From Albifimbria verrucaria (taxonomy: Eukaryota; Ascomycota; Sordariomycetes; Hypocreales; Stachybotryaceae), in assembly GCA_020081605.1 (NCBI GenBank), contig JAHREC010000016.1, positions 186,001 through 250,000 of the forward strand: a stretch of 64,000 bases of DNA, written 5' to 3'. The notes under the pieces were generated by a model. It saw nothing but the letters and a program-made list of their open reading frames with translations, was not told the DNA's origin and did not search any database. Numbering within the stretch: the stretch's first letter is position 1; every line of letters starts with the position of its first letter. Below, in pieces: positions 1 through 64,000 of this stretch. Both the position numbers and the translations under genes were made by a program.

Positions 1-427
1 GGGAGAATGAGCGCTTGATTGGCAGGATAGGCGATCTGTCCAGCATTCAGCATCTGACGCGCCTGTCCGTACATTAGATATGCTACTTGGTAAAGAGGTG
101 TTTGATTATGGAGAGGTCGGCCTAGACGAGTATGAAGAAAGCAGGCCAGAACAGCCCCTACAGCTCGAATTGTGCCTTCCGAAAAGCTTGAAGACGTTGC
201 GTCTGTACAGGGTCTACGACGATGAGGAAGTCATGCAGCAACAAATGGTCAAAGTCCTCACCAGCCCTCGTCTTACCAATCTTGTTCAACTTCGGGTGTA
301 GGGCATTGAGGGGTTGAAGCAAAGATTTGATAATCTTGGCTGGGTAGTTAGTGTTGAGCCAGAACCGTATAGGAAGAGCGACTTGGTCTTCGTTCTGACT
401 TTGCCGATGACACTGACATCAATATAA
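1..427 (+). pseudogene. F-box/leucine-rich-type protein, C-terminal remnant
   Basis: The stretch reads as the end of a fungal F-box/LRR-like protein: a segment reading HLTRLSVH, one base missing at about 74-76, then MLLGKEVFDYG, then LTNLVQLRV. A TAG at 299-301 interrupts the frame, after which the same frame goes on with GIEGLKQRFDNLGWVV and VEPEPYRK to a TAA at 425-427. The Leu-rich spacing and the ending are typical of fungal F-box proteins, but the F-box itself would lie left of the window. One frameshift plus one nonsense codon in 430 bases suggest a decayed copy; the frameshift alone could be a sequence error. The family assignment is by resemblance only. Confidence 0.45.
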
Positions 428-1056
428 TCTTGAAAGTAAAAGACTCTGCCGCTGTTGCAATTATGGCAAAAACACCTGCTAATTTCTCGACTCATGCAAG
501 TTTCTTTATCTAATAAGCAAGAAGTATGAGAGGAAGCTGGTTGGTACGGCCCTTGGAGCCCTTTCTTTAATACCTCGAGGACAGCTTAGAGAGAGACAAA
601 TTTGGTTAGAGACCTAGCAAGATATTGTTACTTGAGGCAATCTGCTAGAGTTATGTTCTTCATCGATAAAAAATTTGATCATATATAGATTTTGCTAGTA
701 TCTCCCCGCTACTGCTTGATCCAACGCGTATCTGGCAGGAAGCTGATTGAAGGAGAGCCGTAGAAGAACCAAATAACCACGTGGAGTTCGGGTCACTTTC
801 TCTTCAGTTTCTCTAACGGAAGAATGAAAGAAACATGGGCCTGGCTGATTTGCACTCAGTGAAACCTTTTGCACCTGCCCTTGTCTCATTGATAACTTTT
901 CCATAAACGTAGTAGTAGCAGCTATAAAAATAAACATATATGCCCCATAACTAACCCAATCAGCCTGAGTTTGATTTATAAAAGGAAAATGTTCAGATGT
1001 TTCCAATGACTTGTAATTCTCACCACGTGGCTATCTTCTCCATATCAATTTATACG
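428..1056. other. intergenic, no gene recognised
   Basis: About 630 bases between the F-box remnant and the stop of the MFS gene. Short open frames exist (for example 695-1006 on the minus strand) but their translations show no family features and no splice support. It probably holds the 3' flank of the MFS gene. Confidence 0.5.
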
Positions 1057-2804
1057 TCATTCAAGATATCTAAAACTAGGATGTCTGTAACCTAGCTTGT
1101 CGGCATCCTCATCACTCAGTCCGTGCAAACGAAAGTCTCGATTGCCTAAATCGCGCTGCCTGTTCTCCAACTTGACATAAATTATGCCAGCGATGCCGAG
1201 TAGGCAGACAATAGCTTCAGCTCCCATGTTTATTAAATGCCCATTCTTATAAATGGGTGCATCATTGGCGAGATAGGACCACACCGCGATAAGGGAACCG
1301 AAGTTGCCCATAGTGACCACAAATGCTGACGATACAGCTCGGATGGAGTTTCCGGCAGTATTGTTCAGGACCCAAGCCAAAACAGTTGTGCCGATGAAGA
1401 AGATGCCTATGGCAGCAACATACACACCAGCATACTTGATATCCGCTCTATTGACAGTGCTAAGGATTGCATAGCCAGCCAGAGCCAAAGAGAACCACCG
1501 CAGACGAAGATTCCCCGCTTTCGAAAACGATCGCTAACCCATGCCATGAAGACAGACACTATTGTAGCCACTGTGTAAACGGGGACGGTGTACAACTGTG
1601 CTTGAATCGACTCGTATCCAAGTGCAGCGATGATCGTGGGCATGAAGAGTGCAATTGACTGTACGGCAACATTGGCAAACATGAAGGCAAAGCCGCAAAT
1701 AATGCTATTCACGTTGAAAATGCCTCGGTAAATGTCGGACTTAGTGATATTTTTATTGTGCAATTCTCTGTGCTCATGGTTGATGCGTTCGCTAGCTATG
1801 TGCCGGTCACGATCTGAGAGAAAGACGCAGTCCATTGGGATCGATGGAAGAATCGTCATGGCAACAAATCCGAATAGAATGGTGAGAATGCCCTCGAAGA
1901 AAAAGATGTTCCGCCAAGTATGGATCTGCATGGACTGAAAGCCCCATGGTGGGATCTGACTGAGCCCCGCCGCAAGCAAACCACCAAATGCACCAGCAAG
2001 ACAGGCGCCATCAATGAACAGGCTAATTCGAAACAGTAGTTCACTGCGACGATAGAAGCAGGATAGATAATATGAGATTCCTGGCGCTAGCCCACCTTCT
2101 GTGAGTCCGAGTACGAAACGGGCAGCGAGAAGCCCCTTGTAGCTTGTAACGACTACATGTGATTATCCATTAGTATAGGCAGAATAAGTAAGCATACAGG
2201 TGCTTGTCGCTTCCTGACGAATGCAAATAAAATGAAAATGTAAATGCAATGAACACCGAATTAATTCAGACTTGATATATGAGTGGAGGGATGGGGATGA
2301 GGGTTCCTTACAAGCCGTGCACATGGAAACGAACCCGAAGGCCACTACCATGGAGGGAAGGTAGTACTTGGCTCCGATGGTCATTAGTATAATGTTGGAG
2401 GGTATTTCTACCAAGAAATACCCGATGTAGAAGAATGTAAGCGCCCAATTGAAACGATATCCAGTAAGTTCCAAGTCGATGGCCAGGCCCTGGATGCGCG
2501 CATTGCTATTCAGTAAGCGTTAGCTCAATAGAATTAGATAGCCTTTACGAAGGGGCACACCTATATTGGCTCTGGGGAGAGCATGAAGTTAGTTTCATAC
2601 TGAATCGATGCTGGCTTAAAGTCAACGATACCCAGCGACTTACCGATCTAGAAAACACAATAGGTAGAGGATGGATACAGTTGGAACAATGCGAAGATCA
2701 AGCTTCCAGCGAACAGCCGTCTCTTCTTCTTTGGTCCAATCCGGCTCTTCAATCCTAAGACCCATGATTCTCTCGCTAGATTTGTCGTCTGTCCTGCGAT
2801 CCAT
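1057..2804 (-). CDS. MFS transporter, anion:cation symporter (allantoate/TNA1-like) family
   Basis: Likely a plasma-membrane symporter for an organic anion (allantoate, nicotinate or pantothenate-type substrates are usual for the family). The protein starts at ATG 2804 (MDRRTDDKSS) with a cytosolic N-terminus ending in WKLDLRIVP and LYLLCFLDR, the hallmark before TM1. It continues with NARIQGLAIDLELTGYRFNW, YFLVEIPSN, LLAARFVLGLTEGG and HTWRNIFFFEG, and ends PSFRYLE. Introns are inferred at 2572-2643, 2506-2560 and 2153-2311. A tiny exon at 2561-2571 supplies the conserved ANIG of the DRANIGNA motif. Two places need one extra base: the micro-exon border near 2560 (G run) and a T run near 1492, where CGG is followed in another frame by LALAGYAILSTV. 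Both fit sequence error. Length (about 490 residues) is normal for the family. The substrate cannot be told from sequence. Confidence 0.85.
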
Positions 2805-3792
2805 GTCAGGCAGAAATATTAGAATGTCCCGAAAACAAACAACGATGAGTGTTGTACATGTGACTGATCGTGGGTGCGAATGGAGAACAGGTGTGTTTGT
2901 CACCAAGAATAGGACGCAGTAAGAGAAGAAACGGTACTGAAATGGGTAAGATTGGAAGGCTGAAACACATAGACGGCTAGATGAGGGATTCTTATACCCC
3001 GCTGTTTGAATTCAGAAGAAATGTTGCTCTTCTGATGTAGGATGCGGCTCAGGTTCTGCTAATGATATGATTGCTATAGCTTATAGCTTCAAGCATGGGT
3101 CACCAATCGTAAAAGGGCATTCCTGTGGAGCATTGTAGCATTGAAAATCATCTCCACTTAATATAACTCTGTTATATTGGATCTACTATTGTTCTTGCCT
3201 TGCCTTGAACACAAAAATTTGGTCAAAGGGGGTTGGAGGACACCTGACAGTGCATTTATAAGGGTTGGGAGCATAGGTAATAGCTTGTGTCTCATCACCT
3301 TTTCAATGGTGTGATGAGTAAGATTTTCGACGCTACAACGGAGAGATGCTTCCGCGCATGCATGAAAATCAAATGCCGAAAATCCATATTCCTTATCGTA
3401 CACTGTGCAGATCCTCTATGGCGGCATTTAATTTGACCAAAGAATCATTCTTGCATGACAGCTTGCATTTATTTCAATAGTGTGCCATAAATCACAGGGA
3501 TCTCCTCTATTCGTTTGTACCCTTCCACGCAACAACCAGCTTTACTTTTGAAAGCTCTATTATTAGCCAAAGTTGGAGAAAGCAGAGCTATCAAGACTTC
3601 AACCCTGGCTCATAGTTCTACGAGATCACGAATGAAATTCAAGTTGCCCAATATTGGTCAAACTCGCTCACCTTGAATAGCAAGGCAGCCTAGCCTATCT
3701 GTCTTCTTTGACGCGAAGAAATATGATTGAATCGCCATAACTTTCTATGGTCAAGCAAATGATTATGGAATTACATCCTGGAGGGGTTCCTA

Positions 3793-3814
3793 TTTTTTTT
3801 TTTTTTTTTTTTTT
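3793..3814. repeat. poly-T tract (22 T)
   Basis: An uninterrupted run of 22 T lies in the intergenic region. Length is likely to be unreliable in the assembly. Confidence 0.9.
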
Positions 3815-3974
3815 GAGTTCGAAGGTATTAATGCGTCTCATTCTCAATGAGGTTTCGAGGATTACTATGTAGGAGACTGTACGATGATGCGTGATGTAGC
3901 GTGCATTATTACTGGAACGCCGTTTCAGATGAATAGAGTTGTTGCCGCATGCTGTATGTAGCATGCTCTCCTTC

Positions 3975-4031
3975 GCATAGCCTTCGCGCGGTCGCTCGGA
4001 CTTCGGACATTTGTGCGACCGGTAGGCTATG
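3975..4031. repeat. two-armed inverted repeat
   Basis: CATAGCC (3976-3982) and GGTCGC (3990-3995) are mirrored exactly by GCGACC (4015-4020) and GGCTATG (4025-4031), with small internal loops of 7 and 4 bases and a 19-base apical loop. It could fold as a hairpin in DNA or RNA. It lies far from any recognised gene end, so a mobile-element remnant is as likely as a regulatory role. Confidence 0.5.
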
Positions 4032-5080
4032 TAAACTTGTAATAAGCGACATAATTTACAGCTTTGTTGCTTCGGTTATCAGAGAGTTTTTATCCCGACG
4101 GAGATCTCATTCATCTTATAACCTAGTACCCCACTAAATCATAAGCCATCAAGTTGGGGTCGGGTAACGCATATGAAGACCGTAGCCCCGACAATATTTC
4201 TACAAAGGCATCATTTATTCACCACGATTGGAGGCAGTGTTTCCTTGGGAGAGTTTTCTTTCCATCTCGGCATTTACTCACTTAACTAGGATACTGACAT
4301 AAGCGAAGTCTTCCTAAATAACCACTGCAAGTAGTATATTAATGGAACCGATGACTTGATAGAGATGATGATGGGTAGGTTTGGTTTAATGACAATATTG
4401 AGTGATCTCGGTAACTATATACTGATTCTACGCTGAGCCTCGACGAGTAGATCATGTCCGCCCAGTCTATGTTAATACTTACGCACCAAAAATTGCATGT
4501 GAAACATGTCCCTTTGATATGTGGTCTGGACGAATTAGCCTAGTCGAGGATACACCCTCTGGACCAAATGGGGTCATCTTGTCTGTTGATAAATAAACAA
4601 TGTACTTGACATACTGAGGCTGGGTAATCATTAATCGACGGACGCGTGGATCCTGCTCCATCCATACACATCAGCTCCACGGGCCTGCGGACAATACATG
4701 GTAGTGACGTAGCGGCATCACGGAAAGCTTTGTTCAATAAATGCCTGGTGTACCGCGCAATTAATCAAACGCCCCATGGAGTCAAAACACCGAGGAATGG
4801 GAATTTAGTGGCCGGCTACTGAACACGGTATTGATGTCTTATCCCCACAATGAACCTGTTGTTCGAGTGCAGGCAAACTGTAATGTTATTGATATGGCTT
4901 GGGCAGGAAGGTATTGTGACGAATTATGAGCAGTAAGGAAAAAGCTGGATTGTACGAATGACACCCACCCTTAAGGGCCCTATCCTAGATTAAATAGAGA
5001 GACTAGTAGATGTATGGGAAATTGACTGGTTTTTGAATTGATCACTGGTAATTATGCACCCTTGTGGTACTATTAATCAA

Positions 5081-5745
5081 CTACGCGTGAGAAACAACGC
5101 CCAGTGATTCGCCTAATTCTTCTCCCTGCACTATTGGGGCCTTAGCATCAAGGGCAACATAGAATACACGCGCAAACTCTGTCTTGCTGGGGTTGCTCCA
5201 AGCGTGGTTAGTTCCACGTTGCACTGCAACATCTCCTTTCTTAACTACAAAATAGCTGGTTAACCATGACACTTCATACCTTGGTTAAGATCAAAGCGAA
5301 TGACGATAGAGCGAGACATATAATTGGACGTAGGACTAAGGATGCACTTACGTCTTCGCTTTTCACCGCCCTCCAGTTCAAGTTGTATTTCACCCTCAAT
5401 GACAACACCAAAATCAAGAGTGATGGTGCGGTGCCACAATGGAGGCGCACCTGGATGATAATCAATGTAGCGTGAGATAAAGCCGCCAGGGATCATAAAT
5501 GATTCGGGCTTCTTCGCGAGATGGCCTTGATAGGTCTTCAAATCAGCATCTTCGGCAAGAGCAGCAGGAAATGTGTCGCCACTATAAGCAAGGAATATAT
5601 CGCCACCTAGTGGTGTGCGCTCAAATTTGATTTCCTCTGTAATACTAGTCTCAAAAACTGGTCTTCCTGACGCATCATGTGTCGTGATATAGCGGTGGAC
5701 AACAGAAAAGGGGTTTTCTGGAACTGACACTTGCTGATTGGCCAT
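5081..5745 (-). CDS. cupin-domain protein
   Basis: A small single-domain cupin (about 195 residues). The start is ATG 5745 (MANQQVSVPENPFSVVHRYI). The first part carries PGAPPLWHRTITLDFGVVIEG, equivalent to cupin motif 1, and after an 80-nt intron (5272-5351, donor GTAAGT) the second part carries KKGDVAVQRGTNHAWSN, the typical second motif with its metal-site His. Related fungal cupins sit in catabolic or secondary-metabolite loci as small isomerases, dioxygenases or binding proteins, but the reaction is unknown. It lacks a signal peptide, so it is probably cytosolic. The gene is one of the few in the window with no frame break. Its neighbours, two MFS transporters, give no clear pathway. Confidence 0.8.
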
Positions 5746-7190
5746 GTTGTATATACTTCGTTGTTTTAGACTAGGTACTCGATGAACAGGTTGAAGAAGA
5801 AGCTTGGAGCAGGCTTGTGCTTGGCTTCTTAAGAAGAACGTGCGGCATGATTGTTCGTCCGATCAAGAAATGAAAAAACAAAAACAAAGTCAATTTTGGT
5901 GCATGGGAAGGGCTCCGATCCTGCCGATGTTCCAGTAAATCAGTAGTGGCTCGGAAGTCGGGGCCGGTGCCCGAGCCCATTGTCGGCAGGACAGTTGACA
6001 CCTACCCTACGCCGAATTTCATGTGGCTCCTGTTCTATGCATTATATCACAACAGGATTGAATCAATTACTTGGCGCAACTGCTGTGTCCTGGTTGTCCT
6101 ACCCAACATTATTACGGCTTAAGTACACGTAAGAGATATCAGAGAATGAGTGTTCCTGAGAAGCTGTTCCTTATGCCTAGTGGTTTATGTCGCCAGGTAG
6201 TGATGACAAAATAGAGTAGCAACGCAGGCAGTCATATCTACTTATTCTATCTGCCAGTATTGGAAAACGAGTCGAACGTCAAATTTAAATGTTTTCTAGG
6301 TCCGTCGAGAGATATGACCCCGACACACAGTGAGCGAAAAGGTTTGCTCCAACTCCGCGGCTTCTCGGTTTCTAATAAGATAGAATGGGAAGGGTAGCTC
6401 AAGAATTGTTAGAACAAAAGTATTTGTATTGGAGACGGAACAGCTGTGTAGAATTACGAACTATCTGGGTGCAAGTTGGCGGCAGTGAAGACATAGTGGT
6501 TCTTGGTTACAGGGCTGATATATGCTGAAGCAATGGTCGCTTCAAAACGTAGACCAAGAGCACAAACCAACCATTTCTGTCTATTACCAAGGCTGGAAAG
6601 TCAGCGTTCTAAGCGATGGCCGTTCATTTCAATTCGTACACAACTGAATTCGGAGCCATGTTTCCAGACTTCGCAGGTGGGTCGGCCAGCTTCGGTTGAC
6701 GTGCGCCGATGCCCGATTTTTTGGTTGACTATGTTTTCAAGGAGAATTGCTCGCCGGGTTACGGGTGCCGAGTTGCGACGGTAACGTTCCAAGCTACAGT
6801 GCAACTCATGTGAAGGTTGAGTATAGAAATTTATTTGCGAACAAAAATCTGGAGTTTTGCGGATTTGCCGGCTCCCAAAGCATAGCAACTGCCTGGGACA
6901 TGAGCTCACTCGGTCGGTGCAATTGTTACGCCGCCCATTTCTACAAGAAATGAGCAAGCGCGTTTTCCCACAAACAATACTACTTATTTGGAAACTCGCA
7001 AGATGATGTATAATTATGTCTTGTTATCAACAAACTGCATGACCTTAATCAGGTTCTCTACTGAAGTCCGGTTTCTAAATACTGTCTTTGCAATTTTGAG
7101 GCTTATATCCGTAAGTAGACAATTCTCCTTGAGAAAAAGGTTAATCTGATAAACTCGCTAACCGTCTTGTAAGTGAACTTGGCTAGAAGA
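5746..7190. other. intergenic between divergent cupin and MFS genes
   Basis: About 1.4 kb between two divergently transcribed genes, so it should contain both promoters. Frames of 70-118 codons (for example 6601-6957 minus) show no family features. I see no clear TATA box or operator that can be assigned. Confidence 0.5.
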
Positions 7191-8780
7191 ATGTCCCGCA
7201 CCCGAGAAGGTGCATTCCCGTCGAACGACACAGCCGAGACAGCACAAACTCCGATGGAAGTGGCTGCGCAAGCACCGCCATTGACAATCGAAGAAAACAA
7301 TCTGGTGACATGGAGCGGATCAGACGACGTAGACAATCCACAAAATTTTCCATTTGCCCGAAAAATGCTCATCACTACTATCTGGGTATACGGCAATCTT
7401 ACGACAGCTATTGGAAGCAGCATTTGGAGCAGTGGCAGTAATGCTATTGCATCTGAGTTTAGTGTCAGTTCAGTGGTGGTGACACTGGGTATCAGCCTGT
7501 TTCTACTGGTAGGTTGTGCTTTCAGTTTAGCTTGGTATAGTGGATAGCTAGGAGGCTGACAATCTCACTTGTGGGCGTCTCAAATGTAGGGTTACGCAAT
7601 TGCTCCTCCCATATGGGGGCCTTTATCTGAACGGTTTGGCCGGAAGTGGCCCATGACCATGGGCATGCTTGTCTTTACTCTATTTTGCATCCCAGCAGCA
7701 GTGGGTAGAAACATAGCGACGCTCTTGATTGCTCGATTCTTCCAGGGGCTTTCGGTTCCGCGCCATTGTCATTGACTGGTGGCGGCATTGTTGATATATG
7801 GAGTCCTTATAACAGAGGCGTGGCCGTTGCTGCATGCATCGGCACTATTTTTGGGTCACCTATATTGGCACCTATCATGGGTAACTTCATCGCAGAATCA
7901 CACTTGGGTTGGAGATGGACGCAGTGGCTTAGCTGCATTATGGGAGGCAGTTGTCTGATCTTGACCATGCTATGTCTCCCAGAAACACTAGCACCCAAGA
8001 TCCTACAGGCTCGAGCCGCCAAGCTGCGCAAAACTGGCGTTAATCCAGGCGCCCAAGCTGATTTTGATAACAAGAAGCAGGCGAATTTTAAGGATATTGT
8101 GCGAGTATACCTCATGCGACCGTTCGTGCTACTTGCCATAGAACCAATTCTAGTCCTCGTCACGATGTATCAATCTTTTATATACGGCATCCTTTACTTG
8201 GTTTTTGTTTCCTATCCAATTATTTTCCGTGAGGTCCGACATTGGACTCTCGCTATAAGCGCTTTGCCCTTCCTCGGTCTTTTGGCGGGTATCATGATCG
8301 GTGCTATAGTTGTCATCTGGCATACAAAAACCAAGTTCATGCTTATCCTGAACACCAACGGAGAGAAAATTATACCAGAGCACCATCTACCGATTATGAT
8401 CCTTGGGGTTGCCTATTGCCTGTAGGTTTGTTTGTTTTTGCGTGGACTTCCCACCCTGACACTCCCTGGGCTGGCATGATAGTTGGTAGCATTCCGATTG
8501 GCATGGGGATGTACATGGTTTTCGTGCAATGCTTCAATTATCTGATAGCTGTTTATGCGCCCATCGCTAATAGCGCAATCGGCGGTAACACCTTCATACG
8601 CAGTCTTTTGGTGCAGGCTTCCCGCTATTCGCCCCTTATATGTACCGTAAGCTTGGCGTGGATTGGGCAACCAGTACTCTCGGTTTCATCAGCATTGCTA
8701 TGATACCCATACCAATTCTGTTCTACAGATTCGGCCATCGCGTCCGTTCATGGTCCAAAAACAGTATTAACACAGTCTAA
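7191..8780 (+). CDS. MFS transporter, DHA1 (drug:H+ antiporter-1, polyamine/multidrug) family
   Basis: A 12-TM proton antiporter of the fungal DHA1 type, probably exporting drugs, polyamines or metabolites at the plasma membrane. The start is ATG 7191 (MSRTREGAFPSND). The N-terminus has the typical WSGSDDVDNPQNFPFARK segment, followed by TM1. Intron 7509-7589 joins LFLL to GYAIAPPIWGPLSERFGRK, the signature loop 2-3 motif. Then come ARFFQG, LTGGGIVDIWSPYNRG, PILAPIMGNFI and LGWRWTQW (motif C region), FVLLAIEPI and the C-terminal TMs. Three single-base breaks must be repaired: near 7750 (T run), 8404 (G run) and 8610 (T run). With them the protein reads on to TAA 8778-8780. Three losses all in homopolymers argue for sequence error rather than a dead gene. 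It converges with a Zn2Cys6 regulator, a common pairing. Confidence 0.85.
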
Positions 8781-9246
8781 TGCGTGCACATTTATGTTGC
8801 ATCATAAATAACATCGATTGAAAGTCAATGCATTGAGTTACCATACCTCGCCTTGGTTTCATCTCTTTCTGTCCTTACATTCCCTGCAATGGACCTCCTC
8901 AATCATTCCACTTCGCCTTCTGGTCTTTGATTAGATTTCTAAAAACGCACTATTTTATCATATGGAGTTTTTAGTATGTATTTAGTGACTCGCGCAACTG
9001 TATTTAGGTCGATATTGGCGTTCAGCTCTTGGGCTGGCTAACATGTTATGTTGGAATTGAGGACTTCAGTTCCTTGCCGCATGCAAAGTATGCAATTCTA
9101 TCAAAGCTGCAAAATTTGTGGTCACCTTAAACAAGGCTAAATGCCTTCATTTGACATCAATGGGATGTTTATTGACGGGACAACACATGTTGAGGTGGCA
9201 TAACTTGATTGAGTCGTAAATACACCGATAGGAGAGTTCATTTGTC
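8781..9246. other. intergenic between convergent genes
   Basis: A 466-base spacer between two gene 3' ends. It should contain both polyadenylation regions. No gene seen. Confidence 0.6.
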
Positions 9247-11815
9247 CTATTCTTCTTCCAACCCGGCAATGTCGGCGGGAAGATTAAGTAGGAAATTTGA
9301 ATTGAAATCGCACCAATCTGAATCAGTCGTGGTTGGAACAGCATTTAGATCCGCGAGGGCCAAAGACGTGGAGAACGAAGGTAGACCGTATTGGTTAGAA
9401 ACCGACAAAGGTCTAGCAAGAAGATCTGTGTGGCCCGTTTCCAGTGTGAAAAGACCATGATCAGTCAACTCAACGGCTCTATTCGGATCCATAGCCTGAC
9501 CACTACTTTGGAATGACGCTTGGCTGAAATAATGTCGATGGTCTTGGCTATGATCAAAGGAACAAGCGTTCAAGATGTCCGGTATCGCGGGTGGCGAAAG
9601 ATCGGTGGATGTGAGTGTTGCGGAAGACTGACAACTTCTGTTTTCTCTGCTATATTGTCCACGTTCCAGGACTTGTTGGGAATCATTTAAAGGTACCAGG
9701 GATTCCACCACGGCCAGAAGAAGACTGAGTCCCCAAGAAAGTCCCACATACATTTGATTGAAGAAATTATGTGTCAAGCTCTCAAACTGTAATACCTCAA
9801 TTTGGTCACAAACAGCCTGGAGCAGTTGAATGTCAGTCTTCACTTCAGTGTGACACTTGGTCTCACCGAAAATATGCGTAAGATGTAAGGCAATTAGTTC
9901 GATGAAAGCTACAATAGGATAGTTCCGAATCAACCTGGCTAACAAGGCGAGTTGGAAAGTGGTGGCTGATTCTTTGCAGACACCAATGATAACCTCGAGA
10001 CTCGTACGAGCTAGTTCTGCAATTCTCGCATGTTTTTCAGCCGAGTCTTGTTCACACCGGAGGAGCAGAATCTGTAGTATATGATACCCGTATTTCAGCT
10101 CTGTTTGTAAAGATTTGATGTCTGCTGTGGTGCTAGGCAGGGAACCATTTAGTTGCGTGAAATGTTTCCGACCAAATTGTTCTAGCAAGTTGTTTATGCG
10201 CTGCATGTGACGAGCACGGGCCTGGTTTGGTGCAGAGGCTGCCTTTGAGGCGTAAAAGTCGATGTAAATATTCTCCCACACAACCATCATATAGTTGAGG
10301 GCAGAATTAGATAAGACGTCATCGTTGGATGACGGGACGTGCTCAGTACTTGAGTGGTAATCAGAATCAAAAGCATAAAGGTCGCATGGCTGACCAGTCA
10401 TGAAGACGCGCTGCTTATCCAGTGTGTATAAGACCCAAAAAGTCGCTCTCGCTCTTTTTCAAGTTTATGAGAACCAGTGTCGATTTCTTTTTGATGGCTT
10501 CCTCTCGATCGGTGAAGTCCCAAGGCACGTCCAAGTTGACAAGCTGCCTGGCAAACACGCTCAGCAATCGAGTTATTGTAAAAGTCTCGAGCCACGAGTA
10601 TCTAATAAGTATAATGTAAGCATACTGATTGAAACCTACATAAAATTTGCGAAAGAGTTGGACTACTCTTCTAATTACAAGGAATTTTTAGCCACATACT
10701 AAAGTCAACATTGCCTTCACATTAAGTATACTAGGTACCATGAAGACATCGAGTTTCCGGACAGCTCGATCACAGTTCTCCAAAAACGGAGGTAAGTTAC
10801 CGTCATTCATTCCACGTGTGTTGCGGTGGGAAGCACGAGCGGCTCGTGTTTCCAGACCAAGCTGGAGAAGGACGATGGCATTTGCGATGAGGGGCCATGC
10901 TTGGTTTTCCTGTGTTTGATGCTCAATACTATAGAGAGCATCTATTGCCTGATAAAGATCTCCGTCATCAAATATTGGAGTCCGTTTATTGAAATTTCGT
11001 AGGTAGCCATCCACAGAAAGATTCACAATTAGACGAGGAGGGGCACTTATTGGTTTCAGATCTCTATCTGCCACAAGCTCTTCGCATCGCGTTTGGAAGG
11101 AAAGTCGTCCAGTTTCAGCTGTAAAGTGGCCCTTAAAGCTGAATTCCGAAGAGCAGGGAAGTAACGGGAGGCGGCTTCTTTGCCTAGGTTCTCATTCAAA
11201 CTTTCCTCTTGTGTCTGTGTTGGTAATAGAGGCTCAGTCGCTTGGCGCCATAAAGATTTAATCAGGACTATTGGAGCTGGATAGCTATATAAACGCTCTC
11301 CGCCATGCGCAAACTCAACCAGTTCCACTGAAAACTCACTCCTCGATGATATGTGCAACTGCGGCGGCTCATCGCCGCAGTCTTCTGTCACATGCATATC
11401 GAATGATCCTTGAGAATCTAATGGTCCAGCAGCACTCGAAACAGGCAGTCTCGCAACAGTGGCTGCAATTTGACGTGTGAACTCGGTCAACGCACCAAGG
11501 GTCTGGTCAACGTGATTGATGTGCTTCAATACAACCGAGAATTCATCGCGCCTAAAGCAGAGTTGGAGGCTTAATCTCATGTTCTCAAGTTATGCTGAAA
11601 TAGGAATCATCAATGACCTACAATTGCTTCGTATGATTTACCCGCTTTAATGCACTAGATGAGTTGCACTCTACCCCAGCCTTGTGGCAATTGGAGCATT
11701 CGGGTTGACGTCTGTCACATCGGACTTTGCGCAGCCGACACTGATCGCATGCTGCAGTGGAGGAAACTTCCTCATTGTTGGAACGAGCCCGCTTCCGAAT
11801 GCTCTCAGTACACAT
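9247..11815 (-). CDS. Zn2Cys6 transcription factor with fungal-specific middle domain
   Basis: A nuclear binuclear zinc-cluster regulator. The start is ATG 11815 ([17 protein letters not shown]). The cluster is [13 protein letters not shown] followed by [13 protein letters not shown], giving the full CX2CX6CX6CX2CX6C pattern. Introns are inferred at 11552-11621 (joins NHTKQL to [11 protein letters not shown], a coiled-coil-like linker) and 10602-10699. The middle region ([14 protein letters not shown], then [16 protein letters not shown] and LYTLDKQR) is the fungal transcription-factor domain, and the acidic, Ser-rich tail ends AGLEEE. Two one-base breaks occur, near 10436 (a T run just before the conserved LYTLDKQR) and near 11075. 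Total length is about 770 residues, which is normal. It converges with the DHA1 transporter and may regulate it, but no operator can be shown. Target pathway unknown. Confidence 0.82.
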
Positions 11816-13027
11816 GGCTGATATTAAATTTCGATTGAGTCGGGCTGCGATGGTGAGGGGCAACCGTCTACACGCAGGTGGTGATAGACTAGAGGAAGCT
11901 AAGGCAACGGTGCGTGGGATACGACATCAACGTTCCCGTGTTAGGTTGTTAGGGAAATGCAGAGATATCAATGGGAATTAACAGTCATATACGAACAAAG
12001 AGGGATAATCACGTGGATTTTTGGTCAACAGATAAGCACTGAGCCTTGCATAAATATGGTTGGTTATTCTCTTGACCGTATTGACCATGGCAGCACCCTG
12101 CCTTACAATCGTCAAGGTAGCTAACACATTCCCATAGATAGTGATTCATGAAAATCTGGGAACATTATCTTAAGACTCTGCACTGAAAGGTCAAACATTG
12201 CATTCATATTATGTCTCAATTTGCTACGGTGCGCCACATTTACCCGTTATGAAGCGCGTCGTATGCTAGGCTCGCACAGTCGCCTGTAAAGGTACAACTA
12301 GCAGACCGCTCATCGGAGGCACTTGTTTGTTATTTGACCGGCATGCTTACCAGGAATAATCGCGCTCACGTATACTGCACCGTTATGCGCGTTACCCATG
12401 TCCAGCAAAATAAGATCCGCTACGGTGCATAACTTCCTGACCTCCGTAGCTAGCAGTAAGTCAGCAATACAACCCAACGGTGCCATTTCCGCCACGCTTA
12501 GTGGTTCTCTGAGTGAGATCCTATGGTATGATATAGGTGGTTGGTTGGTTGTTGGTTGAGCTTGCTACTCTAGGGATATGATCGTCTTGCCTCGACGAGA
12601 CAGTTCATCTCGCGTCCCCGCTTGCTTGCGGCCGAGTTTAGGATAAAGTATAAATAGCAAGTCTAGATATAGGATTATATTATCTGAATTGTCCAATAAT
12701 TTGATTGAATAAATAAATAGGTTATATTCTATTACGTATTATACTACAACCTGCAACACAAGGGTATGTTTTCTTAGAAGTTTGAAGAAATAAATAATCA
12801 TAATAATAATAATAATAATATATATCGATATATACATATTTATGATTAGAAAAACTTAATAATCTATTTTATCTTATTTCTCTTTCTCTACCCTTATCCT
12901 CCTTTTCTTTTTCTCTTCTACTTCTCTAATCTTCTAATCCTATTTGCCCAACCTTAAAATCCGCCAATACTAAACGAACCCTCTTAAGCAGACTTATAAT
13001 TACCATAAATATCTCCCATGAACTCTA
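11816..13027. other. intergenic, partly AT-rich
   Basis: About 1.2 kb between the regulator promoter and the reductase 3' end. From about 12640 the DNA becomes strongly AT-rich with a TAA repeat. A 61-codon frame at 12310-12495 (minus) shows nothing I recognise. Confidence 0.5.
12794..12821. repeat. TAA trinucleotide microsatellite
   Basis: About eight to nine tandem TAA units lie within an AT-rich island between two genes. Confidence 0.8.
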
Positions 13028-14031
13028 TTATAGAATTAGACCATCCAGTGTATATAGCGTATTACAGAGATAGGTAGACTTACTAAGCCCCATGCCATAA
13101 TACTTCTTTCCCTTTCTGAATTCATAAATTTGTTTAATCTCCTCAGTAGTAAGCTGAAAGCTTGAGAGGTTTTCCAAAGTATGCTTGAAGTCGCTCCCTC
13201 CTCTTACTAGTTGTGACGGTGATGAAGCGTTGGTCTAGGATCCATCGTAAGGCAATTTCACCCTCGGATACACCATACTTTTGCGCCAGGTCAGCATACA
13301 CCTGATCTACAGGGCCAGGACGCGCTGCGGTGATGGGAGATAGTACTGAGTAGCATACTGTGGCAATTCCATGCTTATGGTGGAACTCGAGCAGCTCCGT
13401 ATGCTGTTGGTATGGATGGAACTCAATTTGGTTGACAGCAGGGATGACTGTGGCTGTCTCGAGAATGATTTCCAAGTCTTCCTTGTCAAAGTTGGAGACG
13501 CCGATGGACCTAACCTTTCCCGAGTGTCTAATTGTTTCCATTTGTGACCAAATCTGTTGTAAGCCCGCAGCCGAGCCTGCGGCGAAGGGCACGTGCACAA
13601 GATATAAATCCACATAGTCAAGACCTAGCTTCTGGAGAGAGGATTCTAGAACAGCTCTGACGTCTTGTTCTTTAGTTCCAACGACCTTGGCTGTGACGAA
13701 TAGCTTCTCTCGAGGCAACCCTGAGGCTTTAATTCCCTCGCCCACACCCGTCTCATTCATATAGGCTGCTTGGATGTCAGTGGTATACTTTCCATTACGG
13801 CTAATTAGCATGACTACCTTCGGCAGTATCGAGATGATAATACCCATTCTGGAGGGCCATGAGTGTCATTTCGCCAACATGTTTATCCGGCTGCATGAGG
13901 TGCGCAGTACCGAGACCGTAGGAAAGCTATAATGATTAGTGGGGATGGCCAGATCGCAATCTTGGGGACAGTTTTTCTACCATTGGAATCTCGTTTCCAT
14001 CGTTCAACTTGACTACAGGTATGGGCACCAT
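13028..14031 (-). CDS. aldo/keto reductase
   Basis: An NAD(P)H-dependent aldo/keto reductase of (beta/alpha)8 fold, probably cytosolic. The start is ATG 14031 (MVPIPVVKLNDGNEIPM). Intron 13927-13980 leads into LSYGLGTAHL, and intron 13769-13817 joins LDTAE to AAYMNETGVG, producing the catalytic Asp and Tyr. The Lys is in FVTAKV and the His in LVHVPF, so the D-Y-K-H tetrad is complete. QIEFHPY and RSIGVSNFD are further family signatures. The cofactor region TTSKRRERLQAYF is followed by a one-base break near 13170. One frame stops at 13143 with no family likeness, while the other goes on with FQLTTEEIKQIYEF, as expected for the family, to TAA at 13028. I take the longer end as real. The substrate is unknown. 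Confidence 0.85.
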
Positions 14032-15595
14032 GTTGTCTAGTGGGTTGGATAATCGGAAACTTAGACAGGGGAAGTAGGGGTTGTGTTCAGTCTCTTGGTG
14101 GAGTGGCAGGTGTAGGATGAGTCCGCTTTTGTACATTGTCAATTCCCTTTTTGATCACTACTGCGACGTGGACTCGGATTGTCAGAATAGAATAACGTGT
14201 CCAGTGCAGTAGCATTATACTGTGGGAGGGTGCCATTGTTGGTCCCCATCTTAGCATGGTATGGGGAAAGGGCCTAAAGGACGGGCCAACATCCTGTTTC
14301 CATCCTCTCCAAGCCATTCTCGTGCTGCGATACGCGATGTAGGACTTTGTGCTAAACGACCAACCCAATCGAATTGTCTTGGCAACCAACAACAATACGG
14401 AGGCGAATTACAAGAGATCACAGCATCAGCGGCCAAGTCGTCATCCGGTTTTGATAACAATGTGGCACCCCAACAATTTGACGTTATTATCACCTCAGGA
14501 AGCATCTTGGCCCTGGCTGAGTTGCCCAGCGACTGTTTTCAGGTACAATAGGACAAGTAACCTGCCCTAGGCGGGGATCCATTGAGCGAAGCCAATCGTC
14601 ATCTCTGAAGCTATCAAGTTGATTTGTTGGTTCTGGGAGCAGTGAACAAAGCGGGGATGGACTCGTGGTGGATTGAAAGGGTGGTAGCGAAGAGCCGCTC
14701 CGAGTGCAACTGTATGCAGTGATGTCTTCGCGCATGTGCATAAGGCGAAACAATTTGGGTTCTATCAAGGCAGCCTCCATCCCCACTGCAATTCATCCAC
14801 AAAATAACATCTTAAAATCTGTCTGGCTGTCCTTGGCATGGGAATTGGTCCTAGCTGAGCAAACCTAAACCTGGTGACCCCTTGCGGGCACACACCATTA
14901 GTGGCATGGGGTTCTTGTTACGTGGGAAGGATGTCCATCATACCTCGAGTCGTAGCGTGGGAATTTGGTATGCGTGCAATTATCGAGATTATGATGTCTG
15001 ACGAATCCGATGCATGCGTCGTGCATGGATAAACACTCCTTCTTGCTGTACATTTGGGATGGATGCAACTACGCCCCTCACAAATATAGGCGGCCTAAAG
15101 CAGCCAATCACTATCGAATTCCGCTTGCAACTCATGGGTGATGACCCTTCGTATAGCGTGCACCAACCGTGTAAGGTAGGTTGCCTTCGGGAACTCATGG
15201 GCTCCGAGGTAGACAACGGTGTTGCATCAGGAGACATCGCATATCCTAGCCAATCCTTGGCTTCCCTTGGCTCGATGTGATCCTCCACTCCCTGGATATG
15301 CACAGTAGGCAGGTTGGTGACGGTCTCAGTTCCCTGTCACTTCAAAGCCACACCTACCGTTTCTGCTGCCCGCTGCAGTCGGCCCGCCACGCAATTAAAA
15401 ATGGTGCATTGGATGGGCAAAGACAGTTTCTCTATGTTTCAGTTCATTCGAAGTGACTAGTCTTAATCACTTAGGGCTGTTGTGGCTTCGCTCCTCAAGT
15501 TCCTGGATCTACACACCCTTCTTTAGGGGCTCAAGAATTCATCATCAAGATCCCATTTTGAACCAAGCTCCAAACCAATCACCGTCTGCCTACCA
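14032..15595. other. intergenic, no gene recognised
   Basis: About 1.56 kb. Frames of 70-104 codons exist on both strands (14251-14551, 14490-14786, 14989-15303), overlapping each other antisense, none with family likeness or clean splice continuation. The right end should hold the promoter of the ankyrin chimera. Confidence 0.45.
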
Positions 15596-16391
15596 TGCCA
15601 CTTTACACGGATCTTCCAGCCGAAATTGACTCAGTCGATGTTATTGTCGCAGGAGGTGAGTCCAATCTCTCTTCATTATTCAACCATATCTGACCGACTT
15701 CTCAGGAGGCACAGCAGCGTATATCGTTGGCTTGCACGTCTGGAAATATGGCCCTGGTCCAGATGCTTCTCAATCATGGTGCGGAAATCAATGAGCCAGT
15801 TCATCGGTACTACGGTCGGAATGCACTACAGGCTGCTGCCGAGATCGGCCAATTGAAATGGCAAAAGCCCTTCTGACCCTTGGAGCGGATATCAACGCTC
15901 CAGCCTCTGCGACAGCAGGCCTGACTGCCGTGCAAGCAGCCGCCGTATCTGGAAGCATGGATCTCGTCAAGCTGTTCTTATCTTGTGGTGCTGAAATCAA
16001 CGCCCCGGCCTGCAAATACAAGGGCCTGACCGCGCTCCAAGCAACCGTCTTTTACGGGCACGACTCCATAGTGACCATGCTGCTTGATAACGGCGCTGAC
16101 GTCAACGCTCCAGGGTCATCTGTGATAGGCGGCACAGCCCCGCATGCGGCCGCAGAAGCAGGACACGAGGAGATTGTCCAGAGGCTGTTGGATCACGGTG
16201 CAGATGTAAACTCCGAGGCGGGATGGTATGGACAGACGGCGTTGCAGATCGCGGCAGCACAGGGCAACGAGGGCATCGTGCATTTATTGAGGGAGAAGGG
16301 TGCAAAGGGGACAGCCACAGGGAAAGTCTGTTGTTTAGCCATCCGCATTAGGTGCTGGTTGAAGAATGAGAACAATCGATACCCCGCTTGA
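15596..16391 (+). CDS. chimera: GMC-oxidoreductase N-terminus joined to ankyrin repeats
   Basis: The first exon starts at ATG 15596 and reads MPLYTDLP then VDVIVAGG. After a short intron (donor GTGAGT at 15655, acceptor near 15705) it gives GGTAAYIV, which is the start and FAD-binding Gly motif of a GMC-family alcohol oxidase. Instead of the rest of an oxidase, the DNA then encodes about five to six ankyrin repeats: GNMALVQMLLNHGAEINE, LTLGADINAP, LSCGAEINAP, LDNGADVNAP, LDHGADVNSE and a final LREKGAK. It ends at TGA 16389-16391. A missing A near 15852 breaks the second repeat, and a further one-base offset lies at the junction. Either recombination fused an oxidase promoter and start to an ankyrin gene, or two unrelated remnants lie side by side. 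The oxidase part cannot be active. The ankyrin part could be a small protein-binding protein. Confidence 0.6.
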
Positions 16392-16808
16392 AGCAACATA
16401 GCACGTTAAGGATGCTGTATTTGACCCAACTACTTTACTTACATGGGCTAGTCTCATGGATCAGAAGAACTCGGCTAGCCACTGGAAATCCCTCGTACCA
16501 TGGTTGCAGTAAAGCATTACACGCAATGCCATTTGTGTGTGTGGAAGAAACGCCATAAACCTCTCACTGAGGGGCTGGCTGGAATGAGTGGCTTGAGATC
16601 AGCCACACCACAACAGAGACATACGCACGATGATCATATGCAAGATACATCACAGACCAAGGAATTCAATGAAACACTAAATTGAGTGACGTAGGACCTT
16701 GACGTCGATGGCACAGTCTTGATTTCTTTGCAACTACAAGTTCAGTAGCCCAGCGATCCACGAACCCACCATGTCTTTTGTCAACATCTCACTGGCCTTT
16801 CTTCCACA
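16392..16808. other. intergenic, no gene recognised
   Basis: A 417-base spacer containing the presumed promoter of the M20 peptidase. Nothing else seen. Confidence 0.55.
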
Positions 16809-18178
16809 ATGATAGAATCCATACTGACCATAGCATTACTTTTCAGCACTCTTCATGTCTTCCTGAGTCATGCTCAATCCGCCCCAACCTACCGAGACGA
16901 GCTGCTTTCACTTCACAAAGCGCTCGTCGATATCCCATCCATCACCGGAAACGAGACAGAAGTTGGCAATTTTCTCATTGATTACCTGAATGAAAAGGGC
17001 CTAGTTGCGGAAGCCCAACCAATTTCATCGAGTAACAGCACAAAGGCTTCGCGGTTCAACGTGGTTGCATGGCCCGAAAACCGTCCGTCCAACTGGTCTA
17101 AAGTGGTTGTCACGACTCATATCGATGTAGTGCCACCTTATATTCCATACTCACGCTCTGGACCGGAGCCACCTACGGCGGAGACTCTTATCGCAGGCCG
17201 AGGGACTGTCGATGCGAAAGGTAGCGTGGCGACGCAGATCGTAGCGCTCTTGCAGCTGCTATCCGAGAATCTAGTCACGGGCGATGATGTTATGCTGGTC
17301 TTTGTCGTTGGAGAGGAGAAAGATGGTGTAGGCATGAAGCAGTTCTCCAGCGTCATGGAGAGACAGAAGCACCGGTCACGCGCCGCCATCTTTGGCGAGC
17401 CCACTGAGGCTTTGCTAGCCTGTGGCCACAAGGGTATTCTGGCCTGCCAATTATCTGTCAAGGAAAGGCTGGACACAGTGGCTATCCGTCCTCGGGGAAG
17501 AGTGCCAATGAGGTGCTTATGCGCGGGTTGATCAAGGCCATAGACACCGATCTCGGACAAAGTGAAGCCTACGGCAACACCACACTCAACATTGGTGTGA
17601 TTGAGGGCGGCATTGCCAATAACGTCATTCCGGCAGAAGCCAGTGCTAACATATCGCTTCGAGTGGCTATTGGACCGTCAAAGACGGGTCATGAAATCGT
17701 CAAAAAGAACCTACAGGATGTCTTGACTAGTGTGGACGACAAGGCTTTCAAGCTGGACTGTGGTAATGGCGTGGGTTACAGGACAATACCTATATCTTGT
17801 GACGTTGAAGGTAAGTACTTGATTTCTTCAACCAGTCCAACTCTTGCGAAACGATGGCGGAGACTCTATGAAAACGAGCGCAAGCGGACAACCTCAGCGT
17901 CCACCGGGATAGCCCTTTCCTACAACCGGTGCTGTCATGGGTTTTATTGGTACAGATGGCTGATATTGTCTCTAGGATTCAAGACAGGAGTAGTCAACTA
18001 TGGTACGGATATCCCCAATTTGGAGGGCAACCACACGAGATACCTTTACGGCCCAGGAAGTATTCTTGTCGCGCATTCAGAGGACGAGGCGGTCAAGCTG
18101 GGAGATTTGGAACAAGCTGTGGAAGACTACAAGAAGCTCATTTTGCATGCAGTCAAGGATTTTGGCGATACTAACTGA
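16809..18178 (+). CDS. secreted M20-family metallopeptidase
   Basis: A dizinc exopeptidase/deacylase of the M20 family, exported. The start is ATG 16809 with a signal peptide (MIESILTIALLFSTLHVFLS, cleavage near HAQSAP). Zinc-ligand motifs are visible: THIDVVPP, GRGTVDAKG and VVGEEKDGVG, the last with the general-base Glu next to a ligand Glu. The dimerisation domain begins at KGKAGHSGYPSSGKSANE, but a missing G near 17462 breaks the frame there. Intron 17811-17975 (165 nt, GTAAGT..CTAG) joins DVEG to FKTGVVNYGTDIPNL, and the last His motif lies in GPGSILVAHSEDE. Length of about 400 residues fits the family. It may release amino acids or peptides outside the cell; the acetylornithine-deacetylase-like relatives do not allow a more precise substrate. 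Confidence 0.85.
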
Positions 18179-18812
18179 ATGATCAAGAAGCGCCATTGTC
18201 GCGCGTTCTCTCTTGTTCTCTTCTATTTCTTGTTTTTATAGACTCACATTGACAAGTTGCGGATATGATGTTACTAGAAATGCAATTGAACTGTTTTCGC
18301 TCATGGATAGCCCACCCTGCATAACCCAAAGGAGATATAGCGCGCGCACGGTAGCTTATGAAGCTATGTGAGGCTACGGTATTTCCTAGCTTCCGTAACA
18401 AGGTTAGCTACAGCGCATACATACCAATTCTTTACAGAAGTTCTTCCGATGTCCAATTATATCAGTGCCGTAGCGTTGGTCACATATCCCACACGGATCT
18501 ACCTCCGTCCCATACGTGCATCCGCAATGCGATCCCAGTGTTGTAATTGGCAAGGCATAGCAATCATCCAGGCTTACATGCTTATAAATTCGATGATTAG
18601 AAATCCTTGGCGGTAAATATGATACCGCATCCCTGCCTTAGGAACGAGCCAATAATAGGTGAGGCCGTAAGGCAATCTTGCCAACAAAAATGGGCGTCAG
18701 CAGCGTACGGGCCATAACCTCTTTTTCAAGGATAGCTTACGGGGTTGTCTCTTCCCTTCTGCTGTCGTCAGCTTCAACAGCAATCAAAGAAATTCCTAGA
18801 CACACGTTGGCC
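18179..18812. other. intergenic / possible 5' part of the MFS gene
   Basis: A 634-base spacer. An in-frame ATG at 18690 could extend the following transporter by 41 residues, but that extension lacks family likeness, so it is treated as untranslated. Confidence 0.5.
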
Positions 18813-20810
18813 ATGTCTACACTGCATAAGAAGTCCGGGACGTCTCCGGTGGAACCCTCCAATAATTCAGCATTAATCGAACAGCCTGTCAAGGTAACCA
18901 CTACAACAAAGCCGGCTGAAAAGCCTGGCTTTTTCCACAATGTTGACGGAGGTGCGCGTGGTTGTGCCTCTGTCGTGGGAGCCTGGTTGATTCAATTCTC
19001 CATGCTGGGCGCTGTTCTGGCTTTCGGAAGTTACCAGACATTCTACCAGGATCTATGGTTGCCAGTGAGTATTGGGCAATACCTTATGAGGCACATTTTC
19101 GATGGGCGATACTGACCATTTGTGTCATTCGCTTGACTAAAGGACTACTCTCATTCCTCCATCTCGTGGATTGGTAGCTTACAGATTTTCATGGAGTTCT
19201 TGTGCGTATCACTACAACATTCCGAGAGCGTCAGGGTGGGAACCTTGACATGTTTCAGACCCAGAAAGAAAGAGAAAGCTTAGCACTAACAAACGCCGAT
19301 TTCCGCAGCCTTGGTGTCTTTGGCGGGTTTCTCCTCGATAGTGGGCATTGGCGTTGGACTGTCGGCGGTGGATCTATGCTCTTCGTCTTCGCCTTTTTCA
19401 TGTTGAGTTTATGCCGAGCGGGTCAATATGCGCCTATCATCTTGTCTCAAGGGTGAGTCGAGCAAATATCAATTTTTCATGCATGCGACAGCTTCTGCCA
19501 ACTAACCATTCGTGGTCTGTTAGGGTCGGCATGGGCGCTGGTCTTGGGTTTGCCTATCTACCCGTCTCCGGTATCGTTTCGAAGCACTTCAAGAAGCGCC
19601 GAGCGTTGGCTATGGGTATTATAACCACAGGGGCTCCATTGGCGGGTTCGTCCTCTCACTGCTCGGCAACAAACTTCTGTACTCTGACCTTGGCTTTCCT
19701 TGGACTGTCCGCGTCAGCGCCTTCATAGTGCTTGGCTCCTGCGTGATCGCGAATTTGCTGCTGTCAGATATTCACCCTGGAGAACCCGCAGTTGTGACAC
19801 AGAACCCCGAGAAAAGCATGGCAGAAGCAACTGACGGCATCGCTACGGCCGAAAGATCGAAAGTATCACCGAACAAGGAGGACAACAAGGCGACATTATC
19901 AGACCTCGAAGGATGTGGAGAGAGTGTAGAGCTGTCGCATAAACCGCGCACCATCAAGCAGATGTTACAGGATCCAGCCTACCTGGCTATCATTTCCATG
20001 GGTTTTGTTGTCAGCCTGGGCCTCTATTTCCCAATGTCAGCAACCCAGCAGGATTATCCCATTTTCGTATAAATCAGTCGAAACTGACAAAAGTGCAACT
20101 TCCAGGTTTGCAATCCAGTCATTCGCTCTAGACCACGGGATCCCATCTGGGCTTGCAAGTTGGCTGCTGCCGCTGCTAAATCTTACTAGTGTACTAGGTA
20201 GAACAATTCCCAACTGGTTGGCTGATCGATATGGTCTATTTGAGGTAATTTGAAACCAAGTCTCGGACCAGACACAACCTACGAATCTGAAACTGACGGA
20301 ACGCTTACGAAAAGCTTTATATTCCCTGCACATTAGCCGCTGGTGTTGTACAGTTTGCCATCGGTGGAGCCACCAACTCTGCTGGCGTTGTCATCGTCTC
20401 GGTTCTGTAAGCTCTTCAGGGTCTGTTAATGTGAAATATGAAAGGTTCTGGAGTTGACACTTTGCTGCTCTAGGTATGGCTTTTTTCGGGGTCAAGTGAG
20501 TCCTTGCTACTCTTACACCGCCGTGATTGTGAATTCCCTCTGATATCGATGCGCAGTTCCCTCACTATATTTCCCGATGATATCCTCGCTAGATCCCGAT
20601 GTCTCATCTACCGGCATGCGACTTGGTGTTGCATGTCTGCCAGTGGGCGTTGCATCCTTAGTTGGTACACCGATTGCAGAAGCCTTGGTTGGTTCCGGTC
20701 ATAACTGGTGGCGCGGGCTCGGGTATGCGGGCGCCACTCAGATCATCTCAGCCATGCTGTTGACGTTCGCATGGGTGATGGAGAAGAAGCGGGGACAAGC
20801 TAAACACTAG
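18813..20810 (+). CDS. MFS monocarboxylate-type (MCT/MCH) transporter
   Basis: A 12-TM transporter of the fungal monocarboxylate-porter-like group. The start chosen is ATG 18813 (MSTLHKKSGTSPVEPS). TM1 follows at GGARGCASVVGAWLIQF. Eight exons are inferred, with introns at 19065-19142, 19202-19308, 19453-19523, 20036-20105, 20245-20314, 20407-20473 and 20496-20556. They join family motifs in frame: YSHSSISWIGSLQIFMEF, LGVFGGFLLDSGHWR, VGMGAGLGFAYLPV, HFKKRRALAMGIITTGAPLG, IQSFALDHGIPSGLASW and LGVACLPVGVASLVGTPIA. The loop between the halves is charged (EKSMAEATDGI). Two single-base losses, near 19642 (G run) and 20484 (T run), must be repaired. Yeast relatives do not all carry monocarboxylates, so the substrate is open. 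Confidence 0.82.
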
Positions 20811-23210
20811 TGAAATCACGTAAATCGCTTTGTTCTTGGTGTTTATTAGAAAGAAGCAGGAATAGATCGCTAGTCCCATTATCCAACATGATTATCATTG
20901 TGGTGTGGTGCTCAACGCCATTGCTTTGGATTGATAATACGGTCGATGATTCAATATCGAACTCTTTCTTAAATGTCCAAACCACGATTCAATGATAATA
21001 CTATGGGGCAATGGGTCCCATGATATTGTTTGGACGTTGGTTGGACCATCTTGAAAGGTGATACCTTTCCAATAGAGTGCCTTGACAGAGGACTGGCGTG
21101 GCAAGTCATGATGACTGCAAACTTATCAAAGGTGGTTAGCACGTATTTCAAGAAATAATCCCATGTGATAACAGAGAATAACAGCAGGCCTAAACCCCGT
21201 GGACGTAGTTTATGCGTGTGCGAGATGTGTTCTAACAGGAACATAGATGTGCCTAAGTTACTCCTTCTTTTTGGAAACCAAATTACGAGATAAGGCCAAT
21301 AATTGAATCATGCTCGGTCCAGATTTACTAAAACTGCATCCCTCGAGGAATGTTTGACTAGGCACAGAGATTGGAGGCTGGATTCGTTGGTGGTTATCAT
21401 CTTTGCGTGTAACATGGGTGTTTTGCTGGAAGGTTACGACAACCAATGATTCCTTCTTGGTCGCAAACATGGTCGCACAGGCATAAAGTCCTATGTGGAT
21501 AGAAGAGAGGTGAGACAGACACTTGATCTCAGTATTCTGGTAGCATTGCTACCATTGTGGGTATGTCAGTGGCCCTTTTGTAGGGTCAACCGTAGGGTTA
21601 GGCTCTCTAGATAACAAGATTGCAAACATCCGTTTGCCCTACTGTCTGCTCCATCGTTTGCATGACACCTTCCATGTACCAAATCATTCCTTGGGCAGGC
21701 AAGCGCTGAGCCTCACAGCGAGTTATGTATCCTAATGTCTTCGCCGCCTTACACTCCCTGTATACAATCTTCTACCACGTTATGCAGCTCCCTGACCGCA
21801 TTGCTTCATAGACCAGTGTGTTGTACCGTCTTACAGAGGGAGATACCCGGCCCGATGCGTTCTCTGTGTCGCCCGAGACTCGGGCTTCGGTTATGAAGGA
21901 AACCCTTTGCAGGGGCAAGCTGGAACCTTCAGTTCAGAGCCTATTACATCCCTTTAGAACCCAAGCATCGCCCGCCCGCTGCCACGAGTCATGTTCACCG
22001 TCCAATAACGCGGGTAGGGAGCTACGGACAAGGACTCGAGGCTGAGCAATAGCACTCCATTATTACTGTCAAGATGCAACAACCACGACTCAGCGTAGTT
22101 CAACGCCACATGAATACGGCTATAATCACCGGAGACAACTGATGTAACGATCAACCCGCCACCATCAGCAAGCTTCTGTGAACAGTGTTCTTTTTCCTCT
22201 TCCTACCATCCTGTAGCCCATGCGATTTTCGATTGCATGACGAGTGGGAGTTCAGAACCATGCGAGAGAAAATGCTCGTTATGTGACTGAAAATATACCT
22301 TGATTGCCCACCTCGGAATTCGAATAACAACAGCTATGTCGTGTTATGTTCATATATCTTATGGCATCACAATCTCTTGATCGCGATTAGATACTATAGG
22401 TTGATGAAACCATTAGAAGTGAGCGATATGTAGCGTACTGCCGGAGAACAAATCCTGCGGAGCCTACAACCTCAAATTTGCCATCATCTATGTGCCTAGT
22501 ATGAGAATAGCTACTATTAATCCAATCAACTGCTAATCCTCTACGTCATTTGGTAAGGCAATTTTAATGCATAGACTAGCCCTTGTATAGAGTAAGGGAT
22601 AAGGGTGCTAGTGCTCTATTGAATGGAGTTGAAGGATTCCTACCCCGGACATATTTGTTTGAGAAGCAGAGAGTTGCTGATGCTATTTCTAGACCATAGA
22701 GCATTGGTCTAGCCTAAACTAAATTAGTTAAGCAGTAGAGCTGGAAGCTGCACCCAACAATCGGCGCCCTCTCCAAGGAGATTTGAAGCAAACTACGGCC
22801 GTCCAGGTCACTAAATGAATCCTGGAGAGTATATGATGTTCGCATGACGACTTTATAGCATTGTAACAAGGCTGACTTATGGTGTATTAAAGCCATCAGA
22901 GTAGACCACGGGTGTGGGGCACTATCTAAATAAGGGTTTCTGTAATGTAAATTTTACACGAATTAATTTAGGCAGGCGGTAGCGTGGAAACTGGTCGATG
23001 GATCCCATGCAACCGTAGGGGGCATAAAATGATCAAGCCGGGGTAGAGCTTTACATACCATGCTTTGGGAAGCGATGAGCAAGCGCTAACTCGGAATCCT
23101 CTATCCTAGTAGTCAAAGGTAGCCAGGTCCCGCTTATATAAAAGGAGGCGACAAGAATCAGAAAGTGAGTGCTAGAGCCAACAGCAGCATCGCCAAGCTA
23201 ACACAGCTAA
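20811..23210. other. 2.4 kb gene-free stretch
   Basis: No gene recognised on either strand. Frames of 60-90 codons occur but carry no family features. The right end should contain the GH16 promoter. Confidence 0.5.
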
Positions 23211-24039
23211 AATGCATCTCAAGACATTCACCGTCGGAATTCTCTCATCAATTCCCGTGCTGGCGCAAGCTGGAGGAGTATTCTGAAACGATCTCCTACA
23301 CCTGCTCTTGAAAATGGCACATACATTGTGGATCGACAAGCAGAATTCGCCAACCGTCTGACTGTTGACTTCGCTAGCGAGGGTATACCTCCTAGTTTGC
23401 AAATAAGTGACTATCCTGTCAACGACGTCTGGCATTTCTCTGCCGGCAACTCCGTCGTACGAAATGGCTATCTAGAGCTTGTTGTCACAGGTGGCTCAGC
23501 CATTCCTTACGTTGGTGGCGAGATTACCACGGCAGTGAGGAACATCAAGTATGCCAGCGTGCGTACTATTGCCATCCTTACAGAAACGCCGGGTGTCTGC
23601 AACGGTATGTGCTTGTACCGCCCGTAATTAATCCGTTGCTAAGCCGAATTGCAGGAATGTTCTTCTACCAGTCCAATACCCAGGAAACTGATATCGAATG
23701 GCTATCGGACCCTAACTCGCAGTCAAACGGCGGCGTTCGCAAGCTATGGTTGACCAATCAGGATACTGACGGGAATGGCAAGACGTACCTGGCGATTGAG
23801 CCTCCTGCTGACCCTACCACTACCGAGCATGAATATCGTATTGACTGGACCGAGGGCGTGTTGCCTGGTTTGTTGACGGAGTTCAAGTCTGGGAGACGAA
23901 CCAAGATGTTCCCAGTGTTCCTGGCCCTTGGGTCTGGAACAACTGGTCAAACAGTGATATTGGCTGGAGTGCTGGGCCACCTGCCCAGGATGCTGTTTTC
24001 AGGATCCGATCTATTGATATGTACTATAACACTGCTTGA
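23211..24039 (+). CDS. secreted GH16 beta-glucanase-type glycoside hydrolase
   Basis: A compact extracellular endo-beta-glucanase of family GH16. The start is ATG 23211 with a signal peptide (MHLKTFTVGILSSIPVLAQA). A 50-nt intron (23605-23654, GTATGT..GCAG) precedes GMFFYQSNTQETDIEWLS, which holds the ExDxxE catalytic signature (nucleophile and acid/base Glu). The family continues with EHEYRIDWTEG, WFVDGVQVWETN and PSVPGPWVWNNWSN, ending at TGA 24037-24039. Two one-base losses break the frame, near 23275 just after the signal peptide and near 23863 (C run) before WFVDGV. The length of about 258 residues is short but complete for the catalytic jelly roll, and no carbohydrate-binding module or GPI tail is visible. 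Likely roles are cell-wall glucan remodelling or degradation of environmental beta-glucan. Confidence 0.82.
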
Positions 24040-24279
24040 TTGTACCATTAAGGAACCATTTTGGATATATATCTCATAACTATATTCCAAGGAATCAAAT
24101 TATAAGTGAAAATGATGCTATGGAGATTCATTTTTACTCCTATCTTTCGTCTGTAAATATAGAACTTAGCTATACAATCCACATATTCTTGGACTTTAAG
24201 CTTTCTAATGTTAACAGATACTACTATTCTCTCTACTAGATGTGAATATTCAAAAACTAACACCTATATAGCTACTAAT

Positions 24280-25960
24280 GATAGAATTAGCCCCAACCAT
24301 ATCGCCCGATATATTCCCAGCGAAGCCTCATTTTGGTACAGTTAAGACGTTTCCCAAAGGATTATTCAAGGAATTATTCTTTATCCATGACGCTTTGGAA
24401 AACTTAGTAGTTGATTGTGTAGAAAGCATCAGCCGGGAGCCCTCCCATGCTAACAGGAGAGACGCAATTGTCTATGACATGCAATCCTTTCACATCATGG
24501 ACTTTGGAGTTGGATTCCAGGCAAGCATCTTCCGCAGTAACACCCATACGACATCTACCTGGGATGTGGTGACTTCAAGTGTGGTGAGACGATGTCGGAC
24601 ACGTGCTTCAAGCCCTTAGTCAAAGCGGGAATGTCGATTTCAGAACCGTTCAGTTAGAATTTCAAATTGATATCTGGCAGAACTCTTGGGTCGGTAGATC
24701 AGATCCTCACAGTTCCAGTTGGATTGTGGCTCTTCATCTCAACGACGGGAAAGAAGAAGGTTGTCGCAGGCCATCTGATGCGGCTACACCCAGGATAGTG
24801 ACCATTGAGAGTGCCACCAGCTCCGCCGAGTAGAATAAGATCTGTGACAATGTTGTCGCTGAACTCAGCTCGGTACAGCATGAATATGGGGCAGCGCCGT
24901 CACCGTAGCCGCTGTAATCTTGCTGCCCCTGTTCAAGACAAGTATCTCATTCCGCTGTCGCGTCGGGTTGAAGGTACATGCTTCGAATGGGTTGTTCTCA
25001 AATGGGACATTGGTGTTGAAGTGAATGCCAATCTCACATTTATTCCTAAGGTGTTCACTCTATTAAATATCGGCACTCTTCTGACTGCCAGATCCGTGAA
25101 CTTATACCAGCGACTAGGTCTGCGACCACATGTATGCATATGCCATGTTCCTCTAGCTCGTTACATGGGCCACTACCGGAAAACTTAAGGATCTGTGGTG
25201 TTGAAAGCACCACCAGCGACAATAACCTCTTTCCTGAGACAACACAATTGTGTTTACGTCTTGAATAGGTGGGTTGTACCGTCTTTCAGCTTCACAGAAG
25301 CTAAGTACTTAACACGGTAGGCTCGAGTTTGTCTATGTTTTTTCTTGAACAAAACTTTGGTCGCGAGACTATATATGATGAGGGTCAGAGGATAAAGAGG
25401 CGACCTATCTTCGGCTCGTGCCGCAATGGCCTCGCTAATGATGTTCCAAGGACTGGCTCTACGACGGTTCTCGCCAATATGAACAGCGGTCGGGTAGAGA
25501 CCCGGGGCTTCATATCGGCCAGCATTTGCACGATTGAGATCATGCTGCATCCGATCAATAATCTCGGCTTTGTCTAATATTTGGACGCCTTAGATTGCAC
25601 GATCGTATTCTAGGCAATCTTCAGTGCTTCTGTATGGTCAACAAGATAAGAAACATTGTTTTGGGTGGTTTATGCTGTTAGTACTTCCTGCCTATGAGTT
25701 GACGATGGTGAACTCACTGAGATTTTTCATCAAATCCGTGTTTGAGGGTGCCCGTGGAACGTAGACTTTGTGGTTCGAAGCTTTAAAATGCTTTCAAAAG
25801 GTCTCTGGCTCCCAAGACTCATCTCTAGTGATTTCTGCGATAGTGTGCCCATCTTGGTTGCGTGGCAGAGCAACTACATTTGAAAGCGCCGAGCCTCCGA
25901 ACGTGGCTCCACGGGGTTAGGAAATTCCAAGCCTGGGGAACTTTCAATAAGGTCATATGA
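24280..25960 (-). pseudogene. GMC oxidoreductase, decayed
   Basis: Fragments of a GMC-family FAD oxidoreductase lie in order on the minus strand in changing frames. ATFGGSALSNVVALPRNQDG (near 25890) is the GGSxxxN flavin motif. LNRANAGRYEAPGLYP and ATKVLFKKK (25300-25540) follow, then EVIVAGGAFNT (near 25230), QILKFSGSGP, and finally CRMGVTAEDACLE with VKGLHVIDN (24420-24560), the C-terminal substrate domain. The N-terminal FAD-binding Gly motif was not found. Besides frame changes there are in-frame stops (for example TGA after WEPETF) and a break before QILKFSG that is not a one-base loss, so this looks truly decayed rather than mis-sequenced. It is unrelated in position to the GMC start at 15.6 kb. 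Confidence 0.7.
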
Positions 25961-26452
25961 TGGCTAGCAGTGGAGATCCTACGATGTAGCACCTGTGGGA
26001 GAACTCAAACCATACAACACGATGCTACAGGGAAGACAGTAGGTGAACGCGCAGTCCCGTCATGCTGGCGTCTCATTCCCATAATGCGATACAGAGAGCA
26101 TAATGTACGGTAATCTCGATATAACGTTACCTACTATCAGCCAATACCGTAGGCTTTTAACACATCCGGACTTTGTTCGGTTCCACTTAGTCAATTCCTT
26201 AGTTTACTACCTGGTCTGCACCTACAAGTCTCAAGGAGATAGGAGAGGATAGCTCTTTCTTTACTTCAAGGAACAGTGAAACTATAGCCTCCGCGTTTTT
26301 CTACTCGGCAATTTTCGAAGAGATTCAAGGTAGCTCTGCCTATGATATGATCATGCAAAGATATAGTAGGAAGTGACGCATAGCTTAGGATAATAACTTA
26401 GGAACAATTACAGCGTGTACATCTCTTGCAGTCTTACACATCCCGGCTTCCC
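25961..26452. other. intergenic, no gene recognised
   Basis: A spacer between the M13 peptidase stop and the GMC remnant. I searched the minus strand for the missing GMC N-terminus here and did not find it. Confidence 0.5.
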
Positions 26453-28849
26453 TCACCACAATTCACATGTCGGCTCCTTAATCTTACACTGAAACGACTC
26501 GCGGAATTCCCTGCTATTCGCCATAGTCCCCAGGACGCGCGCCCACTTGGGCGCGTGGGGATCTGTGTAGATTTTTCCAATCGCTGCGTCCTTTTTCGAC
26601 TTGCCGCACCACCAGTTGGCGTACGAGACGAAGAAGAGCTGCTCCTGCGTAAAGAACCCAAGGCCGGGGAGATGCTCGTTCGGTGTCTCCCCTGCGCGGC
26701 GCCGCCAGGCCTGGAACCCGGCAGACAGGCCCCCGCGTCGGCAATATTCTCGCCTAGCGTCAGCCGTCCGTTTACATGGAGGGGCTTTCCGTCGGGGCCC
26801 TCGACCGTGTAGTTGGCATACTGGTTGACGAAGCACTCGGTGCGCTTCTTGAAAGCCTTGACGGTGTCGTCTGTCCACCATTCCGTCAGGTTTCCGTTCT
26901 CATCATAATGCCGGCCTGTCGAGTCGAAAGCGTGACTGAGCTCGTGGCCCGCAACTGACCCGAACGCGCCGTACGAGACGTACGCTGGGACTTGGACGTC
27001 AAAGACAGGGAACTGCATGATACCTGCAGGGAAAACGATTTCATTGCCCGGCGGATTGTAGTATGCATTGACAGTGGGCACAGACATACCCCATTGATCA
27101 CGGTCGACTGGCTTCCCGAGCGCAGCCCACTCACGGGCAACATCAAAAGTCCGCAATGAGAGCTCGTTGGCGAAGAAGTTGGATGACGACACATTGACTG
27201 CTGCGTAGTAGTTGTGAAGCTCCGTTGCGTTGGTGATGTCGGGGCTAGCGGTAGGGTAGCCAATCTTCTGGATAATGTTATGCACTTTGTTAATGGCCCT
27301 CCCCGTCGTCTCCTTGTCCATCCACTTGGTGGCCTTCAGCTTCTTGACAAACTCCAGCTTGATATCCTTGATGATGGTATCGCCGAACTCTTTGGCCTCC
27401 GGCGAGAATGCCTTCTCGATGTAGAAACGACTCAGCAGCCAGCTAAGTCCATCGTCAACATGGCTGACGCATACGCGCCAACGTTCGGGGTCGATTCAGG
27501 GTCCTACGCGGCCTCAGCTTATTAGTCCACTAGAATACTGCGAGTATTGTCTCACCTTGCCTGCCAACTTGTTCTTGAAGCGCTTGTAGGGAACGAGTTC
27601 ATCTGCCTCAATAGAGGAGGCAAATGATTGAATGACCTTCCAGGCGAAATAGGCGCGAACAACATCCTCTCCAGCATCCGAAATAATGCCCGACAGAGCC
27701 TTTAGGTAGCTAGGCGACGTCACTATAACGCGCTTAACGTCGATGTCGGATGGCGCAAGGTTGTTGATAAGATGATTGAGTCCAACTTCAGGGGCCAGCG
27801 CTGCCGCCTTGTCGAGGTCCATGGGATTGTACGTTTTCTAGAAGCATGCAGGTAAGCAGATGAATGCTTCATGTAGTTCGTGTGCGGGACAAACCGTGAC
27901 ATCCTCGCGTTCCTCCGTGCTTGGGGAGGCCGCCGCAAGCTTTTTTCCAGCTCAATTACCCTGTCGAAGTTCTGCTCATCCTCGTCCGGGTAGATACGGT
28001 GAAGTACGTTGGCAGCCACGCTGCGATACGCATTGAGGACTTCGTCGTCATCGTAACGCTCTTTGGAGGGCAGACCAAATGACCAGGGTGGTGAGATAGA
28101 CACCACGACCTTGTCTGGATCACGGTCGTCTGCCCCGTGCCGGGTGCGATGAACGGGTTGATGCCGTGGCGGGCGAGGAAAAGGGTGGCATCGTTGACCC
28201 AGTCAGCCTGAGCTGATGCCCCGGTCCACCTTTGCCTGAGCTCTTCCAGGACTTGTTTCAGTGGAGTTAACCCCGAGTTTTTGATCGCATTCTCATCGAG
28301 GCAGGCGTCATAAGCGGCTTTCAGTTTGTCGAAATTCTCCTGGTCAACCCCAGCCTACACATCACTCATTAGCTCAAGCCGTGGCAGTCGCGAGACCCGG
28401 TCAGCGTCGTACCATGGATTCCCCGGGTAGGGTGCCTCGAGGATGTGCCGGAGCAGTAATTGCGAGTTCTCTACCATAATGGTGCCGGTAAAGGCATCGC
28501 CCTGGTCGGGGCGCAAGTCATGGCGATCGCGCCAGCCGCCGCAGACCAGCTCCTCGAAGTTGGTGCAAGGATCGAGGCTCTTGTAGTCAGGCGAAAGGTT
28601 GTAGAGGATTTCGGAAGCGGCGTGCACACATGCTGGGGTCAAGCAGACATCAGGCTGGTCCGGCCTAGCTGGCTGGGGCGCTTGCGATAGCTTGTAATAA
28701 CGTAGGCTCGTGAGGCCCCAGTACGCAAGGGCGGCAGTGCCAATGGCGGCTGTGACGACGCGGCGGCGGAGGGAATTCGTTCTAGTAATAGGCTGGGTAC
28801 GTTGTTGCGGCAGCACCGCGACTGTCTTCATCTCAATATCAGGCTTCAT
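26453..28849 (-). CDS. M13 (neprilysin/endothelin-converting-enzyme-like) membrane metallopeptidase
   Basis: A type II membrane zinc endopeptidase, with the catalytic domain outside the cytosol. The start is ATG 28849, with a short basic cytosolic tail and one membrane segment (VTAAIGTAALAYWGL). The N-terminal domain carries CLTPACVHAASEIL and DPCTNFEELVCGGW. The catalytic domain has NAYYNPPGNEIVFPAGI, the zinc-binding HELSH in VAGHELSHAFD and the third-ligand ENIADAGG, and it ends with CKIKEPTCELW, the conserved Cys-containing tail. Introns are inferred at 28355-28412 (58 nt, hiding an apparent TAG), about 27837-27908 and about 27505-27556. One-base losses are needed near 26730, 27495, 27940, 28145 and 28412, mostly in G or A runs. 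All catalytic motifs are present. It may process extracellular peptides or hormones; fungal members are poorly studied. Confidence 0.83.
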
Positions 28850-29594
28850 ACTGAAAGCTCGAGCGAAAGGACGGACGTGGTGTCGAAGGTGTAAGGTCGA
28901 CAGGGAGCTTAGCTTGAGCTCCTACCTAATAATAACACTTAAGGGTAATGTACGGGGTAAATACGTACCAGTGACCTCATTGGAAAGACGGAGGCTGGGG
29001 ATAACCTTAGTAAGCCGCTTTGAGCTACCGGGACCCAATTGTTAACCCGTCTGTATGAGTATGATGATGTAGGGTATGACAAAATGCCCGATCCAATACG
29101 TGAGCTTTTGTTAGTATAGCTGAAACCCAAGAAATCATGCTTGGTTTATCTGTTAGATTCCATATCTCGTTTTTAGTATTTTGATATTGCGTAACTAAAA
29201 TACAGTCATGTTTTATAAAAATCCCACTGCTTAAGTAGTCAAATCTGTTGGTTGACCGAAATAAAATCCACAATAACACTGCATGAATTTATTAGGTGCA
29301 GTATTAACCAATGGTATTCCCAAACGTTTCCCTGTGTCTTCAAACATATGCAGGTTGTGAGGCTGGGTCTAAGAAAGGAAGAGATTGACGAAATTGCGAT
29401 TAATCTGGTCGCCCGAGTTGTCTTATCCACGTAGTATTTTCAGCCTCAGCTGAGCTATCCTTGCAGATTTGCGCAGCCATCTACTTAGCATTCCCCCTAT
29501 TAAAGGTTTTCCTGTTACAAGTTCTTATATTATCCACCATCGGTTATGTAGCATCCTCATACTCTCCACGCCTTATAGTCGTCAGTCTATAGTC
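28850..29594. other. intergenic between divergent genes
   Basis: A 745-base spacer expected to hold the promoters of the M13 peptidase and the unknown gene. No operator can be assigned. Confidence 0.55.
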
Positions 29595-30361
29595 ATGAAC
29601 CTCTCTCACGAAGCTGTCATTTTGCTACGTCCTCCATCTCATACGGAATTACCACCTCCAGCCGAATACCAAGACCCGAAAGCCACCTTCTTCGGCTTTG
29701 GAGGATGGTGGACTGTATTTTCCACTTTTCCGCTCTCGCAGTACCAACGAAAATCTCCTAGAACTGGTCAATTTGTTATAGAATTTGATCTCCCAGCCAA
29801 AACCTATATTCACAAGGAAATCTGGCTTGATTTGAGTGTCGAGGCACCGAGAGGGCAATATTACCCACCCCTCAAACTATTTCTAAGCCCGGCAAACTAC
29901 TTGAACCCGGTGACGACGAGCCGCTTAAGGAATCCACACTGAGAAAGTTGATAAGCAGACGACACCATTGGTGGTCAAAAGACAAGCCCGTGAGCACTGT
30001 GCACGCACCAGACCCAGACCAACGAGTGTCAGCGTTCAAGGAGGATGAAACGGGTCGTCAATGGGAGATCATATGCTGGGGCAAGCAGGGACAGCTAAAT
30101 GAGTGGATGGTTGACGATGATAATGGGTGGATTAGCGACAGTGCTGGGGAGAGAAGGGCGGACTGGAGAAACTTGTACGTGGTTGTCTACTACCATGCAA
30201 CGGCAGACGCAGAGGCTGGCATTGAGGTGTGGGATTCGATTGGGCCCAGGAGGAGATTAACAGACGACACGAGTGGCAAGATACGAGACGCCATACGCAA
30301 GGTCGAGGATCCGGCATTTGGACGTTTGGCTGAGAAATTGGTTGAGGTCGTCCCTCTATAA
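29595..30361 (+). CDS. conserved-looking protein of unknown function
   Basis: Start ATG 29595 (MNLSHEAVILLRPPSHTE). The first half is Pro/aromatic-rich (FFGFGGWWTVFSTF, FVIEFDLPAKTYIHKEIWLD). One base is missing near 29884, after which a second frame continues as KPGKLLEPGDDEPLKE, RRHHWWSKDKPVST, EDETGRQWEIICWGKQGQ and ends EKLVEVVPL. Joining the two gives about 255 residues with no gap, uniform composition and no stop, so I treat them as one gene. No signal peptide or membrane segment is visible and I do not recognise a domain. The Trp-rich mixed-charge sequence suggests a soluble, mostly beta protein. It lies divergent to the M13 peptidase. Confidence 0.6.
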
Positions 30362-30895
30362 TTTGATAACCAGAGCTTACGAGATAGAGCACTTATTTAT
30401 TCAAAAACTAACCGGGTGCCTGAGAGATACCCTATACAGTAACTACTACTTTGCCTAGAACACTTTCTTGTCTCTTTTTCAGCTGCCTTCCAGGTACTTT
30501 GTGCTCCGCATATCTCACCTGCTTCAGCCATGCTCTCAGCGATTGATATCGTGCCATGTCTCAGTGAGAGCAATGCATTCGATGTTCAAGTCGGGGCTCT
30601 TATCAAATTCCTGCCCAGCAGCACATGGTTCGCAATGCTGCACTGTGTCCAATGTTATCTGCCACTTAGCCCATCACGTGTTAAGGGATGACTCCCAGGC
30701 CGTCTGCGATCTGATTCGTCGGAAATGTGTCACTAATATAGTCTGGTTGAGGGTTGCCGAATCATACCAAGCTTGTGGAGTAATAAATGAGCACACCGGG
30801 CTGGCAGAATGTCTATCTTCATTCCGTCATTTGCTCTAATCTAACCGAGCATTGTTCATTCGATCCTCTTGCTGTCAAGGGTCTTGCTCACTGTG
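30362..30895. other. intergenic, no gene recognised
   Basis: A 534-base spacer containing the presumed promoter of the next regulator. A 123-codon frame at 30468-30839 has no family likeness. Confidence 0.5.
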
Positions 30896-33429
30896 ATGGC
30901 TGATGAATACAGATCTTATCCAACCCCTCGGGCAAAGCAAGCTTGTGATAATTGCCGGTGAGTCTCGACACCAACTGTTCGAGGAAATGCCTTACATTTT
31001 ACAGGCGGAAAAAGGCTAAATGTCCCGGTGAGAAACCGCACTGCTCGTTGTGCGTCCGTCTGAGACAGCGATGTCGGTACGCCAGCTACGCCGGTCGGCA
31101 CCATGGTGCAAATAGGCCGGGAAGTGTTCGGCGTGGCATTGATGGCATGCAAGTGAGATACAATTGTAGGCCATCAAGCTAATGTGAGATTTGCTAACTG
31201 CAAATAGAGCAGACGTCGGACAGTCGTTCCATCTACAGAGCAAAGGTGGTTGCTGGCCTATAACACAGAATTTTCCAATAAATTTTCCACTAACAGAACA
31301 TAAAATCTAGCGATGGTCTGCAGGGCGCATCTCCCCAAGCCATGCGAAATGGCCTACGCAATTGTAATAACCGAAGCACACAAAGTGTTCTTCCAGGCCA
31401 ACAAACCCCAGGACGCAAATCCGATTCACTTGAGGATTTTGAGTACGTCTCAAACCAACCTTTTTAGCCCTGCTAACCAATCCTCGAGATTTTTACTCGA
31501 ACGAGATATTCCGAAAGACCTATTAAGTGAAGCCTTTGTCAAGTACTTCGAGCATTTCAACAACCAGCCATACCCAGTCATCTGCCATATGCAAGGCAGC
31601 GACCCTTCACGGTTCAGAGCGTTCCGTTAGTTGTCTTATATCCATTGCTTGCCCTGACCTTACCGACCTTTCATCATACGTTAGCGGAAAATAAAGAACA
31701 GCTCGAGAGAGTTCTACAGTTCTTCGTCGGGTCGGCCTGGCAACTGCTTACAGAAGCAATCACCAAATTCGAATTTGACATCTCTTTCTTCCAAGGCCTA
31801 TGTCTTTTAGCGCAGGTCGATTTTGCTTGTAAGGACCTTCTAACCCTTGAAAGTCCAGCGACAATCCCACTTGATATGTAGATGCTGATGATCACGCTGC
31901 ATGAAGCTGGAAACACGTGTCGAGCACAGGCCCAAGTCGCTCTTGGCCTAGTTGTAGCGCGGAGCCAGGGAATGCTTTCTTCTGATAGCTTTCAACTCAG
32001 CGAAGACGTCTATGCAGTTAATGGCCAAGTAGTCTGGACTCTGTTCATGATGGATCGGTTATTTAACACCAGCAGCCACACAAGTCCCTCAGTCAACCCT
32101 TCTTTTTTCGCTTGTGTCTTTTCGATGGCCCTCAAAACCCAGCCACCCAGCCGGACACGTCACGAATATTTACTTTACACGAGTTGATTGACCACAAGGT
32201 TCACCTGGAATCTGTAACAATTGCTTCTCTCAACATTGAGCTGCTGTCGATTTGGGAGGATGTAGTGACCGAGATTTTTCACAGTTCAAAAGCAATGACT
32301 GTTCCATTCTGGAAAGACGGTTCATCGAGAAGCAAAATAATATCACGGCTTTTAGAAGCAGAGCTGAGTGAGCATAGACGGTAATCCTAGATTGGCGTCA
32401 ACTAATCTGTCTTAGATTGTGGCAAGCATACATACCTATCTGTTGGCCCACCTGTCAAAAACCTCCAGGAACCCCAGGCCAAGGAGTATTATCGTACATG
32501 GTTTTTATGCAGCTGCTCCATTCTACCATTAATTGCTGCTTGTAAGTCATCTGTAGGCTATGTATACACTCGCCACTGACAGTACTGTAAAAGGAACCAT
32601 CCTTTTATTATCTATATCAAGACTAAAGCGCTCCGCGGACGAGTGCCGTTAACTTTTCTCCAGAAATCTTACAAGTACTCCATGATATACTCAAACTGGG
32701 TTGTTCGGTTAATTAGTGACATGAAAGACTCGGGCCTTTGGTTGTACGACCCTTTTGTGGGTTATATGGCTACAATCTCAGCAACTATACAACTTGAACA
32801 GACGCTCAACAAGAATGATACACTGTCCAATGCCGCTAAATCAAAGTTTGGCAAGCTGCATGAGTTCATGAGGGAAATGTCCAAACAATGCCCAGTTGTA
32901 TCAGTCATGGTAGGTTTTCCTTTTTAAGAAATGGTTTGTGTTGCATCCTGCGGAGAGGTGTCTAATTCCCATCCAGGTCAAAATTCTGGATGAGCTGGCA
33001 GTCAATTTACGGCAACGCCAGACTATCAATCGGGTGGATCGGGATTATGACGGGGCTGTACCTACGGAACCGATTGAAAATATTACAATTGGTGAGGAGG
33101 ATATTGCCGTTATGTGGAAAGTTTTTGACTACGCAGAAATTTCTCGCGAGCAGGGACATCAGAAGCCAACAACACCATCCTCAGTCTCTGTTTCCAATCA
33201 ACAACTGCCGGAAACAAACCCAACACAGGGGTCCGAGGCAGGATTTCCAGCAAGTGGGAACTCTTTGGGTCTTGCGTCTGCTAATGTTCTCATTGGACAT
33301 CAAGACGCCAATTCGGGTTCGTTAGAATTTCAGATTGAGGACTTTGACCCACACCAACGTCACGATTTTGGGGAGGACTGGATGCTTATGGGACGGCTTT
33401 GGTCAGAATATTTTCCGGGAGACTTGTAA
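30896..33429 (+). CDS. Zn2Cys6 transcription factor
   Basis: A nuclear zinc-cluster regulator. The start is ATG 30896. The cluster is split by a 47-nt intron (30958-31004): ACDNCR, then RKKAKCPGEKPHCSLC and VRLRQRC, giving all six Cys. Further introns are inferred near 31150-31206, at 31829-31906, 32383-32415, 32537-32592 and 32911-32976. They join fungal-regulator middle-domain motifs: AFVKYFEHFNNQPYP, FDISFFQGLCLLAQVDFA, SGNTCRAQAQVALGL, WTLFMMDRLFN and CLNHPFIIYIK. The C-terminus is Ser/Gln-rich and ends RLWSEYFPGDL. Three one-base losses (near 31633 in a C run; 32108 and 32503 in T runs) must be repaired. A TAG at 31879-31881 falls inside the third inferred intron, so it is not a nonsense codon. 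It converges with the flavin oxidase next door, but a regulatory link is only a guess. Confidence 0.8.
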
Positions 33430-34096
33430 GGTACTCTCAGAAAAATACATTTCAGTCTTGGAGAATTGCGAAAAAACACTATGAGCGAATTTGCCACCTG
33501 AATGCTAATTGAAATGGCCCAGTTGTTGGAAACTATCGCTTTCATCTCGCTAGCATTTTGGAGAGAAAGAAATGAAAACCAATCAAGTATTCCATAAACG
33601 ACTAAATATCTTAAGTCTAATAAGGAGAAGAATATTCAGCATCTCAATAAGAACTTAGCCGCCATCCAGTATACCATATAATCTAGTTCCCCAAGGATAG
33701 ATTGAGCTAATTTTCACAGTTATGTATATTCGGGTATAATACTGGTATGTGGAATTAATTAGACAACTAATCCTTCAATATCTCTAATTTTTATCTAATT
33801 TATGTTAATTAATTTCCTGGATAGTTACTTGTGTTATACTTGGGTGTGCTCAGGAGGATTCAATAATTATAATAATAAGATACTAATGAGCTAATTGACT
33901 TTTCATAAGATATATTATTATATCTCCTCTTAATAATTCTTTATTCCAGTAGAAGCCTGATCTTCTTTAGGCAGCTTTCAAAATTGGCGCTGCCGGCTCC
34001 TTGGACCTAGAAGGTTGTTATTGGCTATTTGGCTATGATATCGAGCGCAGCGAGGGTGGCTCAACGGTCACCGCCCGGGGCATTAACGCCAGTGCC
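33430..34096. other. AT-rich island between convergent genes
   Basis: About 670 bases; from about 33560 to 33960 strongly AT-rich with many TA steps, the composition expected of RIP-affected or otherwise decayed DNA. No gene seen. Confidence 0.6.
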
Positions 34097-35500
34097 TCAA
34101 AGGCGTGCCTTTTCTTGTGCTGTAAATTCTCTTCGAACTGGACCACCACGGCTTCCATCTCCTTCGAAAACGTCTTTACTATCCTTGTATTCTTTCCTGA
34201 AACGCCATCTCTGTGCAAGATCTTGGGGTAAGGAGCGCTGCATTGCGGCCATAATATACTTTCCAAGAACAGGGAGAAATTTGAAACCACTGTGAAGTTG
34301 TAAGTAACTGCTGTTTCTGTTCCTCATATGACTCACTGTCCGCTGCCTCCTGTTGCAAGAAAGAGATTTTGTGAATCTGGATGGTAGTCGAAAATGAAAT
34401 CACCAGTTGGTGTATCTGTGTACCAACAAACAGCAACGCGATCAAAATCTCTGGATGCGAGCTCCGGTAGTATTTCCGCGATCCCGTGACGTAGCCTTTG
34501 CTTGCCATCTTCCGGTACAAAATTTGAACGAGAACTACGAGGTTTCGATGAAGGGAGGATATTTCGGACAAGCTGGACCCGATAGATCCATCGGCTCCGT
34601 CACTCGCGGTTCTCGTGTATCCCCAGCCATGAACTGCAACCTTGAAATACTTGGTTCCTGGGTGTGGCGGGAAGCAGAACCAACCTGACGTAAAGTTAAT
34701 GTAGATAGGTAGTTTTTCGTATCGCTCAACCTCCTCGTCCGTCAATCGCATGAAACCCAAGACCTGAGCCGTAGCCAGTACGGTGTTGTGCATCGGAATT
34801 AACTTGGGGTCCAGGCTCCAGTAGCAAGGACAAAAAGTCACCAGAAACAGAATTTCCTGAACTAGTGCGTGCAGCAGTAATATTGCCGTTCGAGTCGCTG
34901 TCGAACCCAGTCACGGTTCCTGCAGCGCCGTAAATAAAGGATATGACGCCCGTCTCGATGCATCTGTCTCGCAAGTTTGCAATAGCTAGTTGAGCGTCTG
35001 CCCAGCCGCCTTTTTCGTTGCAGTATCCATTGAATCCGACATCAGAGATGTCGCCTGTGATGTCAGGAAACTGGGAGTTGATTTGCGCGCTGTTCTTCAC
35101 TGGCTGCCATGGTAAGGACAGCTGATCCAGGGCAGAAGTGCATTTCTCAATGTATGATCGTCCAGCTTGATTTCTCGCCGTCAGAACAATTGGAACCTCA
35201 CGAAACGCGTCTTTATATATGGGCGAAGAAGCCCAAAGATCGTATGCTTCCTTCCCAATGCGAGCGTAAGTTAGATCCCCATAGTCAAAGCGTATGATTC
35301 TGGAAATGTCTGAGCTTGAGCCGTCCGGTACCTATTTTGCTGCAAGTTAGTCCTGTAGGTTGACAAAGTGAGACACCTACTGGAGGGCAGTGTCGATCGA
35401 GGACAGTTATGTTGGTGTAACCGTCCTGGCTCAGCTCAAATGCTGTGGACAGGCCAAAGGCACCTGCGCCGACAATGACGATTCTACTGTGTTTGTCCAT
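34097..35500 (-). CDS. FAD-dependent amine oxidase (fructosyl-amino-acid / sarcosine oxidase type), probably peroxisomal
   Basis: A DAO-family flavoenzyme. The start is ATG 35500 with the dinucleotide-binding motif RIVIVGAGAFGLSTAFELS. Intron 35332-35380 leads into DGSSSDISRIIRFDYGD, the typical Rx2R motif of amadoriases and sarcosine oxidases. ATGAWTP and CWYTDTPTGDFIFDYHP follow, then intron 34290-34336, then GSGHGFKFLPVLGKYI. The last three residues are ARL, a variant PTS1 peroxisomal signal. Expected activity is oxidation of an N-substituted amino acid to aldehyde or ketose plus H2O2. Single-base losses near 34530, 34812 and 34843 break the frame. Length is about 430 residues, which is normal. 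Relatives include fructosyl-amine oxidases and sarcosine oxidases, and I cannot choose between them. It faces a Zn2Cys6 regulator tail to tail. Confidence 0.82.
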
Positions 35501-35859
35501 GTTTCACACTGGATGCTACGAAGTAGTATAGTAACTCAAGATAATATATGTTTTGGTATTTCATGCGGCGGCATTGGTGTCTTTAACAGAGGTTCATAGG
35601 AAAATATATGCGGAATGCACGGAACACGGAACACGGAGCACGGAATACGGAATACGGAACACGGAACACGGCTCAAGGGACAGCTATTCAAGTTACATCT
35701 TTCTCGGCAAGTTGGAGCCGAGAAATTGTGGAGCCATTCTCGTTATCCAGTGACTGCATTGCAGGCCGAGGGAAGTAGGCGTAGCCTTGGTTGTAAATGA
35801 CGGACAGTGTTTGCATATTAACGTGACAGAGTTGCGCGATGAAGGGTCAGACTTCAGCG
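35501..35859. other. promoter side of the flavin oxidase, with minisatellite
   Basis: About 360 bases upstream of the oxidase start. It contains the heptamer repeat listed separately and no gene. Confidence 0.55.
35618..35671. repeat. 7-bp minisatellite (CACGGAA)n
   Basis: Almost eight tandem units of CACGGAA with variants TACGGAA and CACGGAG, ending CACGG, about 120 bases upstream of the flavin-oxidase start codon. Confidence 0.9.
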
Positions 35860-36510
35860 GCGTTTAGGAGTTGGCGGGGACGTGATAGCCACGAAATTGA
35901 TGAAGTGGCCAAAGAAGGGATGTGTTTTCGAGAGGCAAAAAAAAAAAGAAAGAAAGAAAGAAAGAAAGGAACGGGGCAAGAATTCAGCAATTGATGCTTC
36001 TATCTGCTCCATCTCACCTTGATCGTCCTGTTCAATGGCTACGAATAGTTTTGGCGGATGTGCAGCCAGATCAAGCACTTAGCGAGGAGAGATGCGTGGT
36101 TGTGCGATATCTTCTTACCTTCCCGCCTACCGGGTCATTGCGTTTATGAGACTCGATCATCTGGGACAAATCCACAGGCCAGTAGTAATATGAACTTTTT
36201 GTCGGGCTGAAGAGAATGTCCAAGCCGCTCATGGTTCCATCAAGTTCCAATCATTCGGCGGTGGTAACGAGAGCGGCGAGGTGGGGCGGGCCAGTGATAT
36301 TCGAGGACCAGTCACGGTTCTTGTGCGCCTTGGAGATGACGATCGGAGAGAAAAGAGCGGCATTGTGAGTAAGGTCAGTGATCTCAGAGTTCTACTCCTC
36401 CCTTCGCTATTCGCGGTGGCCTTGAGACTAATTTTGAAGACGTTCCTCAGCATCATTTCAATGACTTCTACTGGCAGATTTATAAGCATCTCGTGTGTTA
36501 GCGACTTCAT
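35860..36510 (-). pseudogene. F-box-like protein gene, probably broken
   Basis: The minus strand encodes an F-box-like start near 36510 or 36489 (MLINLPVEVIEMMLRNVF). The initial frame then turns into low-quality sequence. A neighbouring frame, entered by one missing base near 36375, carries LTHNAALFSPIVISKAHKN, then WSSNITGPPHLAALVTTAE, a TGA codon near 36250, and MSGLDILFSPTKSSYYYWPV. A GTAAGA donor follows at about 36114, and a further exon reads LDLAAHPPKLFVAIEQDDQG. One substitution-type stop plus frame shifts suggest a pseudogene, though the shifts match the error pattern of the window. F-box proteins act as substrate adaptors of SCF ubiquitin ligases. The family call rests on the N-terminal motif only. 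Confidence 0.5.
35937..35970. repeat. poly-A / GAAA microsatellite
   Basis: A run of A followed by about six GAAA units, at the end of the F-box-like gene on the opposite strand, where it would encode a Phe/Leu/Ser stretch if translated. Confidence 0.85.
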
Positions 36511-38750
36511 AAAGGGTTGGATAATGGAAGAAGATTGTGGAAGATGGCCGGGAAAGTGATGCACGACGCTGGATAGAACCATATTGGATAAAGAGAACCT
36601 AGACTAACTAGGACCGGCATTCTAGAGTCAAGCTTTTAGATGTGGACGTTTTGGTACGAAGCCTCTAGTCGTGATAATAACGATTGAGGACTGATATAAA
36701 TGGTTTAGGGTACGTCTTTAATTTAGAAGACTGTCTAATGATAAATAACTAAACCTGGTTTTAACTTAGGATGTAGATTATATAATTATTCTTAATTGTA
36801 TAATAATAATTGAATTATATCTATATATAAGAACAATTTATTAGTTTTATTTTATAAATAATTGGGAGAATATTTTATGTATGTATTTGATCATAAATAG
36901 CTGGCAGTTTAGTTACAATAGCTCCATCCTCAATTATTTTATGGGCTGAGATTAATCCGTTCCGGCTGTGTCAGGAGAATATTTGCTTGGATTGTACTGC
37001 TGTAATTACCACAAATTTAAGAGGCATTTAAAGCTGTTCCAATCGGCTGGGCCCGACCCGGTTTGTCTTAGATTTTTATGAGGTCTCACCATCCCGCCTA
37101 TCGTACGTTTCCTTTCTAAGCATAGTACTTTTGACTTAGATGAGCAATGAACACTTTTCATTAATTGAGGCTGATGCTTCGAGACAAGGAGTTTATGGAG
37201 ATAAAGATTGACGAGTAGTGTGCATTTCGTGTAGCCTTATAAATAAAATCGAATAAGAATCGAAATTATATTTAAGAGAGAGTCTACAACTATTATCTAT
37301 GTTTAATTGTAAATACTAATATTAGTGCTGAATGTTTTGCTTTGAGGCCCTGGTTCCTTTTTATTTAAGACAGGTTGAAGTAGGTATGTCTCCCTGGAAT
37401 GGTTTCAGACGAAGCCGGGCTCGGGCCAGATCCCAGACCCCTGGCCCGGGTCGGAAGCTAGTGGCTAGCTCCCGCCGCCATCCCTCACTCGTAGTAGGAC
37501 CGAAGAGCTTTAACCACTCACATTGGAAATGCGGCGCCATGTCTCAGGAGAGAGTCGGATTTTCCATTGCCATCTTCATCAGATTCCAGTCCCCAATATA
37601 GATCCCTTATATGGCTTGCCCTGAAGATCATCGTTACTTCATCCCCATCCCCAGTGGAAAGTTGCATTTTTAGTAATTAGATCATCGCTAGTCCCAACCG
37701 CACCACCCTTTCAACCTGAGATGTGCCTCTGCCGTGTCTTGCATAGATGATGCCATCCTTCGCTCGTGTGTGTAACCAATAGGTCTGATAACCCATCACG
37801 CATACATGCCATACCATTAGTTGCATTCGGTGCGCTGCCGTTGTAAGCAATTACCCAGAAGAGACGGTATCCCTCTCGTGGCATGATGCTGACCCTATAT
37901 TGTTCCTGGCTAACCAGCAAGACTTGTATTCGCGGTAAGCCCCAGTTTGTAGACTTTGTTTACAGATTAGCATCCAAATTTATTGGGAAAACGGGACTCG
38001 AAAAACTTTTAAGGAGACGTCACATCATTATGTATGGCGGCTATTTGATTTGCTATGGCGAAGTGCACCTTACATACATAGCAGGCAAGAAAGTGTTGTG
38101 TTATATCCAATTTGCTGGAGCACTCGCGTCGCATAACTCCTACAAAACCCACACATTAAAGTTGTAAGATTAGTTAATTGTCTGCTCGTGCGCTTGGGAG
38201 TTGACTGGATGAGTCCTTGTTGAGGGTCGAATGTTTTCAGCGTTTGACGGGGCGGGAGACGCGTCTCAGGCGATGCCGGACACCTCGCCGGCATAAGGAG
38301 ATATGTTAATGACTCAGCACAGCTGTTGTTACGAAGCCGCAGAAAGATCAGAGCCTCGGGAAGGGACAGATCTTCCCGCCATCTTAGTCTCTAAATCGCC
38401 ATAACTTGAATTCCTGAACGGAATTGACAAGGCAAAGACCTTTGTCGCAGAAGAAGTTACGACTGAAGGCTGAGACATCGCCGCATCTGTGTAACACAAC
38501 ATAGGACGAACGCATACGAGGGAGGAATCCACATATTCTTGAGGAATGAATTCACCAGTTAGGCATTGGCAGCCCTCCTAAGGATACTAGAAATACGTGA
38601 TGTAGCAGAGATATAAAGGCGAAGAACAACACCACACTGGGATCTACTGACCATTCGTCAAGAGAATAGTTCCCGGGCTACATCGATCACCAACTTACGA
38701 AAACACCCCCAGCCTAGCGGCTGAGTACTTTCCTTTAATTTTCTCCGGCT
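36511..38750. other. 2.2 kb gene-free stretch, AT-rich in its first half
   Basis: From about 36680 to 37330 the sequence is strongly AT-rich with runs of TA. The rest is of ordinary composition but has no recognisable gene. The last few hundred bases should contain the promoter of the secreted repeat protein. Confidence 0.55.
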
Positions 38751-41700
38751 ATGACCAATCATCGAGGTGCCCCTTGGGTGCAGGCTGCCGTCATGGGCTC
38801 CATGTTGGCAGCTCTGGCCCTTGCCAATCCCAACTTTGGCACTATTGAAGTGGTTACAACTAAGTATCACGACTTGAATCAATGCCTGGCCATCTGTACT
38901 GGTGTCCCGGGGAGTGAGAATGGCCACGTCAAATTTGGCTCTTCTGGAGGCTCTCAACATGGAGCTTTGGGAGGAGGATCCGGAGGACACCTAGAAGACC
39001 CTCACCACGGCGCCTTTGGGGTCAGACCTTTTGCTGAGCCTACAAAGGTACCACAGCCAGGACCAGCATCCGACTGCGAATATGTCACACTTGAAGTACC
39101 AACCCATGGTAAAATTGGAGCGACGAAGACAATCGAACCGAATTGCGATGGTTGTTACGGTACTATCTACCATTATGAACCTACAGATAGACCATTTGTT
39201 ACTCTGACGACTAAAGGAAGCGGCCGGTGGCCAACTGTTTCACTAAAAGTACCTGATCACCACTGCGGCGTCTGCGAGGGTACCGTCTACATCTGTCAAC
39301 CAACATCAGCGCCAAAGGGGTCCTGGTTCCAGTGGAAGGCTGGCAAGAAGGGAGACGCCCACGATATCCACCATCATCAGGAAAACGAACATGGGCATGG
39401 TAAACACCATACTGGAGTGTTTGGTACTCCGGAGCCTAAGCATCCCAAGGAGTCTGAAAAAGCTACCGCAACATCCAAAACACACAAACATGGAAAGCCA
39501 GACAAGAAGCTTCCCAAGGAGTCTGGTAACACTTTGGAACATAGTTCCCATTTCATTGAAGTGGCCCGCGTGAAGACGTCAGCTTCTGAGGTTCTAGAGA
39601 GCCGCAAAGATACCCCAACACCCCTAATTCAGATCGCCAGTGCCTCCATTGCTTCAATCGATCACAGCACTACTCGAGAAAATGCTGAGCCAACTGATAC
39701 TCTCCTCTTACCACAGCAATTGGTGAGCTCAGGTACCTCTGTCTTCTTGAGTGGTAGAAGCACCACTTACACTGCACCGGGTGATCAAAATACCATCGCT
39801 CCATCTGGTTCTCAAAGCACTACTCAAGAAAATGCTGAGCCAACTGGTACTCTCCTCTTACTACAGCAATTGGCGAGCTCAGGTACCTCTGTCTCCTTGA
39901 GTGATAGAAGCACTAGTTCCACTGCACCCGGTGATGAGACTACTACTGAAGAGAACGACATCTTCATAGCGCAGCTGGAATTTCGGACTTCTCCCTCAGC
40001 AGGTGATCAAAGTACTACTGAGGACAACACCAATACTGCTCCCACTAGCAGCCAGACCACGGTAAACTCGTCGAGACCCAGCATCTCCACTGTACCAGCT
40101 GATGAAAGCACTGTGTCCACGACCACGACCACGACCTCGACTACATCGCACCGAACTTTTGCTGGTATTAGCAATACTATTACGGAAAGCACTACCAGTG
40201 AGAGGCCAACCCCTACGGCATCTGAGATTGTCGAACTCACATCCTTTGATCTGGGCAAAATTAGAGCACTTCAGGATTACATCGACACCCTGACAATACT
40301 TGTGGAAAACAGTCGAGATGCTGGTAATTGGACTTTCGACTGGAGCACGATTGTGGACTCAACTGAAGCTAGCAGTACCACACCATATGATTGGAGTCAG
40401 TTAGAGATTTCTTTGGACGGGACGGGTACCACATCAGCGCCCAGTGATCTCATGAATTTCTTTAAGCTCCTGCTTATGAAGGTCGGTGATGAGTACACAC
40501 CAGAGGAGCTAATCGGTTTCCTGAAACGTTATATTGCTGGAAGTAGCGACAACATTCCTTCTACGATCCTCGACTTCTTCAATCTTTTCTTCTCGGGACG
40601 TGGTAACTTTGGTATGGGTCCGGTCGAATTCCAAAGCGCAACCTCGGAGCTACTGCACTTCCTGAACCTCTTTGAGACTGACAAAGCTACGATCGAGAAT
40701 GTACCCTCAATTCTATTGAACTTCCTCCAGGATTATATGCCGGATGAAGATACTTCTTCCGATATTATGAACTTCCTCAACCTCTACTTATCTGGAAATC
40801 CGGACGACGAGGACATTCCCGCAGAATTACTAAGATTCTTCAAAGCATACTTCCCGGAAAGGGCAATTATGTCTATGAGCCTTCCGACTTAGTTGACTTC
40901 GCCGAGGTCTACAATTCTGGCCAAGCGACTCCTCAAAACATCCCCGGAGTTGCTAAGCTTCTTCAGAAACTATTCTTCCGACAATGATGACCAGATCGTA
41001 CCCTTGGACTTAAAGAGCAACCTTAATCTCTTCTTAGCCGGCAGGACAACGCCAGATAACACTCCACCGGAACTACTGAACTTCTTCAAGACCTACTTTT
41101 TGGGTTACGATAACAGTGACGCTATACCCGCAGACTGGAACAGTTTCCTAGAACAGTATACAACAGCTGATAATGATGATCTTCCTCTCAACTGGAAGAA
41201 CTTCTTCGATATATACTTCACGGGCGAAGATGCTGAAGAAACCACAAACTTCGACTGGAACAGCTTCTTTGATGTGTTTTTCTCAGATGAGAATAGTGGG
41301 GATCAAAGTACTTCGCCTCTGAACAAGTTCCTCGACTACTGGTTTTCAAGCAAAAATAGTGATAACCCACTACTAAACTGGGATGAATTCAATGACAAAT
41401 ACTACCCCGGTAGTGACGCGGGAAGTGCGCCATCAGACTGGAAGAGCCTGTTCGATTTTGGCTCCGCCACTACGGCAGACCCTCAAGACCTCAAGAGCAC
41501 TGTATCGGGATGGCTACAGGAATATGGTAGTAGTGTGGGCGGCACCAGTGGCCTGAAGGCTAACCTGCTTGATCTTTATAACGTCGAAGACGGCCTTAAT
41601 GTCAGTGGAGAAGTGCTCGACGGAGCTGTCACAGAATTGGAGAAGAATGGACTCACATCTACTGCGGATGTCTCTAATGACCGCCTGGTCGAGATTAAAG

Positions 41701-41975
41701 ACGCGCTTAATAAAGTGGGCATCCATTCGATAGTCGATGGAGGCGGTCTTGAGGGCTTCGAAAATCTGGGGCTTGCCCTTGGTCTGGCTAAAGGTGTGCC
41801 GCTGCTGAGCGAGAAGATAGTTACTGATGCCATGGATGAACCGCAGTGCAAGGGTCTTAATCTCGCTGTAGCATGCCTCGTGGGCCAGATTATTGAAGAA
41901 TCGGGTGTTGATACAGCTGATGTTGTTCAGCACTTGAAAGAAGAGCTTCCAGATATTTTCGGGTCTAGAAAATGA
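38751..41975 (+). CDS. large secreted protein with Cys module, His-rich and Ser/Thr regions and about 16 short acidic-aromatic repeats
   Basis: Start ATG 38751 with a signal peptide (VMGSMLAALALANP). Residues about 105-190 hold two related Cys modules, CDGCYGTIYHYEPT and CGVCEGTVYICQPT. A His-rich stretch (DIHHHQENEHGHGKHH) follows, then Ser/Thr-rich sequence with a 50-residue direct repeat. From about 40437 to 41470 come about sixteen 19-22-residue repeats of pattern P-x-x-L/W-x-x-F-F/L-x-x-Y-F, each followed by Gly and acidic residues (for example PPELLNFFKTYFLG, LNWKNFFDIYFTG). The C-terminus is a helical domain ending DIFGSRK, without a GPI site. A TAG at 40890-40892 lies between two same-frame blocks. 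The roughly 85 bases around it read better in the next frame (YEPSDLVDFAEVYNSG), explained by a lost A near 40858 and a gained C near 40942. No known family recognised. Likely a wall-associated or extracellular protein of about 1075 residues. Confidence 0.75.
39666..39945 (+). repeat. direct repeat, 150-bp period, within the secreted protein gene
   Basis: Two copies of about 130 bases (39666-39795 and 39816-39945) encode ENAEPT-TLLL-QQL-SSGTSV-LS-RST. They differ at scattered positions and their period is a multiple of three, so the frame is kept. Confidence 0.85.
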
Positions 41976-43199
41976 GGTCTCTTATAGAAGAGATCTATTA
42001 CCTAGAATATTAATAGATGAGTTTCATAATCTAAGGGTGTCAATCTTGTTGTGTGATTGAAAATGATGGCAATTGTAAACAGAGCTTTATTATTATTCCC
42101 TCAATTGTATTTTAAACATCAAACCCAGAAAGAACGTCAGAAATCGTGTATCTCACCTCAGGACTTGAGACAGATCCGAAGCATAAGATGAAATTCTCGC
42201 TCACACTGGATCACACTCCAGCCAATATGACCCGAATACTGGTCGAATACTATGTCTGAGAACTCTACGTAGGCGATATTCGGCGCAAGTGGATGTCTCA
42301 AGTCATGGATCAATCGTGGTTCTTACAAGTCCATGTAGACCCGTCAAAGCTGGCATTAATGGCTTGCGATGGGCGCTCAACTTATCTCTGGTGTCTTTGG
42401 AGAAGATTGTACTCGATAACTATGGTGAGATGAAGCCGAGCTACCTGGGGCCTTCAGAAACGACGGTTTATGTTTAAACTTCATCAATAACCTGTCGTAT
42501 CATGAACAATGAACCTTTTAGTTGAGTACCTTGCCTTACTTTTATATTTCAATTACTCCCAGACAAATGAAGGCGTTGATACTCCCTTTGTGTACTTGTG
42601 ACTTCTACACAAAGCAAGCGGCTTCTTATCAAAATTTGCTTCGAGAACGGCTTATAGCAATAATAAATATTGGTTTGTAACTCATGTCAGAATTATAGGT
42701 ATCCCAATCATCATAATCGTGCCATTACTGCCACGAAACTTGCTTCTCGCACATATCAGGTATCTTGCTCATGTTGAGTGGGTACGCAGATCAATACAAG
42801 CACCGACAATTGGAATGAGAGGAATCGGCACTCATCTCATTAGGCACCGTCCCTCTGCCGAAATTATTCTGGAACAGAACAACGGTTCGATTATGCAAAG
42901 CGTTTTTTAGCTAGTCTACGGCAATGCTGCTTTCCTTAACCGCGTATGTCACCGAGGCGTAGCGGCACGGTAAGATTCCGAGCGTGTGTTCCGGGATGAA
43001 GCCGAAGATGCCGAGTGGCTGTCCGCTTCTGGAAATGAAACCAAGTTACCGTTCAAAGCCGCAGTATAACTGCTAAGCAAAAATTGGGCACCGTCTGTGT
43101 ACAGTGATGGATATATTTTAACACCACCGCTTGCATCCAACATTCAAGCCTTCGAGTCTTACATGCCATGCCACGTTAAAGTTAGGCTCTTCATCCAAC
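41976..43199. other. intergenic, no gene recognised
   Basis: About 1.2 kb. Frames at 42289-42477, 42719-42910 (plus) and 42949-43143 (minus) carry nothing I recognise. The right end should hold the promoter of the AtuA gene. Confidence 0.5.
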
Positions 43200-45229
43200 A
43201 TGACAGAAGTCCCCGAATTTAGCATCCTTACGCCAAATGCCATGCTAGGCTATGGCTACAATGTTGAACATTTTTGGTATGGCATTCAAAAATATCAGCC
43301 TGCGGCCATCATCGCTGATAGTGGATCGACGGATGGGGGCCATATAAGCTGGGCATGAATAAGATGACGTGCGGGCGAGGCTCCTACGTTCGCGACCTCG
43401 AGCCGATACTTACAGCCTGTTATCACTACAAGATCAAGGTATTGATTGGTTCGGTGGGAGGAGATGGCAGCAACAGCCACGTGCAAGAAATGTTGGGTAT
43501 TGTTTCATCGATCTCGCAAAGGCTAGGCTTCACTTTCAAAATCGCCACCATCAACGCTGGCATGAATCGGGACTTGATTAAATCCAGGATACAAACTCAG
43601 AAGGTCAGTCCTTGTGGACCAGTACCGAAATTACTACCAGAAGTTGTTGATGGAGCTGTGGACGTGGTGGCACAGATGGGTGCTGAGCCGTAAGTAACTC
43701 CCAGTTCTTGTTGAATGGAGCTTGTATTAACAAGAAAATTAGATTTATTGAAGCACTTGAAGGTAACCCTGATATAATTCTGGGTGGCAGATGTTATGAC
43801 CCCGCACCTTTTGCTGCGTTCTGTCTCTCAAGAGGCGTCTCGAGTGGAGTAGCATGGCACATGGGCAAGATTATGGAGTGTGGTGGCATCTGCGCAGTTC
43901 CCAAGGGCCGTTCTATGGTTGCAACTATGCGTCATGATTCTTTTGATCTGACACCCTTGGCACCCGAAGAGAGGTGCACCCTTTGTCTGTTGCGGCTCAC
44001 ACACTATACGAGAAGACGAGGCCAGACCGTCTGCCAGGCCCAGGCGGTATCCTCAGCCTAGACAACGCCCGTTACGACCAGGTGACTGAGAAAACAACAC
44101 GCGTGTCAGGTGCCCAATTCCTGGAGACCCCGTATCAGGTTAAACTTGAAGGTGTCACGTTCTTGGGATATCGGACCATCTTCATTGGCGGAATAAGAGA
44201 TCCAATCCTCATCAACCAAATAGACGACTTCCTCGAGCGAGTACGCAAATACACTCAGAACCTATTTCCCGAGCTCGACAAATCAGACAGCTGTCGTCTC
44301 ATCTACCATATCTATGGCAAAAATGGCGTTATGGGCCCATTGGAGACTCAAAATTCAACCAGCCCTCATGAAATTGCAATTCTGGGCGAGGTTGTCGCCC
44401 CTACGCAGGATCTGGCTTACACGATCGCGAACAATGCACGAGCTTCTATCCTGCATTTCTCATATCCCGGGCAGATTGCGACAACTGGCAACTTTGCTAG
44501 CCCACTGTCGCCACATGAGCAGGAGGCCGGTGCGGTTTTCAGATTCAGCTTGTACCATCTCGTTGATCTTGAAGACGATGAGCCAGTTTCACTCTTTCCC
44601 ATCACATTCAAGCAGGTAACTTCGAACAACAGCCCGGCACCTAAGAGTACTCTGTCTGAGGAGCGGCTGCAAGCCCTGGAGAACGGTGTTCTTACACCTC
44701 TAGGCAGGTCCCATATCCTTATGAATCTAATTAATGCTAACAGTTGTGATCAGATAAAAAGAAGGCCCCGGCCAGGAAGGCAAAGATGGAGGAGCTTGCT
44801 CGTATCATTCGGTCCAAGAACTCAGGTCCATTTGAACTCACATTTGACATTATGTTCGATGATGAAGCAGTTTACAAAAGAGTCAAGGGTGCAAATGTCC
44901 TGACTAACGATGTGATACGATCTTTGTACCATGTGCAAAACGATGATATTCTTACAAATATGTTTTTTGAGCCAGCGCTCGCCTGGAAGTGTACGATCAA
45001 GAGGCCATGGGCGCAAGGCAGTGTTGGGGAAAGAGATACTTTGGGGACACAACAGCACGCACTGCTCCTAGGTATTGAGGTTCCTGAGGCGAATAGTATT
45101 GCAGTTGATGTTGTCAGGTCCAGTAATAACGAGACGAATCATGTTGACGGTGTTAACGGCGCTCTTGCAATCAAAGAAGCAGACACAATCACAAACGGAG
45201 TCCAAGGAGCTCAAGGGTCGACAACTTGA
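43200..45229 (+). CDS. AtuA-like (DUF1446) protein with C-terminal DUF4387 domain
   Basis: Start ATG 43200 (MTEVPEFSILTPNAMLGYG). The AtuA-type domain shows DSGSTDGGPYKLG, CGRGSYVRDLEPIL, INAGMNRDLIKSRI, GGRCYDPAPFAAFCL and WHMGKIMECGG, split by intron 43690-43742 (53 nt). At its end the DUF4387 domain follows: ELARIIRSKNSGPFELTFD, NDVIRSLYHVQNDDIL and MFFEPALAWKCTIKRPW. In bacteria AtuA belongs to acyclic-terpene (citronellol/geraniol) utilisation loci, but its reaction is not firmly known. Frame losses near 43337, 43974 and 44758 sit at G or A runs. The frame closes at TGA 45227-45229 inside a hydrophilic linker. The CoA-transferase frame opens right there without a start codon, so the true gene probably continues to 46717. 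No targeting signal seen. Confidence 0.8.
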
Positions 45230-46717
45230 GACACACAAGTCAACAGCCCTTGAAAGGGGACGATACGGGAAATCTCAGCTTAGGGCTTGACCGCTCCAGC
45301 TTCGTTGCGCGTGACATCGTACACGAGTTGTGGAAAGGGCTTACACTTCCTGATAGTGCCCTAAAGTCTCTTGAACTTCCCGGTGATGACGGAAAGCCGT
45401 CACTCCCTTCGTCTTATAAGATTGGATCCCTGGCTCAAGGCACAATAGCGCTGTCTGGGCTTCTAGCGGCACTCATCCACTCTTTGCGGAATCGAAGTTC
45501 AGTGCCCAGGGTGACGGTGCCTCAAAAGCATGCAGTCATCGAGTTCAAATCCGAAAGGCTTTATGTACTGAATGGCAAGCCTGCCCCGTCACCTTGGGGC
45601 CCGATTGGGGTTTGCATAAGACATCGGATGGCTACGTTCGTATCCACGACTCGTTCTCGAATCACAAGAATGGAGCGCTCGAGCTTTTAGGGTTGCCCCT
45701 GACAGCCAGCCGAAAAGATGTGTCTAAGAAAACACAAAACTGGGCGAGCATTGATTTAGAGGCGGTCGGTTTAGAGCGTCGACTGGCAATCTACGCTCTA
45801 AGATCATACCGTCAATGGGACGTGCTGCCTCAAGCTCAGGCGATTGACGACTTTCCCATTGCCATAACAAGGATTGCCTCAGGACCAGAAGGTTTGTCTC
45901 CTCGACTTTTACCCGGAAACGATAAATGTCTCCGAGGCCTGCGGGTAGTCGAGATGAGTCGTGTCATCGCCGCGCCTCTGGCAGGCAAGACCCTGGCAGC
46001 TCACGGGGCCGATGTCATCTGGATAACATCTCCAGGGCTACCAGATTTGCCCACAATGGACCGCGATTTTGGTCGAGGAAAGCGTACTGTCCAGATCGAC
46101 GTCAATAATGTTGAGGACCGGCAAAAGCTGAGAGAGTTGATCAAGTCATGCGACGTCTTCATCCAAGGTTTCCGTCCAGGTAGTATAGCCGCGAAAGGAT
46201 TTGGGCCTGACGAGGTCGCGTCTCTGAACCCGGGTATCATTTACGGCTCTATGTCCGCATTTGGTCCAAAGGGGCCATGGTCACAGAGGCGTGGCTACGA
46301 CTCCTTATCCAGACATGTTCAGGTATGAATACCTCAGAGGCCGAACACTACGGAGCCGGCGAAACGGCTCGCCCGACGCCATGTCAAGCTCTGGATCACG
46401 CAGGTGGTTACTTGTTGGCGTCAGGTGTCTTGGCGGCTCTATACCGTCGCTCAGTACAGGGAGGCTCATATCGTGTTGATGTCTCACTGGCTGGGGCTAT
46501 GAAGTATCTCCGCAGTATGGGCCAATACCATGGGAACTCGGGTTTTCAAACTGCGGATTACGAGGCACCATCCGACGTGGAGGAGTTTCTGGAGACACGG
46601 CAAACAGGCTTCGGAGAAATAAGAGCAGTCAAACACAGCGTGCAGGTGGAAGGACATGAGCCATCGTGGGACATCATGCCGAAACCATTGGGAAGTGATG
46701 AAGCTCGATGGCTCTAG
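45230..46717 (+). CDS. CaiB/BaiF family III CoA-transferase domain, probably the C-terminal part of the AtuA gene
   Basis: Encodes a fungal-type CaiB/BaiF CoA-transferase. A first half carries ARDIVHELWKGLTLPDSAL, LAQGTIALSGLLAALIHSL, GLHKTSDGYVRIHDSF and LELLGLPLT. A second half carries LRGLRVVEMSRVIAAPLAGK, TLAAHGADVIWITSP, DVFIQGFRPGSIAAKG and GIIYGSMSAFGPKGPW. It then goes through CSGMNTSEAEHYG and GGYLLASGVLAALYRR to the stop at 46715-46717. Family III enzymes move CoA between acids through an aspartyl-CoA thioester. One-base losses near 45612 (G run) and 46302 break the frame. The frame has no ATG upstream of its first conserved block: the first one comes only after about 135 codons. 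Together with the open linker, this indicates translation as one polypeptide with the AtuA-DUF4387 part. A separate gene with an upstream exon is the alternative. Confidence 0.8.
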
Positions 46718-47286
46718 ATGACGCTGTGGTATCATAGCTATGTACGACTATCTGATGTGGCGAGCCATCTACTTCAGATTCCTCAGCTGCGATAGCTTAG
46801 CCGTCACACAAGTTGTAGCATAATGGAATGTGCATTACCCTGAGACCATCAATTGAGCTTTACATTTATTTTTTTCCTTCCCTTTTATTTTTATTTTTTT
46901 CTCTTCTTTATTTCTTTCTATCTTTCTTTTTATTTTTTACTTTTTAGTCTTTGTTAGGAGCCTGCTCAACTAGAACCCGTAAAGACTTGGGGCGGATACT
47001 TCAGCAACACTTCATTTTGAAACCACCGAATTAACTGCTAACGTTACCATCCGTTCTATGAGTGCGCATCGCTTCTTAGTGCTTGCACGGCATCTTACCG
47101 AACCCCGCACATGGACCCGCTGTTTCTGGTCTGGGCATGTGGCTGATCACCGGATCTGTCTAGGGCGTGTCGGACTTATTCCCACGTTCACCCATCGGCA
47201 TAGGGAACTGGGCCAACCGAGATTGCTCAAACCTTTCAAGGCAGGTTGATGACAATAAAACAAACGGGGTGAAGGAAGGATCTGAG
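46718..47286. other. intergenic with pyrimidine tract
   Basis: About 570 bases between the fused gene and the NirA-like regulator. It contains a T/C-rich tract at 46864-46950 and the presumed promoter of the regulator. Confidence 0.55.
46864..46950. repeat. pyrimidine-rich (T/C) tract
   Basis: About 87 bases of almost pure T and C on the plus strand with T runs up to 7, roughly 150 bases after the CoA-transferase stop. It may be a promoter-type CT tract for the next gene or simple low-complexity DNA. Confidence 0.7.
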
Positions 47287-50109
47287 ATGCCTCCCGCAGC
47301 GAGCCCGGCACCATCTCAAGACGACTCACACCAGCGGCGACGTCGCTCCGAGCAGCACCGGCACGCTCGGAATTCGAATCGGCGTGACCCTCGTCGGTAT
47401 GGATTGTGAGTATCCGCTTGGAGCCGGCCGGCAAGATGCCGTCATCAAAAACATGAAACTAACGCTGTGATTAACAACATCAAAGTGCCTGTCAAGTAAG
47501 TCTTAGGTCCTGACAAGACCGGGGTTGAAGATGCATTTATTTGTTGATTTCTTCTTATTATTTTTGAACTCGGGCTTACGTGTGCCAGAGTTGCAAGTCC
47601 CGGAAGATTAAGTGTACTGGGGAGCAACCCATATGTAGGGCTTGTCTCCGGTCCAACAACACTTGACTTTGGCCCACCCACAGTCAGAATAGGTATGACA
47701 GGTCGGACACGCGTATTCTGGAACTCGAGTTGGCCCTTCGGGAAAGTCAACAGCAGAACGAACGACTGAGTATCACAAGACAAAATCCGAAAATAGCTGA
47801 TGCCGTAAATCCTAGCGGTGATGTGTCGCCCGCAGCATCTTTGCCTTCGCTTGTGCGCGGAAGCTCACCGCATGCATCACCTAGTGATGGCCCTTCTACT
47901 ACCATTGATGCTTCGATCTGGTCCCAGGTAGGCATTGGAGAAGATGGCTCAATCACTTACAACGGTCCCACAAGCCGATTCCATGCCGGACCCTTAACCG
48001 GAAATGGTCCGTCGCCATTATCTGGCCAAGCCCTCCATGGCACGTCCCAGGATGCTGGTTCCAAATTGGCTCATGCTGAGCGTCTACGGTCCCAGTATGA
48101 TTTACTTGATACAGTTTGGGCGCCTTTAGCCAAGTCTAAGTCCATGTCTGCGTTTGGTGTAACAAGCGAAATGGGTTGGCAACTGCTTGAGATGTACTGG
48201 ACTTGGCTACACCCACTGCATAACTGCATTTATCGGCCAGGTATATATATGCATTTCCCTGGTGTTCAGTCGGGTAATAGAACGATATAGTTATTGACGC
48301 AAATATCAGTTTTCATAATGGATATGGCATTGAACGGTCCATACTATTCCGACTTCCTTCTTATGGCTGTTTTCGCATTGGCCGCTCGGCATCTCAGCCG
48401 ACAGGAGGGTGACTCAGTGGACTCCAATATGGGAGAAAGATTCTTCACGCGCGCCAAAATCCTATTAATGGATGAGTTAGATAATTCCAAACCGCGAATA
48501 CCTACTATTCAAGGTCTCCTCATTCTAGGAGGGCGTCAGTGTGCCATCGGTAAAAGCTCCCAAGGGTGGCTCTTCACGGGTATGGTGAGTCCACCTACTA
48601 GAAGATGTTTCGATTAGTCTCAATGCCGACTACTTATTTAAAAATTGCAGGCAACTAGAATGATGGTGGATATTGGAATACATCTCAATGCGAATCGCAT
48701 CGCCGAACTTGAGAAATTGACTCCGTCTGAAATCGAAACAAGAAAGCGTCTGTACAACTCGGCGTATATCTGGGATAAGACTCTCAGTCTTGCACTTGGG
48801 CGGGCCCCATCGTTGAGTAGCCCCCTTATGGGCCGAACGAAATCCGTAAGTCTATGCGTATTGTATAGAGACTCTTATAATCGCCTGTCTGCATACGGCT
48901 CCAGACGGTATCTGACCTTGGACCCAGTTGATCACTACGACAATGATCGTGACTGGCAGCCTAGCGACATTGACATCACCGACTCCACGTACAACCCAAC
49001 TCCGATGTACAACACAGCAACATTTTGCGCGTTTTGTCAACTTCATGTGGTACGCAAGCTTTTCAACACGTCTTTGCTATTGCAGTATACACTAAGGCCC
49101 GTCTTACCAGATAACAACCGATATGATGGCGCTTCTCTTCAGCCGCGGCCCTTCAGAAAACATCTACCCGGAGATTAAATGTATCTCTAACAGGTTGACT
49201 GAGTGGTTTGATGAATTACCTGCTTCGCTTAAGATTGAAGAAGGAATGAGCCAGTGTCCTCCACCTCACATAGCTTCGCTAAAGTAAGTTACGAAATACT
49301 AGGTCTCTTTTCGGCCAGGCTCACAACAAGAATCCAGTTTTCTATATCATACTCTCCATATTCTGCTTCTCCGGCCGCTCCTACATTCTCTTGATAATTC
49401 GCTCCGCAATTTATCCCTCGAGGTATGCGTTGATCATTCGAAAAAGATCCACGCAATCCACGAACTCTATACGAAAAGCTACCCCCACCGCTTAATGACG
49501 TATCAGGTAAGCTATTGTATATATACTGCGGCTACAGTTGATGTGCTTGATATGAGGCGTTCTGAAGCCTCTGCGCGCATTGATGCCGCTCGGCGGCTTG
49601 GTATGGCAGTTCGCACCCTACAAGAAGAAGCGAAACATACGCCTGGGAGTGGGCGAAGCTTAGATACAATAAGGCGACTGCTCACAGTTTGGGAACGGAA
49701 TGCACCACTCGACACTATGCAGAGCGAGACATATGCAGGGCTTAGTATTGACTCGGGTACCGAACCACAGCCACTGGGGCCAGTCCAGACGGAGGAGGCA
49801 CAGAACGGTTCGGTCGCACCACCGTCACTACAGGCAGCTGGGATGTCTGGGGCTTCAGAGTATGGAAATTCTGCGGCCCAAAGTGTAATTGAGGGGCTGC
49901 AGGCTTTCTATCGAGATATCAAAGCCCCTTTAGCTTTGGTATACTTGATACTGGAGCAGGATTCCATCCAGACTCATTTCCTTGGGACCTGGTCGAGTTC
50001 ATTGGCAACTCTCAGATGTATTGAGCTTAGAATGGAGGCATTCCGAAATCGATTAGTACAGACCACAACCCCAATTTTTAGCTGTGAAGACTCTCTAGAT
50101 GTTCAATGA
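47287..50109 (+). CDS. NirA-like Zn2Cys6 transcription factor
   Basis: A zinc-cluster regulator of the nitrogen-assimilation-factor (NirA) type. The 5' end is hard to resolve: the first Cys pair is probably split by an intron that ends near 47588. SCKSRKIKCTGEQPICRACL and RSNNT are clear, but the sixth Cys position reads TGA at about 47668. The middle region is strongly NirA-like: TSRFHAGP, WQLLEMYWTWLHPLHNCIYR, then after intron 48240-48314 FIMDMALNGPYYSDFLL and VFALAARHLS. Next come ATRMMVDIGIHLNANR after an intron near 48587-48649, the GPSENIYPEIK segment and a C-terminal Gln/Ser-rich part ending SCEDSLDVQ. Other frame shifts occur near 49130 and 48900. The start chosen is the first ATG in the region and is uncertain. 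It sits between the AtuA/CoA-transferase gene and a transporter, so it is the natural candidate regulator of this block. Confidence 0.72.
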
Positions 50110-50614
50110 ATCACTCTTGCGAATAACTACGAAGTCGAAGCAAGATATCCCTGGGTAATACGCTGAAACATAATAGTAATTCGAATTACAACACGTGGTA
50201 GGCTACGTGACTTTTTCTGGATGAGGCACCAATTATATGGAGCCCGTTAATTGAAACCATTTTGCTCTATTATCTGATGCGGTATAGCTGGATGTAACTC
50301 GACCCTAACATCAGTTATCCGCTTGTCAATTGGATTCGTAAATCCTACATCTATGATTCACAATGAGAAGAAGCCAGAGGATGTAAAATTGAGGTCAAAC
50401 AAGCTTATCTGCTCAGATGAATGGTAGCACCTTCGGCTTAATTTGTTACAAATTAACATTCTAATATGGGTGGTTCCCAGTACATGTTATTTCAATGATT
50501 TTCTTGATTTCCAATAGTCGTTACACCAAGAGTATGTGGCTATGTATAGATGTGCTTGATCAGGCCATCCGGTAGTCCCTTGTAAACTGAGGCCTAACCA
50601 TATGCCACAAAGTC
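50110..50614. other. intergenic between convergent genes
   Basis: A 505-base spacer between two 3' ends. Nothing recognised. Confidence 0.6.
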
Positions 50615-51890
50615 TTAAGTCACATAGCGGTACATCGGATGAGCATCACCCTTCTCAGCAATATCTGCGGGGACATGGTCGGTATCGCTCTTCCCATGTA
50701 CGCGGTCTCGATGGCGATTTTGGAGCCGCAGGCAGACGCTCAAAGCTACGGCCATGAGAGAGGCGGCAATAAGAACGCCTGCACATACCCACATTCCCTT
50801 GACGTAAAACGGTCCGTCATTCTTGGGAAAGAGGCGAGCACCAAGAATGGGTCCGCACTGGCCGAACATGCCGAAGATGGCTAGGCCTGCACCTCGTTTT
50901 GAGCTGGAGCCTTGGTTATCCGTGACCCAAGTGAAGGTCAGAGCAACAGCCGGGAAGACACCAGCACAAACAAGAAAAGTTGCAAAGTAGCGAACAGCTG
51001 TGCCATGAATGAGTGCGAGAAGAATGTATCCAACTGCCCCCACGCAGCAGAAGACGAAGACAAAGGGACCGCGCTGACCTACACGGTCTGAAATCATGCT
51101 CATGACTACGCACACAACGTAGGCTGCAATGTATGGACAGGCAGAGAGGCCCTGAGCATTGATCGATGTGTAGCCCATGTCTTTCAAGATGGTGGGTAGA
51201 TAAGCCGGGAGCGAGCCGAATGCCGTGTTCAGACAGAAAATAATGAAGGCCTGCATGTAGTTCTTGTAATCATAGAAGGCAGCAAAAACTTGGCTGAAAT
51301 TGAGCTTTCTCTCTGTGTCATCTCCACGGCCTTTGATGGCACGTCGACTTATGATTTCATTATGTCTAGCAGTGAGGAATCGGCATTGTGAAGGAGAAGC
51401 TGGCAGATAGTAGTAGGCGAGCGTCGCCAAAAACAGAGTTGGAATGCCCTCTATAATCAAGGTCAGCTTTGAACAAATGAAAACCGCATCTCTGTCGCTG
51501 ATTACTTACCAACAATGAATAATAGTTGCCAATTATGGATTTTGGTCTTTCCATGGACGATGCCGTACGCCAAAGCGGATGCGAAGCAGTTGGCAAGAGG
51601 CGAAAAGGACATGAATAGCCCATAACGCAATCCCATCTCGCGTCGGTGATAGAAGAATGTCAGGTACAACGCGACAGCTGGAACGAAACCAGCCTCGAAC
51701 GCGCCGATCAAGAATCGGAGAGCCATCAAACCGGCAAAGTTGGTCGTTGCGGCTTGCAAGATACTGGCGACCCCCATCCAAAGGCCATGCAAAATGTCCA
51801 GAGCTGTTATACGTGAAATTAGTATCAATTCGTATAATTCTTGTGGGAACTTCATACCGGCAATGGCATAAACTTCCAAACCAGAATAAG
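50615..51890 (-). CDS. MFS transporter, anion:cation symporter family, N-terminus missing
   Basis: A transporter of the same broad family as the one at 1-2.8 kb. It reads from about TM3 onward: ALDILHGLWMGVASILQAAT, GLMALRFLIGAFEAGFVPAV, YGIVHGKTKIHNWQLLFIVE (across an intron at about 51450-51508), ISDRVGQRGPFVF and VTDNQGSSSKRGAG, with a C-terminus ending DAHPMYRYVT at 50615. An intron at about 51803-51858 (GTATGA..ACAG) precedes ALDILHG. Upstream, only short exon-like pieces (YSGLEVYAIA; perhaps MNVGL) can be found before the divergent cyclase gene begins at 52003. TM1, TM2 and the DRxN motif are therefore absent. There is no frame break in the remaining 360 residues, unlike its neighbours. 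Either a truncated transporter or one with a very unusual 5' end; transport function is doubtful. Confidence 0.7.
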
Positions 51891-52002
51891 CTACAAACGG
51901 GTTAGTAGGAGGACTTTAAACACCATCAAGATAGATGAGGAGATTTACCCAGGCCGACGTTCATACGGTACAACAGAGTACATCAACAAGTTTTGCGACA
52001 AG

Positions 52003-53127
52003 ATGGCAAACCATTACTCTCAATCAAACCGGCCTGCATTCGACCAGCTACCCTACCGGAGTGGTGACCCAAAATACTCAGCTTGGGGTCTCTGGGGAAC
52101 TGAGGATGAACTGGGAACTTTAAATTTGCTTACAACTACTACTGTCCAGCATGCTGCCAAAGAAATAGTCACTGGACAGCAGCTTACGCTTAAGTAAGTA
52201 TTTGCGCGGGTTTCGTTGTTGTGTCTAATAAGTGTAGTCTATCGATTGACGCATTCATACAACCCATGAACCCTGTAAGAAAAGCATGCACTCACAAAAT
52301 CATTGCTAAAGGCTATGCGAATGACGATGAGGTTAGTATAGCTCTCCTGTTGCAAAACATGAATCCCCATAATGACATAGGCTACGAAGCTCGACATAAA
52401 TACTCAAGGGTCCAGTCACTGGGATGGCCTACGGCACTATCCGTACCAAGAAGGGCTTTTATACTACAATGGGGCTACTGAATCAGACATCGTGGGGTCT
52501 GGCGCAAATAGCAAGATCGGCATCCAAAGTGAGGGCTATAGAATCCCGAAAAATGCATTGAGTGCTGACTATCTCAGACATTTCGAAGCAGGGCATTGTT
52601 GGACGTGGAGTCTTGTTGGATTGGGCTTCATACGCCAGCGATATGGGCATTAATATCAATCCATTCGAGTCCTTTGAGATTCCTCTGAGTCACTTGAAAC
52701 AAATCGCAGTAAAGCAAGGAATAACGTTCCGTTGTGGAGATATTCTCTTTGTCCGCACAGGCTGGTTAAAAGCGTATCGGGAACTTAGCCAGGAGTAACA
52801 AGCCGCCTTGCCTCGCCGAAAATCTAGGACCTCGTGTGGTGTCGAGGCATCGGAAGAGATGATACGCTGGCATTGGGAAAACGAGTTTGCGGCAGTCGCG
52901 AGTGACACAGTGGCCTACGAGGCCTGGCCCAGCCGACGGCCAGTTGGCGTCTCATTGCATGAGGTTTTCCTCAGTGGCTGGGGATGCCGATTGGTGAGAG
53001 CTTTGATTTGGAGGTTCTGGCTGACAAATGTAAGGAAGAGGGTCGTTGGACATTTTTCTTGACGAGTGTGCCTCTTGATATACCGGGCGGTGTTGCAAGT
53101 CCTCCAAACGCGATAGCAATTTTATAA
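52003..53127 (+). CDS. cyclase-family (kynurenine-formamidase-like) hydrolase
   Basis: A putative metal-dependent hydrolase of the cyclase/formamidase superfamily. The start is ATG 52003 (MANHYSQSNRPAFDQLPYR). Introns 52194-52237, 52332-52389 and 52529-52577 join WGTEDELGTLNLL, NLSIDAFIQPMNP, GSSHWDGLRHYPYQEG (metal-site region) and QGIVGRGVLLDWASYA. Then come ITFRCGDILFVRTGWLKAY and WHWENEFAAVASDTVAYEAW. A missing C near 52991 breaks GWGCPIGESFDLE, and the protein then ends PPNAIAIL at 53125-53127. A TAA at 52796-52798 lies in the correct frame between LSQE and QAALPRRK and has no intron explanation, so the gene may carry a genuine nonsense codon. Family members hydrolyse cyclic or formyl amides, esters or related ring compounds. 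It is divergent from the truncated MFS gene, within about 110 bases. Confidence 0.72.
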
Positions 53128-53627
53128 GAGATGGATATACCTTTGAGATCAGTGAGGCGTGAGAAGTATGTTACCCTTATACTATTTCAACTATTGTAGT
53201 AATACACTAGTATGATGATTAGGAAGCTATGATTATGGAAGTGAAGAGTAAGTGACAGCATATTGGTTCTCTTAAGAAGAATATGGCTTATACAGACTAA
53301 AGTAATAACTATTGATTGTCAGAAATCAGTAAGACAAGCACCTTGGAAATTAAAGTAAAATGTAGTGCAAGAATTATTTGATATCAAAATTGTTATTAAA
53401 TGAGGGTTTAGTATACTTGAGGTTTGGTAATTTACATATATCTGATAGTGAAGTTATGGACCTAAAACATTAAAGGATAAATATTACTGGTCAGAAACGA
53501 AGAAATAATACTAATAAAGCGCTATCAACTAGGATGCAAATATAACAGATAATAATCAATAATTAAACATTTAATGAGTTAAATTTTATTGCTTTTTATG
53601 CTTCCTACTACAGCCAATTCTCTGAGA
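53128..53627. other. AT-rich island between convergent genes
   Basis: A 500-base AT-rich spacer with many TA steps. No gene seen. Confidence 0.6.
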
Positions 53628-54466
53628 CTAACCTTCTAGACATTTCTTATATGTGTCAAAGTCTCTTATAGCCCACAAATATGCAATCTTTCCACCGTCG
53701 AGTGTATAGAAAGCATGCTCAGGAAATCGCATCGACCTGCCTGTCGGTGGAATTCCTAACCAGGAGCCCACTGGTTTTCCACTCAACTCAATCCTGGAAG
53801 CAATCTGTTGCGACACATCATCCACGATAATATCAGTAAGTTTGAGGTGCATGCCTTCAACTTGCTCGAAACTATCCTCGATGAAGAGTCGGTACTGATC
53901 TAGGTTGGACACATGTAGATTATGCGTCACTACAGGCTGGACGAACTTGTGGAGGTTCTCTTTCGTGGTCTGCGCGTTGATGGTATCAAGGTAACCTCGA
54001 TACATGGCTGCGATATCAAAGTTCATAGGTGGCAATGAATAGGTTAGGCTTGGTGTGCGTGGTGCCTCAGGGTGCCGGCGCGTAATGCATCCACGTCCAC
54101 CAAGTTATCCGTGCGAACAATCTTGTTTTCATCGTTGAACCAAGTAAGTGTATACTCTGACCACTCAATGGGTTTCCCGGTCACTGAGGCGCCCAGGTAA
54201 GGACTTTTGAGGGTACCGCGATGAATAAGCCGAGCTGCAGTAGCCTGTGCAGTGGTATCCACGATGAGCGTATCAAGCTCTATCTTGGTCACAGAAGAGG
54301 CTTCGAGAATATCGAATACACGACGAACATATTGCTCTTTGTCGATCCGCTCACCGTCATGGTCTGCTACTTCCGCAACCGAGTTGGACACGAACTGAGT
54401 ATCTCGATTATTGAGAGCATTGATCCAGTCATGATATGCTTGTATATACTGCTCTCGAGAAGACAT
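53628..54466 (-). CDS. tandem SnoaL-like (NTF2-fold) protein
   Basis: Two SnoaL-like domains follow each other. The first starts at ATG 54466 (MSSREQYIQAYHDWINALNN) and has AEVADHDGERIDKEQYVRRV, KIELDTLIVD, HRGTLKSPYLG and VTGKPIEWSEYTLTWFNDENK. The second has IAAMYRGYLDTINAQTTKEN, VVTHNLHVSNLDQYRLFIED, KLTDIIVDD, LGIPPTGRSMRFPEHAFYT and GKIAYLWAIRDFDTYKK, ending at 53628. One frame stops at 54044, but a single missing C near 54070 lets the first domain run into a Pro-rich linker (PEAPRTPSLTYSLPPMNF) and into the second domain, so I call one gene of about 280 residues. SnoaL-type proteins cyclise or hydrate small metabolites, or act as isomerases. No signal peptide. It closes the possible catabolic cluster. 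Confidence 0.75.
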
Positions 54467-55548
54467 TATGTCTTTTTCCGGATAGGCAAAAAGGTAAAGA
54501 TTAGAATATGCTGCCCTTCTTCGATATGAAGTGGGATGAGAAAGATAGGACATTACAAACAGTGAACCCAGTAACCTTTTCAATATATTCAGTTTGGCCC
54601 CCACGCTTGCGGGATTATTTGGGAATCCCTGGCGCCAAGGTCAGCAGTAATCCTTTCAGGATTCTGATATGCAGCTTGCCAATCAAATTCTTTTGGCTTC
54701 TGCTTCTCATAACCTGTATTTGGTTGAGAACCAATAATGCAAGATCGGATATTCATTTGCTGGGGCTTCCCATTACCTTATTAATTCTATTTAAAGTTAT
54801 GGTACATCCTAATATTAGTGCTATCCAGGGTGCGAATATCTCGTAGGCTTCCTTGAACCTTTAACTTAGGATTCTATGGCTAATTGTGCTTAGAATACTG
54901 TAAGAAAAGAGACTATAAGTAGACGTGATACTCTTGGATTTGGTTACTGTGAGCCCTGATTGTAGAAGAGATTCGACTATGATAGAAAGCACATACTAGA
55001 GATACTAGCAGAGACGTACCTCTAGAAAGAAAAAAATCTTTTGCTATGGTTAATGGGGTATGATCCTCATCATTATCCAAGATATGAACCCTGCAGCCAG
55101 CTGGGTATGCCTCGAACCCCCAAATTTGCTATTCCCTCCCGTCATTATGCGGTCAGCCATGGCTCCACAGAGCGCAGCATGTTGCCGCATTTTGTTTTGT
55201 TAGCCCACTCCTTCTTCGATCGGGCTCTACGAAATCATGTGAGCTCAAAGTCTTAGGTGCAGAGCATAGCAGGATTCTCATAACCAGTCAAGGAGGAGAA
55301 GTATGAAACGGATAATACATGTCATTCCCTGCATCTGCACATCCTCTTCTTACCCCTCAACCCTCGCCACATACTCTTCTCTTGAACTTGAAGAATTTTG
55401 TACCTAGCCGCCGGCTACAATTGGCACTATTAAGCTTTCACAGATTCTTTTTGCAGGCATCTTCGATGCCTGTAGGACGAGCTTTACCCCTCAATCAGCG
55501 AAAGCAATATCAAAGCTGGTGTTGAATATCTCGCATTTTAAGGGCACT

Positions 55549-55912
55549 GGCACGACTGGCCATGGTTTCGCTGCCTACAGCGGCGCAAACTGCCGCCATT
55601 GCGTCAACGGTGGTACCAGCTGCAAGGATTGCTATAGGAACATTACAGCTAGCGCTAGCCAAAGAGCCTACGGTGCGAAGGAACAATATCATCTTGTCGA
55701 GGATTCCGATTGCTGAGGCAGAGACCTGTTTCTAAACACCCGTGATCGCGAAGCCGGAGCTCTTAAGTCTTTCCAATGCTACTGCTGTGGTTGTGGCAAA
55801 GCTACTCCGCGAGTACGGGGCGGATTATAGGCCCGAGAAAGACCAGGGAGAGATGCTCCTAAATTTTGGCGACATAAATCTGAGAGGGCAGTTGCATGAT
55901 GCTGCCTAGAAG
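55549..55912 (+). pseudogene. unrecognised open stretch, possible gene remnant
   Basis: A frame after a possible acceptor (TTTAAG at about 55543) reads ALARLAMVSLPTAAQTAAI, then VPAARIAIGTLQLALAKEPT and NNIILSRIPIAEAE. After a break near 55730 it goes on with VIAKPELLSLSNATAVVVAK, REYGADYRPEKDQGEM and NFGDINLRGQ, ending at TAG near 55910. The composition is protein-like (Ala/Leu-rich, charged end), but I recognise no family and find no clear start. Confidence 0.25.
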
Positions 55913-56625
55913 GCTATCAATTTCCAAATGGAACATTTGTATCGTGTCAAACCGCTGTTTAATACAGTGGATGGCTGAACGGCTGTTAATCTGGTCAAGC
56001 CCAGCGAATCTGCAAAGATTTGTGGCTGGTTCAGGTAACCCTGCCTCGACCAGAATGTAATTTGGCTTCAATGAGACCGTATCTAGCTGTAACTATCCTC
56101 CCGCAAATACCGGCATCTATCAGTAAACACTTTGTAAGATGGAGCGAGCCAATGCATATGCGTAATGTCAATAAGTCCATAATTATAAATTGATTCATTT
56201 ACTCAGAGTATTGGTCATTTTGGTAGGGATAGGCTTACTCAAAACTGCATGAAAAGCATTGGCAGTATCTTGATAAACTTTGTTATCTATATTATAGGTG
56301 AGTCAGGATATATCGAGAGTTATCTTTACTGTGATATACTAGAAAGCCTTAAGTATTGTAGTTCAGGCACTCTGTAATGCCGGCGAAGCTACTAGTTTTA
56401 TATTATGTTGCCGCTAATTAGTCCAAAGGGTCTTCCAGTTATCTGTTTGGTTTTGTATAGTTATAGAAAGCATCCACAATCTATAGCCTCAGCCTTTTGT
56501 CTTCGTGCTTCATCCTTGCCTCCCCTCGCCGCCAGTGAAGAGATGGTACATTCAAACTGTAATTATCCGTTTAAGATAGTTAACCAGCCCTTCTTTATTC
56601 GGCTCTGCTAGTCGCTTCTCCTACA

Positions 56626-57057
56626 TCATGCCCGATTCTCTAGTCGTGGGTAATTATAGGGACAGTAACACCTGTCCTCCGTCAATAGGTTGTTCCAGAA
56701 GACTGCACTTTCCTCGACACATCGTGTAACCAAGAGGCCTGCGAAGATATTGTGAATCGCTGGTGCTTTGTTGGGAATTTCATTGGATGTGTGCGTATGA
56801 ACATTTGAAATTAAGGCTGAAAAAGACTCTGAGTTGACTTTGACAGCTGCTAGAACTTGTCGCCAAGTGTGCCTGCGATGGTCGCAATGTGAGCCAGTTA
56901 CATATAATAATCGAGTAAAGGTTTCTACCTCCAGATTACAGTCCTCCCTCCTGTTTCCTCTGCTAATCATTTCGGCACATGGTGATACGATATCATGTTG
57001 AGCAGAAAGAAACAATTCAATATATTTCCCTGCCAAACTAGCTTTGCTTAACTCCAA
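56626..57057 (-). CDS. hypothetical 143-residue protein
   Basis: An uninterrupted minus-strand frame from ATG 57057 (MELSKASLAGKYIELFLSAQ) to 56626, containing LEVETFTRLLYVTG, WRQVLAAVKVNSESFSALIS and HNIFAGLLVTRCVEESAVFW. It has a globular-protein-like composition with regular helix-like hydrophobic spacing, but no family I recognise. It could be chance or a remnant, and there is no splice or neighbour support. Confidence 0.3.
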   Translation of the reverse strand: MELSKASLAGKYIELFLSAQHDIVSPCAEMISRGNRREDCNLEVETFTRLLYVTGSHCDHRRHTWRQVLAAVKVNSESFSALISNVHTHTSNEIPNKAPAIHNIFAGLLVTRCVEESAVFWNNLLTEDRCYCPYNYPRLENRA

Positions 57058-57440
57058 AGTGACAACAAGAGGTGACTTTTAATCAGACGACCATGGAGAA
57101 AAAGTCCGTCGCGTATGAGGCGCACTATTGATTGCAGGTCGATTGACTAACAGGGGTTTCCGCCCCATTCGATCAACCAAACCCTTGTTTTGGCCATTTT
57201 TAGGGTCTAGCGCTCCCGTAAGAGGCTAAAATGATTTGATTCAGCTGAAGATGGGAAATGAGTCTCCTGGACAAGCACAGCTACTTCGACTCATGACATG
57301 AGGAGTATAAAGTGTTGAAATGGCCCGCACTCTCCTGGGGATGATGAGTCTTTTGCTCCTTGTCGTTCTTTGACCGGGTTCCACGCCTTGCATTATCTGA
57401 CCCTATACTTTCATTTACGAGACGTGGTTCCTCTATCATT

Positions 57441-58722
57441 ATGAAGTTCTCCTTGGCCTTGGCCTCGTTGGCCCTGACAGGCAGTGTCCGAGCTGCCGCG
57501 GTTCCGCCCTGCAAAGCTTGTAGGCAAGATTCTTGCATGGATGGTTTGTGAGCCTGGATACGAGCACGGGTCCTGTCTTGTTAACAGTCTCTAGCTATTG
57601 TGCAGAGTGAGTGCGGCGACTACCTAGTTATTGTCGAGACGCCCGCCACAAAGTGAGTACTTTCAGTGTCGTAAACTTAGACATGAGCTGACATATTCTA
57701 GAACCGTATTCGAAACCCAGATTGTCAGCGTTATTCCTACCGAAATATCGATCGTAACTGCCTCGACGACCATCATCAACAATGTGACGACCACGGTTCC
57801 CGTCGTGGCCTACACCACGGTTGACTATACTGTCACTGTTACTGCCAGCGCCACTGTAACCGAAGTTGTTTCTGAAACTCAAACAGTGACGGCTGAAGCT
57901 GTCCTTGCGCCTTCCAAGCGTGCTCAAGATCCTCTGCAAGACGACTTCGATATGCCCGAGTATGCCTCTGCTTGCGTGGATATCTTCCAATATTCTTCCG
58001 CATGCGACTGCATTGGCTTTACCCCAGCACCAGCACAGCACCTGCACCCTTGACGACCAGCACTGTCACATCAACCGTTACGCTCCCGACCAGTGTTGTT
58101 CTTTCCACGGGTGAAACCGTCGTCGTCACGAAGACAGGAACGCCCATTCCTGTGACTGCCACGGTCTCCACGATCCCAGTGTCCCAGGCAGTTGAAACTT
58201 TTACTACCACCACCGTCATCGCCACAACGTTGAGAACTGAAACCTCTTTTGAGACCGTGACTCCTGTTCCGGCTCCTACACCAACTGTGTATCTCTCAGC
58301 TGGGGATAACAACCTTGTTGAAAACATCAACATCCCCCGGCGCCGAGATTGGAGTTATTGTGACAGTTCGTCAGACGACCCTTCCAGCCAAGTTGTCCAT
58401 TGATCCTATCAGCGGTACGGTGGCCCTCTTTCAGTCTCCGGCAACTACTGTGCCGTACTCTTTTACTACTACGATAGGAACACTGCATTTTCATATGTCC
58501 AGTTAACAACGGAACGCGTCTCAAACATTCTTGGAGTAAAGAAACTTCCATGTCGCCTCAACGCAGCAAAGACGCTTGTCTGTACTAATCAGGGCAGTCC
58601 GGTGGAATTTTGGCTATGCGGCAGGCACTTAGCTGTAATCTTCAATGGGCAAAGCCAGACGTTTATAAATTCTTGTGTCAACGGCGCGCGCACCGTTACA
58701 TTGGAGGGAATTGCTATATAAA
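57441..58722 (+). CDS. secreted Ser/Thr-rich, Cys-containing wall-type protein
   Basis: Start ATG 57441 with a signal peptide (MKFSLALASLALTGSVRAAA). A short Cys motif (CKACRQDSC) follows, then introns 57548-57607 and 57653-57701, and a long Thr/Val-rich part (TVFETQIVSVIPTEIS, TVTASATVTEVVSETQTVT). The segment YASACVDIFQYSSACDCIG is the hallmark of a family of fungal extracellular proteins in which Ser/Thr stretches are O-glycosylated. A second Thr-rich block and a C-terminal globular domain follow (KLSIDPISGTVALFQSP, FYYYDRNTAFSYVQLTTERV, LVCTNQGSPVEFWLCG), ending at 58722. One-base losses near 58022 (C run) and 58460 (T run) are repaired in this reading. No GPI signal is visible at the end. 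Likely a wall or matrix protein; no enzymatic role is suggested. Confidence 0.7.
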
Positions 58723-59391
58723 GTTTTCGCTCACTGGACGTCAAAGATTATACGAGCTTGCAAGTTGTTAAAATCTACCTCCGTGAGCACCCGAAGGAGC
58801 CAAAGAAATAGCAACCCTGCAATAACGCAGTTATTATATTAATAGATAATAGATTAAACATCTAGAGCCTACTGAGAGTTATAACTACTATAGTATCTTT
58901 CAGATAATAACCTAAATGCTAATACATTTACCATTTCTTACTCGGTTCCCAACATTACTAGATTATATCTGACTTTAATTCGTCGTTTGTGACCTCTTTT
59001 GCTCCTTGGGATGCTCGGACGAATTAATCATCTAATAACTTGGAATCAACCGCTTCCAACACTTTTAGTGATCTTACCTACCCTACACCCTCAAGGACCT
59101 TGACGATTATTATTATCTCATGGATGAGGATCCTAGTGGGACGGGACTACCTTGCTCGAGATTTCAGGCTAATTTGCCTATTCCAGGAATAATCATACTG
59201 CTTGATTTTTGGAGAGTCAGCCGAGTACGGAGTTTCATTGCAGCGAGTGTGCGGGAAGCACTGGGAATTGTGTGGATCAGGATTTGGAGTCCGGCTTAAA
59301 GGTTGGTTGTACGCTGATTACAAGACAAGACATATTTATCAGTATTTTTAGGTACATTCGGACGAGAACTTATTCAATTTCTATCAGGAAA
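58723..59391. other. intergenic, AT-rich in part
   Basis: About 670 bases with an AT-rich section at 58800-58990. The frame of the next gene is open upstream of its ATG as far as 59209, but no ATG lies there, so that part is taken as 5' untranslated. Confidence 0.5.
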
Positions 59392-61488
59392 ATGGCCCCC
59401 AACCAAGGCAACCAAGAATATGGCACTAGGCCCGATCCCGCCTTCAACAAGGAGAATGATCGCCGACTGGTATTCAGATTTGATGCTGAAACCCTCTACG
59501 TTGAGCCATGGGGCCTGAATGCTCTACGAGTTCGGGCCACATGTCTGGCCAGGCTTCAAGACAAGGACTGGGCTCTCACTGAAAAACCTACGGATACCCT
59601 GAATCCAGACATTGAGATTCAGGGCAACTCAGCATCTATTACCAACGGCAAGATTAAGGCACACATCAGCCGCCGTGGTAAAATAGTCATAACCAACACC
59701 GAGACGGGTAAAATCTTGCTTGAGGAGTATGCTCGGCATCGACTCGATGTTCTTGACCCCAAGTGCAGCTCCCTACGCATTCAAGCTCGTGAATGGAAAC
59801 CTCGGCTCGGTTCCGCCGACTACCACCTGACCATGCGGTTCGAGTCTCAGGATAATAACGAGCGCATCTACGGCATGGGACAATATCAGCAACCTTTTCT
59901 GAACCTCAAGGGCGCCGACTTGGAGCTTGCGCAACGCAACTCGCAGGCCACTGTACCCTTCGCCCTCTCTAGCCTCGGATATGGTTTTCTCTGGAATAAT
60001 CCAGCGATAGGCCGAGCCGTTTTCAGCAGCTTGACAACTACGTTTGAGGCATATTCGACAGATACACTTGACTACTGGGTGGTCGCCGGCGACACACCCG
60101 CAGACATTGTTCGAGGCTATACCCAAGTTACTGGTCGCGTACCAATGATGCCTGAGTATGGTCTTGGATTCTGGCAGTGCAAACTTCGTTACCAGACTCA
60201 AGAAGAGTTACTCGAGGTGGCTCGTGAATACAAAAAGAGAAATCTGCCTATTGATCTTATTGTAGCGGACTATTTCCATTGGCCCAGTCAGGGTGACTGG
60301 AAGTTTGACCCGACCTTTTGGCCGGACCCGGTAAGTTTGATGTCTGCAAAGAATAAATGTGCAGTTCAACATTCACTAACGGCCAAAGATGCTATGGTAA
60401 AGGAGCTAAAGGACATGAACATCGAGCTTATGGTTTCCATCTGGCCTACCGTGGAAAAGTCATCCGAGAATTATGAAGAGCTCCTTCGCCGCGGGTTCTT
60501 GATTCGCCAGGATCGTGGTGTTCGAGTTTCCATGGAAGCACACCATGGCCCCATTCACTTCGACGCCACAAATCCTGACGCGCGCAAGTTTGTCTGGGAC
60601 GCGGTCAAGAAGAATTATTATAATAAAGGAATCAAGGTTTTCTGGCTAGATGAAGCCGAGCCAGAGTACTCCGTTTATGATTTTGACATTTACCGATATT
60701 ACCTCGGTCCTAACCTAAGTGTAGGCAACTTCTACCCCTCGGAATTTGCCAGAGGCTTCTACGAGGGTTTGAAAGAAGCTGGCGAAGAAAAGATTGTGAA
60801 TCTCCTCCGATGTGCTTGGGCCGGAAGTGCAAAATACGGTGCTTTGGTCTGGTCGGGAGATATTGCATCGAGCTGGAGCAGCTTGCGAAACCAGCTTGCT
60901 GCAGGCCTCAACATGGGCATTGCAGGTTTCTCGTGGTTCACCACTGATATAGGCGGATTCCATGGAGGAATCCATGACGACCCTGACTTCCGAGAACTGC
61001 TTGTAAGATGGTTCCAATGGGGCGCTTTCTGTCCTGTAATGAGACTCCACGGGGACCGTGAGCCCAAGCAGCCGCGACTCGGGACCACTGGAGGAAGCCA
61101 CTGTTTGTCAGGTGGTCCAAACGAGGTTTGGTCGTATGGGGAGGAGGTCTACGAAATTTGCAAGAAGTATCTGCACATTCGTGAGGAAATGAGAGACTAT
61201 ACAAGGGATTTGATGAAGTCCGCCCACGAACATGGTGATCCAATCATGCGGCCTCTTTTCTACGATTTTCCCAGCGAAGAAAAGTGCTGGAGAATCGAAA
61301 ACCAATACATGTATGGACCGAAATATCTAGTGGCACCAGTCCTGCAACCCAAGCAAAAGAGCCAAGAGGTATATCTTCCTGGCGAGGGCGTGAAGTGGAA
61401 GGCTGCGGACGGTACAATACATGAAGGAGGTAAATCCATTACTGTCGATACGCCTCTGGACACCATGCCAGTGTTTACCAAAGAGTAG
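59392..61488 (+). CDS. GH31 alpha-xylosidase-type glycoside hydrolase
   Basis: A retaining alpha-glycosidase of family GH31, of the alpha-xylosidase type, lacking a signal peptide and therefore probably intracellular. The start chosen is ATG 59392 (MAPNQGNQEYGTRPDP). The N-terminal beta-domain ends with NERIYGMGQYQQPFLNLKG. The barrel carries GLGFWQCKLRYQTQEELLEV, PIDLIVADYFHWPSQGDWKF, the nucleophile Asp in KVFWLDEAEPEY and the acid/base Asp in WSGDIASSW, with GFSWFTTDIGGF and RLHGDREP following. The C-terminal beta-domains end VDTPLDTMPVFTKE. A 58-nt stretch at 60331-60388 has GTAAGT, CTAAC and AAAG and interrupts WPDP / DAMVKELKD. It is an intron that appears translated because one G is missing at its left border. 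About 680 residues remain after splicing. Likely role: trimming xyloglucan oligosaccharides or other alpha-xylosides/glucosides taken up by the cell. Confidence 0.88.
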   Translation: MAPNQGNQEYGTRPDPAFNKENDRRLVFRFDAETLYVEPWGLNALRVRATCLARLQDKDWALTEKPTDTLNPDIEIQGNSASITNGKIKAHISRRGKIVITNTETGKILLEEYARHRLDVLDPKCSSLRIQAREWKPRLGSADYHLTMRFESQDNNERIYGMGQYQQPFLNLKGADLELAQRNSQATVPFALSSLGYGFLWNNPAIGRAVFSSLTTTFEAYSTDTLDYWVVAGDTPADIVRGYTQVTGRVPMMPEYGLGFWQCKLRYQTQEELLEVAREYKKRNLPIDLIVADYFHWPSQGDWKFDPTFWPDPVSLMSAKNKCAVQHSLTAKDAMVKELKDMNIELMVSIWPTVEKSSENYEELLRRGFLIRQDRGVRVSMEAHHGPIHFDATNPDARKFVWDAVKKNYYNKGIKVFWLDEAEPEYSVYDFDIYRYYLGPNLSVGNFYPSEFARGFYEGLKEAGEEKIVNLLRCAWAGSAKYGALVWSGDIASSWSSLRNQLAAGLNMGIAGFSWFTTDIGGFHGGIHDDPDFRELLVRWFQWGAFCPVMRLHGDREPKQPRLGTTGGSHCLSGGPNEVWSYGEEVYEICKKYLHIREEMRDYTRDLMKSAHEHGDPIMRPLFYDFPSEEKCWRIENQYMYGPKYLVAPVLQPKQKSQEVYLPGEGVKWKAADGTIHEGGKSITVDTPLDTMPVFTKE

Positions 61489-62253
61489 TTAGAAGGTGTG
61501 TGCCCCAGAGCGAAAGTAACAAGTCAAAGCTAAGAAATCGATAAGTGTTGACAATCAATTAGAGTGCCTTCGTAATTGAAAACTTTTGTTCTTACTTTCA
61601 ATGAAAAGGCAGCTTTTAATCGGAATTCATCACAGTGTTGCAAGACTTTTTGAACGTTTATCGCGCCGTGGGCTGCTTAATGGAAAAGTTGCTAGCAAGT
61701 GTTGTCCTCGAAGGGCGCATGAGCCTCATGGCATAATGAAAAGACGGTGATTCTATCAATAAGACGAGCCTTACCATCACGACTAGTCGACCTTCAAGGG
61801 TGGATGTAAGGCTTTTTCATTCTCATTTTTACAGCGATCTCGGCGAGATACATTGACAACGACGTGAGGGTAGGGAGGTGACTATGAGTATATCATAAGA
61901 AGGAAATAAGAAATAGCCTAGCAATAAGGTATAGAGAAGGAGAAGAATGTAGATAATACCTTGGGATAGGGCCAAAAGACGTTGCCTTATTATATATGGA
62001 TGGTTATATAATATACACTGACTATGGGGCGGTGAGCGTGCCTTGCCTGAATGGAGGATGCCACTAATCCTATGGCGGCAGCAGCGTGTCTGTGTTTACT
62101 TTAAGAATTTATAGTTTAATATATAGATTATTAAAGCTATTATTAAATTAAGTTTTTAATTAATAAACCTACTTTAATAGAATATAATTTAAAGCTTAGG
62201 CTATAATAACAATATATATTAATTTTTATAATATAAATAACCCTAAATAATAC
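61489..62253. other. intergenic, strongly AT-rich from about 61880
   Basis: About 765 bases. The second half (61880-62253) is very AT-rich with many TA steps and directly abuts the broken end of the ELO-like fragment. Confidence 0.6.
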
Positions 62254-62748
62254 CTAGAGGTTTAAATCGGTGGAGTTCATGCGACTGTTGAATCGAATGC
62301 TGACTTGATTTTGGTATGTATTGCCACGAACATCCGCCATGGGATTGGTAGAAATCTTAGATGGCTGGAATCCACGATTGATAACGCCAGCAATGCCATC
62401 GAACCCGAATGGATTAGGTGTGGTCTGCACAATGAGGCACATCAAAGCCCAAGCAGACCACAATGAGTATACTGCCAAGATGAGATTGTGGTAAACGTAA
62501 ACAACAAAGAAGAAAAACGCATTGGATTCCGCGGTACGCCAAGGGCGACAATGATGGCAAGCGTTATAACGGCTAAGTTTAATAACCAAAGATAGGTAAA
62601 TGATGATAACCGTGAAAGTCAAGTTTGGTTGCATAGAAATGAGGAAGATGGCATCGGAGATATTTCCAGGGTATTGAGGAAATAACGGCTTTTTCTCAGG
62701 AGATTGTGGATACGGTAATTTACGCAAAAAGGCATGGAATGCAGACAT
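62254..62748 (-). pseudogene. ELO-type fatty-acid elongase-like protein, N-terminal fragment
   Basis: Start ATG 62748 (MSAFHAFLRKLPYPQSPEKK). The pattern ISDAIFLISMQPNLTFTVII, then IIYLSLVIKLSRYN, KPWR-like RPWRTAESNAFFFFVVYVYH and HNLILAVYSLWSAWALM matches the first three membrane segments of fungal ELO-like elongases. These condense malonyl-CoA with acyl-CoA in the ER. After NPFGFDGIAGVINRGF the likeness ends, and the frame stops at 62254 inside an AT-rich island. The catalytic HxxHH box and the other four or so membrane segments are absent, so this fragment cannot be active. The rest was probably lost or mutated beyond recognition. The family call is by pattern and is fairly, not fully, certain. 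Confidence 0.6.
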
Positions 62749-63513
62749 GGTGTCGAAATTTTCTCACGACACTGAGCTGAAGATGGTGTTTGAAAATATT
62801 GCTACGGGACGAAGGGGCTTTAGCCTTTCTACGAGGCGCAAGAGGGAAGGTTTGCGCAAGGATATAAACAATTTCGATCAAGAAGATAATGATTGGCTTC
62901 CTTCACGTTTTCGTTCCTGTTCAGGTCAAGGGATCGTTCCTGGATCAGCCGCTCATGTAACACGTGCTTAAACTAGATACCTAGCCAGGACTTCTATGGC
63001 CATGGGATTGTAATGCAATCCAGTGGCAGCCACAGGGAGAAGTAGATCAATCACTTTTGATTCACCCATTCCTTCGTCTTAGCCTTTGTCTTTACCACTT
63101 CACTATCTTATAAATCCGGAAGGCATTGCATGAGTCAAGTGCTCAGGCTGTCACGTAGATAGCTGCAATATTTAAAGATAAAGAAATTTGCGGGATAAAA
63201 GTTCCGAAATTAAGCTGTTTTGGCCCAGGGACCCTCAGTCCCTTAAAATTAATGCATAGAGAATCAGAGCCTTGCAGTGGCATATTTGACCCTTGGCAGT
63301 ATTTCGCATTTGAGACATGCACATCCCTTCATTTAACTAACTTCTAGTTGCACATGGTGCTAAGTGGCACTGGCTTCTTTCTAGTTCATGTAAGATCGGT
63401 ATTGTGAACTTCGCGTTTTAGGTACGATACTACCTCTTACAACCGATTCTAAGCTAACTAGAATTCTTGACCCCAAAAGAGACCTGGCTTATGGAAAGAT
63501 CGCCATATAAAAC
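62749..63513. other. intergenic, no gene recognised
   Basis: A 765-base spacer between the ABCG transporter stop and the elongase-like fragment. Nothing recognised. Confidence 0.55.
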
Positions 63514-64000
63514 TCAATATCGTAACCTAATTATGAGCCACGATGTCAAGCGATATGCCACAGCACACGTCACTACAATGGCAATGTTCTTGGCCAGACT
63601 TCCCGTATCATCCACATCGTGTTGATGAAGGATCACTTCTCCAGGAATTTGACATTGTTCTGCCAGAATAGATTTATACAAGCAATGACAGTTAGCATCG
63701 CATGAATAGGTCTGTCCGCTCAATTGGCTGACCATCAGACCCTCAAAGGCGTAGGCAAGATAGTCCCAATAATGAAATACGTACTTGTAAAATGCATTTA
63801 GCTTGCTCAATGGAATAAAGAACCCCTGGGCGCAGAGCAGCAGACCATTGGCAATTGAACAGAAGGCGATAGTAAATATAAAGTTTGGATAGATTACCAC
63901 GGCCAATAGCACCAACGCTTCGGCAGCAAACACGGTAAGGAAGATCCAAAGAACCCAGGTCCAAAACGCTGAGGCATCTGATAGCAGACTAGACAGCCAA
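63514..64000 (-). CDS. ABCG-type (PDR/WHITE) ABC transporter, C-terminal membrane part, cut by window end
   Basis: The minus strand from the window edge reads WLSSLLSDASAFWTWVLWIF, then AAEALVLLAVVIYPNFIFTI, SIANGLLLCAQGFFIPLSKL, FYKYVFHYWDYLAYAFEGLM and VSQLSGQTYSC, with a Cys-rich extracellular loop (CDANCHC) and a last membrane segment before LIIRLRY and the stop at 63514. This is the end of the ABC2-type membrane domain of a fungal ABCG exporter (pleiotropic drug resistance type). The nucleotide-binding domain lies beyond 64000. No frame break in the visible part. Probable role: ATP-driven export of toxic compounds or lipids across the plasma membrane. Confidence 0.8.
   Translation of the reverse strand, partial: WLSSLLSDASAFWTWVLWIFLTVFAAEALVLLAVVIYPNFIFTIAFCSIANGLLLCAQGFFIPLSKLNAFYKYVFHYWDYLAYAFEGLMVSQLSGQTYSCDANCHCLYKSILAEQCQIPGEVILHQHDVDDTGSLAKNIAIVVTCAVAYRLTSWLIIRLRY

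Follow-up and report, generated by a model that had tools for sequence, protein, structure and literature searches.

What kind of protein carries seventeen short acidic units with an aromatic face, and what might such an array do? The question is raised by a gene in the DNA analysed here, a 64,000-nucleotide stretch of Albifimbria verrucaria (contig C13:186001-250000, hereafter the window), which we compared with the rest of its own genome (48.4 Mb in 41 contigs), with public protein and family libraries and with published repeat proteins.

The gene, its interrupted frame and an intact relative

The gene spans about 1,070 codons, from a start codon at 38751 to a last stop at 41973-41975. It encodes, in order, a likely signal peptide, a paired-Cys module, a Ser/Thr-rich linker, the repeats and a C-terminal region, located as follows.

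38751..41975, + strand: whole gene, start to stop codon (same-frame open frames 38739-40892 and 40893-41975; the relative P0003 aligns along both)
38751..38825, + strand: likely signal peptide, residues 1-25 (best 15-residue mean hydropathy 1.86; cleavage site by inspection)
39072..39302, + strand: paired-Cys N-terminal module, CxxCxGT twice (assigned by homology to a GLEYA-domain gene on contig C10)
39333..40433, + strand: Ser/Thr-rich linker (123 of 367 residues Ser or Thr; P0003 181-547)
39666..39965, + strand: two-copy duplication in the linker, 150-base spacing
40437..40856, + strand: units 1-7, Leu/Ile subtype (starts 40437, 40497, 40554, 40638, 40701, 40752, 40815)
40877..40939, + strand: unit 8, in another frame than its neighbours (the same unit is in frame in P0003)
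40890-40892, + strand: stop codon breaking the main frame (from the open-frame list)
40944..41123, + strand: units 9-11, Leu subtype (unit 10 from 40998, unit 11 from 41061)
41124..41471, + strand: units 12-17, Trp subtype in five of six (starts 41124, 41181, 41244, 41307, 41367, 41427)
41544..41972, + strand: C-terminal region with two Cys and no hydrophobic (GPI-type) tail

The reading frame is interrupted within the repeat block, between about 40850 and 40944. Past the stop codon the original frame is open again to the end of the gene, and a short stretch in another frame at the break can be read as the additional unit 8. A protein search with the first piece of the window protein (7992 scored candidates) found one relative, P0003, a metagenomic 'hypothetical protein' of 1061 residues from a JGI source (contig of 21,840 bases) that is 96% identical to the first piece over 97% of the query; the database combines proteins from public genomes and metagenomes, and where fungi are concerned its yield of one relative is weak evidence that others do not exist. 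P0003 runs continuously across the site of the frame change and carries the same 17 units, which indicates no change in unit number between these two sequences. Since P0003 is unbroken there, the breaks in the window are assembly errors or recent lesions, and an intron spanning the break was ruled out, as it would remove unit 8, which is coding sequence in P0003. Whole-protein measurements were made on P0003, and the window frame was left unrepaired.

The interruption could also be taken as the mark of a decaying pseudogene, with genuine frame breaks and a repeat that survives as a relic. We regard this as very improbable, given that both sides of the break are still open and that the relative is intact. 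Assembly indels are made plausible by the C10 GLEYA gene of the same assembly, which shifts frame six times over seven pieces, although introns or true decay are possible there too. Differences between the window and P0003 are, moreover, fewer inside the repeat block than outside: 3 of 340 residues in the block (omitting 31 residues around the frame break) compared with 15 of 367 in the linker (p 0.008) and 24 of 690 in everything compared outside the block (p 0.012). Adding 28 break residues, translated in the frame of unit 8, brings the block to 5 of 368 (p 0.025 against the linker and 0.048 against the 24 of 690). Judged from this one sequence pair, the repeat block seems more constrained than the linker and not free to drift.

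Within the linker, the two copies of the duplication are identical at 101 of the first 110 bases and at 118 of 150 overall, and the duplication is much younger than the main repeat. At the other end of the protein, the last 20 residues have a mean hydropathy of -0.57 and the end is charged, so a GPI-type tail is absent by hydropathy, used here in place of a dedicated predictor. Downstream of the gene, at 43687-46714 of the window, lie AtuA-like, DUF4387 and CoA-transferase III pieces that resemble a small catabolic cluster; the frame changes within the AtuA and CoA-transferase pieces fit short introns and indels alike.

The repeat array and its probable helical character

The array comprises 17 degenerate units of about 20 residues at 40437-41471 on the + strand, with a period of 21. 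Unit starts are 17-21 residues apart, one step of 28 excepted (P0003 positions 549, 569, 588, 616, 637, 654, 675, 696, 717, 737, 758, 779, 798, 819, 840, 860 and 880). Self-similarity of the P0003 block is maximal at lag 21, at 0.08 per residue, compared with -0.54 for the best of 300 shuffles over lags 15-24. A core pattern, composed after the units had been seen, matched 14 times in 13 of the 17 units (one of them contributing two matches); 2000 shuffles gave 0.85 matches on average and never more than 5. When each unit was scored by a profile built from the others, with unit 10 left out, 13 of 16 exceeded the 95% level (10.0) of 300 shuffled-block maxima and six beat the highest shuffle (19.0); units 15, 16 and 17 scored below 10. 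Tandem Repeats Finder reported no DNA-level repeat in the block, which implies that the units are old or strongly diverged.

The residue at the fifth position divides the array. It is Leu or Ile in units 1-11 and Trp in five of the last six, and all five Trp units fall within the last six of 17 (chance 0.001); three more D/N-W motifs lie just ahead of the block, at P0003 512-535. The first-pass annotation, made from the letters of the window, had described a tandem repeat of about 16 units at 40437..41470, early units with Leu and late ones with Trp, belonging to no named family. The repeat is present, with 17 units and well above shuffles; the split is real by position; and the lack of a named family holds within Pfam, NCBIfam and PDB sequence searches. 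No family scored above cut-off in Pfam or NCBIfam, no sequence relative was found in the PDB, and curated helical-repeat profiles (HEAT, ARM, TPR and the like) gave no match. At E up to 10, with filters that drop most matches above about 0.1, Pfam lists just Exo70_C and RE_TaqI for P0003, and both were rejected. Exo70_C (PF03081; E 0.0068 for P0001 and 0.002 for P0003, at 15.9 and 17.7 bits against a cut-off of 24.1) covers P0003 439-523, which is linker and pre-repeat stretch, and RE_TaqI (PF09573; E 0.39 for P0001 and 2.9 for P0003) is below cut-off. Elsewhere in the own genome, no further copy of the second piece, the late repeat or the C-terminal region was detected; a match on C6 at E 2.84 was at chance level.

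The block carries a net charge of -44 in 371 residues, with 63 acidic and 19 basic residues, and F+W+Y make up 16.4% of it. Its helical moment peaks at 100 degrees. At that angle the moment of 17 chosen cores was 0.472, compared with 0.294 +/- 0.034 for shuffled sequence, and over the whole block, with no choice of cores, it was 0.338 compared with 0.259 +/- 0.017. AlphaFold models, both built without an alignment, placed seven helices on seven units (mean pLDDT 54) and nine on nine (mean pLDDT 40); with mean pLDDT only at these levels, their support for the helices is weak. Neither model contained trustworthy packing between helices or had a fold match in the PDB, and for models built without an alignment the missing match means little. 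Each unit probably combines an acidic linker with one short amphipathic helix bearing an L/W-x-x-F-F-x-x-Y-F face, as modelled from these moments and predictions. It had been suggested earlier that each unit forms one amphipathic helix plus an acidic turn and that the units build a solenoid: the first part gains support from the moment at 100 degrees and, weakly, from the predicted helix per unit, while structure prediction gave the second a helix per unit at low confidence and no trustworthy packing.

To gauge exposure of the aromatic residues, we applied a 39-residue rule for acid-exposed aromatic/leucine clusters, as given in the available text of PMC10550315; the rule serves here as a measure of exposure and not as a claim of nuclear function. 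It passed 38 of 1023 P0003 tiles, all of them in the block (635-683 and 779-851), and 0 of 8278 tiles in the 48 other window open frames of at least 140 residues, a weak control because many of these frames are probably non-genes. With the cut relaxed to a charge of -5 or below and at least 8 WFYL, 188 P0003 tiles passed, 28 of them outside the block, as did 128 of the 8278 control tiles.

Acidic amphipathic arrays elsewhere in the genome

The N-terminal module leads to a second gene in the same genome, at about C10:575500-579835 on the minus strand (locus L008, C10:571500-581000). In a comparison of just these two sequences the N-termini have 43% identity across 77 residues (E 1e-14), and genome search recovered the similarity at E 4.5e-10, with 8.0e-6 in the reverse direction. 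On this sequence similarity the module is homologous to that of the C10 gene, and the homology covers the module only; sharing it does not define a protein as a GLEYA adhesin. In the C10 gene the piece after the module contains a GLEYA domain (PF10528, E 3.9e-12), and over several hundred residues the tail carries amphipathic repeats that are acidic and poor in aromatic residues; three pieces of it have helical moments of 0.474, 0.550 and 0.548, compared with 0.220-0.252 shuffled, and best lags of 19, 45 and 15. Both proteins thus combine a paired-Cys N-terminal module, a low-complexity middle and acidic amphipathic repeats towards the C-terminus. They differ in that the window protein has no GLEYA domain (no match in P0001, P0002 or P0003, and none of the six scored PF10528 matches in the genome on C13) and in that F+W+Y account for about 1% of the C10 repeats, compared with the 16.4% of the window block.

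A third array occurs at C33:1740400-1746600 (locus L031, C33:1737000-1746900), where gene pieces contain repeats plus a GH17 domain. At this locus 19-residue LPTDLPGVLSSLLGPIPTD-type repeats, nearly identical to one another, run on for a very long stretch ahead of the GH17 domain. The best lag is 19 and the helical moment 0.447, compared with 0.223 shuffled. Like the window protein, this protein of the same genome, probably a wall protein, has acidic amphipathic repeats; it differs in its many near-identical Pro/Leu/Gly-rich units, about 1% aromatic, and an enzyme domain at its C-terminus. Among the three arrays the window block alone is aromatic-rich, and it has the lowest moment over the whole block. 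We rejected homology between the window units and the arrays on C10 and C33, whose scores under the unit profile do not exceed those of their own shuffles; what we claim is therefore likeness in layout and physics, and not descent.

A GH7 search of the own genome returned 34 pieces on C6, C15, C33 and C36, some with stop codons, which suggests that there are several GH7 genes and that the organism degrades plant biomass. One GH7 gene is closest in the PDB to 5w0a and 1eg1, which we take to be Trichoderma enzymes; by this likeness the source is probably a filamentous ascomycete.

Possible function and known systems

The repeat is new within the libraries searched, and the architecture around it is of a known kind. 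We propose, tentatively and at somewhat less than an even chance, that the gene encodes a secreted surface protein of adhesin-like type, in which aromatic helices flanked by acidic residues would offer many weak contact sites. Secretion is probable from the N-terminal hydropathy and from inspection of the sequence. The acidic linkers would keep the aromatic faces soluble and separate, so that the block could act as a chain of many weak hydrophobic contacts; such a chain might attach the protein to another surface or to its own copies, and the N-terminal module and linker would retain it at the wall. The protein has a hydrophobic N-terminus, an N-terminal module shared with another gene, a Ser/Thr-rich linker and acidic amphipathic units, and the GLEYA-bearing relative of its module itself bears acidic amphipathic repeats. 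Of the features of the fungal adhesin-type class, taken loosely, it has the Ser/Thr-rich linker and the tandem repeats, and it lacks the C-terminal GPI signal. Against the proposal, Pfam and NCBIfam searches found no GLEYA or known ligand-binding domain in the protein, there is no GPI-type tail for holding it at the wall, and the exposure rule passes over part of the block only.

A serious rival, unlikely in our view but with a real chance of being correct, is that the units stack as a rigid alpha-solenoid or helical rod, a stalk or spacer in which the aromatic faces are buried. The regular period of 21 with one helix per unit speaks for such stacking, as does the retention of the aromatic face in units that are otherwise degenerate; the one-helix units themselves, the step of 28, the weak final units and models that show neither trustworthy packing nor a PDB fold match (the latter a miss that means little here) speak against it. 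It is improbable that the protein is instead secreted to act in or on another organism, its helices binding a host or neighbour protein in the manner of an effector or activator. Secreted repeat-containing proteins are described from plant-associated fungi in the available text of PMC4617103, and part of the block passes the acidic activation-domain rule of PMC10550315, but the protein is large and its N-terminus is common to an adhesin-type gene. Least of all do we expect a calcium- or cation-binding repeat, which the first-pass annotation had raised. The 63 acidic residues against 19 basic would suit that function, yet a pattern search found no EF-hand-type loop in P0003, block included, and a looser pattern matched once, at 371 in the linker; acidic linkers alone are weak evidence.

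The adhesin-like reading may also be part of something broader, which we offer as a doubtful conjecture. Unrelated surface proteins (the GLEYA adhesin, the GH17 protein and the window protein) could share an undescribed wall design of acidic amphipathic helix arrays with units of about 19-21 residues, many of them started by Pro; in the window protein the faces would have turned aromatic, and the secreted product would be a sticker-and-spacer polymer that serves attachment or self-assembly. That one genome contains three dissimilar arrays which resemble one another in charge and helical pattern hints at a shared physical role.

Among published systems, acidic activation domains of the VP16 and CITED2 type resemble the block in placing aromatic and leucine residues in an acidic context, and two stretches of the block pass their rule; as presented in the available text of PMC10550315, they belong to transcription regulators, whereas the window protein has a likely signal peptide and an N-terminus in common with an adhesin-type gene. 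Fungal adhesion and wall assembly both draw on surface proteins with repeats. In Ustilago maydis, according to the available text of PMC4617103, Rep1 and Hum3 are secreted proteins with 12 and 17 amphipathic imperfect repeats, and the processed Rep1 peptides are surface-active, with a role in attachment to hydrophobic surfaces. The repellent Rep1, whose repeats act at surfaces once cut by Kex2, is the nearest functional parallel in print (PMC4617103, available text). Its units and those of Hum3 are 34-55 and 31-36 residues long, with Kex2 sites between most of them (same source), whereas the window units are of about 20 residues and P0003 has no K/R-R site between units, its sole such site lying at 578, within unit 2. 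Rsp1 of the same fungus equals the window protein in unit length, its eleven imperfect repeats in tandem being 18 or 21 residues long; these are described in that text as hydrophilic, with putative Kex2 motifs between them (PMC4617103). Rep1, Hum3 and Rsp1 are thus built from longer units or divided by Kex2 sites, and an array of short, acidic, aromatic-faced helices, degenerate yet conserved, would represent another building principle.
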